64,000 bases of DNA from Georgenia satyanarayanai (lineage in GTDB: Bacteria; Actinomycetota; Actinomycetes; Actinomycetales; Actinomycetaceae). The notes under the pieces are model-generated. The model made no database searches. It was not told where the DNA came from and worked only from the letters and a program-made list of their open reading frames with translations. Position numbers and translations under genes: made by a program. Of the stretch, positions 1 through 64,000 are shown piece after piece. Positions within the stretch are counted from its first letter, which is position 1. Every line of letters starts with the position of its first letter. The DNA is taken from positions 62,001 through 126,000 of the forward strand of contig NZ_VUKC01000004.1 of assembly GCF_009193135.1 (NCBI RefSeq), written 5' to 3'.

Positions 1-1058
1 GGGTTGTACGGCTCCTGCGACCCGAGCAGGACCCGGTCGCCGTCCCCGGTGAGGTCGCTGAAGCCCACGGACACGCGGACGTCCTGCGCCGCTGCCTTGT
101 CGATGTGGGGCTGGACGATCGCCGCGACGTCGGCCGTGACGTCCCCGGTGAGGCGCGCGACGTCGTAGACGACCCTGGCGGTCTCCTGGACGAAGACGTC
201 GGCCTCCTCGCGGGGCAGGTCGGTGAACGACGTCGTCGTGGTGATCGCGAGCTCCCGGCCGGGCAGCAGGACGATGCCGGAGTCGTGGGACACGTCAGCG
301 AGCTCACCGGTCTTGTTCGCGAGGTGGACGCGTGGGATCACGGCGCCGAACTTCGTGTCGACGAGCTGGCCCCGCATGAGGTCGATGATGTGCTCGCTCG
401 ACTCCGCGCTGAGGACCTCTCCCTCCCACAGCATGGTGACGAGCTCGGTGACCTCCTCGGCGGAGATGTAGTTCTCCTGCAGGGGAGGGGAGGCCGGGTG
501 GATCATCTTGCGGCCGAGGTACAGGTCCTCGAACCCGAGCGCCGCGACGTAGTCATTGACCGCGCCGAAGCCGCCGGCCAGGTCGATGAGGACGTTGGTG
601 GCGGTGTTGTCGCTCACCTGGACCATGAGCTCCATGAGCTCGGCGACGGTGATGTCGAGCGGGAACTGCCCGTCCTTGAGCGTGCCTGAGCCGCCGACGA
701 TGTTGGGGTCACCGGCCGGGATCGTCACCGCCTGGTCGAGGTCGAGCTCGCCGGCGTCCACGTCGGCCATGAGCGCGGCGAGCAGCGGCAGCTTGATGAT
801 GCTCGCCGCCTTGACCTGCTCGTCCTCACCGGCTGTCACCGTCGCCCCGCCGAACCCGCCCGCGAGGTCGGTGACGGCGACGCTCAGCGTGACACCGGAC
901 TCGGCGGCGTCGGCGACGACGGCGTCCAGCCGGCTCTTGAGGCCGTCCCAGGTCTGCAACGGCTCCGCCGAGGCGGAGCCCGCCCCGGCGAGCACAAGAG
1001 CGGCTCCGACCGACGTCGCCACCAGCCCCCGTGTCGCTCGGCGTGATCCTGTGCGCAT
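1..1058 (-). CDS. Secreted class A beta-lactamase-like serine hydrolase (C-terminus cut by window edge)
   Basis: The reading frame opens at an ATG preceded by AAAGGA and runs off the left edge, so 352 residues are visible. An Ala-rich signal peptide ends near ASA-EP (about residue 32). The active-site motifs of the penicillin-recognising hydrolases are present: SIIK (Ser about 86), SDN (Ser about 149) and KTG (Lys about 249). The class A ExxLN motif is not evident, which fits the beta-lactamase2/PBP-like relatives rather than a classical penicillinase. After a complete hydrolase domain the chain continues with a stretch resembling the start of the same domain, so a tandem second copy is possible. 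It probably acts outside the membrane on a beta-lactam or peptidoglycan-like substrate; the substrate is not predictable. Confidence 0.85.
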   Translation of the reverse strand, partial: MRTGSRRATRGLVATSVGAALVLAGAGSASAEPLQTWDGLKSRLDAVVADAAESGVTLSVAVTDLAGGFGGATVTAGEDEQVKAASIIKLPLLAALMADVDAGELDLDQAVTIPAGDPNIVGGSGTLKDGQFPLDITVAELMELMVQVSDNTATNVLIDLAGGFGAVNDYVAALGFEDLYLGRKMIHPASPPLQENYISAEEVTELVTMLWEGEVLSAESSEHIIDLMRGQLVDTKFGAVIPRVHLANKTGELADVSHDSGIVLLPGRELAITTTTSFTDLPREEADVFVQETARVVYDVARLTGDVTADVAAIVQPHIDKAAAQDVRVSVGFSDLTGDGDRVLLGSQEPYN

Positions 1059-1134
1059 GCCCAAGGTCCTTTCGTCGTCGTGGGTGAACACGACGGAGTG
1101 AAGCCGAGCGACGTTGCCGAGGTGTTGCGACCTG

Positions 1135-1641
1135 TTAACTCCGTGTCACGTCGGGGCCGGGCCTCAGCTGCAACGTCATGAAGGTGCTCAGCGGGTCGGG
1201 CGCATAGTCGCCGAAGGGCCCGGTCTCGACGAAGCCGTGGCGGGCGTAGAGCCGGCGCGCGGCGGCGAAGTAGTCCATGGACCCGGTCTCGAGGTGGACG
1301 ACGGTGCAGCCGCGCGTGCGTGCGACGCCGAGCAGGTGCGCCAGCACTGCCGACCCCACGCCGCGTCCGCGAGCCGTCGTCACGGTGCGCATCGTCTTGA
1401 GCTCGGCGGCCCCGCCCCCGAGCCGCTTGATCGCGCCACAGCCGAGCAGGGCGCCGTCGTCGTCGCGGGCGGTGAAGAAGGTGACGTCGGGGCCGCGGAG
1501 GCCCTCGTCGGTCAGGGCGTGCACGCTCTCCGGGGGCGAGGTGGCGTGCATGTCGTCCAGGTGCTCGCGCAGCAGCTCGGCGACGTCCGCCGCGTCCAGG
1601 TCCCCGGGTTCGATCCGCACGGGAGCACCGTAGGGCGCCAC
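1135..1641 (-). CDS. GNAT family N-acetyltransferase
   Basis: A 168-residue single-domain protein with the GNAT layout. A central acetyl-CoA-binding segment around residues 92-106 reads RGRGVGSAVLAHLLGVAR, matching the R/Q-x-x-G-x-G/A pyrophosphate loop. It is followed by the strand-turn VHLETGS and a C-terminal LYARHGFVETGPFGDY typical of small-molecule acetyltransferases. The GTG start used here has no clear ribosome site. An in-frame GTG at 1620 gives a protein starting MRIEPGDLDAADV, which looks more like family N-termini, so the start is uncertain. It is not obviously co-transcribed with the hydrolase downstream, and its substrate is unknown. Confidence 0.85.
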   Translation of the reverse strand: MAPYGAPVRIEPGDLDAADVAELLREHLDDMHATSPPESVHALTDEGLRGPDVTFFTARDDDGALLGCGAIKRLGGGAAELKTMRTVTTARGRGVGSAVLAHLLGVARTRGCTVVHLETGSMDYFAAARRLYARHGFVETGPFGDYAPDPLSTFMTLQLRPGPDVTRS

Positions 1642-1697
1642 GGTTTCGGTCGCGTTTCGTGCCGGCCCCGGGGCGCGACCTCCCGCGCCGAACGGTG

Positions 1698-1703
1698 TAG
1701 ACA
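1698..1703 (+). promoter_or_regulatory. Candidate -10 element TAGACA close to the start codon
   Basis: TAGACA lies only 6 nt before the ATG at 1710. The same hexamer sits at the same distance before the ATG at 4974. This suggests a very short or absent leader. No convincing -35 is visible, so this is tentative. Confidence 0.3.
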
Positions 1704-1709
1704 GGGAGC

Positions 1710-2909
1710 ATGCCTCGCCCGTCCCGCCGCTCCGCCGTCGCGCCGTTCCAGGTGATGTCGATCCTCGACCGGGTCGCCCAGCTGCGCGCCCAGGGACGCG
1801 ACGTCATCTCGCTGTGCGCCGGGGAGCCGTCCGGCGGCGCGCCGCGGCAGGTGCGCGAGCTCGCGACGAGCACGCACGCGGGCGACCAGGCCCTCGGGTA
1901 CACGAGCGCGCTGGGCCTGCGGGAGCTGCGCGAGGCGATCGCCGGTCACTACGGGCACTGGTACGGGCACGACGTGCCGGCCGAGCGGGTCGCCGTCACC
2001 ACCGGGTCCTCCGGGGCGTTCATGCTCACGTTCCTCGCGGCGTTCGACCCGGGCGACGTCGTCGTCCTCGCGCGTCCCGGCTATCCCGCCTACCGCAACA
2101 TCCTCGACACGCTGGGGTGCCGGGTGGTGGAGGTGGACTGCGGCGCGGAGGTCGGCTTCCAGCCCACACCCGAGCTGCTCGACGCCGTCCTCGCCGAGCA
2201 CGGCCGCGTCGCCGGGCTCGTCATCGCCTCACCCGCCAACCCGACCGGCACGATGATCGACCGGGAGCGGATGACGGCGCTCGCCGCCTGGTGCGCGGAG
2301 CACGACGTGCGGCTCGTGAGCGACGAGATCTACCACGGCATCACCTACCCGGCCGACCCTGCGGCCCCCGACGCGCGCGGCGTGTGCGCGTGGGACGTGC
2401 CGGGTGCGGAGTCCGCCGTCGTCGTCTCCTCGTTCTCCAAGTACTGGGGGATGACGGGGTGGCGGCTCGGGTGGGCGCTGCTGCCCGGCGACCTGGCCGG
2501 GGCGGTCGACGCGCTCGCCGGGAACGTCGCGCTGTGCCCGCCCGCCCCCGCCCAGTACGCCGCGCTCGGCGCGTTCTCCGCGGAGACCTACGCCGAGGCC
2601 GATGCGCGCGTCGCCGACCTCACCCGCACCCGCGCGGTCCTCCTCGACGACGTGCCGCGCCTCGGGTGGGGGCCCGTCGCGCCGGCGGACGGGGCGTTCT
2701 ACCTCTACGCGGGCCTGGGGGAGCGCCTGGGTCGCTACGCGTCCTCGGTCGAGTGGTGCGAGGCGCTGCTGGAGCGGGAAGGGGTCGCCGTCGTGCCCGG
2801 CGTGGACTTCGACGGCGCTCGCGGGCACGAGTACGTGCGCCTGTCCTTCGCGGCCGGCGCGGACGCTGTGCGGGAAGCGGTGCGGCGGATCGAGCGGTTC
2901 CAGGAGTAA
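1710..2909 (+). CDS. PLP-dependent aminotransferase, class I/II
   Basis: A 399-residue fold-type I aminotransferase of normal length for the AspC/KAT group. Visible landmarks are the substrate-entry segment CAGEPSG near residue 35, GSSGAFML (cofactor phosphate contact), SPANPTGT, DEIYHGITY and the Schiff-base motif SSFSKYWGMTGWRLGW, whose Lys binds pyridoxal phosphate. It transfers an amino group between an amino acid and a 2-oxo acid in the cytosol; the sequence does not fix the substrate. It is transcribed alone, between a divergent acetyltransferase and a convergent HhH-like gene. The ATG is 69 bases from the acetyltransferase start, so the two genes share a short divergent promoter region. 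Confidence 0.93.
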   Translation: MPRPSRRSAVAPFQVMSILDRVAQLRAQGRDVISLCAGEPSGGAPRQVRELATSTHAGDQALGYTSALGLRELREAIAGHYGHWYGHDVPAERVAVTTGSSGAFMLTFLAAFDPGDVVVLARPGYPAYRNILDTLGCRVVEVDCGAEVGFQPTPELLDAVLAEHGRVAGLVIASPANPTGTMIDRERMTALAAWCAEHDVRLVSDEIYHGITYPADPAAPDARGVCAWDVPGAESAVVVSSFSKYWGMTGWRLGWALLPGDLAGAVDALAGNVALCPPAPAQYAALGAFSAETYAEADARVADLTRTRAVLLDDVPRLGWGPVAPADGAFYLYAGLGERLGRYASSVEWCEALLEREGVAVVPGVDFDGARGHEYVRLSFAAGADAVREAVRRIERFQE

Positions 2910-2913
2910 CCGG

Positions 2914-3606
2914 CTACGGGGCCGCGGCGTACTCGACGGGCCGGCCCGACTCCAGGCGCCAGATGGCGTGGTCGAGCCGGGTGCTGCTCACCCCGAGGAC
3001 GTCGGCCGCGGCCGCGACCAGCGCGCTCGCCTCCTTCGCCTCGACGGAGGCGCCCACGGCCCGCGTCACGTAACGCACGACCATGCGGTCGGCCTTCACG
3101 CCGGGTACTCCGCACAGCATGAGGAAGTAGCCCCACGCGAGCCCGGACGCCTGGCCGGGCAGAGCCAGCCACTCCTTCCTGGCGGCGGCAGCCTGCTGGG
3201 CCTGGGGGTCCGTGAGGCCGGCGCGGACCGCCTCCACGGTGCCGAGGCCGTGACCCGCGAGGATCCGGGCGACCTGGTGCACGACCTCTGCCTTCAGCGG
3301 GGCGCCCGCCCGCGTGGAGGTGCGCCACTTGTTCGTCCGCTCGACGAGTCCGTCGACACCCCACCGCCCGACGGCTTCGACGAGGTCGGCGGCGCTGTCG
3401 GCATCCGGCTCGGCTCCCTCTTCGCGACGAGCCGCGCGGTAGCGGTTGACGGCGTTGACGACTCCTGAGTAGTGGGTACCGATGGAGAAGACGGAGTCGA
3501 TGATCGCCAGCGCCACACTGTCGTAGCCCGTGGGCGCGATCCACACCTCCTGATCGCTGCCGAGCTCCTTGCGGATCTGCTCGACCAACCTGTCGCCGTC
3601 GCTCAT
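2914..3606 (-). CDS. Uncharacterised protein, HhH-GPD-like
   Basis: A 230-residue soluble protein without signal peptide or membrane segments. The middle and C-terminal part (LCGVPGVKADRMVVRYVTRA, then a helix ending RLDHAIWRLESGRP) resembles the helix-hairpin-helix core of HhH-GPD DNA glycosylases, where a G-x-x-x-x-D-R segment contacts DNA. I cannot see the catalytic Lys/Asp pair of EndoIII/AlkA convincingly, so a DNA-repair role is inference only. The stop lies 4 bases from the stop of the convergent aminotransferase. The next gene upstream on the same strand is an AlkZ-like protein that is also DNA-repair related. Confidence 0.7.
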   Translation of the reverse strand: MSDGDRLVEQIRKELGSDQEVWIAPTGYDSVALAIIDSVFSIGTHYSGVVNAVNRYRAARREEGAEPDADSAADLVEAVGRWGVDGLVERTNKWRTSTRAGAPLKAEVVHQVARILAGHGLGTVEAVRAGLTDPQAQQAAAARKEWLALPGQASGLAWGYFLMLCGVPGVKADRMVVRYVTRAVGASVEAKEASALVAAAADVLGVSSTRLDHAIWRLESGRPVEYAAAP

Positions 3607-3700
3607 CGCTGAACCTCTCGTCGGTTGGTCCCGAGCGTATCCGCGCTGTTCGAGGCGCCGCCGGAGTTCTGACGTTCGAAGCGACTCGGTCGTGGCCGGT

Positions 3701-4885
3701 TCAGGGCAGACGCGCCTGCTTCATGAGCTGCGACGAGTAGACGTTGCTGATCCGGACGCCGTCGAGCCAGGCGGTGAGGCGGGCGGCCTCGGCGTCGAGG
3801 GCGGTACGTGCGACCGCGCCGGCGTCGCGGCGCAGGACCACCCGGACCGCGCCGTCGTCGTCCTGGACCCAGGTCCCGACGATGCGGCCGTCCCACCACG
3901 CGGTGTTGCCGGCGTTGCCGTTCGTGTCGAAGAGGTAGGGGACGTCGGCGGGGTCCAGGTAGAAGCCGCGGCCCTTCCAGCCCATGGTCGTGGGGTCGAG
4001 CGTGGGGAGGAGAGCCGCCCACGGCTCGGGGGTGGGGACCGGGTCCTCGTCGTCGGGCAGCACCCAGCCGCTCTGGCCGCCGTCAAGGCTCACCTCGACC
4101 GCGCCGACGGCGGCGATGGCGGCGCGCGCCGCGGACTTCGTGGAGCCGAGCCACCACTGGACGTCCTCGACGGTGCCGGGGCCGAAGGTGGCGAGCCAGC
4201 GGCGGACGATCTCGGCGTAGCCCTCGTCGGCGGTCAGCGGAGTGGGCTGCTCGCCGAGCCAGGACTCCATGAGCGTCCAGGTGGGGCGGCCGAGGCGCCA
4301 GGGGCCGGCGTTGGGTCCGCGCACGATCCGGCCCTCGGCGCCGAGCATCGTGAGGACGCGCGGGGCGATCTGGAAGGTGCCGCCGTACTTCTTGTCGAGG
4401 TTGGCGGTGATCTGGCCGGTCAGCTCCGGGAGCGCCTCGCGCAGCTCGCGGGCGGACAGCGGTCCGGACGCGGCGAGACGGGCCAGGACGGCGCTCGCGG
4501 CCGCGTCGAGCCAGGCGGCGCCGTCGTCGGTCACGCCGTGCTGCTCCACGTCACGCGCGATGATGCGGCGCTGCTCCGCGGCGACGCGGGCGGAGGCGCT
4601 GCCGAGTGCGGCGGGCAGGAGGTCGCGGGGGTAGACGAAGAGCGTGCGGCGCATCGAGAGCTGCTTGACGAGGCTGCGGTCCTCGTAGAGGGCGCGGTCG
4701 ACGTCCTCGGGGGAGACCCCCTCGGTGCGGGCGGCGACGGCGAGGTGGACGGTCGGGGGCTCGGTGGCGTGGAGGACCGTCATCGCGCGCGTCGCCGCGA
4801 CGGGGTCGGCGAGGCGGTGTGCCGGGTGCAGGCCGTGGCGGACCGCGAGCCGGCTGCGGCGCTCGGTGTCGTCGATGTGGCGCAT
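3701..4885 (-). CDS. AlkZ/YcaQ-like winged-helix DNA glycosylase family protein (HTH_42)
   Basis: A 394-residue protein opening MRHIDDTERRSRLAVRHGL, the usual start of actinobacterial 'winged helix DNA-binding domain-containing' proteins. The segment MRRTLFVYPRDLLPAAL and the later WTLMESWLGEQPTPLTADEGYAEIVRRWL-type region (about residues 205-235) match the tandem winged-helix fold of AlkZ. AlkZ members excise bulky or crosslinked bases; many actinobacterial relatives are untested. The C-terminal part, DDEDPVPTPEPWAALLPTLD then GWKGRGFYLDP and FDTNGNAGNTAWWDGRIVGTW (about 290-350), is characteristic of the family. The gene is single and about 90 bases upstream of a divergent oxidoreductase. 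Confidence 0.85.
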   Translation of the reverse strand: MRHIDDTERRSRLAVRHGLHPAHRLADPVAATRAMTVLHATEPPTVHLAVAARTEGVSPEDVDRALYEDRSLVKQLSMRRTLFVYPRDLLPAALGSASARVAAEQRRIIARDVEQHGVTDDGAAWLDAAASAVLARLAASGPLSARELREALPELTGQITANLDKKYGGTFQIAPRVLTMLGAEGRIVRGPNAGPWRLGRPTWTLMESWLGEQPTPLTADEGYAEIVRRWLATFGPGTVEDVQWWLGSTKSAARAAIAAVGAVEVSLDGGQSGWVLPDDEDPVPTPEPWAALLPTLDPTTMGWKGRGFYLDPADVPYLFDTNGNAGNTAWWDGRIVGTWVQDDDGAVRVVLRRDAGAVARTALDAEAARLTAWLDGVRISNVYSSQLMKQARLP

Positions 4886-4961
4886 CGAGCACCACTATGC
4901 CGGGAGGCTCTGACAATCGGAACGGACTCGACCGCGCGCTGCGAGGCGGCACCCGCTCGTG

Positions 4962-4967
4962 TAGACA
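4962..4967 (+). promoter_or_regulatory. Candidate -10 element TAGACA close to the start codon
   Basis: Same hexamer and same 6-nt distance to the ATG as at 1698-1703. It is compatible with a leaderless or very short-leader transcript for the Ddn-like gene. Confidence 0.3.
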
Positions 4968-4973
4968 GTTCCC

Positions 4974-5411
4974 ATGCCCCTTGAAGGTGAGTACGCCCCC
5001 AGCCCCAGCGACCGTGCGCGCAACCAGGTCGAGCTCTTCGAGCGGACCAACGGCCAGGAGGGCAACACCCTCGGCGGGCGGCCCGTCGTCATCCTCACCA
5101 GCCGCGGCGCCAAGTCCGGCAAGCTGCGCAAGACGCCGCTCATGCGCGTGGAGCACGAGGGCGTCTACGCCGTCGTCGCCTCCCTGGGCGGCGCGCCGAA
5201 GCACCCCGTCTGGTACTTCAACGTCGTCGCCGACCCGCACGTCGAGCTGCAGGACGGCGCGGAGAAGTGGGACATGCACGCGCGCGAGGTGACCGGGACG
5301 GAGAAGGAGGAGTGGTGGGCCCGCTGCGTCGAGGCCTACCCGCCCTACGCCGACTACCAGGAGCGGACCGACCGCGAGATCCCCGTGTTCGTCCTCGAGC
5401 GGATGGAGTGA
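4974..5411 (+). CDS. Ddn-like nitroreductase, deazaflavin (F420)-dependent family
   Basis: A 145-residue protein of the length and pattern of the Ddn/FDOR split-barrel family. The central [20 protein letters not shown] segment is the F420/flavin phosphate-binding strand-loop. It is followed by [19 protein letters not shown] and [17 protein letters not shown], which are hallmark blocks. Known members reduce quinones or nitro-compounds with reduced F420 in actinobacteria. A role in redox protection is plausible, but the substrate is unknown. Its TGA overlaps the ATG of the next gene by one base, so the two are translationally coupled. Confidence 0.92.
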
Positions 5412-5824
5412 TGTCCGCGCTGCGCACCGTCGCCCGGCTCGCCCTGGGCGTCGCCATGGTCGGCGCGGGCGTCGGGCACCTGACGGTCCAGCGCGAGGAG
5501 TTCCAGGCGCAGGTCCCGAGCTGGTTCCCGATCGACAAGGACGTCACCGTCCTCGCGTCCGGCGTCGTCGAGATCGCGCTCGGGGCGGCGTTCATCGCCC
5601 TGCCGAAGCACAAGCGCGTCATCGGGGTGGTCCTCGCGCTGTTCTTCGTCGTGATCTTCCCCGGCAACATCGCCCAGTACCTCGAGGGCAAGGACGGCTT
5701 CGGGCTCGACACCGACGAGAAGCGCCTCGGGCGGCTGTTCTTCCAGCCGGTGCTCATCCTCTGGGCGCTCTACGGCGGCGGCCACCTGCGCCGACGCAAG
5801 AAGATGGAGCTGCCGAAGGGCTGA
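5411..5824 (+). CDS. DoxX-like four-helix integral membrane protein
   Basis: The gene starts at an ATG whose A is the last base of the preceding TGA, giving 137 residues. Four hydrophobic helices are visible: about 5-23, 46-64, 70-88 and 108-124. The pattern, including GAGVGHLTVQREEFQAQVPSW, VEIALGAAF and the loop FPGNIAQYLEG, is that of DoxX/DoxD-like membrane proteins. Some of these act beside thiosulfate or quinone-linked oxidoreductases. Coupling to the Ddn-like gene suggests a membrane redox partner. The Lys/Arg-rich C-terminus (RRRKKMELPKG) should be cytosolic. The specific function is unknown. Confidence 0.85.
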   Translation: MSALRTVARLALGVAMVGAGVGHLTVQREEFQAQVPSWFPIDKDVTVLASGVVEIALGAAFIALPKHKRVIGVVLALFFVVIFPGNIAQYLEGKDGFGLDTDEKRLGRLFFQPVLILWALYGGGHLRRRKKMELPKG

Positions 5825-7006
5825 TCAGCGCCGGACGGCGCGGGGCAGTCCCGCCCCGACGACGGCGGCCAGCGCGATGATCGCCACGGCCGCGACCGCC
5901 GTCGCGCCCCACGCGCCCACCTCCCACGCCTGCCCCAGCAGCACCCCGCCCACCGAGGAGCCGGCGTAGTACGCCAGCGTGTAGGTCCCCGAGCCGTCGG
6001 AGGGCCGCGGGCTCAGGCGGGCCGACGCGGCCGAGGCCACCGCGTGCACCATGAAGAAGCCCGCCGCCACCACCGCGAGCCCCACCCACACGAGCACCAG
6101 CGAGTCGGGCACGGTGAGCGCCACGCCGGCGGCGCACGCCGCCAGCCCGGTCAGCGCCGTTGTCCGCAGGCCGACGCGCCGCTCCAGACGCCCGGCGAGC
6201 GACGACGTCGCCGTCCCCGCGAGGTAGGTGAGGTAGAACATCGAGCCCAGCCCCGTCCCGAGGAGGAAGGGCGGTGCGTGGGTGCGGTAGGCGATGACGT
6301 TGTAGATCCCGACGAACATCGCCATCCCGAGCCCGCCGAGCAGGTAGACGCGGATGCGGGCCGCCCGGGCGCCGTCGGGGCGGGCGCTGCGGTCCGCGCG
6401 GGCGGGAGCGGGTGAGGTGCGGGGAAGGAGCAGCGCAGCGGCCGCCGTGAGGCCGGCGCCGGCGAGAGCCACGACGAGCATCGCGGTGCGCCACGTCGTC
6501 ACGTCGGCGACGACACCGCCGGCCACGCGCCCGCCCATCCCGCCGACCGTCGTGCCCGCGACGTACAGCCCCGCCACGCGCGTCACCCAGCCGGGCGCGA
6601 CGTTCTCCGTCACCCACGCCAGCGCCGCCGCCGGCACCGCCGCCATCGCTGCGCCCTGGACGGCGCGGGCGGCGAGCATGAGCGCGAACGTCGGTGCGAG
6701 TGCCGCAACGACCCCGGCGACGACGGCGCCCGCGAGCCCCAGCACCATCGTCCGTCCCCTCCCGACCCGTTCCGACAGGCGGGCGAGCGGGAGCACGGCG
6801 ACGGCGATGCCCAGGGTGGACGCCGAGACGAGGAGGCTCGCCCGGGCGGCGTTCACCGTGAGCTCGGCGGAGACGAGCGGGAGCAGCGGCTGGACGACGT
6901 AGACCATCGCGAAGGCTGCGACACCCGTGGCGCCGAGCGCGAGCAGGGCCCGGCGGTACTGCGGGTCCTGCGGTCGCAGACACGCGGCGGTCTGCGAGAC
7001 GGGCAT
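5825..7006 (-). CDS. MFS transporter (YnfM/arabinose-efflux-like)
   Basis: A 393-residue protein from the ATG at 7006, with about 12 hydrophobic helices in two halves. The MFS signature lies between helices 2 and 3 (LPLARLSERVGRGRTMVLG), and a related LAGRLERRVGLRTT occurs between helices 8 and 9. The N-terminal PLLPLVSAEL block is typical of drug- or sugar-efflux permeases of the YnfM type. An in-frame GTG at 7057 would add 17 residues of non-membrane sequence; the ATG is preferred because it precedes the first helix directly. It is transcribed divergently from the sugar-binding lipoprotein gene. The exported substrate is unknown. Confidence 0.88.
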   Translation of the reverse strand: MPVSQTAACLRPQDPQYRRALLALGATGVAAFAMVYVVQPLLPLVSAELTVNAARASLLVSASTLGIAVAVLPLARLSERVGRGRTMVLGLAGAVVAGVVAALAPTFALMLAARAVQGAAMAAVPAAALAWVTENVAPGWVTRVAGLYVAGTTVGGMGGRVAGGVVADVTTWRTAMLVVALAGAGLTAAAALLLPRTSPAPARADRSARPDGARAARIRVYLLGGLGMAMFVGIYNVIAYRTHAPPFLLGTGLGSMFYLTYLAGTATSSLAGRLERRVGLRTTALTGLAACAAGVALTVPDSLVLVWVGLAVVAAGFFMVHAVASAASARLSPRPSDGSGTYTLAYYAGSSVGGVLLGQAWEVGAWGATAVAAVAIIALAAVVGAGLPRAVRR

Positions 7007-7160
7007 CGGGCCACTGTAGGGCCGTGGCACACGCGCCGCGGCAGCGGAAGGTCTCACACCGGTGACGAACCGCCCAGGTGCTTGCCACGCACGCGCCGCG
7101 CTGGTTCACTCACGACACGTGGATGTGACGTGCACCACACTGGACGCGAAGGGGCGTGCC

Positions 7161-8210
7161 GTGAAGACCATCCGAATGACATCCGGGCAGGGCGGGCGGC
7201 GCGTGCTGGCGCTGACCGCCACCACGCTGCTGCTCGCGGCCGCCGCCTGCGGCTCCGACGCCGAGCCGGACGGTGGGGAGACCACCACCGGCGGCGGTGG
7301 AGGTGGCGGTGAGGGCGTGAGCATCGGCCTCATCACCAAGACCGAGACCAACCCGTTCTTCGTCACGATGCGCGAGGTCGCCGCCGAGTACGCCGGCGAG
7401 CAGGGCGTGGAGCTCACCGCGCTGGCCGGCGCGTTCGACGGCGACAACGAAGGCCAGGTCCAGGCGATGGAGGACCTCATCGCCCGGGGCGTCGACGGCA
7501 TCATGATCACCCCGAACAACTCCACCGGCGTGCTCGGCGCGATCGAGCAGGCCCGCGCCCAGGGGATCGTCGTCATCGCGCTCGACACGGCGACCGACCC
7601 GGAGGACGCCGTCGACGCGACCTTCGCGACCGACAACCTCGAGGCCGGCCGTCTCCAGGGTGCCTACGTCCGGGCGGCGCTCGGGGACGAGGAGCCGGCG
7701 CTCATCATGCTCGACGGCACGGCCGGCGGCACCGTCGACACGTTCCGGCACGACGGGTTCCTCGCCGGCTTCGGCATCGAGGAGGGCGACCCTGCGATCC
7801 TCGGCATGGAGAACACCCAGGGCGACCAGAACAACGCCCAGACCGCGATGGAGAACCTCCTCCAGCGCAACCCCGACGTCAACGCCGTGTACACGATCAA
7901 CGAGCCCGCCGCCCGCGGCGCCTACGCGGCCCTCGAGGCGCAGGGCCTCGCGGACCAGGTGGTCATCGGGTCCATCGACGGGGGCTGCCAGGGCGTGCAG
8001 GACGTCGCCGACGGGCGGTACGCGGCGACGGTCATGCAGTTCCCCGCCGAGATGGTCCGGCAGGGAATGGACGCGATCATCGAGGCGGCGGGCGGCGGTG
8101 AGCCGCCGTCCGGGTTCGTCGACACCGGCAGCGTCGTCATCACCGACAACCCGGTCGACGGCATCGACTCCGAGACGACCGAGTGGGGACTCGAGAACTG
8201 CTGGGGCTGA
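7161..8210 (+). CDS. Sugar ABC transporter substrate-binding lipoprotein (FrcB/RbsB-like)
   Basis: The GTG at 7161 is preceded by AAGGGG at 6 nt and begins a 349-residue lipoprotein. The signal has the lipobox LAAAACGS, followed by a Gly-rich linker. The mature part is a periplasmic-binding-protein type 4 (ribose/fructose/galactose) domain: GLITKTETNPFFVTMREVA, GVDGIMITPNNS, VIALDTATD, EAGRLQGAYV and VIGSIDGGCQGVQDV. It captures a monosaccharide outside the membrane and delivers it to the permease at 8241. The gene order binding protein, permease, single-domain ATPase, kinase equals the rhizobial frcBCAK fructose operon. Fructose or a related sugar is therefore a reasonable inference. Confidence 0.93.
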   Translation: MKTIRMTSGQGGRRVLALTATTLLLAAAACGSDAEPDGGETTTGGGGGGGEGVSIGLITKTETNPFFVTMREVAAEYAGEQGVELTALAGAFDGDNEGQVQAMEDLIARGVDGIMITPNNSTGVLGAIEQARAQGIVVIALDTATDPEDAVDATFATDNLEAGRLQGAYVRAALGDEEPALIMLDGTAGGTVDTFRHDGFLAGFGIEEGDPAILGMENTQGDQNNAQTAMENLLQRNPDVNAVYTINEPAARGAYAALEAQGLADQVVIGSIDGGCQGVQDVADGRYAATVMQFPAEMVRQGMDAIIEAAGGGEPPSGFVDTGSVVITDNPVDGIDSETTEWGLENCWG

Positions 8211-8240
8211 GCCGACCGGTCGACGCAGGGACGGAGAACC

Positions 8241-9251
8241 ATGTCAGCGACGAGTGAGTCCGGCGCAGCGGCGGCACCGGCGGCCGTCGTCCGGCGCGAG
8301 CGGCTGGGCCGTGCGCTGCGCAACCCGGTCATCGGGCCGCTGGGGGCGCTCGTCATCGCGATCGTCGTCTTCACCCTGACGACCGACACCTTCGCCACCG
8401 TCGGCAACGCCTCCCTCATCCTCCAGCAGTCCATCGTCATCGGGACGCTGGCCCTGGGGCAGACGCTCATCATCCTCACCGCCGGCATCGACCTCGCCAA
8501 CGGCGCGATCGCGGTGCTCGGCACGATCGTCATGGCCAAGCACGTGGTCAACGGCGGGGACCCGCTGCTCGCGCTCGTGCTCGGCCTGGCGATCACCATG
8601 CTCCTCGGCACGGTCAGCGGCCTGCTCGTCACCCGCCTCGGGTTGCCGCCGTTCATCGTCACCCTCGGGATCCTCACCGTGACGTACGCCCTCGCTCGCC
8701 TCTACGCCGAGTCACGCAGCTACCCGGTGGCGGACCGGCTGCTGCGGATCTGGGGGGAGGGGACGACGGTCGCGGGCGTGCGCATCACCTGGGGCTCCTT
8801 CCTCCTGCTCGCGCTCTTCGCGCTCTTCTGGTTCATGCTCGGCCGCACCGCGTGGGGGCGGCACGTGTACGCGGTCGGCAACGCTCCCGAGGCGGCCCGG
8901 CTCACCGGGATCAACACGCGGCGCACCGTGCTGTCGGTCTACGTCGCCGCCGGGGCGCTCTACGGCATCGCGGCGTGGCAGGCGCTCGGCCGCATCCCCA
9001 ACGCAGACCCGAACGCCTACCAGACCGGCAACCTCGACAGCATCACCGCCGTCGTCATCGGGGGGACGAGCCTGTTCGGCGGCCGGGGCAGCGTCATCGG
9101 CACGCTCATCGGGACCCTCGTCGTCGGTGTCCTGCGCTCCGGCCTCACGCAGGCCGGGATCGACAACCTCTACCAGGACGTCGCCACCGGCGTCCTCGTC
9201 ATCGTCGCCGTCTCCCTGGACCAGATCTCCCGCCGGAGGGCCGCCCGATGA
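8241..9251 (+). CDS. Sugar ABC transporter permease (FrcC/RbsC-like)
   Basis: A 336-residue integral membrane protein of the BPD_transp_2 type with roughly 9-10 helices. Conserved blocks are TAGIDLANGAIAVLGTIVMA after helix 2, GLPPFIVTLG, GRTAWGRHVYAVGNAPEAAR (the loop contacting the ATPase), ITAVVIGGTSLFGGRGS and the terminal LDQISRRRAAR. It forms the sugar channel as a homodimer. It follows the binding protein by 30 bases and overlaps the ATPase start by 4 bases (ATGA). Confidence 0.94.
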   Translation: MSATSESGAAAAPAAVVRRERLGRALRNPVIGPLGALVIAIVVFTLTTDTFATVGNASLILQQSIVIGTLALGQTLIILTAGIDLANGAIAVLGTIVMAKHVVNGGDPLLALVLGLAITMLLGTVSGLLVTRLGLPPFIVTLGILTVTYALARLYAESRSYPVADRLLRIWGEGTTVAGVRITWGSFLLLALFALFWFMLGRTAWGRHVYAVGNAPEAARLTGINTRRTVLSVYVAAGALYGIAAWQALGRIPNADPNAYQTGNLDSITAVVIGGTSLFGGRGSVIGTLIGTLVVGVLRSGLTQAGIDNLYQDVATGVLVIVAVSLDQISRRRAAR

Positions 9252-10036
9252 ACGACGACGGCGTCCCCGTCCTCGAGGGACGCGCCCTGAGCAAGTCCTA
9301 CGGGCACGTCCGGGCCATGTCCGAGGCCGACTTCGAGCTCCGCGCCGGGGAGGTGCTCGCCGTCGTCGGGGACAACGGCGCAGGCAAGTCGACGCTCATC
9401 AAGGCGCTCTCCGGCGCGCTCGTCCCGGACGCGGGCGAGATCCGGATGAACGGCGAACCGGTGACGTTCCGTTCCCCGCTCGAGGCACGGCATCGGGGGA
9501 TCGAGACGGTCTACCAGGACCTCGCGGTGGCGCCGGCGCTCGACATCGCCACCAACCTGTTCCTCGGGCGGGAGCTACGCCGCCCGGGGATCGCCGGCCG
9601 GCTCTTCCGGGTCCTCGACGCAGGCGCGATGCGGACCGAGGCGAAGCGGCAGCTCGACGCGCTCGGGGTGCGGATACCGGACGTCCGGCAGCCCGTGGAG
9701 ACGCTGTCCGGCGGTCAGCGCCAGAGCGTGGCGGTGGCGCGCGCCGCGGCCTTCGGCACCCGGCTCGTCATCATGGACGAGCCGACCGCCGCGCTCGGCG
9801 TGCGCGAGTCCGGGATGGTCCTCGACCTCATCCGGCGCATCCGCGACCGTGGGCTGCCCGTCGTCCTCATCTCCCACAACATGCCCCAGGTGTTCGAGAT
9901 CGCCGACCGGATCCACATCCACCGGCTCGGTCGTCGCGCCGCCGTCGTGCGGCCGGGGGAGAGCTCGATGAGGGAGGTCGTGGAGATCATGACGGGCGCG
10001 ACCGAGGCGGCCGCGGGCAGGGGCGGCTCCGCGTGA
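9248..10036 (+). CDS. Sugar ABC transporter ATP-binding protein, single NBD (FrcA-like)
   Basis: A 262-residue ATPase beginning MNDDGVPVLEGRALSKSYG. Walker A is GDNGAGKST (about residue 40), the signature LSGGQRQSVAVARA, Walker B LVIMDEPTAALG, and the switch His lies in LISHNM. Unlike RbsA/XylG-type partners it has only one nucleotide-binding domain, as FrcA does, so two copies should power the dimeric permease. A CCGGAGGG ribosome site lies inside the permease end. The start overlaps the permease stop, and its own stop overlaps the kinase start (GTGA), so all four genes are co-translated. Confidence 0.94.
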   Translation: MNDDGVPVLEGRALSKSYGHVRAMSEADFELRAGEVLAVVGDNGAGKSTLIKALSGALVPDAGEIRMNGEPVTFRSPLEARHRGIETVYQDLAVAPALDIATNLFLGRELRRPGIAGRLFRVLDAGAMRTEAKRQLDALGVRIPDVRQPVETLSGGQRQSVAVARAAAFGTRLVIMDEPTAALGVRESGMVLDLIRRIRDRGLPVVLISHNMPQVFEIADRIHIHRLGRRAAVVRPGESSMREVVEIMTGATEAAAGRGGSA

Positions 10037-10677
10037 CCGGGGCCCCCGTACCTCCTCCGGAGGTTCTCACCGCCGAGCTGCTCGAGCGGGTCCGGGCGGT
10101 CATCGACCGGGGCGGACGGCGCATCCTCGGGATCACGGGGGCGCCGGGTGCCGGCAAGTCGACCCTGGCTCACGCCGTCGTCGACGCGCTCGGTGACGAG
10201 GCGTGCCTCGTGGGGATGGACGGGTTTCACCTCGCCCAGGCCGAGCTCGTACGCCTGGACCGCCGCGAGCGGAAGGGGGCACCGGACACCTTCGACGCGC
10301 TCGGCTATGTCGCCCTGCTGCGCCGGCTGCGCGCGGCCGACGAGCGGACGGTCTACGCGCCGGTCTTCGACCGGTCCCTCGAGGAACCGATCGCCTGCGC
10401 GGTCCCGGTGCCGCGCGAGGTGCCCCTCGTCGTCACCGAGGGCAACTACCTCCTCGTCGCGGACGGCGACTGGGCCGAGGTGGGACCGCTGCTCGACGAG
10501 AGCTGGTACGTCGAGCCACCGGAGGACGTGCGCATCGCGAGGCTCATCGCCCGGCACGAGGCCTACGGCCGGTCGCCGGAGGAGGCCCGCGAACGTTCGC
10601 TCGGCTCCGACCAGCGCAACGCCGAGGTCATCGCCGCGACGCGCCGGCGTGCCGACGTCGTCGTCGAGCTCGGCTGA
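10033..10677 (+). CDS. Nucleoside/nucleotide kinase family protein (FrcK/PanK-uridine-kinase-like)
   Basis: A 214-residue P-loop kinase with Walker A GAPGAGKST (about 38-46), MDGFHLAQAELVRLDRRERK (substrate and metal region), KGAPDTFDALGY, VTEGNYLL and a lid-like RLIARHEAYGRSPEEA. These blocks define the uridine-kinase/phosphoribulokinase-like group. Its relatives include the kinase encoded last in frcBCAK. It overlaps the ATPase gene by 4 bases, so it very likely phosphorylates the sugar brought in by this importer; the exact sugar is inferred, not seen. The start is the overlapping GTG. Confidence 0.88.
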   Translation: MTGAPVPPPEVLTAELLERVRAVIDRGGRRILGITGAPGAGKSTLAHAVVDALGDEACLVGMDGFHLAQAELVRLDRRERKGAPDTFDALGYVALLRRLRAADERTVYAPVFDRSLEEPIACAVPVPREVPLVVTEGNYLLVADGDWAEVGPLLDESWYVEPPEDVRIARLIARHEAYGRSPEEARERSLGSDQRNAEVIAATRRRADVVVELG

Positions 10678-10707
10678 CACGCCCAGCGCGGCCGCCGCGC
10701 CGGTGTC
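10676..10707 (+). terminator. Candidate terminator hairpin after the Frc-like operon
   Basis: GACAC...GCGCGG pairs with CCGCGC...GTGTC around the kinase stop codon, with an internal bulge. There is no T-run, as usual in very GC-rich genomes. Confidence 0.35.
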
Positions 10708-10758
10708 GGTGGGAGGAACTAGCGTCTGGCACAGCACACACTGACAAGGGGGCCAGTC

Positions 10759-12396
10759 ATGACCCAGCGACCCGTGCCGGGCGACCACCTGCGCGACTAC
10801 TCACCGCGCCCACGCAGCGGCGACGACGAGGGCGGCCGCTCCCCGGGTGAGCGCGCCGAGCCGCTCAGGCGGACCACCTGGCGCAACCGTCTCCTCGGCC
10901 TGGCGGCCGGGCTCGGCGGTGGCCTCCTCGTGTTCCTCCTGCTCCCCGACGACCTCGCCGTCTCCGCCCGCGTCACCGCCGCCACCGCCGTCCTCATGGG
11001 CCTGTGGTGGATGACCGAGGCGATCCCGATCCCGGCGACGGCGCTCGTCCCGCTCGTCGTCTTCCCCATCTTCAACGAGACGACGGCCGAGGACGGGACC
11101 ACCAGTCCGGTCACCGTCGACCAGGTGGGCGCCTCCTACGGCAACAACATCATCTTCCTCTTCATGGGCGGCTTCCTCCTCGCCCTCGCGATGCAGCGGT
11201 GGAACCTGCACCGGCGCATCGCCCTGGTCACCGTGCGGGCGATGGGGACGAGCCCGTCGATGGTCGTGGCCGGCTTCATGGTCGCGACCGCGTTCCTGTC
11301 CATGTGGGTGTCCAACACCGCGACCGCCGTCATGATGCTGCCGATCGGCGTCTCGGTGCTCCTGCTCGTCGCCAACCTCAAGGGCGCCCCGGCCGGCGGG
11401 CCGGGTGCCGGTGAGACGGACCTGCAGTCCGAGGAGGTCAAGGAGCACGTCATCGAGTCGACGTTCGGCACCGCGCTCATGCTCGGCATCGCCTACGCCG
11501 CCTCGATCGGCTCGCTCTCCACCATCATCGGCACGCCGCCCAACACGCTGCTGGTCGGCTACCTCGCGGACAACCACGACATCCAGATCGGCTTCGGGCA
11601 GTGGATGCTGGTCGGTCTGCCGCTCGCGGTCGTCTTCCTCACGATCTGCTGGTTCGTCCTCACCAAGGTGCTCTTCAAGCCGGAGATCACGGAGATCCCC
11701 GGGGGCCGCGACCTCATGAACGAGGAGCTGGCCAAGCTCGGACCGATGTCCAGCGGTGAGAAGCGGGTCCTGGCGCTGTTCGTCCTGGCGGCAGCGTCGT
11801 GGGTGGCGATCCCGCTCGTCCTCGACGAGCCCTTCATCTCCGACGCCGGCATCGCGATGGCTATCGGGCTGCTCCTGTTCCTGTGCCCCTCCGGCAGTGG
11901 CCGCGGCGTGCGGCTGCTCGACTGGGAGAGTGCGGTCAAGCTGCCCTGGGGCGTGCTGCTCCTCTTCGGCGGCGGGCTCGCGCTGTCCTCGCAGTTCGGC
12001 TCGAGCGGGCTGACGGCCTGGATCGGTGAGCAGGCGGAGGCGCTGGGTGGGGCGCCGGTCGTCCTCGTGGTGGTCGTGCTCGTCGCGCTGGTCATCTTCC
12101 TCACCGAGCTCACCTCGAACACGGCGACGGCGGCGACCTTCCTGCCCGTCGTGGGTGGCCTGGCGATCGGCATCGACATGCCGGTCCTGCTCGCCACGAT
12201 CCCGGTGGCCATCGCCGCGACCTGCGCGTTCATGCTGCCGGTCGCCACCCCGCCCAATGCGATCGCCTACGGCTCGGGCTACGTCACCATCCCGCAGATG
12301 ATGAAGGGTGGCATCTGGCTCAACCTCATCGGCGTCGTCCTCATCACGCTCACCGCGATGACCCTCGCCGTGTGGGTGTTCGGGATCGTGTACTGA
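10759..12396 (+). CDS. SLC13/DASS family sodium:dicarboxylate or sulfate symporter
   Basis: A 545-residue membrane protein with a polar 40-residue N-terminus, then about 11-12 hydrophobic segments. The two SNT motifs that form the sodium and carboxylate site in VcINDY are present: SNTATAVMMLP after helix 4 and TSNTATAATFLP in the second half. The paired TPPN motifs (GTPPNTLL and ATPPNAIAYGSG) are also present. It probably imports C4-dicarboxylates or citrate; sulfate is the alternative. AAGGGGG lies 7 nt before the ATG. The gene stands alone after the Frc-like operon and converges on the large secreted dehydrogenase. Confidence 0.92.
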   Translation: MTQRPVPGDHLRDYSPRPRSGDDEGGRSPGERAEPLRRTTWRNRLLGLAAGLGGGLLVFLLLPDDLAVSARVTAATAVLMGLWWMTEAIPIPATALVPLVVFPIFNETTAEDGTTSPVTVDQVGASYGNNIIFLFMGGFLLALAMQRWNLHRRIALVTVRAMGTSPSMVVAGFMVATAFLSMWVSNTATAVMMLPIGVSVLLLVANLKGAPAGGPGAGETDLQSEEVKEHVIESTFGTALMLGIAYAASIGSLSTIIGTPPNTLLVGYLADNHDIQIGFGQWMLVGLPLAVVFLTICWFVLTKVLFKPEITEIPGGRDLMNEELAKLGPMSSGEKRVLALFVLAAASWVAIPLVLDEPFISDAGIAMAIGLLLFLCPSGSGRGVRLLDWESAVKLPWGVLLLFGGGLALSSQFGSSGLTAWIGEQAEALGGAPVVLVVVVLVALVIFLTELTSNTATAATFLPVVGGLAIGIDMPVLLATIPVAIAATCAFMLPVATPPNAIAYGSGYVTIPQMMKGGIWLNLIGVVLITLTAMTLAVWVFGIVY

Positions 12397-12418
12397 GGCG
12401 TCGCCGGCGCCGGGCAGC

Positions 12419-12468
12419 GGGGAGCCCCCGGGCGTGACCGGTACACCGGCCACGACCCGGAGGCCCCC
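12419..12468. terminator. Bidirectional terminator hairpin between convergent genes
   Basis: A long imperfect inverted repeat (left arm GGGAGCCCCCGGGCGTGACC, right arm its near-complement) fills the 77 bases between the symporter stop and the stop of the convergent secreted dehydrogenase. It should serve both transcripts. Confidence 0.6.
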
Positions 12469-12473
12469 TCACC

Positions 12474-15400
12474 TCAGCGGATGCTCTGCAGGGTCACCGC
12501 CTCCCGGCCCGCGACCCGGCCCACCTCGCTGCGAGCGGCAGCCCGCACGATCGCGTCGCGCTCGCGCACGCTGAGGACGCCGTCGGCCGTCAGGTCGGCG
12601 GCCACGTCACCGACGTACCGGACGAACGCGCCGGAGCTCGCCCACCCGTCCCCGTCGTCGATGAGGTCGTTCACCGTGCAGCCGTCGTCCAGCTCGTAGT
12701 TCGGGACCCGGCTGTCGACTCCGCCGATGACCACGGTCTCCCGGCCGTCCGGGTCGGGGCACTCGCCCGGCTGCTCGCCGGTGATGGTGAACTCGACCGT
12801 CTGCCAGTCCTCGACGTTGCCGGCGACGTCGGAGGAGCGGAACTCGACCGAGTACGCGCCCTCCTCGGTGAAGCTCAGCGGGCCGCTGTAGGTGCTGTGC
12901 TCCTCCTCGCCGGCGAGCCGCCAGTGCGTCTGCGCGACGCCGGACGTGGCATCCCGGGCCGCCAGGCCCAGGGTGACCTCGCCGGTGTAGGCGTCGCCGC
13001 CCTGCTCGCCCTCGAGGGTGGCCTCGGTGACGGCGGGTGTCTGGTCGATGAGGAACTCGATCTCCGAGATGCCCGTCTCTGCCCCGCCGCCCGCGCCCTC
13101 GGCCGGCGTGACCTCGAACGTCGCGACCATGCCCCGCCACGTCGTCGGGTCGTCGGGGTCGATGAGGGACGCGTGCGGCGTGCAGTAGACGTAGAACGTC
13201 CCCACCTCGGTCGCCTCGAAGTAGAACGGGTCGTCCTCCCAGTCCGAGGCCTCCGGACGGGACGCCAGCACGGTGGCCTCGTCGTCGGTGATGACGACGT
13301 CGTGCGGGTAGCCGGGCACGTACTGGAACTTGACCGTGTCCCCCTGCTCGACGGAGAACTCCGTCTCGCTGAACCCGAAGCCGCCGCTGCCGACGAGGAT
13401 CTCCTTCTCGCTCGGCTCGCCGCCACCGCCGTCGAGCACGGCGCGGTAGTCGATGTTGTAGACGCCGTCCTCGTCGAAGGTGACCGGCTCGGTCCACGTC
13501 CGCCACTGCGACTCGTCGGTGCGCGGGCGCCACTGCAGCTCGGCCGCCGGGTCGTTCGACTCGAGGGTGAGCGTGACGGGGGAGACGTACCAGGGCGGGT
13601 TGCCGTCCGGCTCCCCGGGCGACAGCGACGCCTCGACCGTGAGCTCCGGCGCCTCGGTGAGGTCCTTGATCCACACGTTGCGGAACTCGACCGACTCCCC
13701 GGCCGCCTGGCCGGAGGAGTGGTTCTGCAGCCCGACGAAGCCCTCGAGACCGCGGCTGCCGTCACCGGTGTAGGTCGCGACCTCCACCCCGTTGACCGTC
13801 ACCCGGTAGTCCTGACCGACGGCCTCGATCTCCATGGTGTTCCACTCGCCGACCGGGTTGGTGGCGAGCGGGTCGGCCCCGGCGAAGGTGTAGACCGCGC
13901 CGGTCCGGCCCAGCGGGTCGTCGGTGGCCTCGTAGATCTGGATCTCGTACCCCTCGTCCACCGGGCCCCACGGGTCACCCTCCGGGTCCGGGAAGCGGAC
14001 GAAGACGCCGGAGTTGTCGGCGGGGTCCTGCACGCGGAAGTCCACGCGCATCGAGAAGTCCTCGTAGGTCTGCTGGTCGTACCAGAGCAGGCCCATGCCG
14101 CCGTAGGGCTGGAGCAGGCCGCAGTCGCTGACGTCGAAGCCCCCGGGGCCCGCCTGCGTCCACCCCTCGAGGCTCTCGCCGTCGAAGAGCGAGACGTAGC
14201 CCTCGGGCGGCGTCTGCGCGTCCGGGCAGGTGCCGGCGCCGAGCTCCTCCACCCAGATGTCCCGGAAGAACACGTTGTCCTCGACCCGGTTGTTCTGGAT
14301 GCCGATGTACCCCGAGGAGAGGTCCCGGCCCAGGTCGCCCGGGTCCTCGTACTCGTTGACGAGGACGTCGTTGATCCACACCTTGACCATCGGGTCGTCG
14401 ACCTCGATGACCATCTCGTTCCACTCACCCGCCACCGTCGGGAAGGACGTGGGTGCCTGGTAGGTGTAGATCGAGCCGGTCTTCGAGCTGTCGGCGGCGT
14501 TCGGGCTGCCGCCCGTGTCGTCGATGTTGATCTCGTAGCCCTGGCGCACCCCGACCCACGGGTCGTCGCCCGGGTCGGGGAACCCGAAGAAGACACCGGA
14601 GTTGTCGGCCTCGGTCACGGCCTTGAAGCCCACGTGCAGCCGGTAGGACTCGAACTCCTCGTCGAACCACAGCATGCCCAGACCCTCGGGGTCACCGACG
14701 GTCTCCAGGGCACACGTCCCGTCACGGTCCTCGTCCGGGACGACGGCGAACCCACCGGGTCCGGCCTGTCGCCAGCCGTCCAGCGTCGCGCCGTCCCACA
14801 GCACCCGGGAGCCCGGGTCCGGCTCCGGAGCCGCGCACACCGGCTCACCCGGGTTCGCCGTCTCGCACAGCGAGAAGTCGCGGAACGTCGCGGTGAGCGG
14901 CTCGGCGATCTCGTCCGGGCCGTGCACGGCGAAGAAGCCGAGCTGCGGCGTGTCGTAGCTCGCGACCGGCGCGGGGCGTCCGACGTTCACCCACGCGCTG
15001 CCGTCGCGGGAGTACGCGGCGGCGACGTTCTCGCCGTCGCTCGTCAGGCGCAGCGTGACGGTGCGCGGTGCGTCGACCACCGTGGGGTTGTCGACACCGC
15101 CCTGGTACCGGATCTCCCCGTCCTGGTGGTAGAGGTACTCGAACCGGCCGTCGGTGCTGGAGCCGTAGGGCGGGAAGTACGCGAGCTTGGTGAAGTTCTC
15201 GTCGTCGTCGTAGACGATGAAGCCGGCCTGGTCGTGGTTGGTCGCGCCCGCCGGCATGTCGACGGTCACCTCCGAGGTCCACCGTCCCTCGGGCATGTCG
15301 GTGAGGACGAGGTTCTGCGCGTCGGTGACGATGTTGCCGCTCAGGTGGTTGCTGATCATGTCGCCCTGGAGCATGTCGATCTCCAGCGCGCCGTCTGCCT

Positions 15401-17045
15401 GGCGGTAGCCGTCGGTGTTCTCCCGCACGATGGTCGACCAGCGCTCGCGGTCGAGGTCGGTGCCCTCGAAGCCGTCGGCCACGCACTGCCCGGGCTCGGG
15501 CTCCTCGCTGCCGGCGACGTGGTCGACCCGGTAGAGCGCCTGGTTCGCGTTGTCACCGAAGCCGCCGCCCTCGAGGACGTAGAGCGAGCCGTCCGGCCCG
15601 AACTGGCCGTCCATGAGACCCGCCCAGTACTCGCCGGGCATGAAGTCGTCGATCGCGGTGATCTCCTCGTCCTCACCGAGCTCGGCCGTCTTGATGTGGC
15701 CGCGGTGGTAGTCGAGGAGGAACCAGCGCCCGTCGTAGTGCTCGGGGAACTTCGTGTCCGAGTCGAGGGACTCGTCGAAGCGGTAGACCGGGCCCGACAT
15801 CGGGCCGCCCGCGCCCGACCCCATGTCGAGGAAGGGCTCGGGGATCGGGTTGACCTGGCCGTCGGGCATGCCGACCCAGGTCTCGGGCCAGTTCGCCCAG
15901 CTGCGCGGGTAGTAGATCGTCGCGGGCTTGACCGGCGGCAGCTGCTCGAGCCCGGTGTTGTTCGGGGAGTCGTTGACCGGGCCGTTCTCGCAGTCGTAGA
16001 AGTCCCCGAGCGGCTCGTTGGTGACGTAGTCCCACGGCCGGTAGGGGTAGTTGTTCCCGATGCAGAACGGGTACCCGAAGTTCGCCGGCTCGGAGGTGAC
16101 CATGTACTGGTCGAAGCCCCACGGGCCGCGCTCGGTCCACTCACCGAGCCGGTCGGGGCCGTAGTTGCCGATGTGGAGGCGGTCGGTCGCCGGGTCGATG
16201 GAGATGCGGAAGGGGTTGCGGAACCCCATCGCGTAGATCTCCGGCCGCGTCAGCTCGCCGTCGTACTCGTCGGCTGGGAAGAGGTTGTCCTCCGGGACCG
16301 TGTACGTGCCGTCGGGCTGCGGCGTGATCCGCAGGATCTTGCCGCGCAGGTCGTTGGTGTTGCCCGAGGTGCGGCGGTCGTCGTTGTACCAGTGCGTGGG
16401 GCGCGAGTCGATCGGGGAGTACTGGTCGTTGAGGTCGGGTGTGCCCTCGTCACCGGTGCTGAGGTACAGGTTGCCCGCGGAGTCGAAGTCGATGTCACCG
16501 CCCAGGTGGCAGCAGTTGGTCTTCTCGTACGGGACCGTGAGGAGCACGTCCTCCGAGGCGACGTCGATCGTGTCGCCCTCGGTGTCGAACCGGGCGAGGA
16601 CGTTGTGGTCGTCCTCCCGGCTCGTGTAGAAGGCGTACACCCACCCGTTGTCCTCGAACTGCGGGTCCAGGGCGAGCCCGAGGAGGCCGCCCTCCTGGTT
16701 CTTCGAGCCCTCGATGTCCGGGCGCGAGGGCAGCGGGTGGTCGTCGTAGACGCTCAGCTCCGCGGCGACCGTCACCTCCTCCGTGCCCGGGTCGTAGACG
16801 CGGACGACGCCGTCACGGCTGGTCGTGAAGATCCGACCGTCCGGGGCGATGTCCATCGTCATCGGTTGCGGCACGGACGCGACCCGCACCTTCTCGAACT
16901 CGTCGGTCGCGGACGCCTCCGCGAACGATGCTGGTGCTGCGCCGTCCTCCGGCGCGTCGGTCGGCTGCGCGCCGACGGGTGTGGTCAACAACAACGACAT
17001 GAGCAACGGAAATGACAACACTCCCGCTATGGAACGCTTACTCAT
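12474..17045 (-). CDS. Secreted multidomain PQQ-type sugar dehydrogenase / DUF1080 x2 / cupredoxin protein
   Basis: A 1523-residue exported protein; the ATG follows GGAGGGG. Approximate order: signal peptide 1-27 (TTPVGAQ); glucose/sorbosone dehydrogenase beta-propeller 45-505 (EGGLLGLALDPQF, NCCHLGGDIDFDSAGNLY, GFRNPFRISIDP); a GH43_C2/DUF1349-like sandwich 521-725; two DUF1080 (3-keto-disaccharide hydrolase type) domains 743-937 and 947-1130, each with LWDG/LFDG...GW and ADNSGVF; an Ig-like part; a type I copper domain about 1218-1315 with His (GYPHDVV), Cys and His (YVYCTPHAS) and Met (RGMVATFEV); an OmpL47-like domain; and a C-terminal module rich in Arg/Ala. There is no wall anchor. Inference: it oxidises a sugar or glycoside outside the cell, passes electrons to the cupredoxin, and may cleave the keto product. 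Confidence 0.87.
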   Translation of the reverse strand: MSKRSIAGVLSFPLLMSLLLTTPVGAQPTDAPEDGAAPASFAEASATDEFEKVRVASVPQPMTMDIAPDGRIFTTSRDGVVRVYDPGTEEVTVAAELSVYDDHPLPSRPDIEGSKNQEGGLLGLALDPQFEDNGWVYAFYTSREDDHNVLARFDTEGDTIDVASEDVLLTVPYEKTNCCHLGGDIDFDSAGNLYLSTGDEGTPDLNDQYSPIDSRPTHWYNDDRRTSGNTNDLRGKILRITPQPDGTYTVPEDNLFPADEYDGELTRPEIYAMGFRNPFRISIDPATDRLHIGNYGPDRLGEWTERGPWGFDQYMVTSEPANFGYPFCIGNNYPYRPWDYVTNEPLGDFYDCENGPVNDSPNNTGLEQLPPVKPATIYYPRSWANWPETWVGMPDGQVNPIPEPFLDMGSGAGGPMSGPVYRFDESLDSDTKFPEHYDGRWFLLDYHRGHIKTAELGEDEEITAIDDFMPGEYWAGLMDGQFGPDGSLYVLEGGGFGDNANQALYRVDHVAGSEEPEPGQCVADGFEGTDLDRERWSTIVRENTDGYRQADGALEIDMLQGDMISNHLSGNIVTDAQNLVLTDMPEGRWTSEVTVDMPAGATNHDQAGFIVYDDDENFTKLAYFPPYGSSTDGRFEYLYHQDGEIRYQGGVDNPTVVDAPRTVTLRLTSDGENVAAAYSRDGSAWVNVGRPAPVASYDTPQLGFFAVHGPDEIAEPLTATFRDFSLCETANPGEPVCAAPEPDPGSRVLWDGATLDGWRQAGPGGFAVVPDEDRDGTCALETVGDPEGLGMLWFDEEFESYRLHVGFKAVTEADNSGVFFGFPDPGDDPWVGVRQGYEINIDDTGGSPNAADSSKTGSIYTYQAPTSFPTVAGEWNEMVIEVDDPMVKVWINDVLVNEYEDPGDLGRDLSSGYIGIQNNRVEDNVFFRDIWVEELGAGTCPDAQTPPEGYVSLFDGESLEGWTQAGPGGFDVSDCGLLQPYGGMGLLWYDQQTYEDFSMRVDFRVQDPADNSGVFVRFPDPEGDPWGPVDEGYEIQIYEATDDPLGRTGAVYTFAGADPLATNPVGEWNTMEIEAVGQDYRVTVNGVEVATYTGDGSRGLEGFVGLQNHSSGQAAGESVEFRNVWIKDLTEAPELTVEASLSPGEPDGNPPWYVSPVTLTLESNDPAAELQWRPRTDESQWRTWTEPVTFDEDGVYNIDYRAVLDGGGGEPSEKEILVGSGGFGFSETEFSVEQGDTVKFQYVPGYPHDVVITDDEATVLASRPEASDWEDDPFYFEATEVGTFYVYCTPHASLIDPDDPTTWRGMVATFEVTPAEGAGGGAETGISEIEFLIDQTPAVTEATLEGEQGGDAYTGEVTLGLAARDATSGVAQTHWRLAGEEEHSTYSGPLSFTEEGAYSVEFRSSDVAGNVEDWQTVEFTITGEQPGECPDPDGRETVVIGGVDSRVPNYELDDGCTVNDLIDDGDGWASSGAFVRYVGDVAADLTADGVLSVRERDAIVRAAARSEVGRVAGREAVTLQSIR

Positions 17046-17137
17046 GACCCCTCCACTCTGAGTAGGCAAGGCTGGGCGGCCCCGTGCGTGAGGTCGCCGA
17101 AGCACGCGACGACGACGTCGCGTGGGTGTGGCCGACG

Positions 17138-17162
17138 GGCCGGCACGGTGACCGTGCCGGCC
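17138..17162 (-). terminator. Perfect hairpin downstream of the Gfo/Idh gene
   Basis: GGCCGGCACGGT and ACCGTGCCGGCC form 12-bp perfect arms around one base. The hairpin starts 18 bases past the oxidoreductase stop codon. It may partly separate transcription of the upstream importer operon from the secreted dehydrogenase. Confidence 0.65.
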
Positions 17163-17180
17163 AGTCAGCGGACCGGTCGC

Positions 17181-18383
17181 TCAGCTGGGCTGAGCGACCA
17201 GCTCCCGGATCTCCCCCGTCTCGCGGTCCTGGAACAGGACCTTGCTGCGCCCGTCGGGCAGGAGCTCCCGCTTGATGACCGGGTGGCCGTCGTGGAGCTC
17301 GGGGTTCTTGGTGATGCGCGGGGTCGTGCCGCCGCGCCAGTCCGCGATGTCCACCGGGTGCCACGCGCCGCGTTCGGCGGAGGCGTAGCAGGCGTCGATG
17401 ATCGCGTTGACGATGTAGCCGTCGTAGAAGCTCTCCTGAGGCGCGCGGCCGGTGTCCATCGCGTCGAACATGTCGCTGAACATGTCGAGGTAGCCGAGCT
17501 CGGTCACCTCGTCGGCGACGGGGAAGAGCCACCCGCTCGTCGACTCGGCCTTCTCCGCGACGTACCCGTCGGCCGCGCCGCTCGTGTACATGTCGAAGCC
17601 GGTCCGCAGGAAGTGGTTGAGCCAGATCGTCCCCTCGGTCCCGGCCACCTCGTCGCGCAGGTCGAGCCCGCCGCGAAAGGCCCAGGACACCTCGAACTGG
17701 CCGATGGCGCCGGACTCGAAGCGGATGAGGGCGATCGCGTGGTCGTCCGCGGTGATGGGGTGGACCAGGGTGTCCTTCCAGCAGAAGACCTCGACGGGGC
17801 GGTTGCCCTTGCCGACGAAGTTGCGGCACACGGCGATGCAGTGGCAGCCGAGGTCGACGATGACGCCGCCGCCCGCCTTCTTCTCGTCCCAGAACCACGC
17901 GCTGTGCGGACCGGGGTGCGTCTCCCGGGACCGCACCCACAGGACGTCACCGAGCGCCCCGTCCTGGACGGACCTCACCGCGGCGAGGGTCTTGGGGGTG
18001 TAGACGAGGTCCTCGAGGTAGCCGGCGAACACCCCGTGCGACTCGACGATGTCGAGCATGCGCTTGGCCTCGGCGGCGGTACGCCCCAACGGCTTGGTGC
18101 ACAGGACGGCCTTGCCGTTCTCCGCGGCCAGGCGCACGGCCACCTCGTGCATGTCGTTGGGCAGCCCGATGACCACCGTGTCGATGTCGGGGTCCGAGCA
18201 GGCGGCCTCCAGGGAGGTGGTGGACCGGGGGATGCCCCAGCGCTCCCGGAACGCGGCGCCGCGCTCCTCGCTGCGTGAGTAGATGAGCTCGACGGTGTCC
18301 CGGTTCCGCCCGCGGTTGAGCGCGGCGGTGTAGAAGTCACCGATGAGGCCGGTGCCGAGCATGGCGATGCGGTGTGCTGTCAC
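17181..18383 (-). CDS. Gfo/Idh/MocA family NAD(P)-dependent sugar oxidoreductase
   Basis: A 400-residue two-domain oxidoreductase. The N-terminal Rossmann fold carries [13 protein letters not shown], and the CTKPLG segment (the E/C-K-P motif whose Lys contacts cofactor and substrate) lies near residue 96. The C-terminal substrate domain includes [19 protein letters not shown], where the family's catalytic D-x-x-x-H appears as D-L-G-C-H. Known members oxidise hydroxyls of sugars, inositols or glycosides, often at C3. It lies 109 bases downstream of the second permease in the same direction. It probably handles the sugar imported by that transporter, in step with the secreted dehydrogenase. Confidence 0.9.
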
Positions 18384-18492
18384 GTGAACCTTCCCTCGTT
18401 GAAGCGGCCCCGTGGCGGAGCCGGTGTCGTCGGCGGGCCCGAAGGGCGCGCGTGAGCTCGACCGGTCAGTGAATCCCCCCTCTGGTTCGTGG

Positions 18493-19485
18493 TCAGTCGC
18501 TGCGCTGCCCGGAGACGGCGACGTAGACCCAGGCGAGACCGAGGACGATGACGCCGTAGACGATCTGCTGGACGGCCTGGCCCACGCCGAGCGTGAGGAG
18601 CAGGCGGTTGAGGACGGTGAGGACGAGGGCGCCGACGATGGTGCCGCCGTAGCCGCCGGACCCGCCGAGGATCGAGGTGCCGCCGATGACGGCCGCGGCG
18701 ATGCTCGGCAGGAGGAAGGAGTTCGTCTGGCTCGGTCCCACCGACCCGCTGCTGCCCGAGATGAGCAGTCCAGCGATCGCGCCGAGGACGCCGACGATGA
18801 CGTAGGTGGCGATGAGGACCTGCCACACCTTGACGCCGGACAGGCGGCACGCGACCGGGTTGTCCCCGACGGCGTAGATGTTGCGTCCCAGCCCGGTCCG
18901 CGACAGGCCGAGGAGGAGGACGACGGCGACGGCGGCCCAGACGACGACGTTGAGCGGGATCGGCCCGATGAGCGTCCCGCCGCCGACCGTGCTGAGGACG
19001 GGCAGCACCGACGCGGCGCCGGTGAGGAAGCCGCCGCTGGCCAGGCCCACCGACACGACGCCGAGCAGGACGCTGGACATCCCGATCGTCATGATGAGCG
19101 GGTGGACCCGGAAGACGCCCACACCGACGCCGTTGACGAAGCCGGCGGCCGCACCGACGGCAAGAGCGAGCGCGATCGCCTGGAGCGGCCCGGCGCCGCT
19201 CTGCGTGGCGGCGACATAGGCCGCGAAGTTGGCCACCATCGTCACGGACAGGTCGATGCCCCCGGTGAGGAAGGCGATCGTCTGGCCGGCCGCGAAGATC
19301 GCCAGCGGGCACGCGAGGAGCAGGATCGAGCGCAGTCCACCGCTGGTGAAGAGGCTCGGGTCGAGCAGGCCGGTGGCGACGTAGAAGATGACGAACACGA
19401 CGCCGAGGACGATGACCGGTCGCTCGGTGAGGGTGGTGCGGACCCGGGCGCTGCGCACCGGGGGAGGGGCGGTCGTGGTGCTCAT
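18493..19485 (-). CDS. Sugar ABC transporter permease 2 (RbsC-like)
   Basis: A 330-residue BPD_transp_2 permease starting at an ATG behind AGGAGG. There are about nine hydrophobic helices. Conserved segments are [56 protein letters not shown] (the ATPase-contacting loop) and [20 protein letters not shown]. Its start overlaps the stop of the first permease by 4 bases, so the transporter is probably a permease heterodimer driven by the double-domain ATPase at 20471. It is the last transporter gene before the Gfo/Idh enzyme. Confidence 0.94.
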
Positions 19486-20474
19486 CGGGTCCTCCTGCGG
19501 AGCTCGAGCAGGCCGCCGAGCATGACCACGCCGATGATGACGAGGCCCTCGAGCAGCACGGCGACGTTCGGGTTGATCCCCATGCTCAGGAGGATCGGCG
19601 GGATGAGGGTGAGCACGAAGGCCGCCAGGACGGGGCCGAGCAGCTGGCCGCGTCCACCGGACAGGGCGACGCCACCGAGGACGACGGCGGCCACCGAGCC
19701 GAGGAGCGCGCCGAGCGCGATCGACTCCTGGGGGCTGCCGCTGCCGAGCAGCGCCGTCGTCACGAGGCCGGCGAGACCGGCGAAGACGCCCGAGACGACG
19801 TAGGCCTGCACCCGGGTACGTCTGACGACGACCCCCGCGAGGAACGCCGCCTGGCGGTCGCTGCCGATCGCGTAGGTCGCGATGCCCGCGCGGCTGCGCC
19901 GGAACGGAATCCACACGAGGCAGAAGATGACGGTGAGCCACAGCAGCGAGGGCCACGGGTTGGAGAAGCCGCCGACGATGAGCCGGGACAGCTCGGGGTT
20001 GGCCGCGCCGCCCGGCCCGCCGAGGATGAGCAGCGCCAGCCCGACGAAGGCGAAGTGCAGGGCGAGGGTGACGACGATGTCGGGCAGTCCGGACACCGTG
20101 ATGACCCAGCCCATGAGCCCGGAGAGCAGCGCGATCCCGACGACGGTGCCGAGCGCGACGGCGATGCTCGCGCCGAAGGACGCGTCCTCCATGAGCCACG
20201 CCGAGACGCAGTTCGCGAGGACCATGAGCGCCCCCACGGCGAGGTTGATGCCACCGGAGATGACGACCACCCCCTGCGCCAGGGCGAGGAGGGCGAGCAT
20301 GAGGCTGCCGGCCGTCAGGGCGCGCAGCTCGAAGCCGCCGAAGTTCTCGACCTGGGTGTAGCGCACGAGGATCATCACGAGCAGGAGCACCGCGACACCC
20401 ACCACCCAGCCGTTCTGCTGGCGGAAGCGGGCCGCCCGGCTCGTCGGCTCGGGCGCCGTCGTCACCGTGGTCAC
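19482..20474 (-). CDS. Sugar ABC transporter permease 1 (RbsC-like)
   Basis: A 330-residue permease from a GTG that overlaps the ATPase stop (GTGA). It has roughly nine hydrophobic helices with ISGGINLAVGALMVLANCVS, GLPDIVVTLALHFAFVGLAL, SRAGIATYAIGSDRQAAFL and VVLGGVALSGGRGQLLGP, all standard BPD_transp_2 blocks. It is similar in length but clearly divergent in sequence from the next permease, as expected for a heterodimeric autoinducer-2/ribose-type importer. It is tightly coupled to both neighbours. Confidence 0.94.
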   Translation of the reverse strand: MTTVTTAPEPTSRAARFRQQNGWVVGVAVLLLVMILVRYTQVENFGGFELRALTAGSLMLALLALAQGVVVISGGINLAVGALMVLANCVSAWLMEDASFGASIAVALGTVVGIALLSGLMGWVITVSGLPDIVVTLALHFAFVGLALLILGGPGGAANPELSRLIVGGFSNPWPSLLWLTVIFCLVWIPFRRSRAGIATYAIGSDRQAAFLAGVVVRRTRVQAYVVSGVFAGLAGLVTTALLGSGSPQESIALGALLGSVAAVVLGGVALSGGRGQLLGPVLAAFVLTLIPPILLSMGINPNVAVLLEGLVIIGVVMLGGLLELRRRTR

Positions 20475-21958
20475 GAGGTCCTCACCTCCGTCGCCTGCAG
20501 TCCGTGGGCGGCGTGGAGCATGGCTTCCTCCCCGGCGTCGGCGGCGAGCTCCGCGACGACCGTGCCGCGGTAGATCGCCAGGGCCCGGTCGCAGACGAAG
20601 TCGATCTCCCGCAGCTCGCTCGTGTACATGACGACGGCGGCGCCGGACTCGGCGACCTCGCGGATGAGCTCGTAGATCTGGCGCTTGGTCCCGACGTCGA
20701 TCCCGCGGGTGGGGTCGAAGAGCAGGAGCGTGCCGAAGCCCTCGGCGAGCCAGCGTCCGATGGTGAGCTTCTGCTGGTTGCCACCGGACAGGCGGCGGGC
20801 CTGGGAGGCGGCGCGCGTGTCGATGGACAGGCGCGCGACGGCGCCGTCGACCGCGCGGTTCTCCGCGGCCCGCGAGATCGGTCCCCACCGGGAGAGCCGG
20901 GCCCGTGACGGCAGGGCGATGTTCTCCCGGATGGAGCGCTTGGGCAGCAGGGCCGCGGACCGGTCCGCGGGGACGAGGGCCACCCCCTGGCGGATGGCGG
21001 CCGCCGGGTGGCGGGCGTCCAGGACGTTGCCGTCCACCCGGATCTCACCGGAGCGGGGCCGCTGGTCCCCGGCGAGGACGTCGAACAGGGTGTCCTGACC
21101 CTGTCCCTCGAGGGCCACGAGGCCGAGGACCTCACCCGGACGCACCGAAAAGCTCACGTCGTGGAGCATCGTGCCCGCGCTCAGCCCCTCGACCACGAGC
21201 CGTGGCTCCTCTCGGGGGGCTTGGGCGCGGGCACGGCGGCCCTCCGCCGACTCCTCGCCCATCTGCTCGCCGAGCATGGACTGGACGATGCGCTTCTCCC
21301 GCCCCTCCTTGGGGGCGAAGCGTGCGACGTCACCGCCGTCACGGAACACCGTGCACATGTCGCAGTGCTCGATGACCTCCTCCAGGCGGTGGGAGATGAA
21401 CAGGACCGAGCCGCCGCCGCGCGTCTGCTCGGCCATCACCGTGAAGACCTTCTCGCTGAGGTCCGCCGGCAGGGCAGCGGTGATCTCGTCGAGGATGAGG
21501 AGCTTGGGCCGGTGGGCCAGCGCCCGGGCCAGGTCGAGCATCCGCAGGAAGGGCAGCGGGATGTCGCGCACCCGCTCACCGAGGTCCAGCCCCCCGATCT
21601 CCAGCCGCGCGAGGTGCTCCTCGACGACGGCGGCGTCGGTGCCGGTGAGCCTGAGGTTGTGACGGACCGTGAGGTCCGGGACGAGCGCCGGGTCCTGGAA
21701 GACCGCGGCGATGCCCTGGGTGTAGCCGAGCGCAGGGCTCGGCAGGTCGACCGGGGCGCCGTCGAGGGTGACGGTGCCGCGGTCCCGGCGGATGACGCCG
21801 GTGAGCGTCTTGACGAAGGTGGACTTGCCGGCGCCGTTCGCCCCGAGGAGGGCGTGGGCCTCGCCGTGGCCGACGGTGAGGTCGGCGGACCTCAGGGCGA
21901 GGACACTGCCGTAGGACTTGGCCACCCCGCGGGCGGCCAGCAACGCATTAGCTGACAT
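20471..21958 (-). CDS. Sugar ABC transporter ATP-binding protein, double NBD (RbsA/XylG-like)
   Basis: A 495-residue protein with two nucleotide-binding domains. NBD1 has Walker A GANGAGKST (about 38) and Walker B LLILDEITAAL, but its signature is strongly degenerate (DIPLPFLRMLDLARAL in place of LSxxxxQ). NBD2 has the expected degenerate Walker A (LEGQGQDTLFDVLAG), an intact LSGGNQQKLTIGRWLA and LLLFDPTRGIDVG. In this family one site is normally catalytic. Here NBD1 keeps Walker A and NBD2 supplies the intact signature, so one composite site can still form. It powers the two permeases downstream, with which it overlaps, and lies 71 bases behind the binding protein. Confidence 0.93.
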   Translation of the reverse strand: MSANALLAARGVAKSYGSVLALRSADLTVGHGEAHALLGANGAGKSTFVKTLTGVIRRDRGTVTLDGAPVDLPSPALGYTQGIAAVFQDPALVPDLTVRHNLRLTGTDAAVVEEHLARLEIGGLDLGERVRDIPLPFLRMLDLARALAHRPKLLILDEITAALPADLSEKVFTVMAEQTRGGGSVLFISHRLEEVIEHCDMCTVFRDGGDVARFAPKEGREKRIVQSMLGEQMGEESAEGRRARAQAPREEPRLVVEGLSAGTMLHDVSFSVRPGEVLGLVALEGQGQDTLFDVLAGDQRPRSGEIRVDGNVLDARHPAAAIRQGVALVPADRSAALLPKRSIRENIALPSRARLSRWGPISRAAENRAVDGAVARLSIDTRAASQARRLSGGNQQKLTIGRWLAEGFGTLLLFDPTRGIDVGTKRQIYELIREVAESGAAVVMYTSELREIDFVCDRALAIYRGTVVAELAADAGEEAMLHAAHGLQATEVRTS

Positions 21959-22029
21959 CGTGCTCCTCAGCTCAGGGCGGACCGTGCCGGGGTGGGCGTC
22001 CGCCCCGGCACGTCGCCTATCGGAGACCG

Positions 22030-23088
22030 TCAGGAACCGCTGGGCCCCTCGCAGGCGTACAGCTGCTCGCGGGTCATGTCGAGCGGGTAGTCGATCTCGA
22101 CGGCTGCGCTCGTGTCCGGTCCGCGCTCCTCGTCGTAGGCGGCGTCGAGCCTGTCGGCGCTGTCCTCAGCGGTCCACAGCTCGGGCGTGAGCATGGTCAT
22201 CCGCTCGACGTCCTCACCGCTCAGCACCTGCAGCGCGACGTTCGTGCCCACCGCGCCGATGACGGCGGGGTTGGTCACGACGGCACCCGGTGCGCCCTCG
22301 ATGAGCTGGCCGACGAAGGCGTTGCTGTCCTGCCCGGTGACGGGGACGAGCTCCTTGCCGGCCGTCTCGATGCCGTTGACCACGGTGTAGTCGGCGCCGG
22401 TGGTCCACACGCCGTCGTAGTCGCCGGCGCTGAACTGCTGGACGGCGAGCTCCCCGCCGAGCGTGTAGTCCCAGCTGCTCCACACGGTGGTGAGCTCGAT
22501 GCCGGGGTAGCTCTCCAGCGCCGCGGTCACGCCCTCGTGGCGGTCGGTGTCGGACTGCACGCCCTCGATGCCGCGCATGTACAGGACCTCGCCCTGCCCG
22601 CCGATCTCCTCGGCGAGCCACTCCATGCCGATCCGGCCCCACTCGACCTGGTCGTTGGTGACGACGTAGGCCTCCTCGCTGGTGACAGCGGCGTCGATCG
22701 CGACGACGACGATGCCCTGGGCGCTCGCCTCCTCGATGATGCCGTTGAGCTGCTCGGGGTCGGAGGGGTTGACGACGATCGCGTCGACCCCCTCGGAGAT
22801 CAGGGTCTGGAGGTGCTGGACCTGCTCGGTGGGTCCGGCGTTCTCCGACATGACGACCACCCGGTCGACCTGGCCGCTCGCCAGCGCCTCGGCCTGGATG
22901 GAGCACACCATCTGCTCGCGCCAGCCGTTGCCTGCGAGCGTGTTGCTCACGCCGATGACGTAGCCGCCCTCACCATCGCCGTCGGTCTCGGTGCCTGCGC
23001 CCGCGCCGTCGTCCGACCCGCACGCGCTCGCGGCCAGTGCGAGCACGGCGGCGCCGGCGATCGTGGACGTTCTTCTCGGCAGCCTCAT
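22030..23088 (-). CDS. Sugar ABC transporter substrate-binding lipoprotein (RbsB-like)
   Basis: A 352-residue lipoprotein with lipobox LAASACGS and an acidic Gly-rich linker. The PBP type 4 domain shows VIGVSNTLAGNGWREQMVCS, LISEGVDAIVVNPSDPEQLN, GIVVVAIDAAVTSEEAYVVT, EWGRIGMEWLAEEIGGQGE and a late GQDSNAFVGQL. The extended C-terminus ends LYACEGPSGS. It is first in the operon 23088 to 18493 and divergent from the GntR/HutC-type regulator. A regulator operator lies about 90-125 bases upstream. The ligand is probably a mono- or disaccharide or keto-sugar, given the dehydrogenase genes at the end of the cluster. Confidence 0.92.
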   Translation of the reverse strand: MRLPRRTSTIAGAAVLALAASACGSDDGAGAGTETDGDGEGGYVIGVSNTLAGNGWREQMVCSIQAEALASGQVDRVVVMSENAGPTEQVQHLQTLISEGVDAIVVNPSDPEQLNGIIEEASAQGIVVVAIDAAVTSEEAYVVTNDQVEWGRIGMEWLAEEIGGQGEVLYMRGIEGVQSDTDRHEGVTAALESYPGIELTTVWSSWDYTLGGELAVQQFSAGDYDGVWTTGADYTVVNGIETAGKELVPVTGQDSNAFVGQLIEGAPGAVVTNPAVIGAVGTNVALQVLSGEDVERMTMLTPELWTAEDSADRLDAAYDEERGPDTSAAVEIDYPLDMTREQLYACEGPSGS

Positions 23089-23181
23089 CGCTGGATCCCC
23101 CCAGTGTGTGTGATGTCTGGTGTGCCCACCCGCTCCGGGGGCCACCAGTGAAACGCCTGCGTCATCGCAAGAAGGCGAATC

Positions 23182-23213
23182 TGTATAGACAACATTCATC
23201 GTCTGTATGTACA
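23182..23213. promoter_or_regulatory. Candidate GntR/HutC-type operator
   Basis: TGTATAGACA (23182-23191) matches the TGT-x-TATACA/GTATAGAC style half-sites bound by UTRA-domain GntR regulators. A second GTCTGTATGTACA follows at 23201-23213. The site lies in the 238-base gap between the binding-protein gene and the divergent GntR gene, well placed to control both. Confidence 0.5.
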
Positions 23214-23326
23214 TGAAAACGTAACGGAGGTCACTGAAGTCGTCAAGGGGTAGAGGTGAACGAGTCGGGCGAAACGGACACCTCCGCCGACTACGCGCCC
23301 GTGGGTGCGCGGGTACGCTCGTGCCC

Positions 23327-24058
23327 ATGGCCGGTCAGCAACGGGATTCGGCGCCGGCCCGGTACGAGGTGATCGAGGGATGGCTCCGTGACCGGGTACG
23401 CAGTGGGATGCCGGGTGACCTGTTGCCGTCGGAGGCGGAGCTCGCCGAGCAGTTCGGGGTGAGCCGGATGACCGCGCGCCAGGCGGTCCAGAACCTCGCG
23501 CGCGACGGGCTGGTGGACCGGCGTCGTGGCTCGGGCACCTACATCGCCATCCCGCCGATCCGCCGGCACGGGTCGGCGCTCACGAGCTTCTCCAGCGACA
23601 TGCGCAGGCGTGGGCTGACGGCGACCTCGCGCCTGCTCAGGGCCGAGCTTGTCGACGGCAGCCCCGACGACCTCGAGGCGCTGCGGCTCGCCCCGGGCAG
23701 CCGGGTCGTGAGCATCTCGCGGCTACGGCTGGCGGACGGTGTCCCCATGTCGATCGAGACCGCCGTGCTTCCCCTCGAGTGTGCACCGGTGCTCTCCCGG
23801 GACCTGGAGAACGGGTCGCTCCAGGACGCCCTGGGCGAGCTCGGACGGGAGCCGGCGATCGCGCGCGCGCGGATCACCGCCCGGACGGCGACGGCCGCCG
23901 AGGCGCGCCTCCTCGGCGTGCCGACGCGGTCGGCGCTCCTCGTCGAACGGCGCGTCATCCTCGACACGGAGGACCGGCCGCTCGAGCACACCGAGAGCAG
24001 GTACGTGGCCGAGCGCTACATCATCGATGCCGTCTTCACCGTCTGCGCCGAGCGGTAG
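23327..24058 (+). CDS. GntR family regulator, HutC/UTRA type
   Basis: A 243-residue regulator from the ATG at 23327; an in-frame GTG lies 6 bases earlier. The N-terminal winged helix includes LPSEAELAEQFGVSRMTARQ and the wing RRGSGTYIAI. The rest is a UTRA ligand-binding domain (SFSSDMRRRGLTATSRLL, SRLRLADGVPMSIETAVLP, RRVILDTEDRPLEHTESRYV). UTRA sensors usually bind sugar phosphates or small acids and lose DNA affinity when loaded. Its divergent position implies control of the importer/Gfo/secreted-dehydrogenase genes. The 3' flank enters an abnormal G-run/C-run block. Confidence 0.92.
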   Translation: MAGQQRDSAPARYEVIEGWLRDRVRSGMPGDLLPSEAELAEQFGVSRMTARQAVQNLARDGLVDRRRGSGTYIAIPPIRRHGSALTSFSSDMRRRGLTATSRLLRAELVDGSPDDLEALRLAPGSRVVSISRLRLADGVPMSIETAVLPLECAPVLSRDLENGSLQDALGELGREPAIARARITARTATAAEARLLGVPTRSALLVERRVILDTEDRPLEHTESRYVAERYIIDAVFTVCAER

Positions 24059-24096
24059 CAGGTCCGCGGCGGCCCAGAGCGCGGGCCGCGGAGCGC

Positions 24097-24250
24097 GCAC
24101 CAGGCCCCGGCCCGGGCGGGGCGGGGGGGGGGGCGGGGGGGGGGGCGGCGGCGCGGGGGGGGGGCCGCCGCCCCGCGGCCCCCCCCCCCGGGCCCCCCGC
24201 CCCCCCCCCCCGCCCCCCGCCCGCCCCCCCCCGCCCCGGGGCCTGGGTGC
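24097..24250. other. G-run/C-run block at a terminator hairpin, probably unresolved assembly
   Basis: Between the GntR stop and the stop of the convergent wall-anchored esterase lies about 120 bases of almost pure G followed by almost pure C. Its flanks are complementary: GCACCAGGCCCCGG (24097-24110) and CCGGGGCCTGGGTGC (24236-24250), the two arms of an ordinary bidirectional terminator. The G-then-C order is what two-colour sequencing poly-G tails from both directions would give if stitched across a hairpin. No coding sequence is present, and the literal bases should not be trusted. Confidence 0.6.
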
Positions 24251-24258
24251 CGAGCGGC

Positions 24259-27039
24259 TCAGCTGGTGCTGCGCCGCCGAGCGCCGAGAGTGACGGCGCC
24301 ACCGGTGGCGAGCAGGAGAAGCGCGGCCAGGACCGGCGCGGCCGGGACACCCGTCGTCGGGAGGCGGCCGCCGGAGCCGGCGGGAGTCCTGTCCTCGCCC
24401 GCCCCGTCGTCGTCCGGCGTCGGGCTCTCGCTGCCGCTGCCGTCGGTCGGCTCCTCGCCGGGCACCTCGCCGTCGTCCGCGCCCGGGCGCACCTGGGCGA
24501 GCAGCCACTGGAGCGTGGCGCTGTCCTCGTACGTCGGCGCCGAGGCGAGGTGGTAGTCGGGCAGCGAGAACGCCTCGTCGCCGTACTCCGTCCACAGCGC
24601 CAGCTCGGCGATGCGCTCCTCGCTGAGGCCGCGGTCGCGGTAGGCCGCGACGAGGGCGTCGTAGGCCCCCTCGGCGTTCTCGACCGGCAGCAGGTGGTCG
24701 CTCGTACCGTGCGTGATCCACATCGGCACCTCGGCCGCGGCGATGAGGGCGTACTCGTCCTCGTCCGCCGCGAACCCGCCGGTGAGCAGCCCGCCCGCGA
24801 AGAGCTCGGGCCGCGTCGAGAACATCTCCCACATGAGCTGGGAGCCGTAGGACACCGACGTCGCGTACACCCGGCGCTCGTCGACCGAGAAGCGGCCGGT
24901 GAAGTCCTCGAGGAGCTGGAGCACCTGCGCGGCCTCGAGCTCCTTGCCAACGCGCGCGTTCTGCGGGGCGAGGACGATGACGTCCTCGTCGGTGCCGGTC
25001 CACTCCTCCTGGAACCACGCCGTCGCCGGCATGTCCGCGACGAGCTGGACCCGCTCGTTCTGCCCGTCGAAGCCCATCCCGTGCCCGGAGAGGGCGACGA
25101 CGAGCGGGTACTCCCGGGCCGGGTCGTAGCCGTCGGGCAGGCGGTAGTCGTAGCGGACGGTGAGGTCGTCACCCTCCACGCCGTCGACGTCGGACGCGAA
25201 GGTCGCGTGGACGAACTGGTCGACCTCGCGGTTGATCGCCGGCTCGGTCAGCGGCCACGCCGTGCCGGCGTCGCCGCGGGAGATGACGGCGCCGCTCGGG
25301 TCGTGCACGTCACCCGACTGGACCACCTCGGTGGGCTGGTCCGGGTTGATCTTCACCGAGCACAGGAAGGTCGGGCACAGGGACACCATGACGGTCCAGC
25401 CGCCGTTCGGGTCGTCCGCGAGGTCGAGGACGACGTACCGGCCGACGGCCTCGGGCCGGTCGCCGTCGAGGAGCCGGGCCGGGTCGTCGGTCGTGTAGAC
25501 GTCGGCGACGTCCCGCTCGACGAGGTTCTCCAGCTCCTCCAGGCCCGTGAACCGGAAGTTGTACGACGTGTCCCGGACGGTGAAGTCCTCGGGGCTCAGC
25601 CCGGCGGGGTCGACGACGTCGGCGTACTCGAGCACGACGCCGGTCACCTGCTGCCCGAAGGAGGACACCTCGGTGACCGGGGTGACGCTCTCGATCCGGT
25701 TGGGGGAGCGGTCCTGCGCGAGCACCCACTGGAGGATCGAGCTGTCGCTGTAGGTCGGGCCGGTAGCCGCGTGGTAGTCGGGGTAGGTGAACGCGTCGTC
25801 GCCGTACTCGGTGAAGCGCACCAGCTCGTCCGCGGCGGTGGCACCGGCGTCGGTGTACGCCGCGCGGAGCAGCTCCGCGGAGGTCCGCCCAAAGGTCGGG
25901 GGCAGGACCGGGTCGCTCGTCGCGTGGGTGATCCACACCGGGGTCCGTGCGGTGGCGATGGACGCGGCCTGCTCCTCGCTCACCGGGAACCCGGAGACGA
26001 TGAGCGCCGCGTCGAAGAGCTCGGGCTGGTCCGCCATGAGGTTCCACGCGATGGTCGAGCCCCACGAGAACGTCGTGACGTAGGTGCGGTCCGCGTCGAC
26101 GCTGTACTCGTCGGTGAACTGCTCGAGCAGCGCGCGCACCGAGGTCCACTCCACCTCGTCGTCGCCGCGGACGTTCTGCGGCGCCAGGACGATGACGTCC
26201 TCCTCGCTGCCGGTCCACCCGGGCTGCGCCCAGGAGGTGGCCATGATGTCGACGGCGACGTTGACCCCGAGGTTCTCCCCGTCGAAGCCGGAGCCCCAGC
26301 CGTGGAGGACGACGACGAGCGGGTAGGAGCGTGCCGGGTCGTAGTCGTCCGGCAGGCGGTAGGAGTACGGCAGGTCCGCGCCGGGGAAGGGCATGACGTC
26401 GGTGCGGAACTCGTCGGCGACGAGGTCGAGCGGCGCCTCGGTCATCGGCACCGCGTCGTCGGACCCGGCGGCGAGCAGCGGCGCGGGCGCGCCGCCGGCC
26501 GCGTAGCCGTGGACGTCCCCGAGCTGGACGAGCCGGGTGGGCAGCGACTCCCGGACCTTCTCCGAGCACAGGAAGCCCTCGCACATGGAACGGACGACCG
26601 TGTTGCCACCGCGGTCGGTGGGGTCGAGCTCGACGACGACGTAGGCCCCGCGGGTCGAGGAGCCGTCGGCCCGGAGGGCGGGCCCGTCGCTCGTGTAGAC
26701 GGCGGTGACGGTGCGCGGCTCGAGCGCGTCGAGGTCGGCGGGGTCGTGGGCCCGGAAGTTGTACGGGCTGTCCAGGACCGCGAAGTCGTCCGTCGAGAGG
26801 TCCGTGGGGTCGACGTCGGCGCCGTACTCGACGGCGACGGCGACGACCTTCTGCCCGAAGGTGAGGACCTGGGTGATGGGCGTGATGCTCACGATGCCCT
26901 CGTCCGGGGGCGGGGAGGTGGCGGCCGTCGCCGGGCCGGCAGCGGCGAGGCCACCGAGGGCGAGAGCCAGGGGCACGGCGAGCGCGCGGAGCAGCCGCCG
27001 GGCGCGCTGACGGGGTGGGTGGGGTGTCGTTGTCGGCAT
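24259..27039 (-). CDS. Wall-anchored protein with two esterase (alpha/beta-hydrolase) domains, LPTTG motif
   Basis: A 926-residue surface protein; the start has GAAGGAGA. Signal peptide 1-39 (GPATAA). Two homologous halves follow, about 48-446 and 447-850. Each half has an Ig-like domain (ITQVLTFGQKVVAVAVEYG / VTEVSSFGQQVTGVVLEYA) and a PHB-depolymerase/feruloyl-esterase-like hydrolase. Oxyanion loops are LHGWGSGFDGEN and LSGHGMGFDGQN. The likely nucleophile Ser lies in TTFSWGS (about 325) and TSVSYGS (about 730), T/V-x-S-x-G instead of G-x-S-x-G. His is near TFPDYH-like ends (TYPDYH, SLPDYH). A Thr/Pro/Gly linker leads to LPTTG (893-897), a hydrophobic helix and RRR, the sortase signal. A LacI operator controls it. 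Confidence 0.87.
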   Translation of the reverse strand: MPTTTPHPPRQRARRLLRALAVPLALALGGLAAAGPATAATSPPPDEGIVSITPITQVLTFGQKVVAVAVEYGADVDPTDLSTDDFAVLDSPYNFRAHDPADLDALEPRTVTAVYTSDGPALRADGSSTRGAYVVVELDPTDRGGNTVVRSMCEGFLCSEKVRESLPTRLVQLGDVHGYAAGGAPAPLLAAGSDDAVPMTEAPLDLVADEFRTDVMPFPGADLPYSYRLPDDYDPARSYPLVVVLHGWGSGFDGENLGVNVAVDIMATSWAQPGWTGSEEDVIVLAPQNVRGDDEVEWTSVRALLEQFTDEYSVDADRTYVTTFSWGSTIAWNLMADQPELFDAALIVSGFPVSEEQAASIATARTPVWITHATSDPVLPPTFGRTSAELLRAAYTDAGATAADELVRFTEYGDDAFTYPDYHAATGPTYSDSSILQWVLAQDRSPNRIESVTPVTEVSSFGQQVTGVVLEYADVVDPAGLSPEDFTVRDTSYNFRFTGLEELENLVERDVADVYTTDDPARLLDGDRPEAVGRYVVLDLADDPNGGWTVMVSLCPTFLCSVKINPDQPTEVVQSGDVHDPSGAVISRGDAGTAWPLTEPAINREVDQFVHATFASDVDGVEGDDLTVRYDYRLPDGYDPAREYPLVVALSGHGMGFDGQNERVQLVADMPATAWFQEEWTGTDEDVIVLAPQNARVGKELEAAQVLQLLEDFTGRFSVDERRVYATSVSYGSQLMWEMFSTRPELFAGGLLTGGFAADEDEYALIAAAEVPMWITHGTSDHLLPVENAEGAYDALVAAYRDRGLSEERIAELALWTEYGDEAFSLPDYHLASAPTYEDSATLQWLLAQVRPGADDGEVPGEEPTDGSGSESPTPDDDGAGEDRTPAGSGGRLPTTGVPAAPVLAALLLLATGGAVTLGARRRSTS

Positions 27040-27070
27040 GGGTCTCCTTCGACCGGCTCGGATGAGCGTG

Positions 27071-27088
27071 TGCTAAAACGATGTAGCA
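27071..27088. promoter_or_regulatory. LacI-type operator of the wall-anchored esterase
   Basis: TGCTAAAACGATGTAGCA is an imperfect palindrome around a central CG. It is nearly the same as TGCTAACTCGATTTAGCC at 28413-28430, in front of the importer. It sits immediately downstream of a good promoter on the minus strand, the position for repression by the LacI protein encoded next door. Confidence 0.75.
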
Positions 27089-27090
27089 GG

Positions 27091-27119
27091 AGGTTACGGG
27101 TGCGCTGAGGCGAGGTCAA
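27091..27119 (-). promoter_or_regulatory. Promoter of the wall-anchored esterase gene
   Basis: On the minus strand TTGACC (27114-27119) and TAACCT (27091-27096) are spaced by 17 bases. The LacI operator begins 2 bases past the -10. Confidence 0.6.
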
Positions 27120-27173
27120 CGGCGTCCGCGCCGTGGACTCGGGCGGTGTCTGGCGTGCCGGTGACTGACCGCC

Positions 27174-27235
27174 GCCGACAACTCGGCTGTCGGCGACAAG
27201 TCGGCTGTCGGCGACAAGTCGGCTGTCGGCGGGGG
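27174..27235. repeat. 18-bp repeat array, three to four units
   Basis: Three direct units of ACA(A/C)(G/T)TCGGCTGTCGGCG follow a partial inverted copy, CCGCCGACA. Each unit can fold (CGACA...TGTCG). The array lies just past the LacI stop (27266) and before the esterase promoter, so it probably ends LacI transcription. The same unit recurs at 34.2, 36.2 and 59.1 kb. Confidence 0.8.
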
Positions 27236-27265
27236 CCGGGGGGCGGGGGCCGGGGGCCGAGGGGG

Positions 27266-28324
27266 CTAGCTGCGGCGGGGGGCGAGGGAGCCGCGGGTAC
27301 GCAGGGGCATGTCGACGGTGTGGACGCCACGCGAGAGCGGGTGGCGCTCGCTGTCCTGCAGGGCGGTGACGAGCATGTCGACCGCCATGCGGCCGAGCGT
27401 GCGGTGCGGGATCGCGAAGGTCGTGAGGGCGGGCCGGAGCCAGCCGGCGAGGGGGGCGTCGTCGAAGGAGATGATCGAGGTGTCCTCCGGGACCCGGAGA
27501 CCCGCCTCCTGCAGGGCCTGGTAGGCGCCGAAGGCCAGGCGGTCGTTGAAGCAGATGAGAGCCTCCGGCACGGTGCCGCGCTCGAGCAGGTCGTGGACCG
27601 CCTCCCAGCCGTGGGCGGGGTTCCACGAGCGGTAGGGGTACCCGGACGCCGGCGGGACACCCGCCTCGGCGAGCACCTCGAGCATCCCGGTGAGGCGCAG
27701 GTGGCCGGCCTCCGAGGCGGCCGGCGCGTCCGCGAGGCCCGGGCCGGCGCCGATGAGGTGGATGTCCCGGTGCCCGGCCGTGAGCAGCTGCTCCGCGGCC
27801 GCGCGGCCAGCTGCGTGCTCGTCCGGGATGATCGAGGTGAGCTGCCGGCCCTCCGGTGGCAGCGCGTTGAGCAGGACCGTGGGGAGGGTGTCCAGCTCCT
27901 CGGGTAGGGCCTCGCGCTGACGCGTGAACATCGAGGCGAGGATGAGCCCGTCGACGCGGTGGTCGAGCATCGCCTCCACCGCCTGGCGCTCCTGTGCGGC
28001 GCCACCGCCGGTCTCGCTCATGAAGAGCATGAAGCCGCTGTCACGTGCCGCGGCCAGCGCGCCGCGGATCATGCCACCGGCGAGCTGGGAGGAGGCCACC
28101 GTGTCGGAGACGAAGCCGATGGTGTTCGTCGACCCCTTGCGCAGCCCGACGGAGATCGTGTTCCGCCGGTAGCCCAGCGTCTCGGCCGCGGCACGCACGC
28201 GCTCGTGCACGGCGTCGGAGATGCGCAGCTCGCGGCCGCGGCCGCTGAGCACGAGGGAGGCGGTCGACGACGACACGCCCGCGTGTCGTGCGACGTCTGC
28301 CAGCGTGACGCGCTTGCTCGTCAT
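27266..28324 (-). CDS. LacI family transcriptional regulator
   Basis: A 352-residue repressor. The N-terminal helix-turn-helix is VTLADVARHAGVSSSTASLVLSGRGRE, with the hinge helix in VHERVRAAAETLGYRRN. The C-terminal PBP-like sensor has NTIGFVSDTVASSQLAGGMI, RVDGLILASMF, GHRDIHLIGAGP, PEALICFNDRLAFGAYQAL and STIISFDDAPLA-like blocks. It is divergent from the importer operon at 28474 and upstream of the esterase. The two matching operators at 27071 and 28413 make it the likely shared repressor, released by the imported sugar. Confidence 0.95.
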   Translation of the reverse strand: MTSKRVTLADVARHAGVSSSTASLVLSGRGRELRISDAVHERVRAAAETLGYRRNTISVGLRKGSTNTIGFVSDTVASSQLAGGMIRGALAAARDSGFMLFMSETGGGAAQERQAVEAMLDHRVDGLILASMFTRQREALPEELDTLPTVLLNALPPEGRQLTSIIPDEHAAGRAAAEQLLTAGHRDIHLIGAGPGLADAPAASEAGHLRLTGMLEVLAEAGVPPASGYPYRSWNPAHGWEAVHDLLERGTVPEALICFNDRLAFGAYQALQEAGLRVPEDTSIISFDDAPLAGWLRPALTTFAIPHRTLGRMAVDMLVTALQDSERHPLSRGVHTVDMPLRTRGSLAPRRS

Positions 28325-28378
28325 GGCCCTCCTCTCGGCGCCTCACGGTAACGGTTCGGTGACCGCATCGGGGCCACC

Positions 28379-28408
28379 TTGACACACGTCACAGTGAATG
28401 GTCATATG
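28379..28408 (+). promoter_or_regulatory. Promoter of the importer/sucrose phosphorylase operon
   Basis: TTGACA (28379-28384) and CATATG (28403-28408), 18 bases apart. The LacI operator follows 4 bases later. Confidence 0.65.
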
Positions 28409-28412
28409 TGCC

Positions 28413-28430
28413 TGCTAACTCGATTTAGCC
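28413..28430. promoter_or_regulatory. LacI-type operator of the importer operon
   Basis: TGCTAACTCGATTTAGCC, an imperfect palindrome centred on CG. It lies across the expected transcription start and matches the operator at 27071-27088 in 13 of 18 positions by eye. Confidence 0.75.
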
Positions 28431-28473
28431 GGCACGTCCCCCGCGTGCCTGCCCCCTCTGAAGGGAGATAACG

Positions 28474-29859
28474 GTGTCTCACACCCCCTCATCCTCCCGG
28501 CGTCGGTCGCGCTCCACCGTGACCGCGCTGGGTCTCACCGGCATGCTCGCGCTGTCGGCCTGCTCCGCCCCCGGCGCGAGCTCCGACGACGAGCCCAGCG
28601 CCCCCGCGGGTGCGACGGACTCGGCCACCGCCTCGGGTGAGGCACCCGGCTGCGGCGAGGACGCCGTCGTCGTCGACGCGTACGTCGAGACCGGGTTCCC
28701 GCTCTTCCGCGAGCTGGCGGACGAGTTCACGGCACAGTTCCCCAACGTCACCTTCGACATCCGCGAGGACCAGTTCGCTGTCCTCACGCAGAACGCTCCC
28801 CGCGTCCTGGCGGACGACCCGCCGGACCTCATGCGCCTGCCGCAGATGAGTGAGTTGGCCTCCGACGGACTCCTCCTCAACCTCGACTCCTACGCCGAGG
28901 CCTACGGCTGGGACGAGTGGCCCTCCTCCCAGCTCGAGCAGATGCGGGTGGACGACGAGGGGCGCCGCGGCTCCGGCCCGCTCTACGCGATGGGCATGAA
29001 CTTCTCGATGACCGGCGTCTTCTACAACAAGGCGCTCGCCGAGGAGATCGGGATGACCGAGCCTCCGGCCACCCTCGAGGAGCTCGACGGCTACCTGCAG
29101 GCGGCCGTCGACGCGGGCATCACGCCCAGCGCCCAGTTCAACGGTGGCGCCACCGGTGGGCTCGCCTTCCCGCTCCAGATGCTCATGGCCTCCTACGGTG
29201 AGCCCGCCGAGGTCAACAGCTGGGTCTACCAGCAGGAGGGCGCGACCATCGACACGCCCACCAACCTCCAGGCCGTCGAGCACCTCGAGCGCTGGATCGA
29301 CGCCGGCTACTTCGCCGACGACATCAACTCCCTCGACTACTCCCAGTCGATGTCGCGCTTCCTCGAGGGGGACAACCTCGTCTTCTTCAACGGTGACTGG
29401 GAGTCGGGCACCTTCGACTCGCAGATCCCCGGCGAGATCGGCTTCTTCCTCATGCCGCCCGTCGAGGAGGGCGGGTCCGTCGGTGCGATGTCGGCGCCGC
29501 TGACCTACGGGATCGGCGCCGGCGCGGAGAACGCCGACTGCGCGGCCGACTTCCTCAACTGGATCGCGACCGACGAGACCGCCCGCACGATCGCCGTCGA
29601 GGTCGGCGGCTCTCACCCGATGGGCCCGGTCGACGCCTTCATGCCCGAGGTCGACGAGGACTCCGTGACGGCGCAGACCCTGGCCGCCGGCGTCACCATC
29701 GGCGAGGACAACGGCTCCATGGACTTCATCGCCAACGCCACCGGCGGCATCTACGCCAAGGGCTGGACGCCGAACCTCCAGAAGCTCGTCGCCGGGCAGA
29801 TCGAGGCCGCCGACCTGCTGCCGGCCGTCCAGGCGGAGTACGAGAACGAGATCGGCTGA
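28474..29859 (+). CDS. Sugar ABC transporter substrate-binding lipoprotein (family 1, MalE-like)
   Basis: A 461-residue lipoprotein starting at a GTG 7 nt after AAGGGAG. Lipobox LALSACSA, then a Ser/Glu-rich linker. The mature domain is a COG1653 solute-binding protein: FPLFRELADEFTAQFPNVTF, DDPPDLMRLPQMSELASDGL, YAMGMNFSMTGVFYNKALAE, LEGDNLVFFNGDWESGTF and APLTYGIGAGAENADCAADF. It binds an oligosaccharide outside the membrane. It is the first gene of the operon that ends in sucrose phosphorylase, so sucrose or a sucrose derivative is the favoured ligand. Confidence 0.94.
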   Translation: MSHTPSSSRRRSRSTVTALGLTGMLALSACSAPGASSDDEPSAPAGATDSATASGEAPGCGEDAVVVDAYVETGFPLFRELADEFTAQFPNVTFDIREDQFAVLTQNAPRVLADDPPDLMRLPQMSELASDGLLLNLDSYAEAYGWDEWPSSQLEQMRVDDEGRRGSGPLYAMGMNFSMTGVFYNKALAEEIGMTEPPATLEELDGYLQAAVDAGITPSAQFNGGATGGLAFPLQMLMASYGEPAEVNSWVYQQEGATIDTPTNLQAVEHLERWIDAGYFADDINSLDYSQSMSRFLEGDNLVFFNGDWESGTFDSQIPGEIGFFLMPPVEEGGSVGAMSAPLTYGIGAGAENADCAADFLNWIATDETARTIAVEVGGSHPMGPVDAFMPEVDEDSVTAQTLAAGVTIGEDNGSMDFIANATGGIYAKGWTPNLQKLVAGQIEAADLLPAVQAEYENEIG

Positions 29860-29863
29860 CCCG

Positions 29864-30826
29864 ATGTCCGACCTGACCATCTCCCGGCTCACGCCGGAGG
29901 CGGACGCGCGGGCGGAGCTCCCGCCCGCGCGTCCGGGTCGGCGCGGGACGTGGGCGCGCCGCCGTCGCTCGGCGGCGGCGCTCGCCCTCGTCCTGCCGGC
30001 CGCCTTCTTCTACGTCGCCTTCGTCCTGCGCCCCATCCTCTTCACGGTCCAGTACTCGCTGTACGACTGGAACGGGGTCACCGAGGCGACGTGGGTGGGC
30101 ACGGAGAACTACGCCCGCCTCTTCTCCGACCCGGAGATGTTCGGGCCGATCCTCAACGCCCTCCAGCTCATCGTCTACTTCAGCTTCGTCCCCGTCACCC
30201 TCGGGCTCGTCGCCGCCGCGATCATCCGCAAGTTCGCCACCAGCCGCCTCGCGATCGTCGGGCGCACCGTGCTGTTCCTGCCGCAGGTCATCCCGCTCGT
30301 CGCGGCCGGCATCATGTGGACCTGGATCATGGCGACCGACGGCGTCCTCAACCAGTTCCTGCGCTTCATCGGCCTCGGCTCGATCACCCGCGCCTGGCTC
30401 GGCGACTTCGACACCGCGCTGCCCGGCGTCGGCGTCATCGGTGCGTGGGTGTCCCTCGGCCTGTGCCTCGTCCTCCTCCTCGCGGGCATGTCGAAGATCG
30501 ACCCGGCCCTCTACGAGGCCGCCCGGCTCGACGGCGCGGGACCGATCCGCGAGTTCTGGTCGGTCACCCTCCCGAGCCTGCGCCAGGAGCTCGCCGTGTG
30601 CCTCACCGTCACGGTCATCTCGGCCCTCGCCAGCTTCGACATCATCTACATCTCCACCCAGGGCGGCCCGGGCAACAGCACCCTCGTGCCCGGCCTCGAG
30701 ATCTACTACCTCGCGTTCTTCCAGCGTGAGGTCGGCCAGGCCTCCGCCCTCGCCGTCGCGCTCATGGTGCTCGTCCTCATCGTCGTCATCCCGCTTCAGC
30801 GGCTCATCCGAGGCAGGGAGCAGTGA
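29864..30826 (+). CDS. Sugar ABC transporter permease (MalF-like)
   Basis: A 320-residue permease with a 35-residue polar N-terminus and about six helices. The EAA loop reads YEAARLDGAGPIREFWSVTL near residue 215, the docking site for the ATPase. FLPQVIPLVAAGIMWTWI and STQGGPGNSTLVPGLEIYY are typical MalF-class blocks. The start is 4 bases past the binding-protein stop. The operon contains no ATPase gene; a shared MsmK/MalK-type ATPase encoded elsewhere is normally used by such systems in actinobacteria. Confidence 0.94.
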   Translation: MSDLTISRLTPEADARAELPPARPGRRGTWARRRRSAAALALVLPAAFFYVAFVLRPILFTVQYSLYDWNGVTEATWVGTENYARLFSDPEMFGPILNALQLIVYFSFVPVTLGLVAAAIIRKFATSRLAIVGRTVLFLPQVIPLVAAGIMWTWIMATDGVLNQFLRFIGLGSITRAWLGDFDTALPGVGVIGAWVSLGLCLVLLLAGMSKIDPALYEAARLDGAGPIREFWSVTLPSLRQELAVCLTVTVISALASFDIIYISTQGGPGNSTLVPGLEIYYLAFFQREVGQASALAVALMVLVLIVVIPLQRLIRGREQ

Positions 30827-31647
30827 AGACCTCCGCAAGCGAGCTCTGGCTCGGCCGGCTCGTCCTGGTGATCCTCATGGTGATCACCCTCGTCCCCTTC
30901 GTCACGCTCTTCGTCACGGCCCTCCACCCGACCGGGACGTACCCGGCCGGCCTCTCGTGGCCCGAGGAGCCCCAGTGGGGCAACTTCCTCAGCGCCTTCC
31001 AGGCCGCGAACATGCAGAAGCTGCTCCTCTCGAGCGTCCTCATCGAGCTCGGCGTCGTGCCGCTCGCGCTGCTCATCAGCACCCTCGCGGGCTTCGCGCT
31101 CGGGCACCTGCGCCCGCCGGGCAGCCGGTGGATCTTCCTCGTGTTCCTCCTCGGCCTCACGCTGCCCTTCGAGGGCATCATCGTGCCGCTGTACTACCAG
31201 ATGCGTGACGTCGGCCTGCTCAACACCCGGTGGGCCATCATCCTGCCGCTGCTCGGACTGTTCATGCCCTTCGCGGTCATGTGGATGCGCGCGCACTTCG
31301 TCAACATGCCCGAGGACATCTCCGAGGCGGCCCGGATCGACGGCGCGAACAACCTCCAGCTGTTCAGCCGGATCCACGTGCCGCTGTCGATGCCCGCGCT
31401 GTCCTCGCTGGCGATCCTCATGTTCCTGTGGACGTGGAACCAATTCCTCCTCGCGGTGGTCCTCGTCGACGACCCGACGAAACGGACGATGGCCGGCGCC
31501 CTCGGTGCCTTCCAGGGGCAGTGGGGCACCGACATCCCGCTCCTGTGCGCCGGCTCGCTCCTCATCCTTACGCCCACCCTGCTCGTCTTCCTCATCTTCC
31601 AGCGGCACTTCGTCGCCGCCCTCCTCCAGGGTGCGGTCAAGGGATGA
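30823..31647 (+). CDS. Sugar ABC transporter permease (MalG-like)
   Basis: A 274-residue permease from a GTG overlapping the previous stop by 4 bases. Six helices. The EAA loop is SEAARIDGANNLQLFSRIHV, and the pre-loop segment LGLFMPFAVMWMRAHFVNMP is typical. It pairs with the MalF-like subunit. Its stop overlaps the start of the esterase gene (ATGA), so transport and ester hydrolysis are translationally coupled. Confidence 0.94.
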   Translation: MKTSASELWLGRLVLVILMVITLVPFVTLFVTALHPTGTYPAGLSWPEEPQWGNFLSAFQAANMQKLLLSSVLIELGVVPLALLISTLAGFALGHLRPPGSRWIFLVFLLGLTLPFEGIIVPLYYQMRDVGLLNTRWAIILPLLGLFMPFAVMWMRAHFVNMPEDISEAARIDGANNLQLFSRIHVPLSMPALSSLAILMFLWTWNQFLLAVVLVDDPTKRTMAGALGAFQGQWGTDIPLLCAGSLLILTPTLLVFLIFQRHFVAALLQGAVKG

Positions 31648-32609
31648 GCACGACGACGCCCCCTCCGCTCGACCCGGCGATCGCGCTCGCCCTCGCGGCG
31701 GACCCGGACGCCGTCGTCGGGATGACGGCCGAGGACATCCCGGTGCTCCGTGCCCGCGCGGTGCCCGTCCCCGAGCACGAGGTCACCCGGTACGGGACCT
31801 TCGAGCGCACGGACCTGCGGTTCCGCTCCGCCGCGGACGGCGCCGCCGTCCCGGTGGTGCTCCTGCGGCCCGTCCGGACGAGCGGGCCGCTGCCGGTCCT
31901 GTTCCACATCCACGGCGGCGGACTGGTGCTCGGCGGCCCGCTCGACGACCTGTCGGCCACGCTCGACCTCGCCGCCCGCACCGGCTGCGCGGTGGCGACG
32001 GTCGACTACCGGCTCGCGCCCGAGCACCCGTACCCGACGCCGCTGCTCGACTGCTACGGCGGCCTCGTAGGGGTGCACGAGACGGCGCGCGAGTGGAACC
32101 TCGACCCCACCCGGATCGTCGTCAGCGGGGTGAGCGCTGGGGGCGGCCTGGCCGCCGCCGTCACCCTGTGGTCGCGGGACCACGACGGGCCGGACCTGCT
32201 CGGCCAGCTCCTCGTGTGCCCCATGCTCGACGACCGCAACGCCTCCTTCTCCGCCCGGCAGATGCGCGGGGCCGGCACGTGGGACCTCACCGCGAACGCG
32301 ACGGCGTGGCACGCCTACCTCGGTGACGCCGCCGCCGGACCCGACGTCCCCGTCCACGCGGCGCCCGGCCGCGCGGAGGATCTGCGCGGCCTGCCGCCGG
32401 CCTTCGTCGACGTCGCCTCCGTGGAGACCTTCCGCGACGAGTGCGTGGCCTACGCCAACCGCATCTGGCAGTGCGGCGGCGCCGCGGAGCTGCACGTGTG
32501 GCCCGGCGGCAACCACGCCTTCGACTTCCTCGCCCCGTGGGCACCGCTCTCGCAGGACGCCCGCGCCGCGCGACTCGCGTGGCTGCGCCGCCTCCTGCTC
32601 GACGCGTGA
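31644..32609 (+). CDS. Cytosolic alpha/beta-hydrolase of the HSL (GDXG) esterase family
   Basis: A 321-residue esterase without signal peptide. The HSL family marks are HIHGGGLVLGG (oxyanion hole HGGG, about 94-97), VDYRLAPEHPYPTPLLDCY, the nucleophile elbow GVSAGGG (Ser near 157) and a C-terminal GGNHAFDFLAPWA with the catalytic His. Such enzymes hydrolyse short-chain esters, including acetylated sugars. Its position between a sugar permease and sucrose phosphorylase suggests deacylation of an imported acylated sugar; this is inference. It is tightly coupled to the permease by a 4-base overlap. Confidence 0.92.
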   Translation: MSTTTPPPLDPAIALALAADPDAVVGMTAEDIPVLRARAVPVPEHEVTRYGTFERTDLRFRSAADGAAVPVVLLRPVRTSGPLPVLFHIHGGGLVLGGPLDDLSATLDLAARTGCAVATVDYRLAPEHPYPTPLLDCYGGLVGVHETAREWNLDPTRIVVSGVSAGGGLAAAVTLWSRDHDGPDLLGQLLVCPMLDDRNASFSARQMRGAGTWDLTANATAWHAYLGDAAAGPDVPVHAAPGRAEDLRGLPPAFVDVASVETFRDECVAYANRIWQCGGAAELHVWPGGNHAFDFLAPWAPLSQDARAARLAWLRRLLLDA

Positions 32610-32641
32610 GCCCGCCTCCCCACCCGACCGAAGGACCTCCA

Positions 32642-34171
32642 GTGACCCTTCCGCACGGCCCGCAGCTCATCACCTACGCCGACCGGCTCGGTGGTGACCT
32701 CCGCGGGCTCGACCGCCTGCTCGACGGACCGCTCGCGGGCGCCTTCTCCGGCGTCCACGTCCTGCCGTACTACCGCCCCTTCGACGGCGTCGACGCCGGT
32801 TTCGACCCCGAGGACCACACCGTCGTCGACCCCCGGCTCGGCACCTGGGAGGAGATCCGCGCGCTGAGCGAGCGTGGCGTCGTCATGAGCGACGTCATCG
32901 TCAACCACGTCTCGAGCCGCTCGGACCAGTTCCAGGACGTCGTCGAGAAGGGTGATGCGTCCCCGTGGGCGCCGATGTTCCTCACTCTCTCCTCGGTGTT
33001 CCCCGACGGCGTGACGGAGGCCGACCTCGCGCGCATCTACCGTCCGCGGCCGGGTCTGCCCTTCACGACGATGACCCTGGGCGGGCAGCCCCGCCTCGTG
33101 TGGACGACCTTCACCCCCGAGCAGGTCGACATCGACCTCCGCACCGACGAGGCGTGGGCCTACCTCACCTCCGTCATCGACGCGCTCACCGGTGCGGGCG
33201 TGACGATGCTCCGTCTCGACGCCGTCGGCTACAGCGGCAAGGAGGCGGGCACCGACTGCTTCATGACGGCCTCGACGCAGGCCTACGTCGACCGGATCCT
33301 CGAGCTCGCGCACGCCCGGGGCGCCTCGGTGCTCCTCGAGATCCACGGGCACTACCTCCAGCAGGTGGAGATCGCCCGGACCGTCGACTACGTCTACGAC
33401 TTCGCGCTGCCGCCGCTCGTCCTCCACGCCCTGCACGCGCGTGACCTCGCGCCGCTGGCGCACTGGATGCAGGTGCGGCCGACGAACGCGGTGACCGTGC
33501 TCGACACCCACGACGGGATCGGGATCGTCGACGTCGGCCCGAACGACCTGCGCCCCGGGGAGCCGGGTCTGCTGGCGGCCGAGCAGATCGACGCGCTCGT
33601 CGAGTCGATCCACGACGCGAGCGACGGGGCGAGCCGCCTGGCCACCGGTGCCGCGGCGTCGAACCTCGACCTCTACCAGGTGAACTGCACCTTCTACGAC
33701 GCGCTCGGGCGCGACGACCGGCGCTACCTGCTCGCCCGGCTCGTCCAGCTGATGGTCCCGGGCATCCCGCAGGTCTACTACGTCGGCCTCCTCGCCGGGG
33801 AGAACGACATGGAGCTGTTCACCCGCACGGGTGTGGGCCGGGACATCAACCGCACGTACTACACCGCGGACGACGTCGCGGGGCACCTCGGCCGGGGGGT
33901 CGTGGCGGCGCAGCTCGAGGCGCTGCGCCTGCGGGCCTCGCACCCCGCCTTCGAGGGCGAGTTCACCTGCGAGCTGGACGGGACGCGCGGGGTGCTCGCG
34001 TGGACGACGCCGGAGTCGCGGGTGCAGCTGGGCTTCGACGTCGACGACGCGTCCTTCGTCCTCGCGGTCCGTGGCCCCGAGGGGTGGCGGACGGTGGTCT
34101 CCGACGGCGACGTCTCCCCGATGGCCGAGGCGGCACGGCGCGCGGCTGCCGAGGAGGCCGGCGGACAGTAG
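32642..34171 (+). CDS. Sucrose phosphorylase (GH13_18)
   Basis: A 509-residue enzyme collinear with the roughly 504-residue bifidobacterial sucrose phosphorylase. It starts at a GTG after GAAGGA. Recognisable blocks: QLITYADRLGGDLRGLDRLL; IYRPRPGLPFT; the nucleophile Asp in MLRLDAVGYSGKEAGTDCFM; the acid/base Glu in LLEIHGHYLQQVEIA; the third acidic residue in VTVLDTHDGIGIVD; and ATGAAASNLDLYQVNCTFYD, the loop that shapes the fructose/phosphate site. It converts sucrose and phosphate to glucose-1-phosphate and fructose, saving one ATP. Glucosyl-glycerol or sucrose-6-phosphate phosphorylase are less likely alternatives in the same subfamily. It is the last gene of the LacI-controlled operon. 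Confidence 0.92.
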   Translation: MTLPHGPQLITYADRLGGDLRGLDRLLDGPLAGAFSGVHVLPYYRPFDGVDAGFDPEDHTVVDPRLGTWEEIRALSERGVVMSDVIVNHVSSRSDQFQDVVEKGDASPWAPMFLTLSSVFPDGVTEADLARIYRPRPGLPFTTMTLGGQPRLVWTTFTPEQVDIDLRTDEAWAYLTSVIDALTGAGVTMLRLDAVGYSGKEAGTDCFMTASTQAYVDRILELAHARGASVLLEIHGHYLQQVEIARTVDYVYDFALPPLVLHALHARDLAPLAHWMQVRPTNAVTVLDTHDGIGIVDVGPNDLRPGEPGLLAAEQIDALVESIHDASDGASRLATGAAASNLDLYQVNCTFYDALGRDDRRYLLARLVQLMVPGIPQVYYVGLLAGENDMELFTRTGVGRDINRTYYTADDVAGHLGRGVVAAQLEALRLRASHPAFEGEFTCELDGTRGVLAWTTPESRVQLGFDVDDASFVLAVRGPEGWRTVVSDGDVSPMAEAARRAAAEEAGGQ

Positions 34172-34230
34172 GAGGGGCCGGGCCGGGGGCGGGTCCGGCC
34201 CGCTCACCTCCTCATCGCGCAAGAACCCCA

Positions 34231-34325
34231 TCGGCGTCGACAAGTCGGCTGTCGGCGACAAGTTGGCTGTCGGCGGGGGAGGGGGGGGATGTACGGCGTC
34301 CCCCTTGCGCCGACAGCCGACTTAT
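34231..34325. repeat. 18-bp repeat pair with inverted third copy, likely bidirectional terminator
   Basis: Two direct units, GACAAGTCGGCTGTCGGC and GACAAGTTGGCTGTCGGC, are followed after a G-rich and C-rich spacer by an inverted copy GCGCCGACAGCCGACTT (34307-34323). The inverted copy overlaps the stop codon of the convergent GH2 gene. The units facing each other give a long stem between the two convergent genes. Confidence 0.75.
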
Positions 34326-36118
34326 CTCCCGGTGATGATGCTCCTGAGCGTCTCCACCGGGAGCTTGGGCCTGCGGTTCTCGTCGAGGAGGCCGTTGGTC
34401 TCCTGGCCGGTGTCGGTGAGCTGGGTGTAGCAGAACCCGGCGAGCGCACTGTCGCGGACGGCGTCGAGGAGGTCGCGCAGGCGTGCCTCGAAGTCACCGG
34501 CGTCCGACGCCGTCGAGTAGCCCCAGTCGCCCTCGTGGCGCGCCGCGAAGCTCACCCCGCCGAACTCGGTGAGCATGACCGGCTGGTCGCGGACGTCCTC
34601 GCGCAGCTGGATGCGCCGCCCCGCCGGTCCGATCCCCCCGAGCAGCTCGCGCACCGCCTCGGCGCTGCCGTACCGGGCGCGCAGCTCGGCCCCGGTAGGC
34701 GCGTAGTCGTGGATGGAGAGGATGTCGGAGTCGGTGTGCTCCCACCCGTCGTTCGAGACCACCGGTCGCGTCGGGTCCAGCGCCCGGGTGAGGTTCGCGA
34801 GACCGATCGCGTAGTGGCGCTGCGCGGGGTCGTGGGCGCCGTGCTGCACGCCCCAGCTCTCGTTGAGCGGCACCCACGTGACGACGCTCGGGTGGGACAC
34901 GTCGCGCCGCACGAGCTCGACCCACTCCCTGGTCAGCTGCTCCACCGAGCGCGGGGAGAAGGCGTAGGCGTTGGCCGTCTCGCCCCACACGGTGAGACCC
35001 AGCCGGTCGGCCCAGTAGAGGAAGCGCGGGTCCTCCGCCTTCTGGTGCACGCGCACCGAGTTGAAGCCCAGCTCCCGGATGAGCTCGACCTCCTCGCGCA
35101 GCGCGTCCCCGCTCGGCGCGGCCAGGTGGGTCTGCGGCCAGTAGCCCTGCTCGAGCACCGAGCGCAGGTAGTACGGGCGGTCGTTGAGGAGGAAGGTGCC
35201 GTGCGCGACCGCGACGGACCGCAGCCCCAGGTAGGAGCCGACGACGTCGGACCGGCGGGCCCCGCCGTCGTCGTCCGTCTCGACGGAGAGGGTCGCGTCC
35301 AGCAGCGTGGGCCGCTCGGGCGACCACAGCAGCTCCTCGTAGGCCTGCCCGTTGGCCTGCCGGGAGAGGTGGACGCGCAGCTCGACGTCCTGGTCGAGCG
35401 CACGCACCCGCTGCTCGGCGAGGAGCTCGCCCTCGTGCGAGACCTGCACCGTGAGCCAGGTCCCCGGCGCCGGCCGCTGCGCCAGCCGCACCGCCGCCGC
35501 CACGGTCGCCCCGGGGACGTCCGGGGCCCACGCGAGCTCGGCCACGTGCTGCGCCGGCACCGCCTCCAGCCAGACCGGCTGCCAGATCCCGGTGGTGCGG
35601 TGGTACCAGATGACGTGCGGCTCACGCTGCCAGTCCTGCTTGCCGCGGGGCTGGGCGGCGTCGTGCGGGTCGTCCACGGCCTGGACCACGAGCTCCAGCG
35701 GCCCGTCCGCGCCCCTGACCACCTCGGTGACGTCGAAGCCGAAGGGCGTCTGCCCGCCCGTGTGCGCCCCGACGAACGCCCCGCCGAGCCACACCCGCGC
35801 GTGGTAGTCCACCGCGCCGAACCGCAGCACGAGCCGGTCACCCTGCTCGTGCAGCCCCGCCGCGGTGAGGTCGGACGGCGAGAGCAGCCGGCGGTACCAG
35901 ACCTCCCCGAGGTACCCGGTCTCGCCCACCCCGGAGGCGGGGGACTCCGGCGGGAACGGGACGGTGATCTGCCGGTCGAAGTCCACCTCGGCCGGTGTGG
36001 CGGCACGCGCGACGGCGAAGTCCCACGTCCCGCACAGGTCCGCCCACCGCTGCCGCTGCAGCTGGGGGCGCGGGTAGGCGCCGTCCTGGCGGCTGGGACG
36101 GGACGGGTACGCGGTCAT
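34322..36118 (-). CDS. Glycoside hydrolase family 2 (beta-galactosidase/beta-glucuronidase type)
   Basis: A 598-residue cytosolic enzyme. Residues 1-175 form the sugar-binding jelly roll (WADLCGTWDFAVARA, YRRLLSPSDL, RLVLRFGAVDYHARVWLGGA), then an immunoglobulin-like domain, then a TIM barrel from about 285 (YLRSVLEQGYWPQ). The acid/base Glu lies in WVPLNESWGVQ and the nucleophile Glu in MLTEFGGVSF. The length fits the short GH2 enzymes (about 600 residues) rather than LacZ (about 1000). The exact glycoside is unknown. Its start overlaps the LacI stop by 4 bases, so it is co-expressed with the regulator. Confidence 0.92.
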   Translation of the reverse strand: MTAYPSRPSRQDGAYPRPQLQRQRWADLCGTWDFAVARAATPAEVDFDRQITVPFPPESPASGVGETGYLGEVWYRRLLSPSDLTAAGLHEQGDRLVLRFGAVDYHARVWLGGAFVGAHTGGQTPFGFDVTEVVRGADGPLELVVQAVDDPHDAAQPRGKQDWQREPHVIWYHRTTGIWQPVWLEAVPAQHVAELAWAPDVPGATVAAAVRLAQRPAPGTWLTVQVSHEGELLAEQRVRALDQDVELRVHLSRQANGQAYEELLWSPERPTLLDATLSVETDDDGGARRSDVVGSYLGLRSVAVAHGTFLLNDRPYYLRSVLEQGYWPQTHLAAPSGDALREEVELIRELGFNSVRVHQKAEDPRFLYWADRLGLTVWGETANAYAFSPRSVEQLTREWVELVRRDVSHPSVVTWVPLNESWGVQHGAHDPAQRHYAIGLANLTRALDPTRPVVSNDGWEHTDSDILSIHDYAPTGAELRARYGSAEAVRELLGGIGPAGRRIQLREDVRDQPVMLTEFGGVSFAARHEGDWGYSTASDAGDFEARLRDLLDAVRDSALAGFCYTQLTDTGQETNGLLDENRRPKLPVETLRSIITGR

Positions 36119-37266
36119 GGCTGCTCCTCTGGGTCGGGCGAGCGACGGAGTCGTGCTGTCGGCGAGGGGGCGGTGCCGGCGGCGGGGCGTGATCCAGCTG
36201 TCGGCGGTGACAAGTCGGCTGTCGGTGAGAGAGGGGCTTCTGGTGCGGGAGACGGCTCCTGCCCGGCCGTGCTCTCCCGCACCGTCAGCCGGTGCGGGAC
36301 GGTGACCGTCTGCGGGGGCACGCCCGCCGCGGCGCCGCCGCGCAGGAGGAGGTCGATCGCCGCCGAGGCGAGCTCCTGCTTGTCGGGGGCGATGGTGGAG
36401 AGCGACGGCGTCGTGTAGGTCGCCTCCTCGATGTCGTCGACCCCGACGACCGCCACGTCCTGCGGCACCCGGAGCCCGCGCAGCGCCAGCGTGCGCAGGG
36501 CACCCAGGGCGAGGGCGTCGTTGAAGCAGAAGACGGCGTCGGGCGGGTCGGGCACCTCGAGGAGGCGGGCCATCGCGGCTGCGCCGTCGGGGCGGTGGAA
36601 CTGCTCGACGGTCGCGACGAGCCGCTCGTCGTGAGCCACGCCCGCCGCCGTGAGGGCGTCGCGGTAGCCCTCCAGGCGCAGCAGCGCCGTCTCGTTGGGG
36701 CCGCTCAGCTGCGCCCCGATCGCCGCGACCCGCCGCCTGCCCAGGCCCAGGAGGTGCGCCGTCGCGTCGGCGGCCGCGGCACAGTTGTCGACCGTCACGT
36801 GGTCGAAGACGGCGTCGCCGACGTGCTCGCCGAGCAGGACGAGCGGGGAGCGGTCCACCCGCTCGCGCAGCGCCGGGGCGTCCAGGGCGAGAGGGGACAG
36901 GACGAGCCCGTCGAGCACGGGCAGGTCGCGCCCTTCGAGGAGCGCGCGCTCGGCCTCCTCGGTGCCCTCGGTCTGCGAGAGGAGCACCATGCGCCCGCGC
37001 GCCTTCGCGGCCCGCACCAGCTCGGCGGCGAGCTCGGCGAAGTAGGGCTGGGTGAGCTCGGGCAGGGCGACGGCGATGAGCCCGCTGGACCCGCGGCGCA
37101 GGTGCCGGGCCGCCAGGTTGGGCCGGTAGTCGAGTGCGGCCAGTGCCTCCTCGACGCGCTCACGCGTGGCGGTGGTGACCGACCCGGTGCCGTTGACGAC
37201 GTTGGAGACCGTCTTGATCGACACCCCCGCGCGCGAGGCGACCTCGCGCAGCCCGACCTGAGCCAT
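36115..37266 (-). CDS. LacI family regulator with repeat-derived C-terminal tail
   Basis: A 383-residue repressor; the ATG follows GGAGGGGG. The helix-turn-helix is VGLREVASRAGVSIKTVSNV, then a hinge and a PBP-like sensor (SGLIAVALPELTQPYFAELA, DHVTVDNCAAAADATAHLLG, PDAVFCFNDALALGALRTLA, VAVVGVDDIEEATYTTPSLS). The normal family fold ends near residue 340 at RLTVRES. A further 43 residues, rich in Ser/Pro/Ala (APLSPTADLSPPTAGS), are encoded by copies of the 18-bp repeat found between genes elsewhere. It is divergent from the importer at 37445 and co-transcribed with the GH2 gene. It is the presumed repressor of both directions. Confidence 0.93.
   Translation of the reverse strand: MAQVGLREVASRAGVSIKTVSNVVNGTGSVTTATRERVEEALAALDYRPNLAARHLRRGSSGLIAVALPELTQPYFAELAAELVRAAKARGRMVLLSQTEGTEEAERALLEGRDLPVLDGLVLSPLALDAPALRERVDRSPLVLLGEHVGDAVFDHVTVDNCAAAADATAHLLGLGRRRVAAIGAQLSGPNETALLRLEGYRDALTAAGVAHDERLVATVEQFHRPDGAAAMARLLEVPDPPDAVFCFNDALALGALRTLALRGLRVPQDVAVVGVDDIEEATYTTPSLSTIAPDKQELASAAIDLLLRGGAAAGVPPQTVTVPHRLTVRESTAGQEPSPAPEAPLSPTADLSPPTAGSRPAAGTAPSPTARLRRSPDPEEQP
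36195..36232. repeat. 18-bp repeat copies inside the 3' end of a LacI gene
   Basis: CAGCTGTCGGCGGTGACAAGTCGGCTGTCGGTGAG contains one and a half units of the repeat. It is read in frame as part of the LacI C-terminal tail (SPTADLSPPTAG on the minus strand). Confidence 0.75.
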
Positions 37267-37354
37267 CGCCCCCTCCTTCCATGCCCGCCGGTCGGCGCCC
37301 CGCGACGTCGCGCGATCTGGACCGGACCCTCCGACCATAACGAACTGGCCTACC

Positions 37355-37371
37355 GGTATACAACGTTTACC
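37355..37371. promoter_or_regulatory. Candidate LacI operator in the divergent promoter region
   Basis: GGTATACAACGTTTACC pairs at six of eight symmetric positions (GGTA..AC...GT..TACC). It is 88 bases from the LacI start and 73 from the importer start. No second copy was found in the window, so this is tentative. Confidence 0.45.
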
Positions 37372-37444
37372 GCCTGTGTTAGAAAGGCCTTCCAGGCACC
37401 TCCAGTGGCCGGGGGTGCTCCTCATCGACGAGGGGGCTTTCACG

Positions 37445-38794
37445 ATGACAACCACACGCACACCACGGATCACAGCCCGCAGACGCAGTGTCCTCGCGGC
37501 CGCGACGGCCACCGCCGTCGTCGTCCTCGCGGCATGCGGCGGGGGTCAGACACCCGAGGACGTCGCCGGTGGCGGCGGCGAGCCGAGCGAGGCACCGGAG
37601 TTCACCGGGGAGTACACCGGACCGGCGGTCCAGCTCAACTACTGGAACGGCTTCACCGGCGGTGACGGACCCTTCATGCAGGAGCTCGTCGACCAGTTCA
37701 ACGCCGAGCACGAGAACATCACCGTCGTTCCCAACACCATGGACTGGGCCGACTTCTACCAGCGGCTCCCCGCGGCCGTCACGCAGGGCGAGGGCCCGCA
37801 CGTCGGCGTCATGCACCTGGACCAGCTGGCCACGATGGCGGCCCGCAACGCCATCGTCCCGCTCGACGACCTCGCCGAGGCCCTCGAGCTCACGGCGGAC
37901 GACTTCACCCCGGAGATCTGGGACGCCGGGATCTACGAGGACCAGCGGTACGGGATCCCGCTCGACGTCCACTCCCTGGCGATGTACTACAACACCGAGC
38001 ACTTCGAGGAGGCCGGCATCACCGAGCCGCCCACCGACGAGGCCTCCTTCATGGAGGCGCTCGACGCGCTCCAGGCTGCCGGGTTCGAGACCCCGTTCTG
38101 GATGCCCCAGCTGTGGCCGAGCCACCTCATGTGGCTCTCCCTCGCCTGGCAGAACGGCGAGCAGGTGTACGCCGAGGACGGCTCCGCGGCGATGTACGAC
38201 TCCCCGGGCGGGGTCGAGGCGCTGGAGTGGCAGCGCTCGATCATCGAGCAGGGCTACAGCCCCAACGACGTCGCCATCGACTCCCAGTACATCGCCTTCA
38301 AGAACGGTGAGAACTCCATCACCTGGGACGGCATCTGGCAGATCAACGACCTCGAGGCCGAGGAGGTGCCCTACGGCATCGCCCCGGTCCCGCAGATCGG
38401 CGACGAGGCCGCCGTCTGGGCCAACTCCCACCACTTCTTCATGAGCCGGCAGGCGACCGAGGACGAGAACCTCGCCGCTGCCTCGCAGGTGTTCATCGCG
38501 TGGATGTCCGAGCAGTCGGCCACCTGGGCCGGCTCGGGCCTCATCCCCGCGCGCCTGTCCGTGCGCGAGAGCGGCGTGCTCGACGACATGCCCCAGCGGG
38601 TCATCGCCGAGCAGATCGACACCATGCGGTTCCTGCCGCCCGTCCCGGGTGTCGGCACCGTCCAGGCCGAGGCGCTGGAGCCGGCGATCGCCGACGCGGT
38701 CCTCGGCAACACCCCGCCGTCCGAGGCGCTGGGCACCGCGGCCGAGCAGGGCACCAACCTCATGGAGCAGAACCTCGAGAGCTTCGGAGGCTGA
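37445..38794 (+). CDS. Sugar ABC transporter substrate-binding lipoprotein (family 1)
   Basis: A 449-residue lipoprotein; the ATG lies 8 nt after AGGGGG. The signal has a twin-Arg-like RRRSVL before the hydrophobic run and the lipobox VVLAACGG. COG1653 domain: LNYWNGFTGGDGPFMQELVD, FNAEHENITVVPNTMDWADF, GPHVGVMHLDQLATMAARNA, YGIPLDVHSLAMYYNTEHF and FKNGENSITWDGIWQINDLE. It should capture an arabino- or xylo-oligosaccharide, judged by the two GH43 genes in the same operon. Confidence 0.94.
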   Translation: MTTTRTPRITARRRSVLAAATATAVVVLAACGGGQTPEDVAGGGGEPSEAPEFTGEYTGPAVQLNYWNGFTGGDGPFMQELVDQFNAEHENITVVPNTMDWADFYQRLPAAVTQGEGPHVGVMHLDQLATMAARNAIVPLDDLAEALELTADDFTPEIWDAGIYEDQRYGIPLDVHSLAMYYNTEHFEEAGITEPPTDEASFMEALDALQAAGFETPFWMPQLWPSHLMWLSLAWQNGEQVYAEDGSAAMYDSPGGVEALEWQRSIIEQGYSPNDVAIDSQYIAFKNGENSITWDGIWQINDLEAEEVPYGIAPVPQIGDEAAVWANSHHFFMSRQATEDENLAAASQVFIAWMSEQSATWAGSGLIPARLSVRESGVLDDMPQRVIAEQIDTMRFLPPVPGVGTVQAEALEPAIADAVLGNTPPSEALGTAAEQGTNLMEQNLESFGG

Positions 38795-38796
38795 CG

Positions 38797-39744
38797 ATGT
38801 CCCCCACCGTCGCGCCTCCGCGCAGCGAGGAGGGGCTGCGGGAGGGGCGACGGCGTGGCATCCCGGTGCACGGGAAGGCGACGCCGTGGCTCTTCCTCGC
38901 CCCGTACCTCGTCCTGTTCCTCGGCTTCGTCGTCGCGCCGATCGTCGTCGGCGCGTGGATCAGCCTGCACCGGTGGGACTACACCCTGCCGAACAAGCCC
39001 TTCGTCGGGCTGGACAACTACACCCAGCTGTTCGACACGAGCTCCATCGCCGCGGCCCAGTTCTGGGACGCGATGGAGGCGACGGCGATCTTCACCGTGT
39101 TCAGCGTGCCGTTGCTGCTCACGGTGCCGCTCGCCGTCGCGCTCGTCATGAACATGAAGTTCAAGGGCCGGACCTTCTTCCGGGCCGTCTACTTCGCCCC
39201 CTACGTCCTGGGTGTCGCGGTCGTGGCGATCCTGTGGCGCTACCTGCTCGACAACAACATCGGCCTCGTCAACCACTACCTCGGCCTCCTCGGCCTGCCC
39301 GACGACATCCCGTGGCTCACCTCGAGCCCCGCGGTGTGGGTGAGCCTCGTCGGGGTCACCGTCTGGTGGACCCTCGGCTTCAACGCCGTCATCTACCTCG
39401 CCGCGCTGCAGGACATCCCCGGCGAGCTGTACGAGGCGGCCCGCGTGGACGGCGCCAACCGCTGGCAGCAGTTCCGCAACGTCACGCTCCCGGGGCTGCG
39501 GCCGGTGCTCGCGTTCATCACGACGATCACCATCATCGCCTCGGCGAACATGTTCGGGCAGTCCTACCTCATGACGTCCGGCGGTCCCGGCCGCGAGACC
39601 CGCACGGCGATCTACCAGATCGCCGAGACGGGCCTGCGCAACTTCCAGATGGGCAGCGCCGCCGCGATGAGCTACGTGCTCACCGTGGCGCTCATGGCGC
39701 TGAGCATCGTCGTGTTCTGGATCTTCCGTGAGCGGAAGGGATGA
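38797..39744 (+). CDS. Sugar ABC transporter permease (MalF-like)
   Basis: A 315-residue permease starting 2 bases after the binding-protein stop. Six helices follow a basic N-terminus. The EAA loop is YEAARVDGANRWQQFRNVTL, and SGGPGRETRTAIYQIAETGL is the usual MalF-type block before the last helix. No ATPase is encoded in this operon, so a shared ATPase is assumed. It overlaps the following permease by 4 bases. Confidence 0.94.
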   Translation: MSPTVAPPRSEEGLREGRRRGIPVHGKATPWLFLAPYLVLFLGFVVAPIVVGAWISLHRWDYTLPNKPFVGLDNYTQLFDTSSIAAAQFWDAMEATAIFTVFSVPLLLTVPLAVALVMNMKFKGRTFFRAVYFAPYVLGVAVVAILWRYLLDNNIGLVNHYLGLLGLPDDIPWLTSSPAVWVSLVGVTVWWTLGFNAVIYLAALQDIPGELYEAARVDGANRWQQFRNVTLPGLRPVLAFITTITIIASANMFGQSYLMTSGGPGRETRTAIYQIAETGLRNFQMGSAAAMSYVLTVALMALSIVVFWIFRERKG

Positions 39745-40616
39745 CGATGGCCACCACCACCACCACCGCGGCCCCGGCCGCGACCCGGCGGACACCGGTC
39801 GGGCGCGTCGTCCTGCGCTACGTCGTCCTCGGGCTGCTCGCCCTCCTGTTCATCAGCCCGCTCATCTACATGCTTGTCACGTCGTTCAAGACGCGGGGCG
39901 AGGCCGCCGGGTACCCCCCGACGTGGATCCCCGACCCACCGACCACCGCCGCCTACGAGTCGATCCTCAACGCCCCCGGCACGCCGGTGCTGCGGTGGTT
40001 CGCCAACAGCCTCGGCGCGGCGGCGGCGAACGCGGCGCTCGTCGTCACGACGTCGACGCTCGCCGGCTTCGCCCTGGCGCGGATGCACTTCCGCGGGCGC
40101 AGCCTCGTCTTCGCGGCCGTCGTCGGCACGCTGTTCGTGCCCCCGGTCATCCTCATCATCCCCAACTACCTCATCGTCGGGGAGCTGGCCTGGCTCAACA
40201 CCCTGCTCGCGGTCATCGTGCCCACCGCGGCGTCCGCGTTCGGGGTGTTCTTCATGCGCCAGTTCTTCATCAGCCTCCCCGGCGAGCTCGAGGAGGCGGC
40301 CCGGCTCGACGGCGCCAACCAGTGGCAGGCGTTCTACAAGGTCGCCCTGCCGCTCGCCCGCCCGGCGCTCGCCACCCTCGCGCTGCTCGCGTTCCTCACC
40401 AACTGGAACGACTTCCTCTGGCCCGTCTACGTGCTGTTCAGCCCCGACGTCCAGACGCTGCCGGCGGGACTGTCCACCCTGCAGTCGGCCAACGCCGTGC
40501 GCTACGACCTCCTCATGGCCGGTGCCGTCATCGCGAGCATCCCGGTGCTGGCGATGTACGTCTTCCTCCAGCGCTACATCATCGAGGGCGTCTCCCGCTC
40601 GGGGCTCAAGGGATGA
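39741..40616 (+). CDS. Sugar ABC transporter permease (MalG-like)
   Basis: A 291-residue permease. An in-frame ATG two codons later could also be the start. Six helices. The EAA loop is EEAARLDGANQWQAFYKVAL, preceded by FGVFFMRQFFISLPGE. The gene is coupled at both ends: it overlaps the MalF-like gene and, at its stop, the start of the GH43 lipoprotein. Confidence 0.94.
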   Translation: MTMATTTTTAAPAATRRTPVGRVVLRYVVLGLLALLFISPLIYMLVTSFKTRGEAAGYPPTWIPDPPTTAAYESILNAPGTPVLRWFANSLGAAAANAALVVTTSTLAGFALARMHFRGRSLVFAAVVGTLFVPPVILIIPNYLIVGELAWLNTLLAVIVPTAASAFGVFFMRQFFISLPGELEEAARLDGANQWQAFYKVALPLARPALATLALLAFLTNWNDFLWPVYVLFSPDVQTLPAGLSTLQSANAVRYDLLMAGAVIASIPVLAMYVFLQRYIIEGVSRSGLKG

Positions 40617-41608
40617 GGCGCCCGGGCACGACGACGGCGCTCGCCTGCGTCGTCGTGCTCGCCGCCTGCGGGGGCGGGCAGGAGGTGACGGACGACGACG
40701 CCGCCACGCCCGCGCCGTCGTCGTCCGCGCCCGCCGCGGATGTCAACCCCGTCATCGCCGACGACTTCCCCGACCCCGACGTCCTCGAGGTCGGCGGCGT
40801 CTACTACGCCTACGGGACCAACGGGAACCTGCGCAACGTGCGGGTCGCCCGCTCCACGGACCTGGAGGAGTGGGAGCTGCTCGAGGACGCGCTGCCGGAC
40901 CTGCCGAGCTGGGTGATCCCCGGCAAGACGTGGGCGCCGGAGGTCACCGAGCTCGACGACGGCAGCTTCGCGCTCTACTTCACCGCGACCAACTTCGACC
41001 CGTACGCGCAGTGCGTGGGCGTCGCGACGGCGGACACGCCCGAGGGGCCCTTCACCGTCGTGGGCGAGGAGATGCTCGTGTGCCCGGAGGAGGAGGGCGG
41101 CGCGATCGACGCCTCGACCTTCGTCGACAGCGACGGCACCCGCTACCTGCTGTGGAAGAACGACGGCAACGCGGTGGGCGTCGACACCTGGCTGTACCTC
41201 GCGCCGCTCACGGCCGACGGGCTCACGCTCGACGGTGAGGCGGTGCGGCTGGTCCAGCAGGACCAGGACTGGGAGGGGCACCTCGTCGAGGCGCCCACGC
41301 TGGTGGAGCGGGACGGCACCTACGTGCTGCTCTACTCGGCGAACGACTACGGCGGCGAGCAGTACGCCGTCGGGTACGCGACGGCCGACGCCGTCGACGG
41401 CCCCTACACCAAGGCCGACGGGCCGCTGCTCACCACCGACGCCACCGACGGCCGGTTCATCGGCCCCGGCGGGCAGGACGTGGTGACGGCGCCCGACGGC
41501 ACCGACCGGCTCGTCTTCCACTCGTGGTACGGCGACACCTCCTACCGCGGCGTCAACGTCCTGCCGCTGGAGTGGGACGACGGACGTCCCGTCGTCGTCG
41601 TGCCCTGA
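40613..41608 (+). CDS. GH43 family glycoside hydrolase, lipoprotein
   Basis: A 331-residue protein with lipobox VVLAACGG, so anchored on the outer face of the membrane. The five-bladed propeller of GH43 shows its three acidic residues: Asp in DDFPDPDVLEV, Asp in GGAIDASTFVD and Glu in GHLVEAPTLVE. WAPEVTELDDGSFALYFTAT is another family block. GH43 enzymes remove arabinose or xylose or cut arabinan by inversion. Being coupled to the importer, it probably trims oligosaccharides at the cell surface just before uptake. Confidence 0.92.
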   Translation: MRRPGTTTALACVVVLAACGGGQEVTDDDAATPAPSSSAPAADVNPVIADDFPDPDVLEVGGVYYAYGTNGNLRNVRVARSTDLEEWELLEDALPDLPSWVIPGKTWAPEVTELDDGSFALYFTATNFDPYAQCVGVATADTPEGPFTVVGEEMLVCPEEEGGAIDASTFVDSDGTRYLLWKNDGNAVGVDTWLYLAPLTADGLTLDGEAVRLVQQDQDWEGHLVEAPTLVERDGTYVLLYSANDYGGEQYAVGYATADAVDGPYTKADGPLLTTDATDGRFIGPGGQDVVTAPDGTDRLVFHSWYGDTSYRGVNVLPLEWDDGRPVVVVP

Positions 41609-41631
41609 CACACCCCTCGGAGGAATCAACG

Positions 41632-43893
41632 ATGAGACACCGAAGGATCACGGCGGCCCTGGGCGCGGCGGCGCTCGCGCTCGGCCTGGCGGCGGGAGCG
41701 GCGGTGCCGGCGCTGGCCGGCGACGCGCCCGACGCACCCGGCGCCACCCACTACACGAACCCGGTGACGGCGGACTTCGCCGACACCTACGCCGACCCCG
41801 CGATCATCCGCGGCAAGGACGGCTGGTGGTACCTCTACGCGACGTCCGACCCGCTCGTCGAGGGCGGGGAGTTCGGGCTCATGCACGTGTCGCGGTCGCG
41901 CGACATGGTGGACTGGGAGTACCGCGGCACCATCCTCGACGAGGGGTCCGCGCCCGACTGGGCCACCGACACCTCCTTCTTCTGGGCGCCGGACATCCGG
42001 TACGTCGACGGCCAGTACGTCCTGTACTTCACGGTGACCGACACGACGCTCAACCCGGGCGACGACTCCGCGATCGGGGCGGCGACGGCGCCGACGCCGG
42101 AAGGGCCCTGGACGCCGGTGGCCGAGCCGGTGGTCCCGCCGCGGCCCGACGGCGGCGGCTTCTTCTGGACCTTCGACCCCTCGATGCTCGCCGACGACGA
42201 CGGCAGCCGGTACCTCTACTACGGCAGCTACTACGGGGGCCTGTGGGTGACCGAGCTCGACGAGAGCGGGCTGCGCGCCGTAGGTGAGGCGACGCAGGTG
42301 GCGATCAACGACAAGTTCGAGGGCGCCTACGTGCTCAAGCGGGACGGGTACTACTACCTCATGGCGTCCTCGGCGAACTGCTGCGCGGGCCCCTCGACGG
42401 GGTACAGCGTCTTCGCCGGGCGCTCGGAGAGCCCGCGCGGGCCCTTCGTCGACCACGAGGGCGTCTCGCTGCTCGACACGCGGCCGGGCGGGACCCAGGT
42501 GCTCGTCCAGAACGGCAACCGGTGGATCGGGGCGGGGCACCACACCGTCGTCACCGACCTGTCGGGCCAGGACTGGATCTACTACCACGCCATCGACCGC
42601 GAGGACCCGTGGCTGGCCGAGCCCGGCGGCATCAACCGCCGGCCCACGCTGCTGGACCGGCTCGACTGGGTGGACGGCTGGCCGGTCACCCGGGCCGGGG
42701 CCGGCCCGAGCGAGGGCGAGCAGCCCGGGCCGGTGGCCGGGTCGCTGCTCGGCCTCACGGTCGACGACCCCGCCGAGGGGCGCGCGCTGCGCGGCTCCTT
42801 CCGCCCCGACGTCGACGAGCAGTCCGGGGACCACGCGCTGGTCCGCGGGCGGGTGTGGACTGCCGAGCCGGCGCCGGAGGAGGTGCACGTCGAGCTCGAC
42901 CTGCGCACGCGGCGCACCGGGCCGTTCTTCGTGTGGGTGGGCCGCGGGTCCAACCGCATCGAGGTCACCGTGGACCCGGGCGGGCGTGAGCTGCACGTCG
43001 AGTACGGCCACGGGCGCTTCCAGGAGGAGACGGCCGTGCCGATCCCGGCCACCTACGACCTGTCGGTGTGGACGGCGCTGCAGGTGCACGTCGTCGAGGG
43101 CGAGGTGCGGGCGCGGCTGAGCGAGTCACGGCTCGGTGACTCCATCGCCGAGGTGTCGCTCGAGCTGCGGCCCGGGATCCTGCGCTCCGCGCCGGTGGAG
43201 TTCCGCGGCACGGGCGTCCACGTCGACAACCTCTCGGTCAACGAGGCCCACGAGCCGGTGACCGAGCGCGTGCCGGAGCCCGCTGCCGGTGCGGTGCTCG
43301 TCGAGGAGGACTTCTCCGACGCCGGGCTCGAGGGCTGGTCGTGGGTCCGCGAGGACCCGGCGGCCCGCGTCGAGGACGGCGCGCTGGTGTGGCCGCTCAC
43401 CGGGGCCGACCTCGTGGGCGCCGGTGGTTCGGGCGGGCTGCTCCTGCGCGAGCCCCCGGCCGGGGACTGGATCGTCGAGACGAAGGTCGATCTCGACCTC
43501 GGGGACACGGAGGTCCGCAACTTCCAGCAGGCCGGGCTCATCGTCCACGCCGACGACGACAACTTCCTGCGCCTGGGGCACGTGGCCATCTGGAACACGC
43601 GGCAGGTGGAGTTCGGCAAGGAGACCCTGCAGGACGGCTTCCTGACCTGGGGTGGCCACACGAGCGGCCCGCCGGCCGAGACGACGTGGCTGCGCATCCA
43701 CCACACGACCAACGACGCCGGCGAGCACCTGTACCGCTCGGCGTTCTCGACCGACGGCGAGTCCTGGCGCTGGGGCGCCACGTGGACCCTCCCCGCCGGC
43801 AGGGACGCGCGCGTCGGCCTCTACACCGGCGGCGGCGCCCAGCCCGAGGCCGAGGCCGTCTTCGACTACGTGCGGTTCCTCGACGCGAGCTGA
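41632..43893 (+). CDS. Secreted GH43 enzyme with C-terminal sandwich domain
   Basis: A 753-residue exported protein. The ATG has GGAGGAA 6 nt upstream, and the signal peptide ends near PALAGD (about 29). The GH43 propeller covers roughly 38-385: FADTYADPAIIRGKDGWWYL (Asp base), WTFDPSMLADDDGSRYLYYG (second Asp) and FEGAYVLKRDGYYYLMAS (Glu acid). GGTQVLVQNGNRWIGAGHHT and YYHAIDRED are typical of endo-arabinanases. Residues about 420-530 form a middle beta-domain. Residues about 560-750 form a DUF1349/GH43_C2-like sandwich (NFQQAGLIVHADDDNFLRLG), similar to a domain in the dehydrogenase at 12474. It is probably an extracellular arabinanase; substrate choice is inferred. Confidence 0.9.
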   Translation: MRHRRITAALGAAALALGLAAGAAVPALAGDAPDAPGATHYTNPVTADFADTYADPAIIRGKDGWWYLYATSDPLVEGGEFGLMHVSRSRDMVDWEYRGTILDEGSAPDWATDTSFFWAPDIRYVDGQYVLYFTVTDTTLNPGDDSAIGAATAPTPEGPWTPVAEPVVPPRPDGGGFFWTFDPSMLADDDGSRYLYYGSYYGGLWVTELDESGLRAVGEATQVAINDKFEGAYVLKRDGYYYLMASSANCCAGPSTGYSVFAGRSESPRGPFVDHEGVSLLDTRPGGTQVLVQNGNRWIGAGHHTVVTDLSGQDWIYYHAIDREDPWLAEPGGINRRPTLLDRLDWVDGWPVTRAGAGPSEGEQPGPVAGSLLGLTVDDPAEGRALRGSFRPDVDEQSGDHALVRGRVWTAEPAPEEVHVELDLRTRRTGPFFVWVGRGSNRIEVTVDPGGRELHVEYGHGRFQEETAVPIPATYDLSVWTALQVHVVEGEVRARLSESRLGDSIAEVSLELRPGILRSAPVEFRGTGVHVDNLSVNEAHEPVTERVPEPAAGAVLVEEDFSDAGLEGWSWVREDPAARVEDGALVWPLTGADLVGAGGSGGLLLREPPAGDWIVETKVDLDLGDTEVRNFQQAGLIVHADDDNFLRLGHVAIWNTRQVEFGKETLQDGFLTWGGHTSGPPAETTWLRIHHTTNDAGEHLYRSAFSTDGESWRWGATWTLPAGRDARVGLYTGGGAQPEAEAVFDYVRFLDAS

Positions 43894-43911
43894 CCCCGCA
43901 GCCCCCCATGT

Positions 43912-43967
43912 CGCCGAGAGCTGAGCTGTCGCCCGGGCACTACCCCGGAACAGCTCAGCTCTCGGCG
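43912..43967. terminator. Bidirectional terminator, perfect 18-bp stem
   Basis: CGCCGAGAGCTGAGCTGT and ACAGCTCAGCTCTCGGCG pair perfectly around a 20-base loop that can itself pair (CCGGG/CCCGG). It lies between the convergent GH43 and OmpA-domain genes. Confidence 0.85.
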
Positions 43968-43990
43968 CGCGGGGACCTGGCGCTGCGGGG

Positions 43991-45175
43991 CTAGTCGAAC
44001 TTGATGGTGATGACGACGCGGCGGTTCTGGGCGCGGCCCTCGTCGGTGGTGTTGTCCGCGCGGGGGTGGGCGAAGCCGTAGCCGGCGGTGGTGACGAGAC
44101 CGGCGTCGAGGCCGCCGTGGTCGACGAGCCAGGTGGCCACCGCCTCGGCGCGGCGCTCGGACAGGTCGAGGTTGTGCTCCTCGGTGCCGACGTCGTCGGT
44201 GTGCCCCTCGACGACGACGGCAGCCGGCACGCCGCGCTGCTCGATGTCCGCCACGACCGCCTCGAGCGCGGCCTCGGCCTCGGGCCGGATCTCGTCCTCG
44301 TTGTTGCCGAAGAGGACGTCGCCCTCGCTGCTGTAGGAGACGGACTCGTCCTCGTCCGTCACCTCGACGTCGTCGGTGCCCTCGAGGAGGTAGCCCTGGA
44401 GAGACGCACCGGGGACGCTCTCGCCGGTGACCGAGGCGCCGGGGACGGAGACGCCGGGGATCGACGCGCCCGGCACGTGGCCGTCGTCGAGGTACTGCAC
44501 CGAGCGGTAGGCCACCGACTGGTAGGAGACGTCCTGGTAGCCGGCCGCCCGGTAGATCGCCGGGCGGTAGACGGCGGAGACGTAGGTGCCCTCGCCCTCC
44601 TCGCTCTGGCAGACCTCCTCGGCGGAGGCCCCCTCGACGACGACGTCGGGCCGTGCGACGCCGTCGACGACGATCTCCTCGAGGACGGTGCCGTCCGGCA
44701 GCGTCACTTCGGGCAGCACCCGCGCGGGCAGGGAGTAGCCGGGGATGAAGGCACCGCTGATCTCCACCGCCCCGAGGCAGCCGCCGGGAGCGTCGTACTC
44801 GACGATGCAGCCGCGGTCGATGACCCGCTCGGGGATCGTCACCGCCTCGATGACCTGGGCAGGGACGGTCTCCCCGCCGAACTCGAACGCCTCGACGACG
44901 ACCTCGGGGATCACCTGTGCCGCGATGACCTCGTCCTCGAGCATGGTGACCGTCTTGCCCTCGGCGGGCTCGCACTGCGGGAAACGCTCGCCGGCCGGCG
45001 CGGACGTCGGCGCGTCCTCGGGCTCGTCGGTGGGGGCCGGCTTCTCCTCGGCGGCGCTGTGCGTGGCCGACGGCGTGGCGGCGGGAGGCGCGTCGGGCTC
45101 GGGCTCCCCGGAGCAGCCGGTGAGGACGAGCACCCCCGCCGCGAGGACCGACATCGAGACGCGCGCTGACCGCAT
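43991..45175 (-). CDS. OmpA-domain lipoprotein with pentapeptide-like repeats
   Basis: A 394-residue lipoprotein (lipobox VLTGCSGE) with an Ala/Pro/Glu-rich linker. The middle part holds two runs with a five-residue period: VYRPA-IYRAA-GYQDV-SYQSV-AYRSV (about 200-225) and GASIP-GVSVP-GASVT-GESVP-GASLQ (about 233-258). Such patterns can build a small beta-helix. The C-terminus (about 285-394) is an OmpA-like peptidoglycan-binding domain: GDVLFGNNEDEIRPEAEAAL, VVEGHTDDVGTEEHNLDLSE, RRAEAVATWLV and GRAQNRRVVITI. This is unusual for a Gram-positive lineage, where it would link membrane and wall. Function unknown. Confidence 0.88.
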   Translation of the reverse strand: MRSARVSMSVLAAGVLVLTGCSGEPEPDAPPAATPSATHSAAEEKPAPTDEPEDAPTSAPAGERFPQCEPAEGKTVTMLEDEVIAAQVIPEVVVEAFEFGGETVPAQVIEAVTIPERVIDRGCIVEYDAPGGCLGAVEISGAFIPGYSLPARVLPEVTLPDGTVLEEIVVDGVARPDVVVEGASAEEVCQSEEGEGTYVSAVYRPAIYRAAGYQDVSYQSVAYRSVQYLDDGHVPGASIPGVSVPGASVTGESVPGASLQGYLLEGTDDVEVTDEDESVSYSSEGDVLFGNNEDEIRPEAEAALEAVVADIEQRGVPAAVVVEGHTDDVGTEEHNLDLSERRAEAVATWLVDHGGLDAGLVTTAGYGFAHPRADNTTDEGRAQNRRVVITIKFD

Positions 45176-45273
45176 GAGAACCCCTGTCCGTTCGACGGCC
45201 CACGCCGGCGTTCGACAAACCGGTATCGAGGGTAGCGGAGGCCGGCCCGACGCTCCGCCCTAGCATGGGCGTC

Positions 45274-45597
45274 ATGCTCTTCGCCTTCTCCGTCGCGCCC
45301 ACCGTCTCCGACTCACCCGACGGCTCCGTCTCCGACGCCGTCGCCGCCGCCGTCCGCGTCGTCCGGGAGTCCGGGCTGCCCAACGAGACCACGGCCATGT
45401 TCACGACCATCGAGGGGGAGTGGGACGAGGTCATGCCGGTCATCAAGGCGGCCTGCGACGCCGTCGCCGCCCACAGCCCGCGGGTCAGCCTCGTCCTCAA
45501 GGCCGACCTGCGTCCCGGCTTCGAGGGCCAGCTCAGCGCCAAGGTGGAGCGGGTCGAGGAGCGGCTCAAGGACGGCTCGGCGGGCGCTCCCGAGTAG
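45274..45597 (+). CDS. MTH1187-family thiamine-binding protein
   Basis: A 107-residue ferredoxin-like protein starting MLFAFSVAPT. An in-frame ATG at 45265 would add three residues. The blocks SVSDAVAAAVRVVRESGLP, TTAMFTTIEGEWDEVMPVIK and RVSLVLKADLRPGF match the MTH1187/YkoF-like family, some members of which bind thiamine or hydroxymethylpyrimidine. TAGCAT just before the start suggests a leaderless promoter. It is transcribed alone; its cellular role is uncertain. Confidence 0.85.
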   Translation: MLFAFSVAPTVSDSPDGSVSDAVAAAVRVVRESGLPNETTAMFTTIEGEWDEVMPVIKAACDAVAAHSPRVSLVLKADLRPGFEGQLSAKVERVEERLKDGSAGAPE

Positions 45598-45714
45598 CTG
45601 CTCAGCGCCCGCCGCGAGACCGGCGGTGGGACCTCGTGCCCGTGCTGGACGTCCGGCTGCCTGAGAGGGTGGACGAGGGCCGGCACCTCGCGCCGGTCCA
45701 GAAGGAGGATCAGC

Positions 45715-46749
45715 ATGAAGGCACTGCAGTACCGCACGATCGGCGCCGGCCCCGAGGTCGTCGAGATCGAGACCCCCGAGCCCGGCCCCGGCCAGGTGCG
45801 CCTCAAGGTCACCGCCGCCGGCGTCTGCCACTCCGACTCGTTCATCATGAGCCTGCCCGAGGAGCAGTACATCTACGGGCTGCCGCTCACCCTGGGTCAC
45901 GAGGGCGCCGGCGTCGTCGACAAGCTCGGCGACGGCGTCACGGGCCTCGAGGTCGGCACGTCCGTCGCCGTCTACGGACCGTGGGGCTGCGGCCACTGCT
46001 ACATGTGCGCGCAGGGCAGGGAGAACTACTGCGAGCGGGCCGGCGAGCTGGGCATCGCCCCGCCCGGGCTCGGTGCGCCCGGCGCGATGGCCGAGTACAT
46101 GATCGTCGACGACCCGCGCCACCTCGTGCCCCTCGGTGACCTCGACCCCGTCCAGAACGTCTCGCTCACCGACGCCGGCCTCACGCCGTACCACGCGATC
46201 AAGGGCTCCCTGGACAAGCTCGTGCCGGGCTCTGTCGCCGTCGTCATCGGTGCGGGCGGGCTCGGGCACGTGGGGATCCAGATCCTCCGCGCGATCACCC
46301 CCGCGACCGTCGTCGCCCTCGACCTCGCCGAGGACAAGCTGGCGCTCGCCACGGACGTCGGTGCCCACCACGCGTTCCGCTCCGACGAGGACGCCGTGGA
46401 GCAGGTCCGCGCGCTCACTGGCGGGCGTGGGGTGGCCGCCGTCCTCGACTTCGTCGGGGCCCAGCCGACGATGGAGCTCGGCGCCAAGATGGTGGCCGTC
46501 GGCGGTGACCAGGTGCTCGTCGGGGTCGGCAGCGGCAGTCTTCCCGTCGGCATGCTGGACCGGCCCTACGAGTCCCAGGTGCGCGCGCCGTACTGGGGCT
46601 ACCGCCACGAGCTCTTCGAGGTGCTCAACCTCGCGCGGACCGGCGCCGTCCACGTCGAGACCGAGGTCTTCTCCCTCGACGACGCGCCGAAGGCCTACGA
46701 GAAGCTGCACGAGGGCACGCTGCGCGGCCGCGCCGTCATCGTCCCGTAG
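45715..46749 (+). CDS. Zinc-dependent alcohol dehydrogenase (MDR family)
   Basis: A 344-residue enzyme with GAAGGAGG upstream of the ATG. Catalytic zinc ligands: Cys in AAGVCHSDS, His and Glu in GHEGAGVV, and a later ligand. Structural zinc Cys cluster: GCGHCYMCAQGRENYC. Cofactor-binding loop: VIGAGGLGHVGIQ (about 178-190), with Asp at the end of the next strand (VVALDLAED), favouring NAD over NADP. It oxidises primary or secondary alcohols or reduces aldehydes; the substrate is not known. A strong terminator hairpin follows 2 bases after the stop. Confidence 0.93.
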   Translation: MKALQYRTIGAGPEVVEIETPEPGPGQVRLKVTAAGVCHSDSFIMSLPEEQYIYGLPLTLGHEGAGVVDKLGDGVTGLEVGTSVAVYGPWGCGHCYMCAQGRENYCERAGELGIAPPGLGAPGAMAEYMIVDDPRHLVPLGDLDPVQNVSLTDAGLTPYHAIKGSLDKLVPGSVAVVIGAGGLGHVGIQILRAITPATVVALDLAEDKLALATDVGAHHAFRSDEDAVEQVRALTGGRGVAAVLDFVGAQPTMELGAKMVAVGGDQVLVGVGSGSLPVGMLDRPYESQVRAPYWGYRHELFEVLNLARTGAVHVETEVFSLDDAPKAYEKLHEGTLRGRAVIVP

Positions 46750-46751
46750 TC

Positions 46752-46791
46752 CACCGAGAGCCGGGTCCCTTCGCGGACCCGGCTCTCGGTG
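46752..46791 (+). terminator. Perfect terminator hairpin after the alcohol dehydrogenase
   Basis: CACCGAGAGCCGGGTCC and GGACCCGGCTCTCGGTG form 17-bp arms with a CTTCGC loop, starting 2 bases after the stop codon. Confidence 0.85.
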
Positions 46792-46832
46792 CGTTCGAGG
46801 GCACCCCCTGAGCGACCGGCTGCTGCTGAGCT

Positions 46833-46918
46833 GCGCACAAGTCGGCGACACGTCCGGCGACACGCCGGGCGTCAAGGCTGGTGCCTGGATCGGGGAGGGC
46901 CGGCCGGGACTTGTGCGC
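46833..46918. other. Separated inverted repeat in a gene-free stretch
   Basis: GCGCACAAGTC (46833-46843) and GACTTGTGCGC (46908-46918) are perfect 11-bp arms 64 bases apart. Between them lies GGCGACACGTCC/GGCGACACGCC, a short direct repeat. The gap 46792-47014 holds no credible gene. It may be part of a termination region for the leftward nuclease gene. Confidence 0.45.
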
Positions 46919-47014
46919 GAGATCCCGACACCGTTGCGATGCCGCGGCGTCGGCCCCGGTCCGACGAGGTAGCGGGCCGGCGCGCCCGGGGCCGAGTGCG
47001 GGAGCGGGCTGGGG

Positions 47015-47518
47015 TCAGCAGCCGTTGGCCGGGTCGTGGAGCCCTCGGGACGCTGCGCGCGCCTCGTCGTGGGCGGCGACGACGGCGTCGTGGAAGCGCT
47101 CGTTCGGTCGCACGAGGACGGGCACGCCCAGCCCGGCGCGGGCGACCTCGGCGTTGACGAGGACGTCGGCGAGGTAGACCCCGGCGAGGCGGCGCCCGAA
47201 GCGGTCGGTCGGCTCGACGTCGGACTCGAGGCGGACCTCGGTGCCCGCGGGCAGGAGCTCGGCGAGGAAGGCGGTGGCCTCGTCGCCCAGGCACTCGGCC
47301 TCGGTGTAGGGCCCGTCCTTCTCGGGGGCGTCGAGATTGAGGAGCCGGACGGGAACCTCCGCGCCGTCGAGGTCGACGCGGATCGTGTCGCCGTCGACGA
47401 CGTGGGTGACGACGGCGACCTCACCGACCGCCTCCTCGGCCGGGGCGCAGGCGCTGACGAGCACGGCGACGACGGCGAGCGGAGCGTGCCACGAGCGGGT
47501 CCCTGCGGGCAGTGGCAC
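47015..47518 (-). CDS. Thermonuclease-family (SNase) secreted protein
   Basis: A 167-residue protein with signal and possible lipobox LVSACAPA. The staphylococcal-nuclease OB-fold is complete in outline: VVDGDTIRVDLDG, VRLLNLDAPEK (with the metal-binding Asp pair D..D) and PTDRFGRRLAGVYL, with the Arg of the active site and the Glu of SDVEPTDRFGR. It probably hydrolyses DNA or RNA outside the membrane with calcium. It is followed upstream on the same strand by an SH3-like lipoprotein gene 10 bases away, so the pair is likely an operon. Confidence 0.9.
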   Translation of the reverse strand: MPLPAGTRSWHAPLAVVAVLVSACAPAEEAVGEVAVVTHVVDGDTIRVDLDGAEVPVRLLNLDAPEKDGPYTEAECLGDEATAFLAELLPAGTEVRLESDVEPTDRFGRRLAGVYLADVLVNAEVARAGLGVPVLVRPNERFHDAVVAAHDEARAASRGLHDPANGC

Positions 47519-47528
47519 GCCTACGGCC

Positions 47529-48326
47529 TCACTCGCACAGGCCGTCCTCGGTCGCGCCCCGCGCGCACAGCAGGGTGAGCTCGACGGACCGGACGGTGTG
47601 CCCCTGGTCCGTGCGCTCGGTGACGACGCGGAGCCGCTCCCCGGCGAGGGCGTCGTCGCCGAGGCCGACGACGTCGATGACCACCTCTCCGGCGTCGCCC
47701 TCGACGGGGCCGTCCACGACCACCGTCTCGACCGACGGCGGCTGGTCGGCGGTCCGCTGCCGGGCGACGAGCAGGCCGGCCTCCTCGACCGTGGCGGCCG
47801 AGGGCAGCTCGGGAAGGTCGGCGGTGATGTCGGTGCTCTGCCCGGGGAAGGCGATGTACCTCATGTTCACCCAGTAGAACCAGCCGTCGGTCCTCATGAC
47901 CTGGGCCCAGTGCGAGCCGTCCTCGCGGCGGCGGACCTCACCGTGCGCGGGGCTGACGGCGAGGGGGTCCAGGGTGCCGACGGACTCGAACTCCGTCCCT
48001 GGCCCGTGCCGGAGGTTGAGGCCGCTGCCCGCCGCGACGCCGATGACGGCGACGACCTCGTTGAGCGGAGGGATGTCGACGACCTCGCCGGGCAGCTCGC
48101 CGGCGGGTGCGCCCGTGTCGGCGGGCGCCTCCGGACCGGTCGGCTCGGGGCTGCTCGGTTCCTCGGGGCTGGTGGGCTCCTCCGTGCTGGGCTCGGTGCT
48201 CGGCTCGGAGGGGGAGGCGGCGGTGGAGGTCGGCTCCTCGCCGGGACCGTCCTGCGCCGACTCGGTACCGCAGGCGGTGAGGAGCAGGCCGGCTGCGAGG
48301 ATGACCGCCGGAAGTGTTCGTCGCAT
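47529..48326 (-). CDS. Lipoprotein with bacterial SH3-like domain
   Basis: A 265-residue lipoprotein (lipobox LLLTACGT). A Ser/Glu/Pro/Thr-rich spacer of about 70 residues reaches across the wall. It is followed by an SH3b-type module around 105-165 with GLNLRHGPGTEFESVGTL and WAQVMRTDGWFYWVNMRYI. Such modules bind wall peptides or cell-surface ligands. The C-terminal 90 residues match no family I can name and end in a Cys-containing LLCARGATEDGLCE. It lies upstream of, and probably co-transcribed with, the nuclease gene. Confidence 0.8.
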   Translation of the reverse strand: MRRTLPAVILAAGLLLTACGTESAQDGPGEEPTSTAASPSEPSTEPSTEEPTSPEEPSSPEPTGPEAPADTGAPAGELPGEVVDIPPLNEVVAVIGVAAGSGLNLRHGPGTEFESVGTLDPLAVSPAHGEVRRREDGSHWAQVMRTDGWFYWVNMRYIAFPGQSTDITADLPELPSAATVEEAGLLVARQRTADQPPSVETVVVDGPVEGDAGEVVIDVVGLGDDALAGERLRVVTERTDQGHTVRSVELTLLCARGATEDGLCE

Positions 48327-48512
48327 GTCGAGCACCGTAGTGCCGGGCAGCGTCTCCACGGCGCCGCTGCGCGGTGTCGAGACGAAGTTGCAACACAGGC
48401 CCGCGCGCGGGACCGCGGGCGGCCGAGAGCCGCGACCCGTCGTCCTCGCGACGGACGGGCCCCACCGCCTCGTGCTCGTCACCAGCGGCGGGACCGACGC
48501 TGAGCCGGCGCC

Positions 48513-50396
48513 TCAGCCGTGGAGGTTGAGGACGAGCTCCTCGGGGCCACCCTCGACCACACGCACCGGGATGCCCCAGTCCTGGGCGGCGAGGTGGCAG
48601 GCGGGGAACTCGATGGCGGGGTCGTCGTCGCAGGAGGCGGCCTTGGCGGTGACCGACAGGACGGTCTGCTCGTCCTGCCCGTCGAGGGAGCCGAGGCTCA
48701 GGGTCACCTGCCGCTCGAGGTCCGTGCCCGTCCCGCCGCCGGCGACCAGCGAGCCCGCCGAGACGGACAGCTGGGTCGAGGGGCCGAAGCGGTCGTCGAG
48801 CTTCTTGCCGGCCGGCGGGGTGAAGACGACGCGCAGCGTGAAGCTCGGCGCCACCTCGGTCGCGGGCCGGTGGGTGCGGTGCGCCCCGCCGTCGTGCAGC
48901 TCGGCCGCGCCCTCGGGCAGCGGCACACGCGTGAGCCGGTGGGCGGCGGACTCGACGACGACGAGGTGTGCGCCGTCGTCGTCCACGAGCAGGCCGGACG
49001 GCTCCGCGAGGCCGGTGGCCACGGTGCTCACCTGCCCGGTGGCGGGGTCGTAGAGCCGGACGGCGCCGTTGTAGGTGTCGGCGACGGCGACCTGGCCGCC
49101 CGGGAGGGCGGCGACGCCGAGCGGGTGCTGGAGCAGCGCCTCGGCGGCGGCACCGTCGCGGTGGCCGAAGTCGAAGAGCCCCTGCCCGACGACGGTGCGC
49201 ACCTGGCCGGCGGGCACGTCGACGTAGCGCAGGGCGGAGGTCTCGGCGTCGGCGAGCCAGACGCGCCCGTCCGCCCCGACCGACAGGCCCGAGGGCTGGG
49301 CGAACCAGGCCTGGCGCAGCTCACCGTCGACGAGACCCTCGTTCATCGTCCCGCCCAGCCGCGCGACGAAGCCGGCGGCGGGGTCGAAGGTCCACAGCGT
49401 GTGGTGCCCGGCCATCGCGACGACGACGGCCCCGGCCTCGGCGGACCAGGCGACGTCCCACGGGGAGGAGAGCTTGAGGCGGCGGGCGGGGCCGTAGTCC
49501 TCGGTGGCGGGCTCACCGCCCGGCGTGACGTTGTCCGGGGCACCGACCATGAACTGCTCACCGGTGCCGGCGAGCGTGCTCACGTGCCCGTCGGCGAGGC
49601 GAACCCCGCGCAGGAGGTGGTTGACGGTGTCGGCGACGACGACGTCGTACCCCACCTGCTCGGCGACCTCGCGCGGGAGGAGGCACAGCCCGTTCGGCTC
49701 GTTGAGCTCGGCGACGTCAGGTGCGCCGTCGGCGCGCCCGCGGGTGCCGGAGCCGATCGTCCGGACGAGGGTCTCGCCGTCGGGCGCGAGCTCGACGAGG
49801 CGGTGGTGGCCGGCGTCGGCCACGAGGAGGTTGCCGCCCGGGAGGGTGACCGCCTTGGCGGGGAACCTCAGCAGGCCGGCGGTGGGCTCGGGCGGCACGT
49901 AGGGGCCCGAGCCGCGGTGGAGCGTGCCCTTGGCCTCGTGCTCGGCGACGAGCTGCTCGATGGCGGCGGCGATGTTCGGGGTGTGCCCCTCGCCGGCCAT
50001 GTGGCCGACGATGTAGCCCTCGGGGTCGATGAGGACGAGCGTGGGCCAGGCGCGGGCGGTGTAGGCCTTCCACGTGACGAGCTCGGGGTCGTCGAGGACG
50101 GGGTGGGCGACGTCGTAGCGCTCGACGGCGGCGACGAGCGCATCCGGGTCGGCCTCGTGGACGAACTTGGGGGAGTGGACGCCGATCGTCACGAGGACGT
50201 CGTGGTACCTCGCCTCGAGCTCGCGCAGCTCGTCGATGACGTGGAGGCAGTTGATGCAGCAGAACGTCCAGAAGTCGAGGAGGACGATCTTGCCGCGCAG
50301 CTCCTGCAGGGTGAGCTCGCGGCCGCCGGTGTTGAGCCAGCCGCGGCCGACGAGCTCGGAGGCGCGGACACGGGGCTGGGTGCGGGCGGAGGTCAT
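48513..50396 (-). CDS. Thioredoxin-like/NHL-repeat protein (NHLRC2-like)
   Basis: A 627-residue cytosolic protein. N-terminal thioredoxin fold: LLDFWTFCCINCLHVIDEL carries the redox C-I-N-C motif, and ARAWPTLVLIDPEGYIVGHM contains the cis-Pro. From about 175 to 530 a six-bladed NHL propeller follows (FPAKAVTLPGGNLLVADAGH, LNEPNGLCLLP, VADTVNHLLRGV, QPSGLSVGADGRVWLADAET, HPLGVAALPGGQVAVADTYN). The C-terminal 90 residues form a beta-domain. This architecture equals vertebrate and bacterial NHLRC2-type proteins, whose partner is largely unknown. It overlaps by 4 bases with a small membrane protein gene upstream. Confidence 0.92.
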   Translation of the reverse strand: MTSARTQPRVRASELVGRGWLNTGGRELTLQELRGKIVLLDFWTFCCINCLHVIDELRELEARYHDVLVTIGVHSPKFVHEADPDALVAAVERYDVAHPVLDDPELVTWKAYTARAWPTLVLIDPEGYIVGHMAGEGHTPNIAAAIEQLVAEHEAKGTLHRGSGPYVPPEPTAGLLRFPAKAVTLPGGNLLVADAGHHRLVELAPDGETLVRTIGSGTRGRADGAPDVAELNEPNGLCLLPREVAEQVGYDVVVADTVNHLLRGVRLADGHVSTLAGTGEQFMVGAPDNVTPGGEPATEDYGPARRLKLSSPWDVAWSAEAGAVVVAMAGHHTLWTFDPAAGFVARLGGTMNEGLVDGELRQAWFAQPSGLSVGADGRVWLADAETSALRYVDVPAGQVRTVVGQGLFDFGHRDGAAAEALLQHPLGVAALPGGQVAVADTYNGAVRLYDPATGQVSTVATGLAEPSGLLVDDDGAHLVVVESAAHRLTRVPLPEGAAELHDGGAHRTHRPATEVAPSFTLRVVFTPPAGKKLDDRFGPSTQLSVSAGSLVAGGGTGTDLERQVTLSLGSLDGQDEQTVLSVTAKAASCDDDPAIEFPACHLAAQDWGIPVRVVEGGPEELVLNLHG

Positions 50397-50638
50397 GCCC
50401 CCATTGTCACCGCGGCGGCTGTGCGCCCGGGCACGGGGACCGCGTCGGTCTCGTGGGATGGGACACGGAGCTCGGCCGCACTCGCCGGCTGTCCCTGCGT
50501 GCCGCCGGCCGGCAGGAGCCGGCCGGTGAGGACGTGCATGGTGACGAGGACGGCGAGGGCCAGTGCCGCGAGCGCGGCGCCGACGGCGATGGCGCCGGCG
50601 AGCTCGGGCAGGCGGCTGCGGGGACGGTCGGTGCTCAC
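50393..50638 (-). CDS. Small single-pass membrane protein
   Basis: An 81-residue protein with one hydrophobic helix (about 13-35, AGAIAVGAALAALALAVLVT) after a basic start and a polar tail. No family is recognised. Its TGA overlaps the ATG of the thioredoxin-NHL gene, so it is translationally coupled and may tether or serve that protein. Confidence 0.6.
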   Translation of the reverse strand: MSTDRPRSRLPELAGAIAVGAALAALALAVLVTMHVLTGRLLPAGGTQGQPASAAELRVPSHETDAVPVPGRTAAAVTMGA

Positions 50639-50723
50639 CGGACGATCCTCCCCGGGCGGGGTGCGAGCTCGCGTCGGCCTCGCGGCTGACGTTCACGGAC
50701 CCGGGTCCACCCGTGGTCGGACC

Positions 50724-52397
50724 TCAGGGCAGGCGTAGCTTGCCCGCGTGGTGGACGTGGAACCACCGGTAGCCGTACCCGTCCAGGGCCAGCTCGGCCG
50801 CGCCGTCGTCGTCGAGGACGAGGCGCTCGTCGCCGAGCAGGCTCTCGAGGAAGGACCCGGCCGGCGCGTCGACCTGCAACGGGACGGTGCGCGCCTCCCC
50901 GCCGAGGTTGTGGACGGCGACGACCATCCGTCCGTCCCACGCGACGCAGTGCGCGAGGACCTCGGGGTGGGGCTGGTCGAGGACGTGGAACGTGCCGCGG
51001 CCGAGCTCGGGATGGGAGCGGTAGGTCTGGACGAGGCGCCGCACGAAGGTCCACATCGAGTCCGGGTCGCGCATCTGGTCCCACGCGTTGACGAACTCGG
51101 GGCCGTAGCCGCCGGGCACCGGGCGGGCGACGAGCTTGGCGGGCGCGGCGGTGGAGAACGCGCCGTTGCGCTCCGGTGACCACTGCATCGGGGTGCGCAC
51201 CGCCATGCGCCCCTCGGCGGCGAGGTCCTCGCCCATCCCGATCTCCTCGCCGTAGAAGAGCGAGGGCGTGCCGGGCAGGGAGAACAGCAGGGAGTAGACG
51301 AGCCGGATGCGGCGCGGGTCCCCGTCCATCATCGGCGGCACGCGGCGCTTGAGGCCGCGCCCGTAGATCTGCATCTCCTCCTCGGGGCCGAAGGCGGCGA
51401 AGACCTCGGCCCGCTCCTCCTCGGTGAGCTTGTCGAGGGTGAGCTCGTCGTGGTTGCGCACGAACGTCGCCCACTGGCAGTCCTCGGGGATCTCCGGGCG
51501 GGCGAGCAACGCCTCGGTGAGCGGCCCGGCGTCCCCGCGGGCGAGGGAGAGGTAGAGCTTCTGCATGGTGATGAAGTCGAACATCATGTGGAGCTGCTGG
51601 CCGTCACCGAAGTACGTCGCCTGCTCCTCGTGCGGGACGTTGACCTCGCCGAGGAGGACGGCGTCGCCGCGGCGGCGGGAGAGGAAGGCCCGGATGTCCT
51701 TGAGGTGGTCGTGGGGGTGGGCCATCGCATCGGCGTCCGCGCCGGTCATGCCGACGTCCTCGAGGAAGAAGGGCACGGCGTCGACCCGGAAGCCGTCGAT
51801 CCCGAGCTCGAGCCAGAAGCCGACGACCTTCATGATCTCGTCGCGCACCTTGGGGTTGGCGACGTTGAGGTCGGGCTGGTGGGAGTAGAAGTGGTGGAGG
51901 TACCACTCCTCGGTCTTCTCGTCGAAGGTCCAGATGCCGCCCTCCTTGTCCGGGAAGACGGCCATGTCGGAGGTGTCCGGCGGCTCCTCCGCGCGCCACA
52001 CGTAGTAGTCGCGGAACGGGTTGTCCGTCGACCGGCGGGCGGCCTTGAACCACGGGTGCTGGTCGGAGGTGTGGTTGATGAGGAGGTCGACGATGACCCG
52101 CATGCCGCGGTCCTTGGCGGTGCGGACGAGCTCGACGGCGTCGCCCAGGCTTCCCAGGCGCGCGTCGACCCCGTAGAAGTCGGTGACGTCGTAGCCGTCG
52201 TCGCGGTCCGGGGTGGGGTAGAAGGGCATGAGCCACAGGCACGTGACGCCGAGCTGGGCGAGGTAGTCGATCCGGTCGACGAGGCCGGCGAGGTCTCCCA
52301 CGCCGTCGCCGTCGGAGTCGAAGAAGGTCTCGACGTCGAGGCAGTAGATGACGGCGGTCTTCCACCACTGGTCGGAGGTCTCGGTGATGCGGGTCAT
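50724..52397 (-). CDS. GH13 enzyme, trehalose-synthase-like alpha-amylase family
   Basis: A 557-residue cytosolic protein; the ATG follows GGGAGAC. It opens KTAVIYCLDVETFFDSDGDG, then GDLAGLVDRIDYLAQLGVTC, the pattern of trehalose synthase (GH13_16). Catalytic residues: Asp in GIDGFRVDAVPFFLED, Glu in VLLGEVNVPHEEQ and Asp in FVRNHDELTLDKL. The C-terminal beta-domain ends HHAGKLRLP. Trehalose synthases interconvert maltose and trehalose; closely related members have other alpha-glucosidic activities. No maltokinase domain is fused. The LLM oxidoreductase further along (55146) is often seen near such genes in actinobacteria. Confidence 0.88.
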   Translation of the reverse strand: MTRITETSDQWWKTAVIYCLDVETFFDSDGDGVGDLAGLVDRIDYLAQLGVTCLWLMPFYPTPDRDDGYDVTDFYGVDARLGSLGDAVELVRTAKDRGMRVIVDLLINHTSDQHPWFKAARRSTDNPFRDYYVWRAEEPPDTSDMAVFPDKEGGIWTFDEKTEEWYLHHFYSHQPDLNVANPKVRDEIMKVVGFWLELGIDGFRVDAVPFFLEDVGMTGADADAMAHPHDHLKDIRAFLSRRRGDAVLLGEVNVPHEEQATYFGDGQQLHMMFDFITMQKLYLSLARGDAGPLTEALLARPEIPEDCQWATFVRNHDELTLDKLTEEERAEVFAAFGPEEEMQIYGRGLKRRVPPMMDGDPRRIRLVYSLLFSLPGTPSLFYGEEIGMGEDLAAEGRMAVRTPMQWSPERNGAFSTAAPAKLVARPVPGGYGPEFVNAWDQMRDPDSMWTFVRRLVQTYRSHPELGRGTFHVLDQPHPEVLAHCVAWDGRMVVAVHNLGGEARTVPLQVDAPAGSFLESLLGDERLVLDDDGAAELALDGYGYRWFHVHHAGKLRLP

Positions 52398-52519
52398 CGC
52401 TCGTCTCCCTGGAGGTGGGGCGGGTCGGGTCCTGTGTACCGGTGGAGGGGCGCCACGGCATCCGGGGCGCCTCCGACGGCACGGGCGCCAGGGGAGGTGG
52501 TGCCGCGAGACCCAACGAC

Positions 52520-53068
52520 CTAGCCGACGGCGGCAGCGTCCCGCAGCAGCGGTGGACACGCGGTGCCGGGTGTGGCGAGCGCCTCGACGTGCCACGGCTC
52601 GTTCTCGTAGACGAGGCAGAGGCCGAACTCGGCCCCGTGGTCGGCGAGCCAGTCGCGTGACTCGGCCGGGCCGACGTCGATCGCCGTGCCCTGCACGTGC
52701 GCCGACTGCTCCGGGGGGAGCACCCACCGGCGGGCGGCCTCGGGGGAGCCGTGCTCCTCGACCGCCTCGTCGAGCAGGCGCTGCTGCTCCGCCGCGGTGC
52801 GGGCACCGGACGTGACGCGCAGCGGGTAGCCGGCCTCGGCGGCGGCGGCCTGCGCCCGGAGGAAACGGGCCGCCAGCTCCGGGTCGAGGCCGGCGAGCTC
52901 GGGCTGGTCACCGGCGGGGACGTCGACCGGCGCGCGGTCGCGCGCCTCGTGGGCCACGGCGCCCAGCGGGCCGGGTCGGCCGAGCAGCGCGACGACGACG
53001 ACCGCCGCGACGACGACGAGGACGAGCAGCCGGCGATGGGCCTGGGTGGCGTGCTGTGGAGTGGTCAC
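52520..53068 (-). CDS. VanY-type D-alanyl-D-alanine carboxypeptidase
   Basis: A 182-residue protein from a GTG, with an N-terminal hydrophobic segment (about 13-34) as signal or anchor. The metallopeptidase M15 site is clear: SAHVQGTAIDVG supplies the zinc His and Asp (S-x-H-x-x-G-x-A-x-D), and EPWHVEA supplies the catalytic Glu and third ligand His. RVTSGARTAAEQQRL is a family block. It removes the terminal D-Ala from cell-wall stem peptides outside the membrane. Sequence upstream of the GTG is repetitive and not coding-like, so longer starts are rejected. Confidence 0.9.
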   Translation of the reverse strand: MTTPQHATQAHRRLLVLVVVAAVVVVALLGRPGPLGAVAHEARDRAPVDVPAGDQPELAGLDPELAARFLRAQAAAAEAGYPLRVTSGARTAAEQQRLLDEAVEEHGSPEAARRWVLPPEQSAHVQGTAIDVGPAESRDWLADHGAEFGLCLVYENEPWHVEALATPGTACPPLLRDAAAVG

Positions 53069-53194
53069 CCCACGAGCCTCGCCGGGGCGGACGCCCCGCC
53101 GCGTCGGTCCGGTGGTGGACCGTGCGTCGGCCCGGCGGTTGACCGCGGGCCCGCCGGGTGGGACCAGGGGTGGACCCGCGCGGACCTCTGCGGA

Positions 53195-53337
53195 GGGGCG
53201 GACGTGGTGCGGAGACGGGGGGGGGGGGGGACGGGGGGGGGGAGGGGGCGGGGCACCCCCCCCCCCCGCCCCCCCGGGGGGGCCCCGGGGGGCCCCCGCG
53301 CGTCCCGCGGCGGTGGGGCGGACGTGGTGCGGAGACG
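53195..53337. repeat. 23-bp direct repeat flanking a G-run/C-run block
   Basis: GGGGCGGACGTGGTGCGGAG (+ACG) occurs at 53195-53217 and again at 53315-53337, 120 bases apart. Between the copies is about 90 bases of G-runs followed by C-runs. The second copy runs into a perfect hairpin; the first turns into G-runs exactly where that hairpin would begin. This looks like an assembly artefact at a structure-blocked site rather than natural sequence. Confidence 0.6.
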
Positions 53338-53372
53338 TCAAGCTGAGTCACCGGGTGACTCAGCTTGACGTC
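53334..53372. terminator. Perfect 18-bp hairpin
   Basis: GACGTCAAGCTGAGTCAC, loop CGG, GTGACTCAGCTTGACGTC. It lies directly after the degraded ABC ATPase fragment on the minus strand, where a terminator of that former operon would be. Confidence 0.8.
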
Positions 53373-53373
53373 C

Positions 53374-53538
53374 CCGCGGCGCCCGCAGCACCCGCTCCCC
53401 GGTGCCGGGCTCGGCGAGGTTACCGCGGTCGAGCACGGCGATCCGGCCGGCATGCCGACGACGGCGAGGTCGTGGCTGATGGTGAGCGTCGCGAAGCCGA
53501 GGCGCTCCGGCAGCTCGGCGGCGGTCGTCCCGGACGAC
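53374..53538 (-). pseudogene. Degraded C-terminal fragment of an ABC transporter ATPase
   Basis: On the minus strand one frame reads ELPERLGFATLTISHDLAVV, which contains the switch His region (SHDLAVV) of oligopeptide-type ABC ATPases. After a frameshift near 53453 the next frame continues RIAVLDRGNLAEPGTGERVL, the normal sequel (the hydrophobic strand, then G-x-L-x-E-x-G, then the APR end). Walker A, signature and Walker B are missing. Start and most of the gene are gone, and the remnant abuts the SRPBCC stop. It is a relic, not expressed protein. Confidence 0.7.
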
Positions 53539-53550
53539 GGGCGGCACGCC

Positions 53551-54033
53551 TCAGGACGTCGGTGCGTCCATCGACCTGCCGGTCTCGACGAGGGTCTTGA
53601 GCCCAGACAGCGCCCACGGCCAGCCGCCGCCACCACCCTGCGGGTCGCCGCCGCCGTTGAGCTCCTCGGCCTGGTCGGGCGCGGCGGTGACATCGTGGGT
53701 GAGGACGACCTTGGTCTGGCCGTTGGGGTACTCCGTCAGCTCCCAGGTGAGCCGGGTGGCCGGCGCCCCGGGCCGCCAGGTCGGGCTCCAGGACAGGACG
53801 AGGAGGCGGGGCGGGTCGATCTCGACGACCTCGCCCTCGACGGCCACTGGGCCCATGCCGAAGGCGACCATGTCCGGGGTGGAGAGGTTGCGGTAGGTCC
53901 CCCCGGGCCGCGGGTCGAGCTCGACCTCCCCGCCGTAGCCCCACTGCGTCGTGCTCTCGGAGGTGGTGATGGCGTCCCAGATCCGCTGGGCCGGAGCGTT
54001 GATGTAGATGGTGTGGATGACGTCGGTGCTCAT
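53551..54033 (-). CDS. SRPBCC (AHSA1/START-like) domain protein
   Basis: A 160-residue protein with the AHSA1-like pattern: VIHTIYINAPAQRIWDAITT, TTQWGYGGEVELDPRPGG and LLVLSWSPTWRPG, then LTWELTEYPNGQTKVVLTHD. It forms a helix-grip hydrophobic cavity for a small ligand. Its ATG overlaps the stop of the ArsR-type repressor by 4 bases, a very common actinobacterial pair whose ligand is usually unknown. Expression should follow the repressor's own operator. Confidence 0.9.
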   Translation of the reverse strand: MSTDVIHTIYINAPAQRIWDAITTSESTTQWGYGGEVELDPRPGGTYRNLSTPDMVAFGMGPVAVEGEVVEIDPPRLLVLSWSPTWRPGAPATRLTWELTEYPNGQTKVVLTHDVTAAPDQAEELNGGGDPQGGGGGWPWALSGLKTLVETGRSMDAPTS

Positions 54034-54371
54034 GACTGGTCCTTGTCCTCGAGTCGTTGCTTGAGATCGATGAGGGCGTCGGCGGTGCGCGCCCTGTCGG
54101 CGTACTTGCCGATCCACCGGCGGTGGATCTGCTGGACCGGTACCGGGTTGAGGTAGTGCTCCTTGACCCGGCCGACCTTGCGGGTGGTCACCAGTCCTGC
54201 CGCTTCGAGCAGCCGCAGGTGCTTGGCCACACCGAACCGCGTCATCTCGACGTGCTCGGTGACGACGGCCTCGAGCTCCCCGAGCGCGCGGCCGTCGCGC
54301 TCGAAGAGGGCGTCAAGAAGCAGTCGGCGGACCGGGTCCGCCAGTGCCTTGAACACGAGGTCCTCGTCCAC
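54030..54371 (-). CDS. ArsR/SmtB-type winged-helix repressor
   Basis: A 113-residue regulator from a GTG that lies where transcription should start (leaderless). DEDLVFKALADPVRRLLLDA is the typical N-terminus, and HVEMTRFGVAKHLRLLEAAG the recognition helix. The wing is LVTTRKVGRVKEHYLNPVPV. No metal-binding Cys pair is visible, as in the SRPBCC-linked subgroup. It is co-translated with the SRPBCC gene. An inverted repeat between its -35 and -10 elements indicates autoregulation. Confidence 0.93.
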   Translation of the reverse strand: MDEDLVFKALADPVRRLLLDALFERDGRALGELEAVVTEHVEMTRFGVAKHLRLLEAAGLVTTRKVGRVKEHYLNPVPVQQIHRRWIGKYADRARTADALIDLKQRLEDKDQS

Positions 54372-54377
54372 ACCCGC

Positions 54378-54407
54378 ATAATAGGTGACTAACAGGTCAC
54401 CTAACAA
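54378..54407 (-). promoter_or_regulatory. Leaderless promoter of the ArsR/SRPBCC operon
   Basis: On the minus strand TTGTTA (54402-54407) and TATTAT (54378-54383), 18-base spacing, with the GTG start codon 7 bases after the -10. It is the clearest promoter in the window. Confidence 0.75.
54383..54402. promoter_or_regulatory. ArsR operator AGGTGAC-N6-GTCACCT
   Basis: Perfect 7-bp arms occupying the spacer between -35 and -10, and overlapping the stop codon of the upstream alpha/beta hydrolase. A bound repressor would block polymerase. Confidence 0.75.
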
Positions 54408-55104
54408 GACCGCCGTGGACCTCGGCGGCGTAGCGGTCGAGCAGCGCGGCCAGCTGGCCCGGGTGGCTGAGGGCGGCGAGGTGGCCGCCGTCGATGTCGT
54501 CGGGCACGATCCCGAGGCGCTCGCGGGCGATACGGTGCTGGAAGTCGCGGGGGAAGAGGCGGTCGTCGCGGCCGGTGACGACGCGGGTGGGCACGTCCGG
54601 CCACGCGGCGAGCGGCCACGGGTCGGCGAAGGGACGGCCGGACTGGTCACGGTCCCGCTCGCCCTCCTCGGAGAGCAGCTCGGGCGGGACGTCGTGGCCG
54701 TAGAGCACCGCGTCGTCCTGGAGGTCCGCCTCGCTCAGCCCGATGCTCCGGGCGTGCTCGACCATCGCCTCGTGCTGCCCCGTCACCCGCCACCAGTCCC
54801 CGCCGGTCTCGCCCGGGACCGGGACCATGGCGTTGTGCAGGACGAGGAGGCGGACCGGGAGGCGCTCGCAGAGGAGCGGCGCGGTGAGGGCACCCATCGA
54901 CAGGGCGACGACGGCGACATCCTCCGCACCGGGCGGGACGGCGGCGACGGCAACATCGGTGTACGCGGCCAGGCCGGCGTCGTCGTCGCCGGCGGGAAGG
55001 TCGACCGGCACGGCGCGGTGCCCCCGGGCCTCGAGCTCCCGGGCGACGAGGTGCCAGACCCAGGCGGAGCCGCCGGCACCGGGGAGCAGCATGAAGGTGA
55101 CCAT
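54397..55104 (-). CDS. Alpha/beta-fold hydrolase (esterase/MenH-like)
   Basis: A 235-residue cytosolic hydrolase. FMLLPGAGGSAWVWHLVARE holds the oxyanion loop, VVALSMGALTAPLL the nucleophile Ser (S-M-G, about 70), TRVVTGRDDRLFP the acidic residue and IDGGHLAALSHP the catalytic His. The size and short lid resemble methyl-esterase/salicylate-esterase-like members. The substrate is unknown. It is 41 bases downstream of the LLM oxidoreductase in the same direction, so the pair may be an operon; the ArsR promoter begins inside its 3' end. Confidence 0.9.
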   Translation of the reverse strand: MVTFMLLPGAGGSAWVWHLVARELEARGHRAVPVDLPAGDDDAGLAAYTDVAVAAVPPGAEDVAVVALSMGALTAPLLCERLPVRLLVLHNAMVPVPGETGGDWWRVTGQHEAMVEHARSIGLSEADLQDDAVLYGHDVPPELLSEEGERDRDQSGRPFADPWPLAAWPDVPTRVVTGRDDRLFPRDFQHRIARERLGIVPDDIDGGHLAALSHPGQLAALLDRYAAEVHGGLVR

Positions 55105-55145
55105 GGGAGGGCAGACCGGCGCGCCCCCCGAAAGTCACCGGGCGC

Positions 55146-56108
55146 TCAGCCCCGCAGCGCCGGCAGCAGCTCGCGCTCGGCGAGGGCGAGGAAGGGGGCC
55201 TGGTCCTGGCCGACGTGGTGGAGGTACACCTCGTCGAAGCCGAGCTCCTCGTACTCGCGCAGCTGCTCGACCAGCCCGGCCACCGAGTCGGTGACGACGA
55301 CGGCGCCGGCGACGACCTCGTCGGGCACGTAGCGGCCGACCTTGTCGAAGTCCTCGGGTGTGGCGGTGTCGTGCGCGATCGGCTCGGGGAAGGTGTTGTT
55401 CTGCCACTGGTCGCGCGCGATGTCGCGGGCCTCCGCCATCGTCGGGGCGATCGAGACGTGCACCTGGAGGGCGAGCGTGCCCTCCCCGCCGGCCTCCCGG
55501 TAGGCGCCGACGATCTCGCGCATCGCGTCGAGCTCGCTGTTGATCGTGATGAGCCCGTCGGCCCAGCGCGCGGCACGGGCGGCGGTGCCGGGGGACAGGG
55601 CGGGGCCCATGAGCGCCGGCGGCTCGGGCGGGAGGGTGTAGAGGCGCGCGCGCTCGACGGTCACGTGCCGGCCGCGGAAGGTGACCTCCTCCCCGGCGTG
55701 CAGCCGCCGGATGACCTCGACGCACTCCTCGAGGCGCTCCTGGCGCAGGTCCTTGCCGATCCACTTGTCGCCCGTGATGTGCTCGTTCATGTTCTGCCCG
55801 CTCCCCAGCGCCACCCAGAACCGGCCGGGGAACATCTCGGCGAGCGTCGCGGAGGCCTGCGCGACGATCGCCGGGTGGTAGCGCTGCCCGGGGGCGTTGA
55901 CCGCACCCAGGCGCAGGGTCGTCGTGGCGAGCGCGGCGCCCAGCCACGACCACGTGAACCCGGAGTGCCCCTGCCGCACCGACCACGGAGCGAAGTGGTC
56001 CGAGCACATGGCCATGTCGAAGCCGGCGCGTTCGGCCTGCTGGACGTCCCGGAGGAGCTGGGAGGGGGCGATCTGCTCGTGCGAGGCGTGGAATCCGTAG
56101 CGGGGCAT
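55146..56108 (-). CDS. LLM-class flavin-dependent oxidoreductase (TIGR03885-like)
   Basis: A 320-residue bacterial-luciferase-like TIM barrel. It starts MPRYGFHASHEQIAPSQLLR, a distinctive N-terminus of the non-F420 TIGR03885-type group. MAMCSDHFAPW, FWVALGSGQNMNEHITGDKW and TLPPEPPALMGPALSP are further marks. The C-terminus has VTDSVAGLVEQLREYEELGF and EVYLHHVGQDQ. It probably uses FMN; the substrate is unknown. It is divergent from the penicillin-binding lipoprotein with 80 bases between the starts. Confidence 0.9.
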   Translation of the reverse strand: MPRYGFHASHEQIAPSQLLRDVQQAERAGFDMAMCSDHFAPWSVRQGHSGFTWSWLGAALATTTLRLGAVNAPGQRYHPAIVAQASATLAEMFPGRFWVALGSGQNMNEHITGDKWIGKDLRQERLEECVEVIRRLHAGEEVTFRGRHVTVERARLYTLPPEPPALMGPALSPGTAARAARWADGLITINSELDAMREIVGAYREAGGEGTLALQVHVSIAPTMAEARDIARDQWQNNTFPEPIAHDTATPEDFDKVGRYVPDEVVAGAVVVTDSVAGLVEQLREYEELGFDEVYLHHVGQDQAPFLALAERELLPALRG

Positions 56109-56188
56109 GGTTCCTGTCTAGCGTGCGCGCCCCGGTCCGGCACGCGGAGCCTTGCCCGTGGTGCGCGCGCCCGGGAATACTCGGCCCG

Positions 56189-58081
56189 GTGATCCGGCGC
56201 CTCGTTCCTGCCTGTGCCCTGCTCCTGCTCCTCACCGCCTGCTCGGGCCCCGAGGACGACGGCCTCGACGGTGCCGCCTCCGCCCTGGCCGCGGCCCTGG
56301 CCGAGCGCGGCCTGGACGGCGTCACGCTCACCGACCCGGCCGCCGCCGAGTCCTTCGCCGAGCTCGTCGCCCCGCTCGCCGGGTACGACGTCGCGGTGGA
56401 GGCGCAGGAGGTGACGCGCGGGGAGGAGGACGGCACGGCCAGCGTCGACCTCGCGTGGTCGTGGACCGTCGAGGACCACGAGTGGGACTACACGACGACG
56501 GCGGAGCTCGTCGAGCAGGAGGACGACGGCGGCTGGGCCGTGGCCTGGCGGCCCGACGTCCTCGTCCCCGGCCTTTCGGAGGGTGAGCACCTCGAGGTGA
56601 CCCGCACGCTGCCCGAGCGCGCCGACGTCCTCGGCGCGGACGAGGAGGTCATCGTCACCGAGCGGCCCGTCGGCCGCTACGGCCTGGACAAGACGCTCGT
56701 CGAGGCCGACGAGGTGGGGGAGCGGGCCGAGCAGGTCGCCGAGGCTCTCGGCGTCGACCCCGCCGCCTTCCGTGAGCGCGCCGAGGCGATGGGAGCGAAG
56801 GCCTTCGTCGAGGCGATCGTCCTGCGCCCCGAGGACGCCGAGGACGCCGTCGGCGAGGACTTCGCCGACATCCCCGGCGCGCGCGTCGTCGAGGACAGCA
56901 TCCCGCTCGCCCCCACCCGCGAGTTCGCCCGCGAGCTGCTCGGGCGGGTCGGGCCGGCGACGGCGGAGGTCGTCGAGGCCTCCGAGGGACGCGTCCGGGC
57001 GGGTGACGACGTCGGCCTGTCCGGCCTCCAGGCCACCTTCGAGGACCAGCTGCGCGGGACGCCCGATGTCGAGGTCGCCGCCGTCGACGCCGCCGACGCG
57101 CGCCGCACCCTCTTCGAGGGCCGGGGCACCGAGCCGGAGGACCTGCGCCTCACCCTGGACGTCGACGTCCAGCAGGCCGCGGAGGAGGTCCTCTACTCCA
57201 GCGAGGACACCGAGGGCTCCGCGAGCGCGATCGTCGCGCTTCGTCCCTCCACCGGTGAGGTCCTCGCCGCCGCGAACGGCCCGGGCAACGAGGGCCTCAA
57301 CGCCGCGACCGCCGGCCAGTACGCACCCGGCTCGACGTTCAAGGTCGTCACCTCTCTCGCCCTCCTGCGGGCCGGCCTGGAGCCCGACGACGCGGTGACG
57401 TGCTCGGAGAGCCTCACCGTCGACGGCCGTGAGTTCACCAACTACGACGACTACCCGGCCTCCGCCCTCGGCGAGGTGCCCTTCCGCACGGCCCTGGCCC
57501 ACTCGTGCAACACCGCGCTCATGGACCAGCGCGACCTCCTCGAGGACGGCGACCTCGCCGCGGCCGCGGAGGCGCTGGGCCTCGGGGCCGAGCGTGAGCT
57601 CGGCTTCCCCGCCTACCTCGGGCAGGTGCCGGCGCCGGAGGGCGAGACGGAGCGCGCCGCCTCGCTCATCGGGCAGGGCCGCGTGCTGGCCAGCCCCCTC
57701 GCGATGGCGACGGTCGCGGCGTCGGTGCAGGCGGGCCACGCCGTCCTCCCGCAGCTCGTCGTCGGCGCCGTCCCGGAGGCCGCCGAGCCGGCCGAGCCGC
57801 TCACCGAGGCCGAGGCCGAGCAGCTGCGCGAGCTCATGGGGGCGGTCGTCGCCGAGGGGTCGGGCGTCATCCTCCAGGACGTCCCGGGCGAGCCGGTCCT
57901 CGCGAAGACCGGCACCGCCGAGTACGGCTCCCCGGACGAGGGCGGCGCGCACGAGACGCACACGTGGATGATCGCCGCCCAGGGGGACCTCGCCGTCGCC
58001 GTCCTCGTCGAGACCGGCGTCTCCGGCGCCCAGACCGCCGGGCCGATCCTCGAGGAGCTCCTCACCGCCCTCGCGGGCTGA
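56189..58081 (+). CDS. Penicillin-binding transpeptidase, lipoprotein (PBP2a/MecA-like layout)
   Basis: A 630-residue protein from a GTG, with lipobox LLTACSG, so anchored outside. About 25-135 is the NTF2-like MecA N-terminal domain, and 140-300 the dimerisation/pedestal domain. The transpeptidase runs from about 320: GSTFKVVTSL (nucleophile Ser and Lys, about 388), SCNTALMDQR (S-x-N) and KTGTAEYGSP (K-T-G). It crosslinks peptidoglycan. Class B PBPs of this form are standard in actinobacteria, and this need not mean beta-lactam resistance. A shorter signal is favoured over an upstream ATG that would place 22 polar residues before it. Confidence 0.92.
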   Translation: MIRRLVPACALLLLLTACSGPEDDGLDGAASALAAALAERGLDGVTLTDPAAAESFAELVAPLAGYDVAVEAQEVTRGEEDGTASVDLAWSWTVEDHEWDYTTTAELVEQEDDGGWAVAWRPDVLVPGLSEGEHLEVTRTLPERADVLGADEEVIVTERPVGRYGLDKTLVEADEVGERAEQVAEALGVDPAAFRERAEAMGAKAFVEAIVLRPEDAEDAVGEDFADIPGARVVEDSIPLAPTREFARELLGRVGPATAEVVEASEGRVRAGDDVGLSGLQATFEDQLRGTPDVEVAAVDAADARRTLFEGRGTEPEDLRLTLDVDVQQAAEEVLYSSEDTEGSASAIVALRPSTGEVLAAANGPGNEGLNAATAGQYAPGSTFKVVTSLALLRAGLEPDDAVTCSESLTVDGREFTNYDDYPASALGEVPFRTALAHSCNTALMDQRDLLEDGDLAAAAEALGLGAERELGFPAYLGQVPAPEGETERAASLIGQGRVLASPLAMATVAASVQAGHAVLPQLVVGAVPEAAEPAEPLTEAEAEQLRELMGAVVAEGSGVILQDVPGEPVLAKTGTAEYGSPDEGGAHETHTWMIAAQGDLAVAVLVETGVSGAQTAGPILEELLTALAG

Positions 58082-58085
58082 GGAC

Positions 58086-59081
58086 TCACACGCGGGCGCG
58101 CTCCTCGAGCGCGGCAGCGAGCTCCTCACCGGAGTGCCCGGCGTGACGCAGGACGTGGAGGAGCAGCCGGGCCTTGCGCCCGGACAGCTCCCCAGCCATG
58201 AGCACCCCGGCCTCGATGAGCTGGGCCTCGGACCCGATGTACCCGTAGGTGGCCCGACCCGTGCCCCCGCGCGAGGTGCGGGAGGCGACCACGACGACGA
58301 CGCCGTCGGCCACCGCCGCCGCAAGAACCGCGGAGGTGGCCGCGGAGACGTGCCCGAGCCCGCTGCCGTCGACGACGAGGGCGCCGAAGCCCGCCGCGAG
58401 GAGCGCGCGGACGACGCGGCCGTCGTCGGCGAGCGGCGCCTCCACGAGGGCGACGTCGACCGGCCCGGCCTCGGGCGGCGGCAGGGGGGCGGGACGCGGG
58501 ACGGCGGGGGAGGCGAAGCGCGCCTGACGCTCCTGCACGCGGCCGACCGGGCCGAAGCCCGGCGAGGCGAAGGTGTCCAGCGCCGTCGAGCTCTCCTTGG
58601 TCACCCGCGCGGCGAGGTGGATCTCGTCGTTGAGGACGACGAGCACCCCGCGCTCACGCGCCTCGGTGGCGAGCGCGACGCGGGCGGCGGCGAGGAGGTT
58701 GGCGGGCGCGTCGGTGCCGGTGAGGTCCGCCTGGCGCATCGCGCCGGTGACGACGAGCGGCTCGGGCCGGTCCCACAGGAGGTCGAGGAGGAAGGCCGTC
58801 TCCTCGAGTGTGTCGGTGCCGTGCGTGACGACGACACCGCTCGCGCCGTCGTCGACCTGCGCGCGGGCCCAGGTGAGGGCCTCGAGGACGTCGGCCACCT
58901 CGACCGAGGCCGAGGGCTTGGTGCACACGGACGTCACGAGGACGGCGGCGAGCCCGGCGAGCTCGGGGACGCCGCGCACGAGGTCGACGGCGTCGAGCCG
59001 GGGCTGGGCGGCGGCACCGGGCGCGGGGGCGGTCATCGCGATGGTCCCGCCCATCGCGGCGACGGCGAGGATCGGCTGCAT
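58086..59081 (-). CDS. L-asparaginase (cytosolic type)
   Basis: A 331-residue enzyme with no signal peptide. The first catalytic Thr lies in AAMGGTIAM (about residue 12). The second motif is VVTHGTDTLEETAFLL, with its Thr-Asp pair. VVTGAMRQADLTGTDAPANL carries the conserved Lys-equivalent region, here Arg-Gln after Met, and the rest of the substrate loop. It hydrolyses asparagine to aspartate and ammonia. It converges on the PBP gene with 4 bases between the stops. Its 5' flank is a nine-unit 18-bp repeat array, so its promoter must lie close to or inside the repeats. Confidence 0.9.
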   Translation of the reverse strand: MQPILAVAAMGGTIAMTAPAPGAAAQPRLDAVDLVRGVPELAGLAAVLVTSVCTKPSASVEVADVLEALTWARAQVDDGASGVVVTHGTDTLEETAFLLDLLWDRPEPLVVTGAMRQADLTGTDAPANLLAAARVALATEARERGVLVVLNDEIHLAARVTKESSTALDTFASPGFGPVGRVQERQARFASPAVPRPAPLPPPEAGPVDVALVEAPLADDGRVVRALLAAGFGALVVDGSGLGHVSAATSAVLAAAVADGVVVVVASRTSRGGTGRATYGYIGSEAQLIEAGVLMAGELSGRKARLLLHVLRHAGHSGEELAAALEERARV

Positions 59082-59115
59082 CCCGCCAGGATGCCACCCG
59101 CCCGCGGCCCTTCCC

Positions 59116-59277
59116 GCCGACAGCCGACTTCCCGCCGACAGCCGACTTCCCGCCGACAGCCGACTTCTCGCCGACAGCCGACTTCTCGCCGACAGCCGAC
59201 TTCTCGCCGACAGCCGACTTCTCGCCGACAGCCGAGTTCCCGTCGACAGCCGACTTCTCGCCGACAGCCGAGTTGTC
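59116..59277. repeat. Nine-unit tandem array of the 18-bp repeat
   Basis: GCCGACAGCCGACTTCTC-type units begin every 18 bases at 59116, 59134, 59152, 59170, 59188, 59206, 59224, 59242 and 59260, with one or two substitutions. A reversed fragment (GTTGTCGGCGACA) closes the array. It lies between the divergent asparaginase and CueP-like genes. The unit is the reverse complement of the repeats at 27.2, 34.2 and 36.2 kb. Confidence 0.9.
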
Positions 59278-59354
59278 GGCGACAGGTGGACTCCGCCCGC
59301 AGTGGGGACCTTGGGCCCGGGACGCCGCGCGGCTCGGTGCCCGAGACTGGACAT

Positions 59355-59930
59355 ATGGCACGAACCCCACGCGTGGCCGCTGCCGCCGCCACCCTGCTGA
59401 TCGCCCTGTCCGCCTGCTCCGACGCCGCGGACGACGCCGCTGCCCCTCTGGAGCCCGCACCCCTGCTCGCCGACCACGGCCTCGACGGCATGAGCGGCAA
59501 GGAGATCGTCGACCACCTCGACCGGCTCGGCGGTGCCGACCGGCCGGCCGACCTCACCGCCTCCGTCCGGCCCGGCGAGCTGCTCGTCTCAGACGGCACG
59601 GAGGAGCTCGCCGTCGCGCTGCCCGAGGACGAGTTCTACCTGTCCGTCGCGCCGTACGTGGACAGCAGCCACGAGTGCTACTTCCACTCGCTGACGACGT
59701 GCCAGGGCGAGCTCACCGAGGCGGACATCGAGGTCACCTTCACGACGTCCGACGGCGAGGTGCTCCTCGACGAGACGACGACGACCTTCGCCAACGGCTT
59801 CGCCGGCTTCTGGCTGCCGCGCGACGTCGAGGGCGTCCTGGAGGTCACCCACGACGGCCGCACCGGCGAGGTCCCCGTCGCCACCGGCGAGGAGGACCCC
59901 ACCTGCCTCACGACGCTGCAGCTGACCTAG
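59355..59930 (+). CDS. cueP: CueP-family copper-binding lipoprotein
   Basis: A 191-residue lipoprotein (lipobox LIALSACSD). The mature part matches CueP: GLDGMSGKEIVDHLDRL, LPEDEFYLSVAPY, the metal-site HECYFHSLTTCQGEL with two Cys and two His, and the terminal DPTCLTTLQL with a third Cys. CueP was defined as a periplasmic copper-binding protein in Salmonella, and actinobacterial homologues are lipoproteins. It should bind or reduce copper outside the membrane. No copper regulator or ATPase lies next to it. Confidence 0.88.
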   Translation: MARTPRVAAAAATLLIALSACSDAADDAAAPLEPAPLLADHGLDGMSGKEIVDHLDRLGGADRPADLTASVRPGELLVSDGTEELAVALPEDEFYLSVAPYVDSSHECYFHSLTTCQGELTEADIEVTFTTSDGEVLLDETTTTFANGFAGFWLPRDVEGVLEVTHDGRTGEVPVATGEEDPTCLTTLQLT

Positions 59931-60346
59931 CCGGGCGTCCCCCCGGTCCGCCGCTGCGTGATCTGCCAGCGGTTGCCCGTGGGCCCGGCCTCGTGGACGA
60001 GCTCGTCGACGAGGGCGCCGGCGAGGGCGAGGCCGCGACCGGTCTCGGCCCACTCGTCGGGCATGTCGTGATCGGCGGCTCCGGGGGCGGGCTCACGGGC
60101 GTCGTCGGCGAGGTGGGCGACGACCTCGCCGGGACTCACCGCCACCTCGAGGGTGTACCGGACGCCGCCCGAGGGTCGCCCGTGCTCGACGATGTTCCCG
60201 ACGAGCTCGATGAGCGCGGTCTCCACCCGCATGACGTCCTCCACCGTGAGACCGGGATGGGCCGCGGCCACCTCGGCGAAGAGCGCGTGGACCTCGGAGA
60301 GCGCCGCGGGCAGCGCGAGCCCGGTCCGGCGGTGCTCACCAGCCAT
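59927..60346 (-). CDS. RsbW-like anti-sigma/ATP-binding kinase
   Basis: A 139-residue HATPase_c_2 protein; an in-frame GTG 9 bases upstream is an alternative start. The N box is VETALIELVGNIVEHG, with the metal-binding Asn. The G1-like segment is VVAHLADDAREPAP, and the G2-like segment ETGRGLALAGALVDEL. Such kinases phosphorylate a STAS antagonist and hold a sigma factor or other target. The STAS gene overlaps it by 11 bases immediately upstream, so they form a partner-switch pair. No sigma factor gene is present here. Confidence 0.9.
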   Translation of the reverse strand: MAGEHRRTGLALPAALSEVHALFAEVAAAHPGLTVEDVMRVETALIELVGNIVEHGRPSGGVRYTLEVAVSPGEVVAHLADDAREPAPGAADHDMPDEWAETGRGLALAGALVDELVHEAGPTGNRWQITQRRTGGTPG

Positions 60347-60668
60347 CGCGAGCACCCGGCACGTCCGCGTAGGGCCGCAGCACCCGGTCGAGGTTCGTCA
60401 GCTTGAGGACCGTCCGTACCTGCTCGGTCACGGCCGCGATCCGCAGGTCACCGCCGGCCTGCCGGGCCCGCTTGAGCGCCGAGATCAGCGCCCCCAGCCC
60501 GGAGGAGTCGACGAAGCCCACCTCGCCGAGGTCGAGGACGAGCCGCGGTGGACCCGCGCCGAGCGCCTGCTCGACGGCGTCGCGCAGGCTGCGGGCAGTG
60601 ACCATGGTCAACCTGCCGCTGCACTCCAGCACCTGGACCTCAGCCTCCTGCCTGGCCGTGATCTCCAT
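60336..60668 (-). CDS. STAS-domain anti-sigma factor antagonist (RsbV-like)
   Basis: A 110-residue STAS protein. VQVLECSGRLTMVTARSLRD leads to PRLVLDLGEVGFVDSSGLGA; the Ser of DSSGLG (about 58) is the usual site phosphorylated by RsbW-like kinases and dephosphorylated by SpoIIE-type phosphatases. It starts 29 bases inside the end of the GT2 gene and overlaps the kinase start. All four genes of the module are therefore on one message. Confidence 0.93.
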   Translation of the reverse strand: MEITARQEAEVQVLECSGRLTMVTARSLRDAVEQALGAGPPRLVLDLGEVGFVDSSGLGALISALKRARQAGGDLRIAAVTEQVRTVLKLTNLDRVLRPYADVPGARDGW

Positions 60669-62637
60669 GGACCGCTACCTCCTCGTGGTTGTCCGGCGCA
60701 CGGAAGCGCGCCGCTTCGAAGATGACACTGATGACGACGAGGTCGTAGACGACCCAGACGACGTTGACGCCCGTGCCGATCGCGCTGCCCGCCGTGCCGG
60801 TCCACAGCCGGACGACGCCGACGACGCACGCGAGCACGAGGACGACGACCGCGACGGCCTGGGGAAGCACCAGCCGCCACGGGAAGCCGGTGCGAGCCTG
60901 TCGGGTCTTGGGGGTGACGACGAAGCCCAGCGGACGCCCCCCGACGACGTTGGCGGCAGCCGTCCAGCAGGCCCTGATCCACAGCGGGAACAGGGCGAGG
61001 CTGTACTGGTGGCCGCGCCACGTCTTGACGCCGTACCCGACGACCATGAAGAGCAGCTGGTTGAGGACGACGTAGGGCACGAAGCGCTGGAGGAACTCCA
61101 TGCCGTAGGCGTTGACGGGCAGCACCCCGAAGCACAGGTAGATGACGGGGGCGGCGATGAAGACGACGGCCGCGAAGCCCGAGAGGTAGCTCCACATCGT
61201 CGCGAAGTACATGAGCCGCTGTCCCAGCGACAGCCCCCGCTGGACCAGCGGGTTCTCCCGGAGGAAGACCTGCATGGTGCCCTGGGCCCACCGCAGGCGC
61301 TGCTGGAGCATCGTGCGCAGGTCCTCGGGTGCCAGGCCCTTGGCGAGCGTCTCGTGGTGGTACACCGATCGCCAGCCCAGGGAGTGCAGCCGCATCGCCG
61401 TCGCCATGTCCTCGGTGACGGAGATGGTCGCGAGCGGCATGACCGGCTGCGCCTCGTCGCCACGGTCGACGTCGACGGCGCGCACGAGCTGGTCGACCGA
61501 CTGGAGAGCCCCCAGCGGTGACCAGTCGCGCGCGGCGAGCCGTTCCAGGGACTGGTCGTCGACGACGGGCAGCCCGAGCTCCTCGTCGACCTCGACGGGA
61601 CCACCCTCCGACATCCGCTCGAGCTCCTCGAGGTCGGCCCGGATCTGCGCGACATCGGCGTCGACCAGGGCGCGGGAGGCGGCGTCGACGGCGCGGCGGA
61701 AGTCGTAGGTCACCGACCCGAGCTCCTCCCCGGCACGGGCGCGCCGGCGGGCGGTCGTCACGGCGGCGGCGACGGCGTCGAGCGCGGCGACGACGGCCGG
61801 CCCGTGCGCCGTCGCGTCCCGCCGGGCGCGGCGCACGATGCGGCCTGCCGCGTCGAGCGCGTCCTCGACGGCCTCGCGGACCTCCCGCACGTAGCCGACG
61901 ACGCCGAGCTGCATGAGTGCCTCCCGGCGCAGCACGGCGTTGGAGCCGCAGAAGAAGGCGGCGTTCCAGCCGTCCTTGCCCTGCTGGATCGGTCCGTAGA
62001 ACAAGGGCGCCTGGCTACCCAGCGGGTCGCTCTCGGTGACGTTGCTGAACCACTGCGGGGTCTGGACGAGGGCGATCTCGGGGTCCGCGAAGTAGCCGAG
62101 CGTCCTGTCGAGGATCTCCGGCTCCGGCACCTGGTCGGCGTCGAGGATGAGGAGGAACTCTCCCTCCGTCTCGAACAGTGCGTTGTTGAGGTTGCCGGCC
62201 TTGGCGTGCCGGGGCCGGTCGGCCCAGTCCTCGCTCCGGGTGACGTAACCGACGCCCAGGCGCGCCGCCGCCTCCCGCATCTCCGGCCGCGCGCCGTCGT
62301 CGAGGATCCACGTCGTGTGGGGGTGGCGGATCCGCTGGGCTGCGCGGGCGGTGGCCACGACCATCTCGACGGGCTCGTTGTACGTCGTGATGAAGACGTC
62401 GACGGTCGCCTCGTCCGGGGCGGGATCCGGCTGCGGACGGCGGCGCGCCCGCCACATGGTCGTGCCGAAGAGGAAGGCGTCGACGAGCGCGTAGGTCTCG
62501 GCGAGGACGAGGGGCAGCGCGATCCACCAGCTGCTCCAGTTGACGGAGAACAGCCAGCGCCACCCGACGTACCAGGTCCCCGCGAGAAGCGTGAGGACGA
62601 CGAGGACCCGCACGAGCGCGAGCCGTACAGGGTTCAT
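60640..62637 (-). CDS. GT2 polysaccharide synthase (cellulose-synthase-like) with a helical insertion
   Basis: A 665-residue membrane glycosyltransferase. Two N-terminal helices (about 5-55) are followed by a GT-A domain: VFITTYNEPVEMV, ILDDGARPEMREA (first Asp), LILDADQVPEPEI (DxD), FFCGSNAVLRREAL, TISVTEDMATAM (TED) and QQRLRWAQG (QxxRW, about 445). About five or six C-terminal helices follow. Between FFCGSNAV and TED lies an extra Ala/Arg-rich segment of about 160 residues (240-400), absent from ordinary cellulose or hyaluronan synthases. There is no PilZ c-di-GMP domain. It probably makes and exports a beta-linked glycan; the product is unknown. It overlaps the phosphatase gene by 4 bases. 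Confidence 0.9.
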   Translation of the reverse strand: MNPVRLALVRVLVVLTLLAGTWYVGWRWLFSVNWSSWWIALPLVLAETYALVDAFLFGTTMWRARRRPQPDPAPDEATVDVFITTYNEPVEMVVATARAAQRIRHPHTTWILDDGARPEMREAAARLGVGYVTRSEDWADRPRHAKAGNLNNALFETEGEFLLILDADQVPEPEILDRTLGYFADPEIALVQTPQWFSNVTESDPLGSQAPLFYGPIQQGKDGWNAAFFCGSNAVLRREALMQLGVVGYVREVREAVEDALDAAGRIVRRARRDATAHGPAVVAALDAVAAAVTTARRRARAGEELGSVTYDFRRAVDAASRALVDADVAQIRADLEELERMSEGGPVEVDEELGLPVVDDQSLERLAARDWSPLGALQSVDQLVRAVDVDRGDEAQPVMPLATISVTEDMATAMRLHSLGWRSVYHHETLAKGLAPEDLRTMLQQRLRWAQGTMQVFLRENPLVQRGLSLGQRLMYFATMWSYLSGFAAVVFIAAPVIYLCFGVLPVNAYGMEFLQRFVPYVVLNQLLFMVVGYGVKTWRGHQYSLALFPLWIRACWTAAANVVGGRPLGFVVTPKTRQARTGFPWRLVLPQAVAVVVLVLACVVGVVRLWTGTAGSAIGTGVNVVWVVYDLVVISVIFEAARFRAPDNHEEVAVHGDHGQAGG

Positions 62638-63803
62638 GCCGCCCTCCGGACGACGAGGACGCTCACGTCGTCCAGGGGCACGCGGTCGACCGCCCACGAG
62701 ATGAAGTTCTCGGCGATCTGCTCCGCGGAGACGCTCTCCCGTCCGAGCTCCTCGAGGGCGGCGCGCGCCTCGGCCTCGGAGGTGATGAAGTCGAGATACC
62801 CGTCGCTCACCGCGACGAGCGCGTCCCCGGGGCCGAGGACGGTTCGCCGCGAGTGCCACGGGTGGTCCGGGTCGATGCCGAGCGGCGGCTGTGTGTCCTT
62901 GAGGCGTCGGAACGCGCCCTCGGCCTCGAGGACGAAGCCCAGACCGTGACCGGCGTCGACGTACTCCACCTGCCCGTCGCGCCCGTCCACCCGCGCGAGG
63001 AAGGCGGTGACGAAGGCGCCGGCGCCGTCGAGGTCCTCGGCGATGCTGCGGGAGGACTTGCGCAGCGCGGTCTCCATGGTGTTGAAGCGCATCGTCGTGC
63101 GCAGTGTGGCGCGGACGCCGGCGGCCTGGATCGCCGCGCTGAGACCCTTGCCCATGACGTCGGCGAGGACGACGTTGAGCTGGCCGTCGGCATCCATCCA
63201 GTCGTAGAAGTCCCCGCCGACCCCGCGGGACTGGACGCACCGCCCGGCGACGTCCAGGCCCACGACCTCGGGCGCTGTCGACGGGAGGAGGCGTCGCTGG
63301 ACCTCGGCGGCCTGGCGCATGTCCGCGCTGCGCGTCAGCTCGGACTCCGCCCAGCGCCCCAGCTCCTCGAGCAGCTCGAGCTGGTCGTCGGTCAGTTGCC
63401 GCGGCTGCTGGTCGACCAGGCACAGGGCTCCGACTCGCGCCCCGTCCACGGCGAGCGGCTGGCCGGCGTAGAAGCGCACCCCCGGGTCCTCGACCGTGGC
63501 CGGGTTGTCGCGGAAGCGGGCGTCGGCGCGGGCGTCGGGGACGACGAGCGCCCCCTCGTCGGTGACCGTCGTGGCACAGAAGCTCCGGGAGAGGGGCAGC
63601 TCCTGGGCGAACGGCAGCCCGCTCGCCGCCTTGCTCCACTGCCGGTCCGCGTCGATGAGGTTGACCGCCGCGTAGGGCACGTCGAAGATCCGCCGGGCGA
63701 GGTCGACGATCCGGTCGAAGCGCTCCTCCGCCGGGGTGTCGAGGAGGTCCAGCGACCGCACCGTCGCCACCCGCTCCACCTCAGGGCCGCCCGCCTGTGT
63801 CAT
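62634..63803 (-). CDS. GAF-SpoIIE (PP2C-type) phosphatase
   Basis: A 389-residue cytosolic protein; the ATG has AAGGGGAG. N-terminal GAF domain about 20-165 (RIFDVPYAAVNLIDADRQW, LSRSFCATTV, RFYAGQPLAVDGARVGALCL). The SpoIIE/PP2C domain starts near 180: GGDFYDWMDADGQLNVVLAD (metal Asp residues), MGKGLSAAIQAAG, VDAGHGLGFV and LVAVSDGYLDF. It dephosphorylates STAS proteins in response to a signal at the GAF domain. It is the first gene of the operon phosphatase, GT2, STAS, kinase. Confidence 0.93.
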   Translation of the reverse strand: MTQAGGPEVERVATVRSLDLLDTPAEERFDRIVDLARRIFDVPYAAVNLIDADRQWSKAASGLPFAQELPLSRSFCATTVTDEGALVVPDARADARFRDNPATVEDPGVRFYAGQPLAVDGARVGALCLVDQQPRQLTDDQLELLEELGRWAESELTRSADMRQAAEVQRRLLPSTAPEVVGLDVAGRCVQSRGVGGDFYDWMDADGQLNVVLADVMGKGLSAAIQAAGVRATLRTTMRFNTMETALRKSSRSIAEDLDGAGAFVTAFLARVDGRDGQVEYVDAGHGLGFVLEAEGAFRRLKDTQPPLGIDPDHPWHSRRTVLGPGDALVAVSDGYLDFITSEAEARAALEELGRESVSAEQIAENFISWAVDRVPLDDVSVLVVRRAA

Positions 63804-63935
63804 GCTCTCCCCTTCCAAGGCGCACCGCCGCGCCCCGCGAGCCAGCGTAGACACATGTCGAGTATTCGGCACGGCAAGGTCGGGGACTGCTCGGTCCCGC
63901 TCGCCGGGCGGCGGGCGCGGTCCTAGCGTGGGCGC

Positions 63936-64000
63936 ATGAGCGAGCAGCCCAGCGACACGATCAAGGACCCCGAGGACTGGACCACCGGCGACGAGCCGGC
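63936..64000 (+). CDS. DUF3072-type small protein (5' end only)
   Basis: The frame MSEQPSDTIKDPEDWTTGDE runs off the right edge. DPEDWTTGDEP is the recognisable core of DUF3072 proteins, small soluble actinobacterial proteins of unknown function. TAGCGT lies 7 bases before the ATG as a possible -10 of a leaderless transcript. Confidence 0.75.
   Translation, partial: MSEQPSDTIKDPEDWTTGDEP

Follow-up and report, generated by a model that had tools for sequence, protein, structure and literature searches.

The 64,000-nucleotide stretch of Georgenia satyanarayanai DNA analyzed here (the window) carries a gene for a lipoprotein in which runs of five-residue repeats lie between a lipobox and an OmpA domain. 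The question raised by this locus is what such a repeat region might be, and what it might do in a Gram-positive lineage. The gene is a 394-residue open reading frame with an ATG start on the minus strand (43991..45175), and its features are as follows.

43991..45175, minus strand: lipoprotein gene, 394 amino acids (open reading frame; two other Georgenia genomes, G001 and G002, have full-length matches at 83% identity)
45113..45175, minus strand: signal peptide and lipobox (M...VLVLTGC), with Cys21 (45113-45115; invariant in five Georgenia rows) as the predicted lipid anchor
44978..45112, minus strand: acidic linker rich in Pro/Ser/Thr/Glu, residues 22-66 (net charge -8; disordered side of the charge-hydropathy line)
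44807..44974, minus strand: block A, residues 68-123, consisting of the first invariant Cys, about eight pentads and the second invariant Cys
44777..44809, minus strand: Cys123...Cys133 segment (APGGC; spacing of 10 in 39/39 rows)
44609..44776, minus strand: block B, residues 134-189, pentads up to the fourth invariant Cys (VCQ)
44489..44572, minus strand: block C, the Tyr run, residues 202-229 (lag-5 p = 0.0002; strands at model residues 137-165)
44390..44479, minus strand: block D, the Gly/Ser run, residues 233-262 (lag-5 p = 0.0002; strands at model residues 168-199)
44021..44314, minus strand: OmpA domain, residues 288-385; Asp327 and Arg342 occupy the places of the DAP-binding pair (Pfam PF00691, E 2.8e-20)

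The lipobox VLTG-C21 (VLTGC, 17-21) was read by eye from the sequence, and PF00691 matched the window protein at 72.9 bits (cut-off 27.2); at E <= 10, its Pfam matches were limited to OmpA, MFS18 and DUF3558. The protein was filed as an OmpA-domain lipoprotein. As lipobox and PF00691 were both present and the relatives proved to be Actinomycetota, the original prediction of an OmpA-domain lipoprotein in a Gram-positive lineage was borne out.

The five-residue period was assessed by counting identities at fixed lags and comparing them with shuffled sequences. Across residues 68-262, lag-5 identities numbered 45 (16.1 in shuffles) and lag-10 identities 44; lags 4 and 6 gave 11 and 12 identities, respectively, each below its own shuffles. 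The Tyr run (VYRPA IYRAA GYQDV SYQSV AYRSV QY, residues 202-228) and the Gly/Ser run (GASIP GVSVP..., starting at residue 236) that had been noticed at first are real: lag-5 identities were 12 in the Tyr block (200-230) and 13 in the Gly/Ser block (233-262), compared with 2.5 in shuffles for either, and p was 0.0002 in both cases, which is the floor of 5000 shuffles. Block B (134-189) was also periodic (11 identities vs 4.5 in shuffles, p = 0.0036). Block A (68-122) was weak by identity (6 vs 4.6, p = 0.31), and its hydrophobicity was periodic (p = 0.023). The claim of two different runs was thus too narrow, the two being two of four blocks in a single period-5 region (68-262); two separate spacers were rejected on the ground that the period is continuous across the region. 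A charge-hydropathy test, which misplaces the OmpA domain itself, classed residues 68-262 as folded and the linker as disordered.

The window protein was then aligned with 38 relatives (alignment A5, 39 sequences). A Pfam OmpA match at E <= 1 was found in 39/39 rows, and four Cys residues were invariant in 39/39, the second and third always being spaced by 10. Blocks A and D and the first half of block B shared a code of V (or another residue), a polar residue, I/V, Pro and Ala/Gly; outside the Tyr run the prevailing pattern is V-x-[IV]-P-[AG]. Compared column by column, the 19 pentads of these blocks fit a solenoid core. A hydrophobic residue filled the centre position in 85% of rows or more in 17 pentads (all but columns 30 and 95); at the middle position, no more than 26% of rows were hydrophobic in 18 pentads (all but column 19). 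Pro occupied the first turn position in 488/700 cells (block A, 182/310; first half of block B, 160/195; block D, 146/195). The second half of block B kept a single conserved Val per pentad and nothing else. The period itself was kept in homologues, as columns 140-160 were exactly 20 apart in 36/39 rows and columns 170-195 exactly 25 apart in 39/39. Length changes by whole pentads were observed (42 to 37 in columns 22-59, 20 to 15 in columns 140-160, and 38 to 28 in columns 86-125), along with others that do not amount to whole pentads (lengths of 44, 30 and 39 in these stretches, and of 17 in block C in two rows); segments 4-22, 125-140 and 160-170 varied freely in length.

Block C followed an order of its own: I/L/V, Tyr/Ile/Leu, Arg/Gln, Pro/Ser/Ala and, mostly, a small residue. 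In its five pentads, Arg/Gln was present in 192/192 cells and Tyr in 117/192, with at least four of the five pentads carrying Tyr in 23/39 rows. Tyr had initially been noted at the repeated position; in many relatives its place is held by Ile or Leu, while the next residue is always Arg or Gln, and Tyr was therefore rejected as a signature. Judged by these columns, the Tyr run is the common form of an Arg/Gln ladder. In covariation analysis, mutual information peaked at lags 5, 10, 15 and 20 with mere decay. This pattern would be expected if adjacent pentads change in concert, and it does not tell three- from four-sided coils; coil size was accordingly dropped as a readout. As a separate observation, neighbouring pentads of blocks C and D change together in the A5 rows, most strongly at lag 5, a sign of concerted evolution.

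The fold of the region was predicted with AlphaFold2 from alignments of differing depth. With 39 rows, the model reached a mean pLDDT of 90.6 and a pTM of 0.76, and contained 29 strands of at least three residues within model residues 18-199. Most of these, the Tyr run included, were spaced by five, with breaks at model residues ∼64-72, 95-103 and 122-136. Eight strands five apart lay in block A and eleven at model residues 143-195. With five Georgenia rows, pLDDT was 48 (∼30 up to residue 60), regular five-spaced strands appeared in block A only, and the Tyr run formed short helices with pLDDT 27-45. The 39-row model suggests that the period-5 region is likely a beta-solenoid with five-residue sides, each made of a three-residue strand and a two-residue turn. 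A new beta-helical spacer, as had been proposed, is thus predicted at high confidence once 38 homologues are added; that part of the proposal still rests on AlphaFold2, which is solenoid-biased for near-perfect repeats. Disorder throughout, together with a period lost in homologues, had been named as the outcome that would speak against such a spacer, and neither was found, although the five-row model was poor (pLDDT 48). When the full model was searched against PDB folds, the matches listed were OmpA-type chains, which masked the fold of the spacer. Among the 50 viral fold matches listed, none was named a pentapeptide protein and several carried no name.

In the 39-row model, the strand triplet of block C is x-Tyr-Arg/Gln, followed by a two-residue turn, and so the Arg/Gln would sit on the position that is taken to face inward in the neighbouring blocks. 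In the phmmer alignment to the pentapeptide protein 2j8k, which is non-significant (E 0.69), Tyr falls on the Leu column instead. We regard this possible register of Arg/Gln as the most unusual point of the finding. The same alignment bears on the original statement that the Tyr run is not a classical A(D/N)Lxx pentapeptide, which was half right: if Tyr is taken as the centre, most of the Georgenia run reads [A/V]-x-Y-[R/Q]-x, and in that non-significant match this pattern lines up with the Leu column of 2j8k, a genuine pentapeptide protein.

Comparison was next made with the pentapeptide repeat proteins (PF00805, right-handed quadrilateral beta-helix). Shared with them are a five-residue period over many units, a hydrophobic centre with a small or medium hydrophobic residue two positions before it and, in the model, three-residue strands with two-residue turns. 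The family of the window protein differs in having I/V rather than L/F at the centre, Pro at the first turn position, an Arg/Gln ladder, four Cys, a lipid anchor, an OmpA fusion and no Pfam profile match. A pentapeptide repeat protein is described as having at least eight contiguous five-residue units (excerpt of PMC8145042), and the period 5 across residues 68-262 supplies these. The consensus given in the excerpt of PMC7337050 is (A/C/S/V/T/L/I)(D/N/S/K/E/I/R)(L/F)(S/T/R/E/Q/K/V/D)(G/D/E/N/R/Q/K), any strongly hydrophobic centre being allowed; blocks A and D and the first half of block B depart from it, mostly with I/V at the centre and Pro thereafter. Period and strands fit a quadrilateral beta-helix, and the handedness and the number of sides per coil are not visible in the model. 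No Pfam pentapeptide family was matched at E <= 1 in the 39 rows (14 families listed), nor at E <= 10 in six spacer-only rows, in searches whose HMMER filters may hide weak pentapeptide matches. Because neither profile nor consensus fits and handedness and sides could not be seen, the protein was described as pentapeptide-like and not filed as a pentapeptide repeat protein, though its fold is probably similar.

The family may nevertheless belong to the pentapeptide repeat superfamily and simply have diverged within it, a serious alternative to which we give somewhat less than an even chance. The strand spacing of the 39-row model speaks for it, as does the fact that the best PDB sequence match of the window spacer was the NP275-NP276 pentapeptide protein (2j8k, E 0.69) and that the sole profile match was 4yfo (E 2.1), which has a five-residue sequence of the A-N-L type. 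However, neither match is significant; a reversed control sequence reached E 0.18, better than 2j8k, against a chain of a different kind, two f35 relatives hit DsbE (E 0.81 and 0.49), a Georgenia relative hit 7upp (E 0.94), and no pentapeptide family was among the 14 Pfam families listed. The closest described parallel is a secreted YjbI-type pentapeptide protein from Caulobacter (PMC12864828), with which the family shares a predicted extracytoplasmic five-residue solenoid and conserved Cys pairs flanking the helix; that protein is from a Gram-negative and has 183 residues, and the excerpt of the paper mentions neither an OmpA domain nor a lipobox. A knotted solenoid paper (PMC13123833) concerns other bacteria, as far as its excerpt goes. 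Searches of an open-access library listed no description of a lipoprotein that combines a period-5 spacer with an OmpA domain. The family supplies a repeat code that is absent from Pfam.

A further possibility is that the solenoid is an AlphaFold2 artefact and the spacer a Pro/Gly chain, whether flexible, elastin-like or disordered. The VPG-V-S repeats do resemble elastin VPGXG, the five-row model had a pLDDT of 48, and the weak Pfam hits were of low-complexity kind (e.g., Extensin_1 in 25/39 rows at E <= 1). Moreover, a solenoid bias of AlphaFold2 is documented: according to the excerpt of PMC11795689, confident and unrealistic solenoids are produced for perfect repeats, with buried charge (Glu, Asp) as a fault of such over-predictions, and the bias may matter for perfect or near-perfect repeats only, imperfect ones having yet to be tested there. 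The repeats of the window protein are imperfect, and several of the added rows are near-perfect (YRPSLYRPSL). Four invariant Cys residues and fixed spacings in several stretches argue against a disordered chain, as do the alternating core pattern where repeats are imperfect and the composition on the folded side. We consider the disordered reading unlikely, and note that a family with imperfect and near-perfect members offers a natural test case for this bias.

At the other end of the protein, Asp327 and Arg342, 15 residues apart and placed by motif and spacing, were invariant in 39 rows. The corresponding pair in A. baumannii OmpA, D271/R286, forms a site that binds DAP (excerpt of PMC6572160), and in PorE an Arg holds the DAP carboxylate (excerpt of PMC7192894). 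Going by its domain, the OmpA region of the window protein presumably binds peptidoglycan. DNPR is the mark of DAP-type MurE enzymes. Within Georgenia, the motif position was read in the window's own genome, where the sole match over the MurE cut-off (L115, C17) has EEDHRD in place of DNPR and scores as MurE. The MurE of the f13 host (L122) has DDPH at the motif position, and DNPR was read in the MurE of hosts from families f35 (three), f45 (one) and f93 (one). The OmpA domain is therefore kept in hosts with and without the DAP-type motif. If the Georgenia wall is of lysine type, the OmpA domain may attach to a non-DAP stem, or its binding may be weak.

Known OmpA proteins were compared as well. 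Rv0899/OmpATb (PDB 2l26, 2kgw) also has an actinobacterial OmpA domain (2l26, E 1.1e-14). It reportedly uses a BON domain before the OmpA domain as a spacer; no BON match was found in the window protein (Pfam, E <= 10). Pal and the YiaD/YfiB lipoproteins share the lipid anchor plus OmpA domain, and the solved OmpA domains nearest in sequence include those of YfiB and YiaD, but the equivalog scores stayed below the cut-offs (Pal, NCBIfam TIGR02802, 65.5 vs 125.35 bits; YiaD, 102.6 vs 175; YfiB, 98.2 vs 128). These lipoproteins are not known to have a pentad region.

Given that lipid anchor and OmpA domain lie at opposite ends of a probable rod, we favour, with some confidence, a lipid-anchored cell-wall tether or ruler that reaches from membrane to wall via this probable solenoid, which would form a stiff rod of some thirty five-residue units. 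The acyl group would anchor one end in the cytoplasmic membrane, and the OmpA domain would grip peptidoglycan. Between them, the period-5 region is predicted to fold as a beta-solenoid, each side being a three-residue strand plus a two-residue turn; in most blocks, as the columns suggest, V and I/V would point inward and the polar residue outward, with Pro-Gly/Ala at the corner, and disulfides may lock the first half of the rod. With a rise of 4.8 Å per coil and an assumed four strands per coil, the 29 strands would give a rod of ∼4 nm, which, together with the 45-residue flexible linker, may set the membrane-to-wall distance. Through its Arg/Gln ladder, the Tyr block could contact a partner or an acidic polymer of the wall. 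If this is true, monoderm actinobacteria would fix the distance between membrane and wall with a disulfide-locked rod, much as Gram-negatives use Pal-type proteins to link their outer membrane to the wall. We think it rather improbable that the spacer is a solenoid class of its own, with Pro-cornered sides and with an Arg/Gln on each side of the coil in the Tyr block, inside or outside, gripping an acidic wall polymer, so as to make the protein both ruler and clamp. Equally doubtful is a role mainly as receptor or scaffold, in which the Arg/Gln ladder and the Tyr/Ile/Leu stack would bind a wall polymer or partner and the OmpA domain would just position the protein: Arg/Gln in 192/192 cells next to a varying Tyr column is in its favour, as are the net charges of the window protein (block A, -9; block B, -8; block C, +1), but no partner gene is conserved at all loci, the widest neighbour cluster reaching 6/21.

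The tether candidate belongs to a real, conserved and sparsely spread actinobacterial family. The gene was found in 5/6 Georgenia genomes searched, the sixth (G003) having other OmpA proteins only, and it turns up here and there in genomes from four further actinobacterial families. Relatives that carry a name are Georgenia satyanarayanai, Georgenia sp. and Oceanitalea stevensii. In overlapping genome draws, strong spacer matches occurred in 4/297 genomes of its own order (three of them Georgenia, self included), 9/394 of its own class (self included) and 2/396 of the phylum (self included). For the other groups, the counts were 1/24 for family f13, 9/120 for family f35, 33/297 for the order containing f35, 1/61 for family f45 (a second f45 genome came from the class draw) and 1/149 for the class of G1160. 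These counts leave out spacer hits of E 2e-5 or weaker and of partial length, namely 8/12 matching genomes in its own order, 7/16 in its own class, 2/11 in f35, 1/3 in the phylum, 9/42 in the f35-containing order and 1/2 in the class of G1160. The weak-hit sequences that were read (L029-L037, L046-L048, L053, L063, L064 and L068) looked low-complexity or like other proteins; G1344 (E 2e-5, columns 63-191), from the order containing f35, could be a real remnant. Three genomes of that order (G1263, G1308 with an internal stop, and G1332) gave strong hits that lie outside the alignment. In the protein tree, rows grouped by family, with Georgenia and f13 as one starred group (100/98) and f35 weakly supported (79/60). 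This grouping of rows by family would fit an old descent followed by many losses as well as it would fit rare transfer. A mobile origin was rejected, as the spacer of the window protein had no match in plasmids or phages and a 14-row alignment had none in viral contigs.

The surroundings of the gene were compared at 21 loci, and no partner gene was common to all. The widest neighbour cluster, an alcohol-dehydrogenase-like gene (45715-46746), was present at 6/21 loci (three Georgenia, one f13 and two f35) at varying distance; it was not accepted as an operon partner and was taken for chance, this gene family being common. Genes for a solute-binding protein, ABC permease and GH43 (37676-43893) adjoin the lipoprotein gene, and their order is kept in three other Georgenia genomes. 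Two f35 genomes encode another OmpA protein, short and secreted-looking, immediately upstream of the gene and on its strand (L103:6906-7502 and L110:5282-5878). Promoter and terminator scans around the gene found none, the terminator scan allowing loops of 3-8. A 16-base perfect inverted repeat with a 20-base loop (arms 43914-43929 and 43950-43965), absent from the list of that scan, lies between the convergent GH43 and lipoprotein genes.

Two groups of weak hits of the spacer profile were also observed. L068, a PPE-like protein, has a 1288-residue open frame with long LPALTLPALNIPA runs that have a Pro-cornered five-residue look (E 4e-4). L046-L048 and L053, apparently Streptomyces-like proteins, carry CALPWLWQGP-type units in repeat and, ahead of an LPDTG end, a run of the five-residue unit VDGTE.
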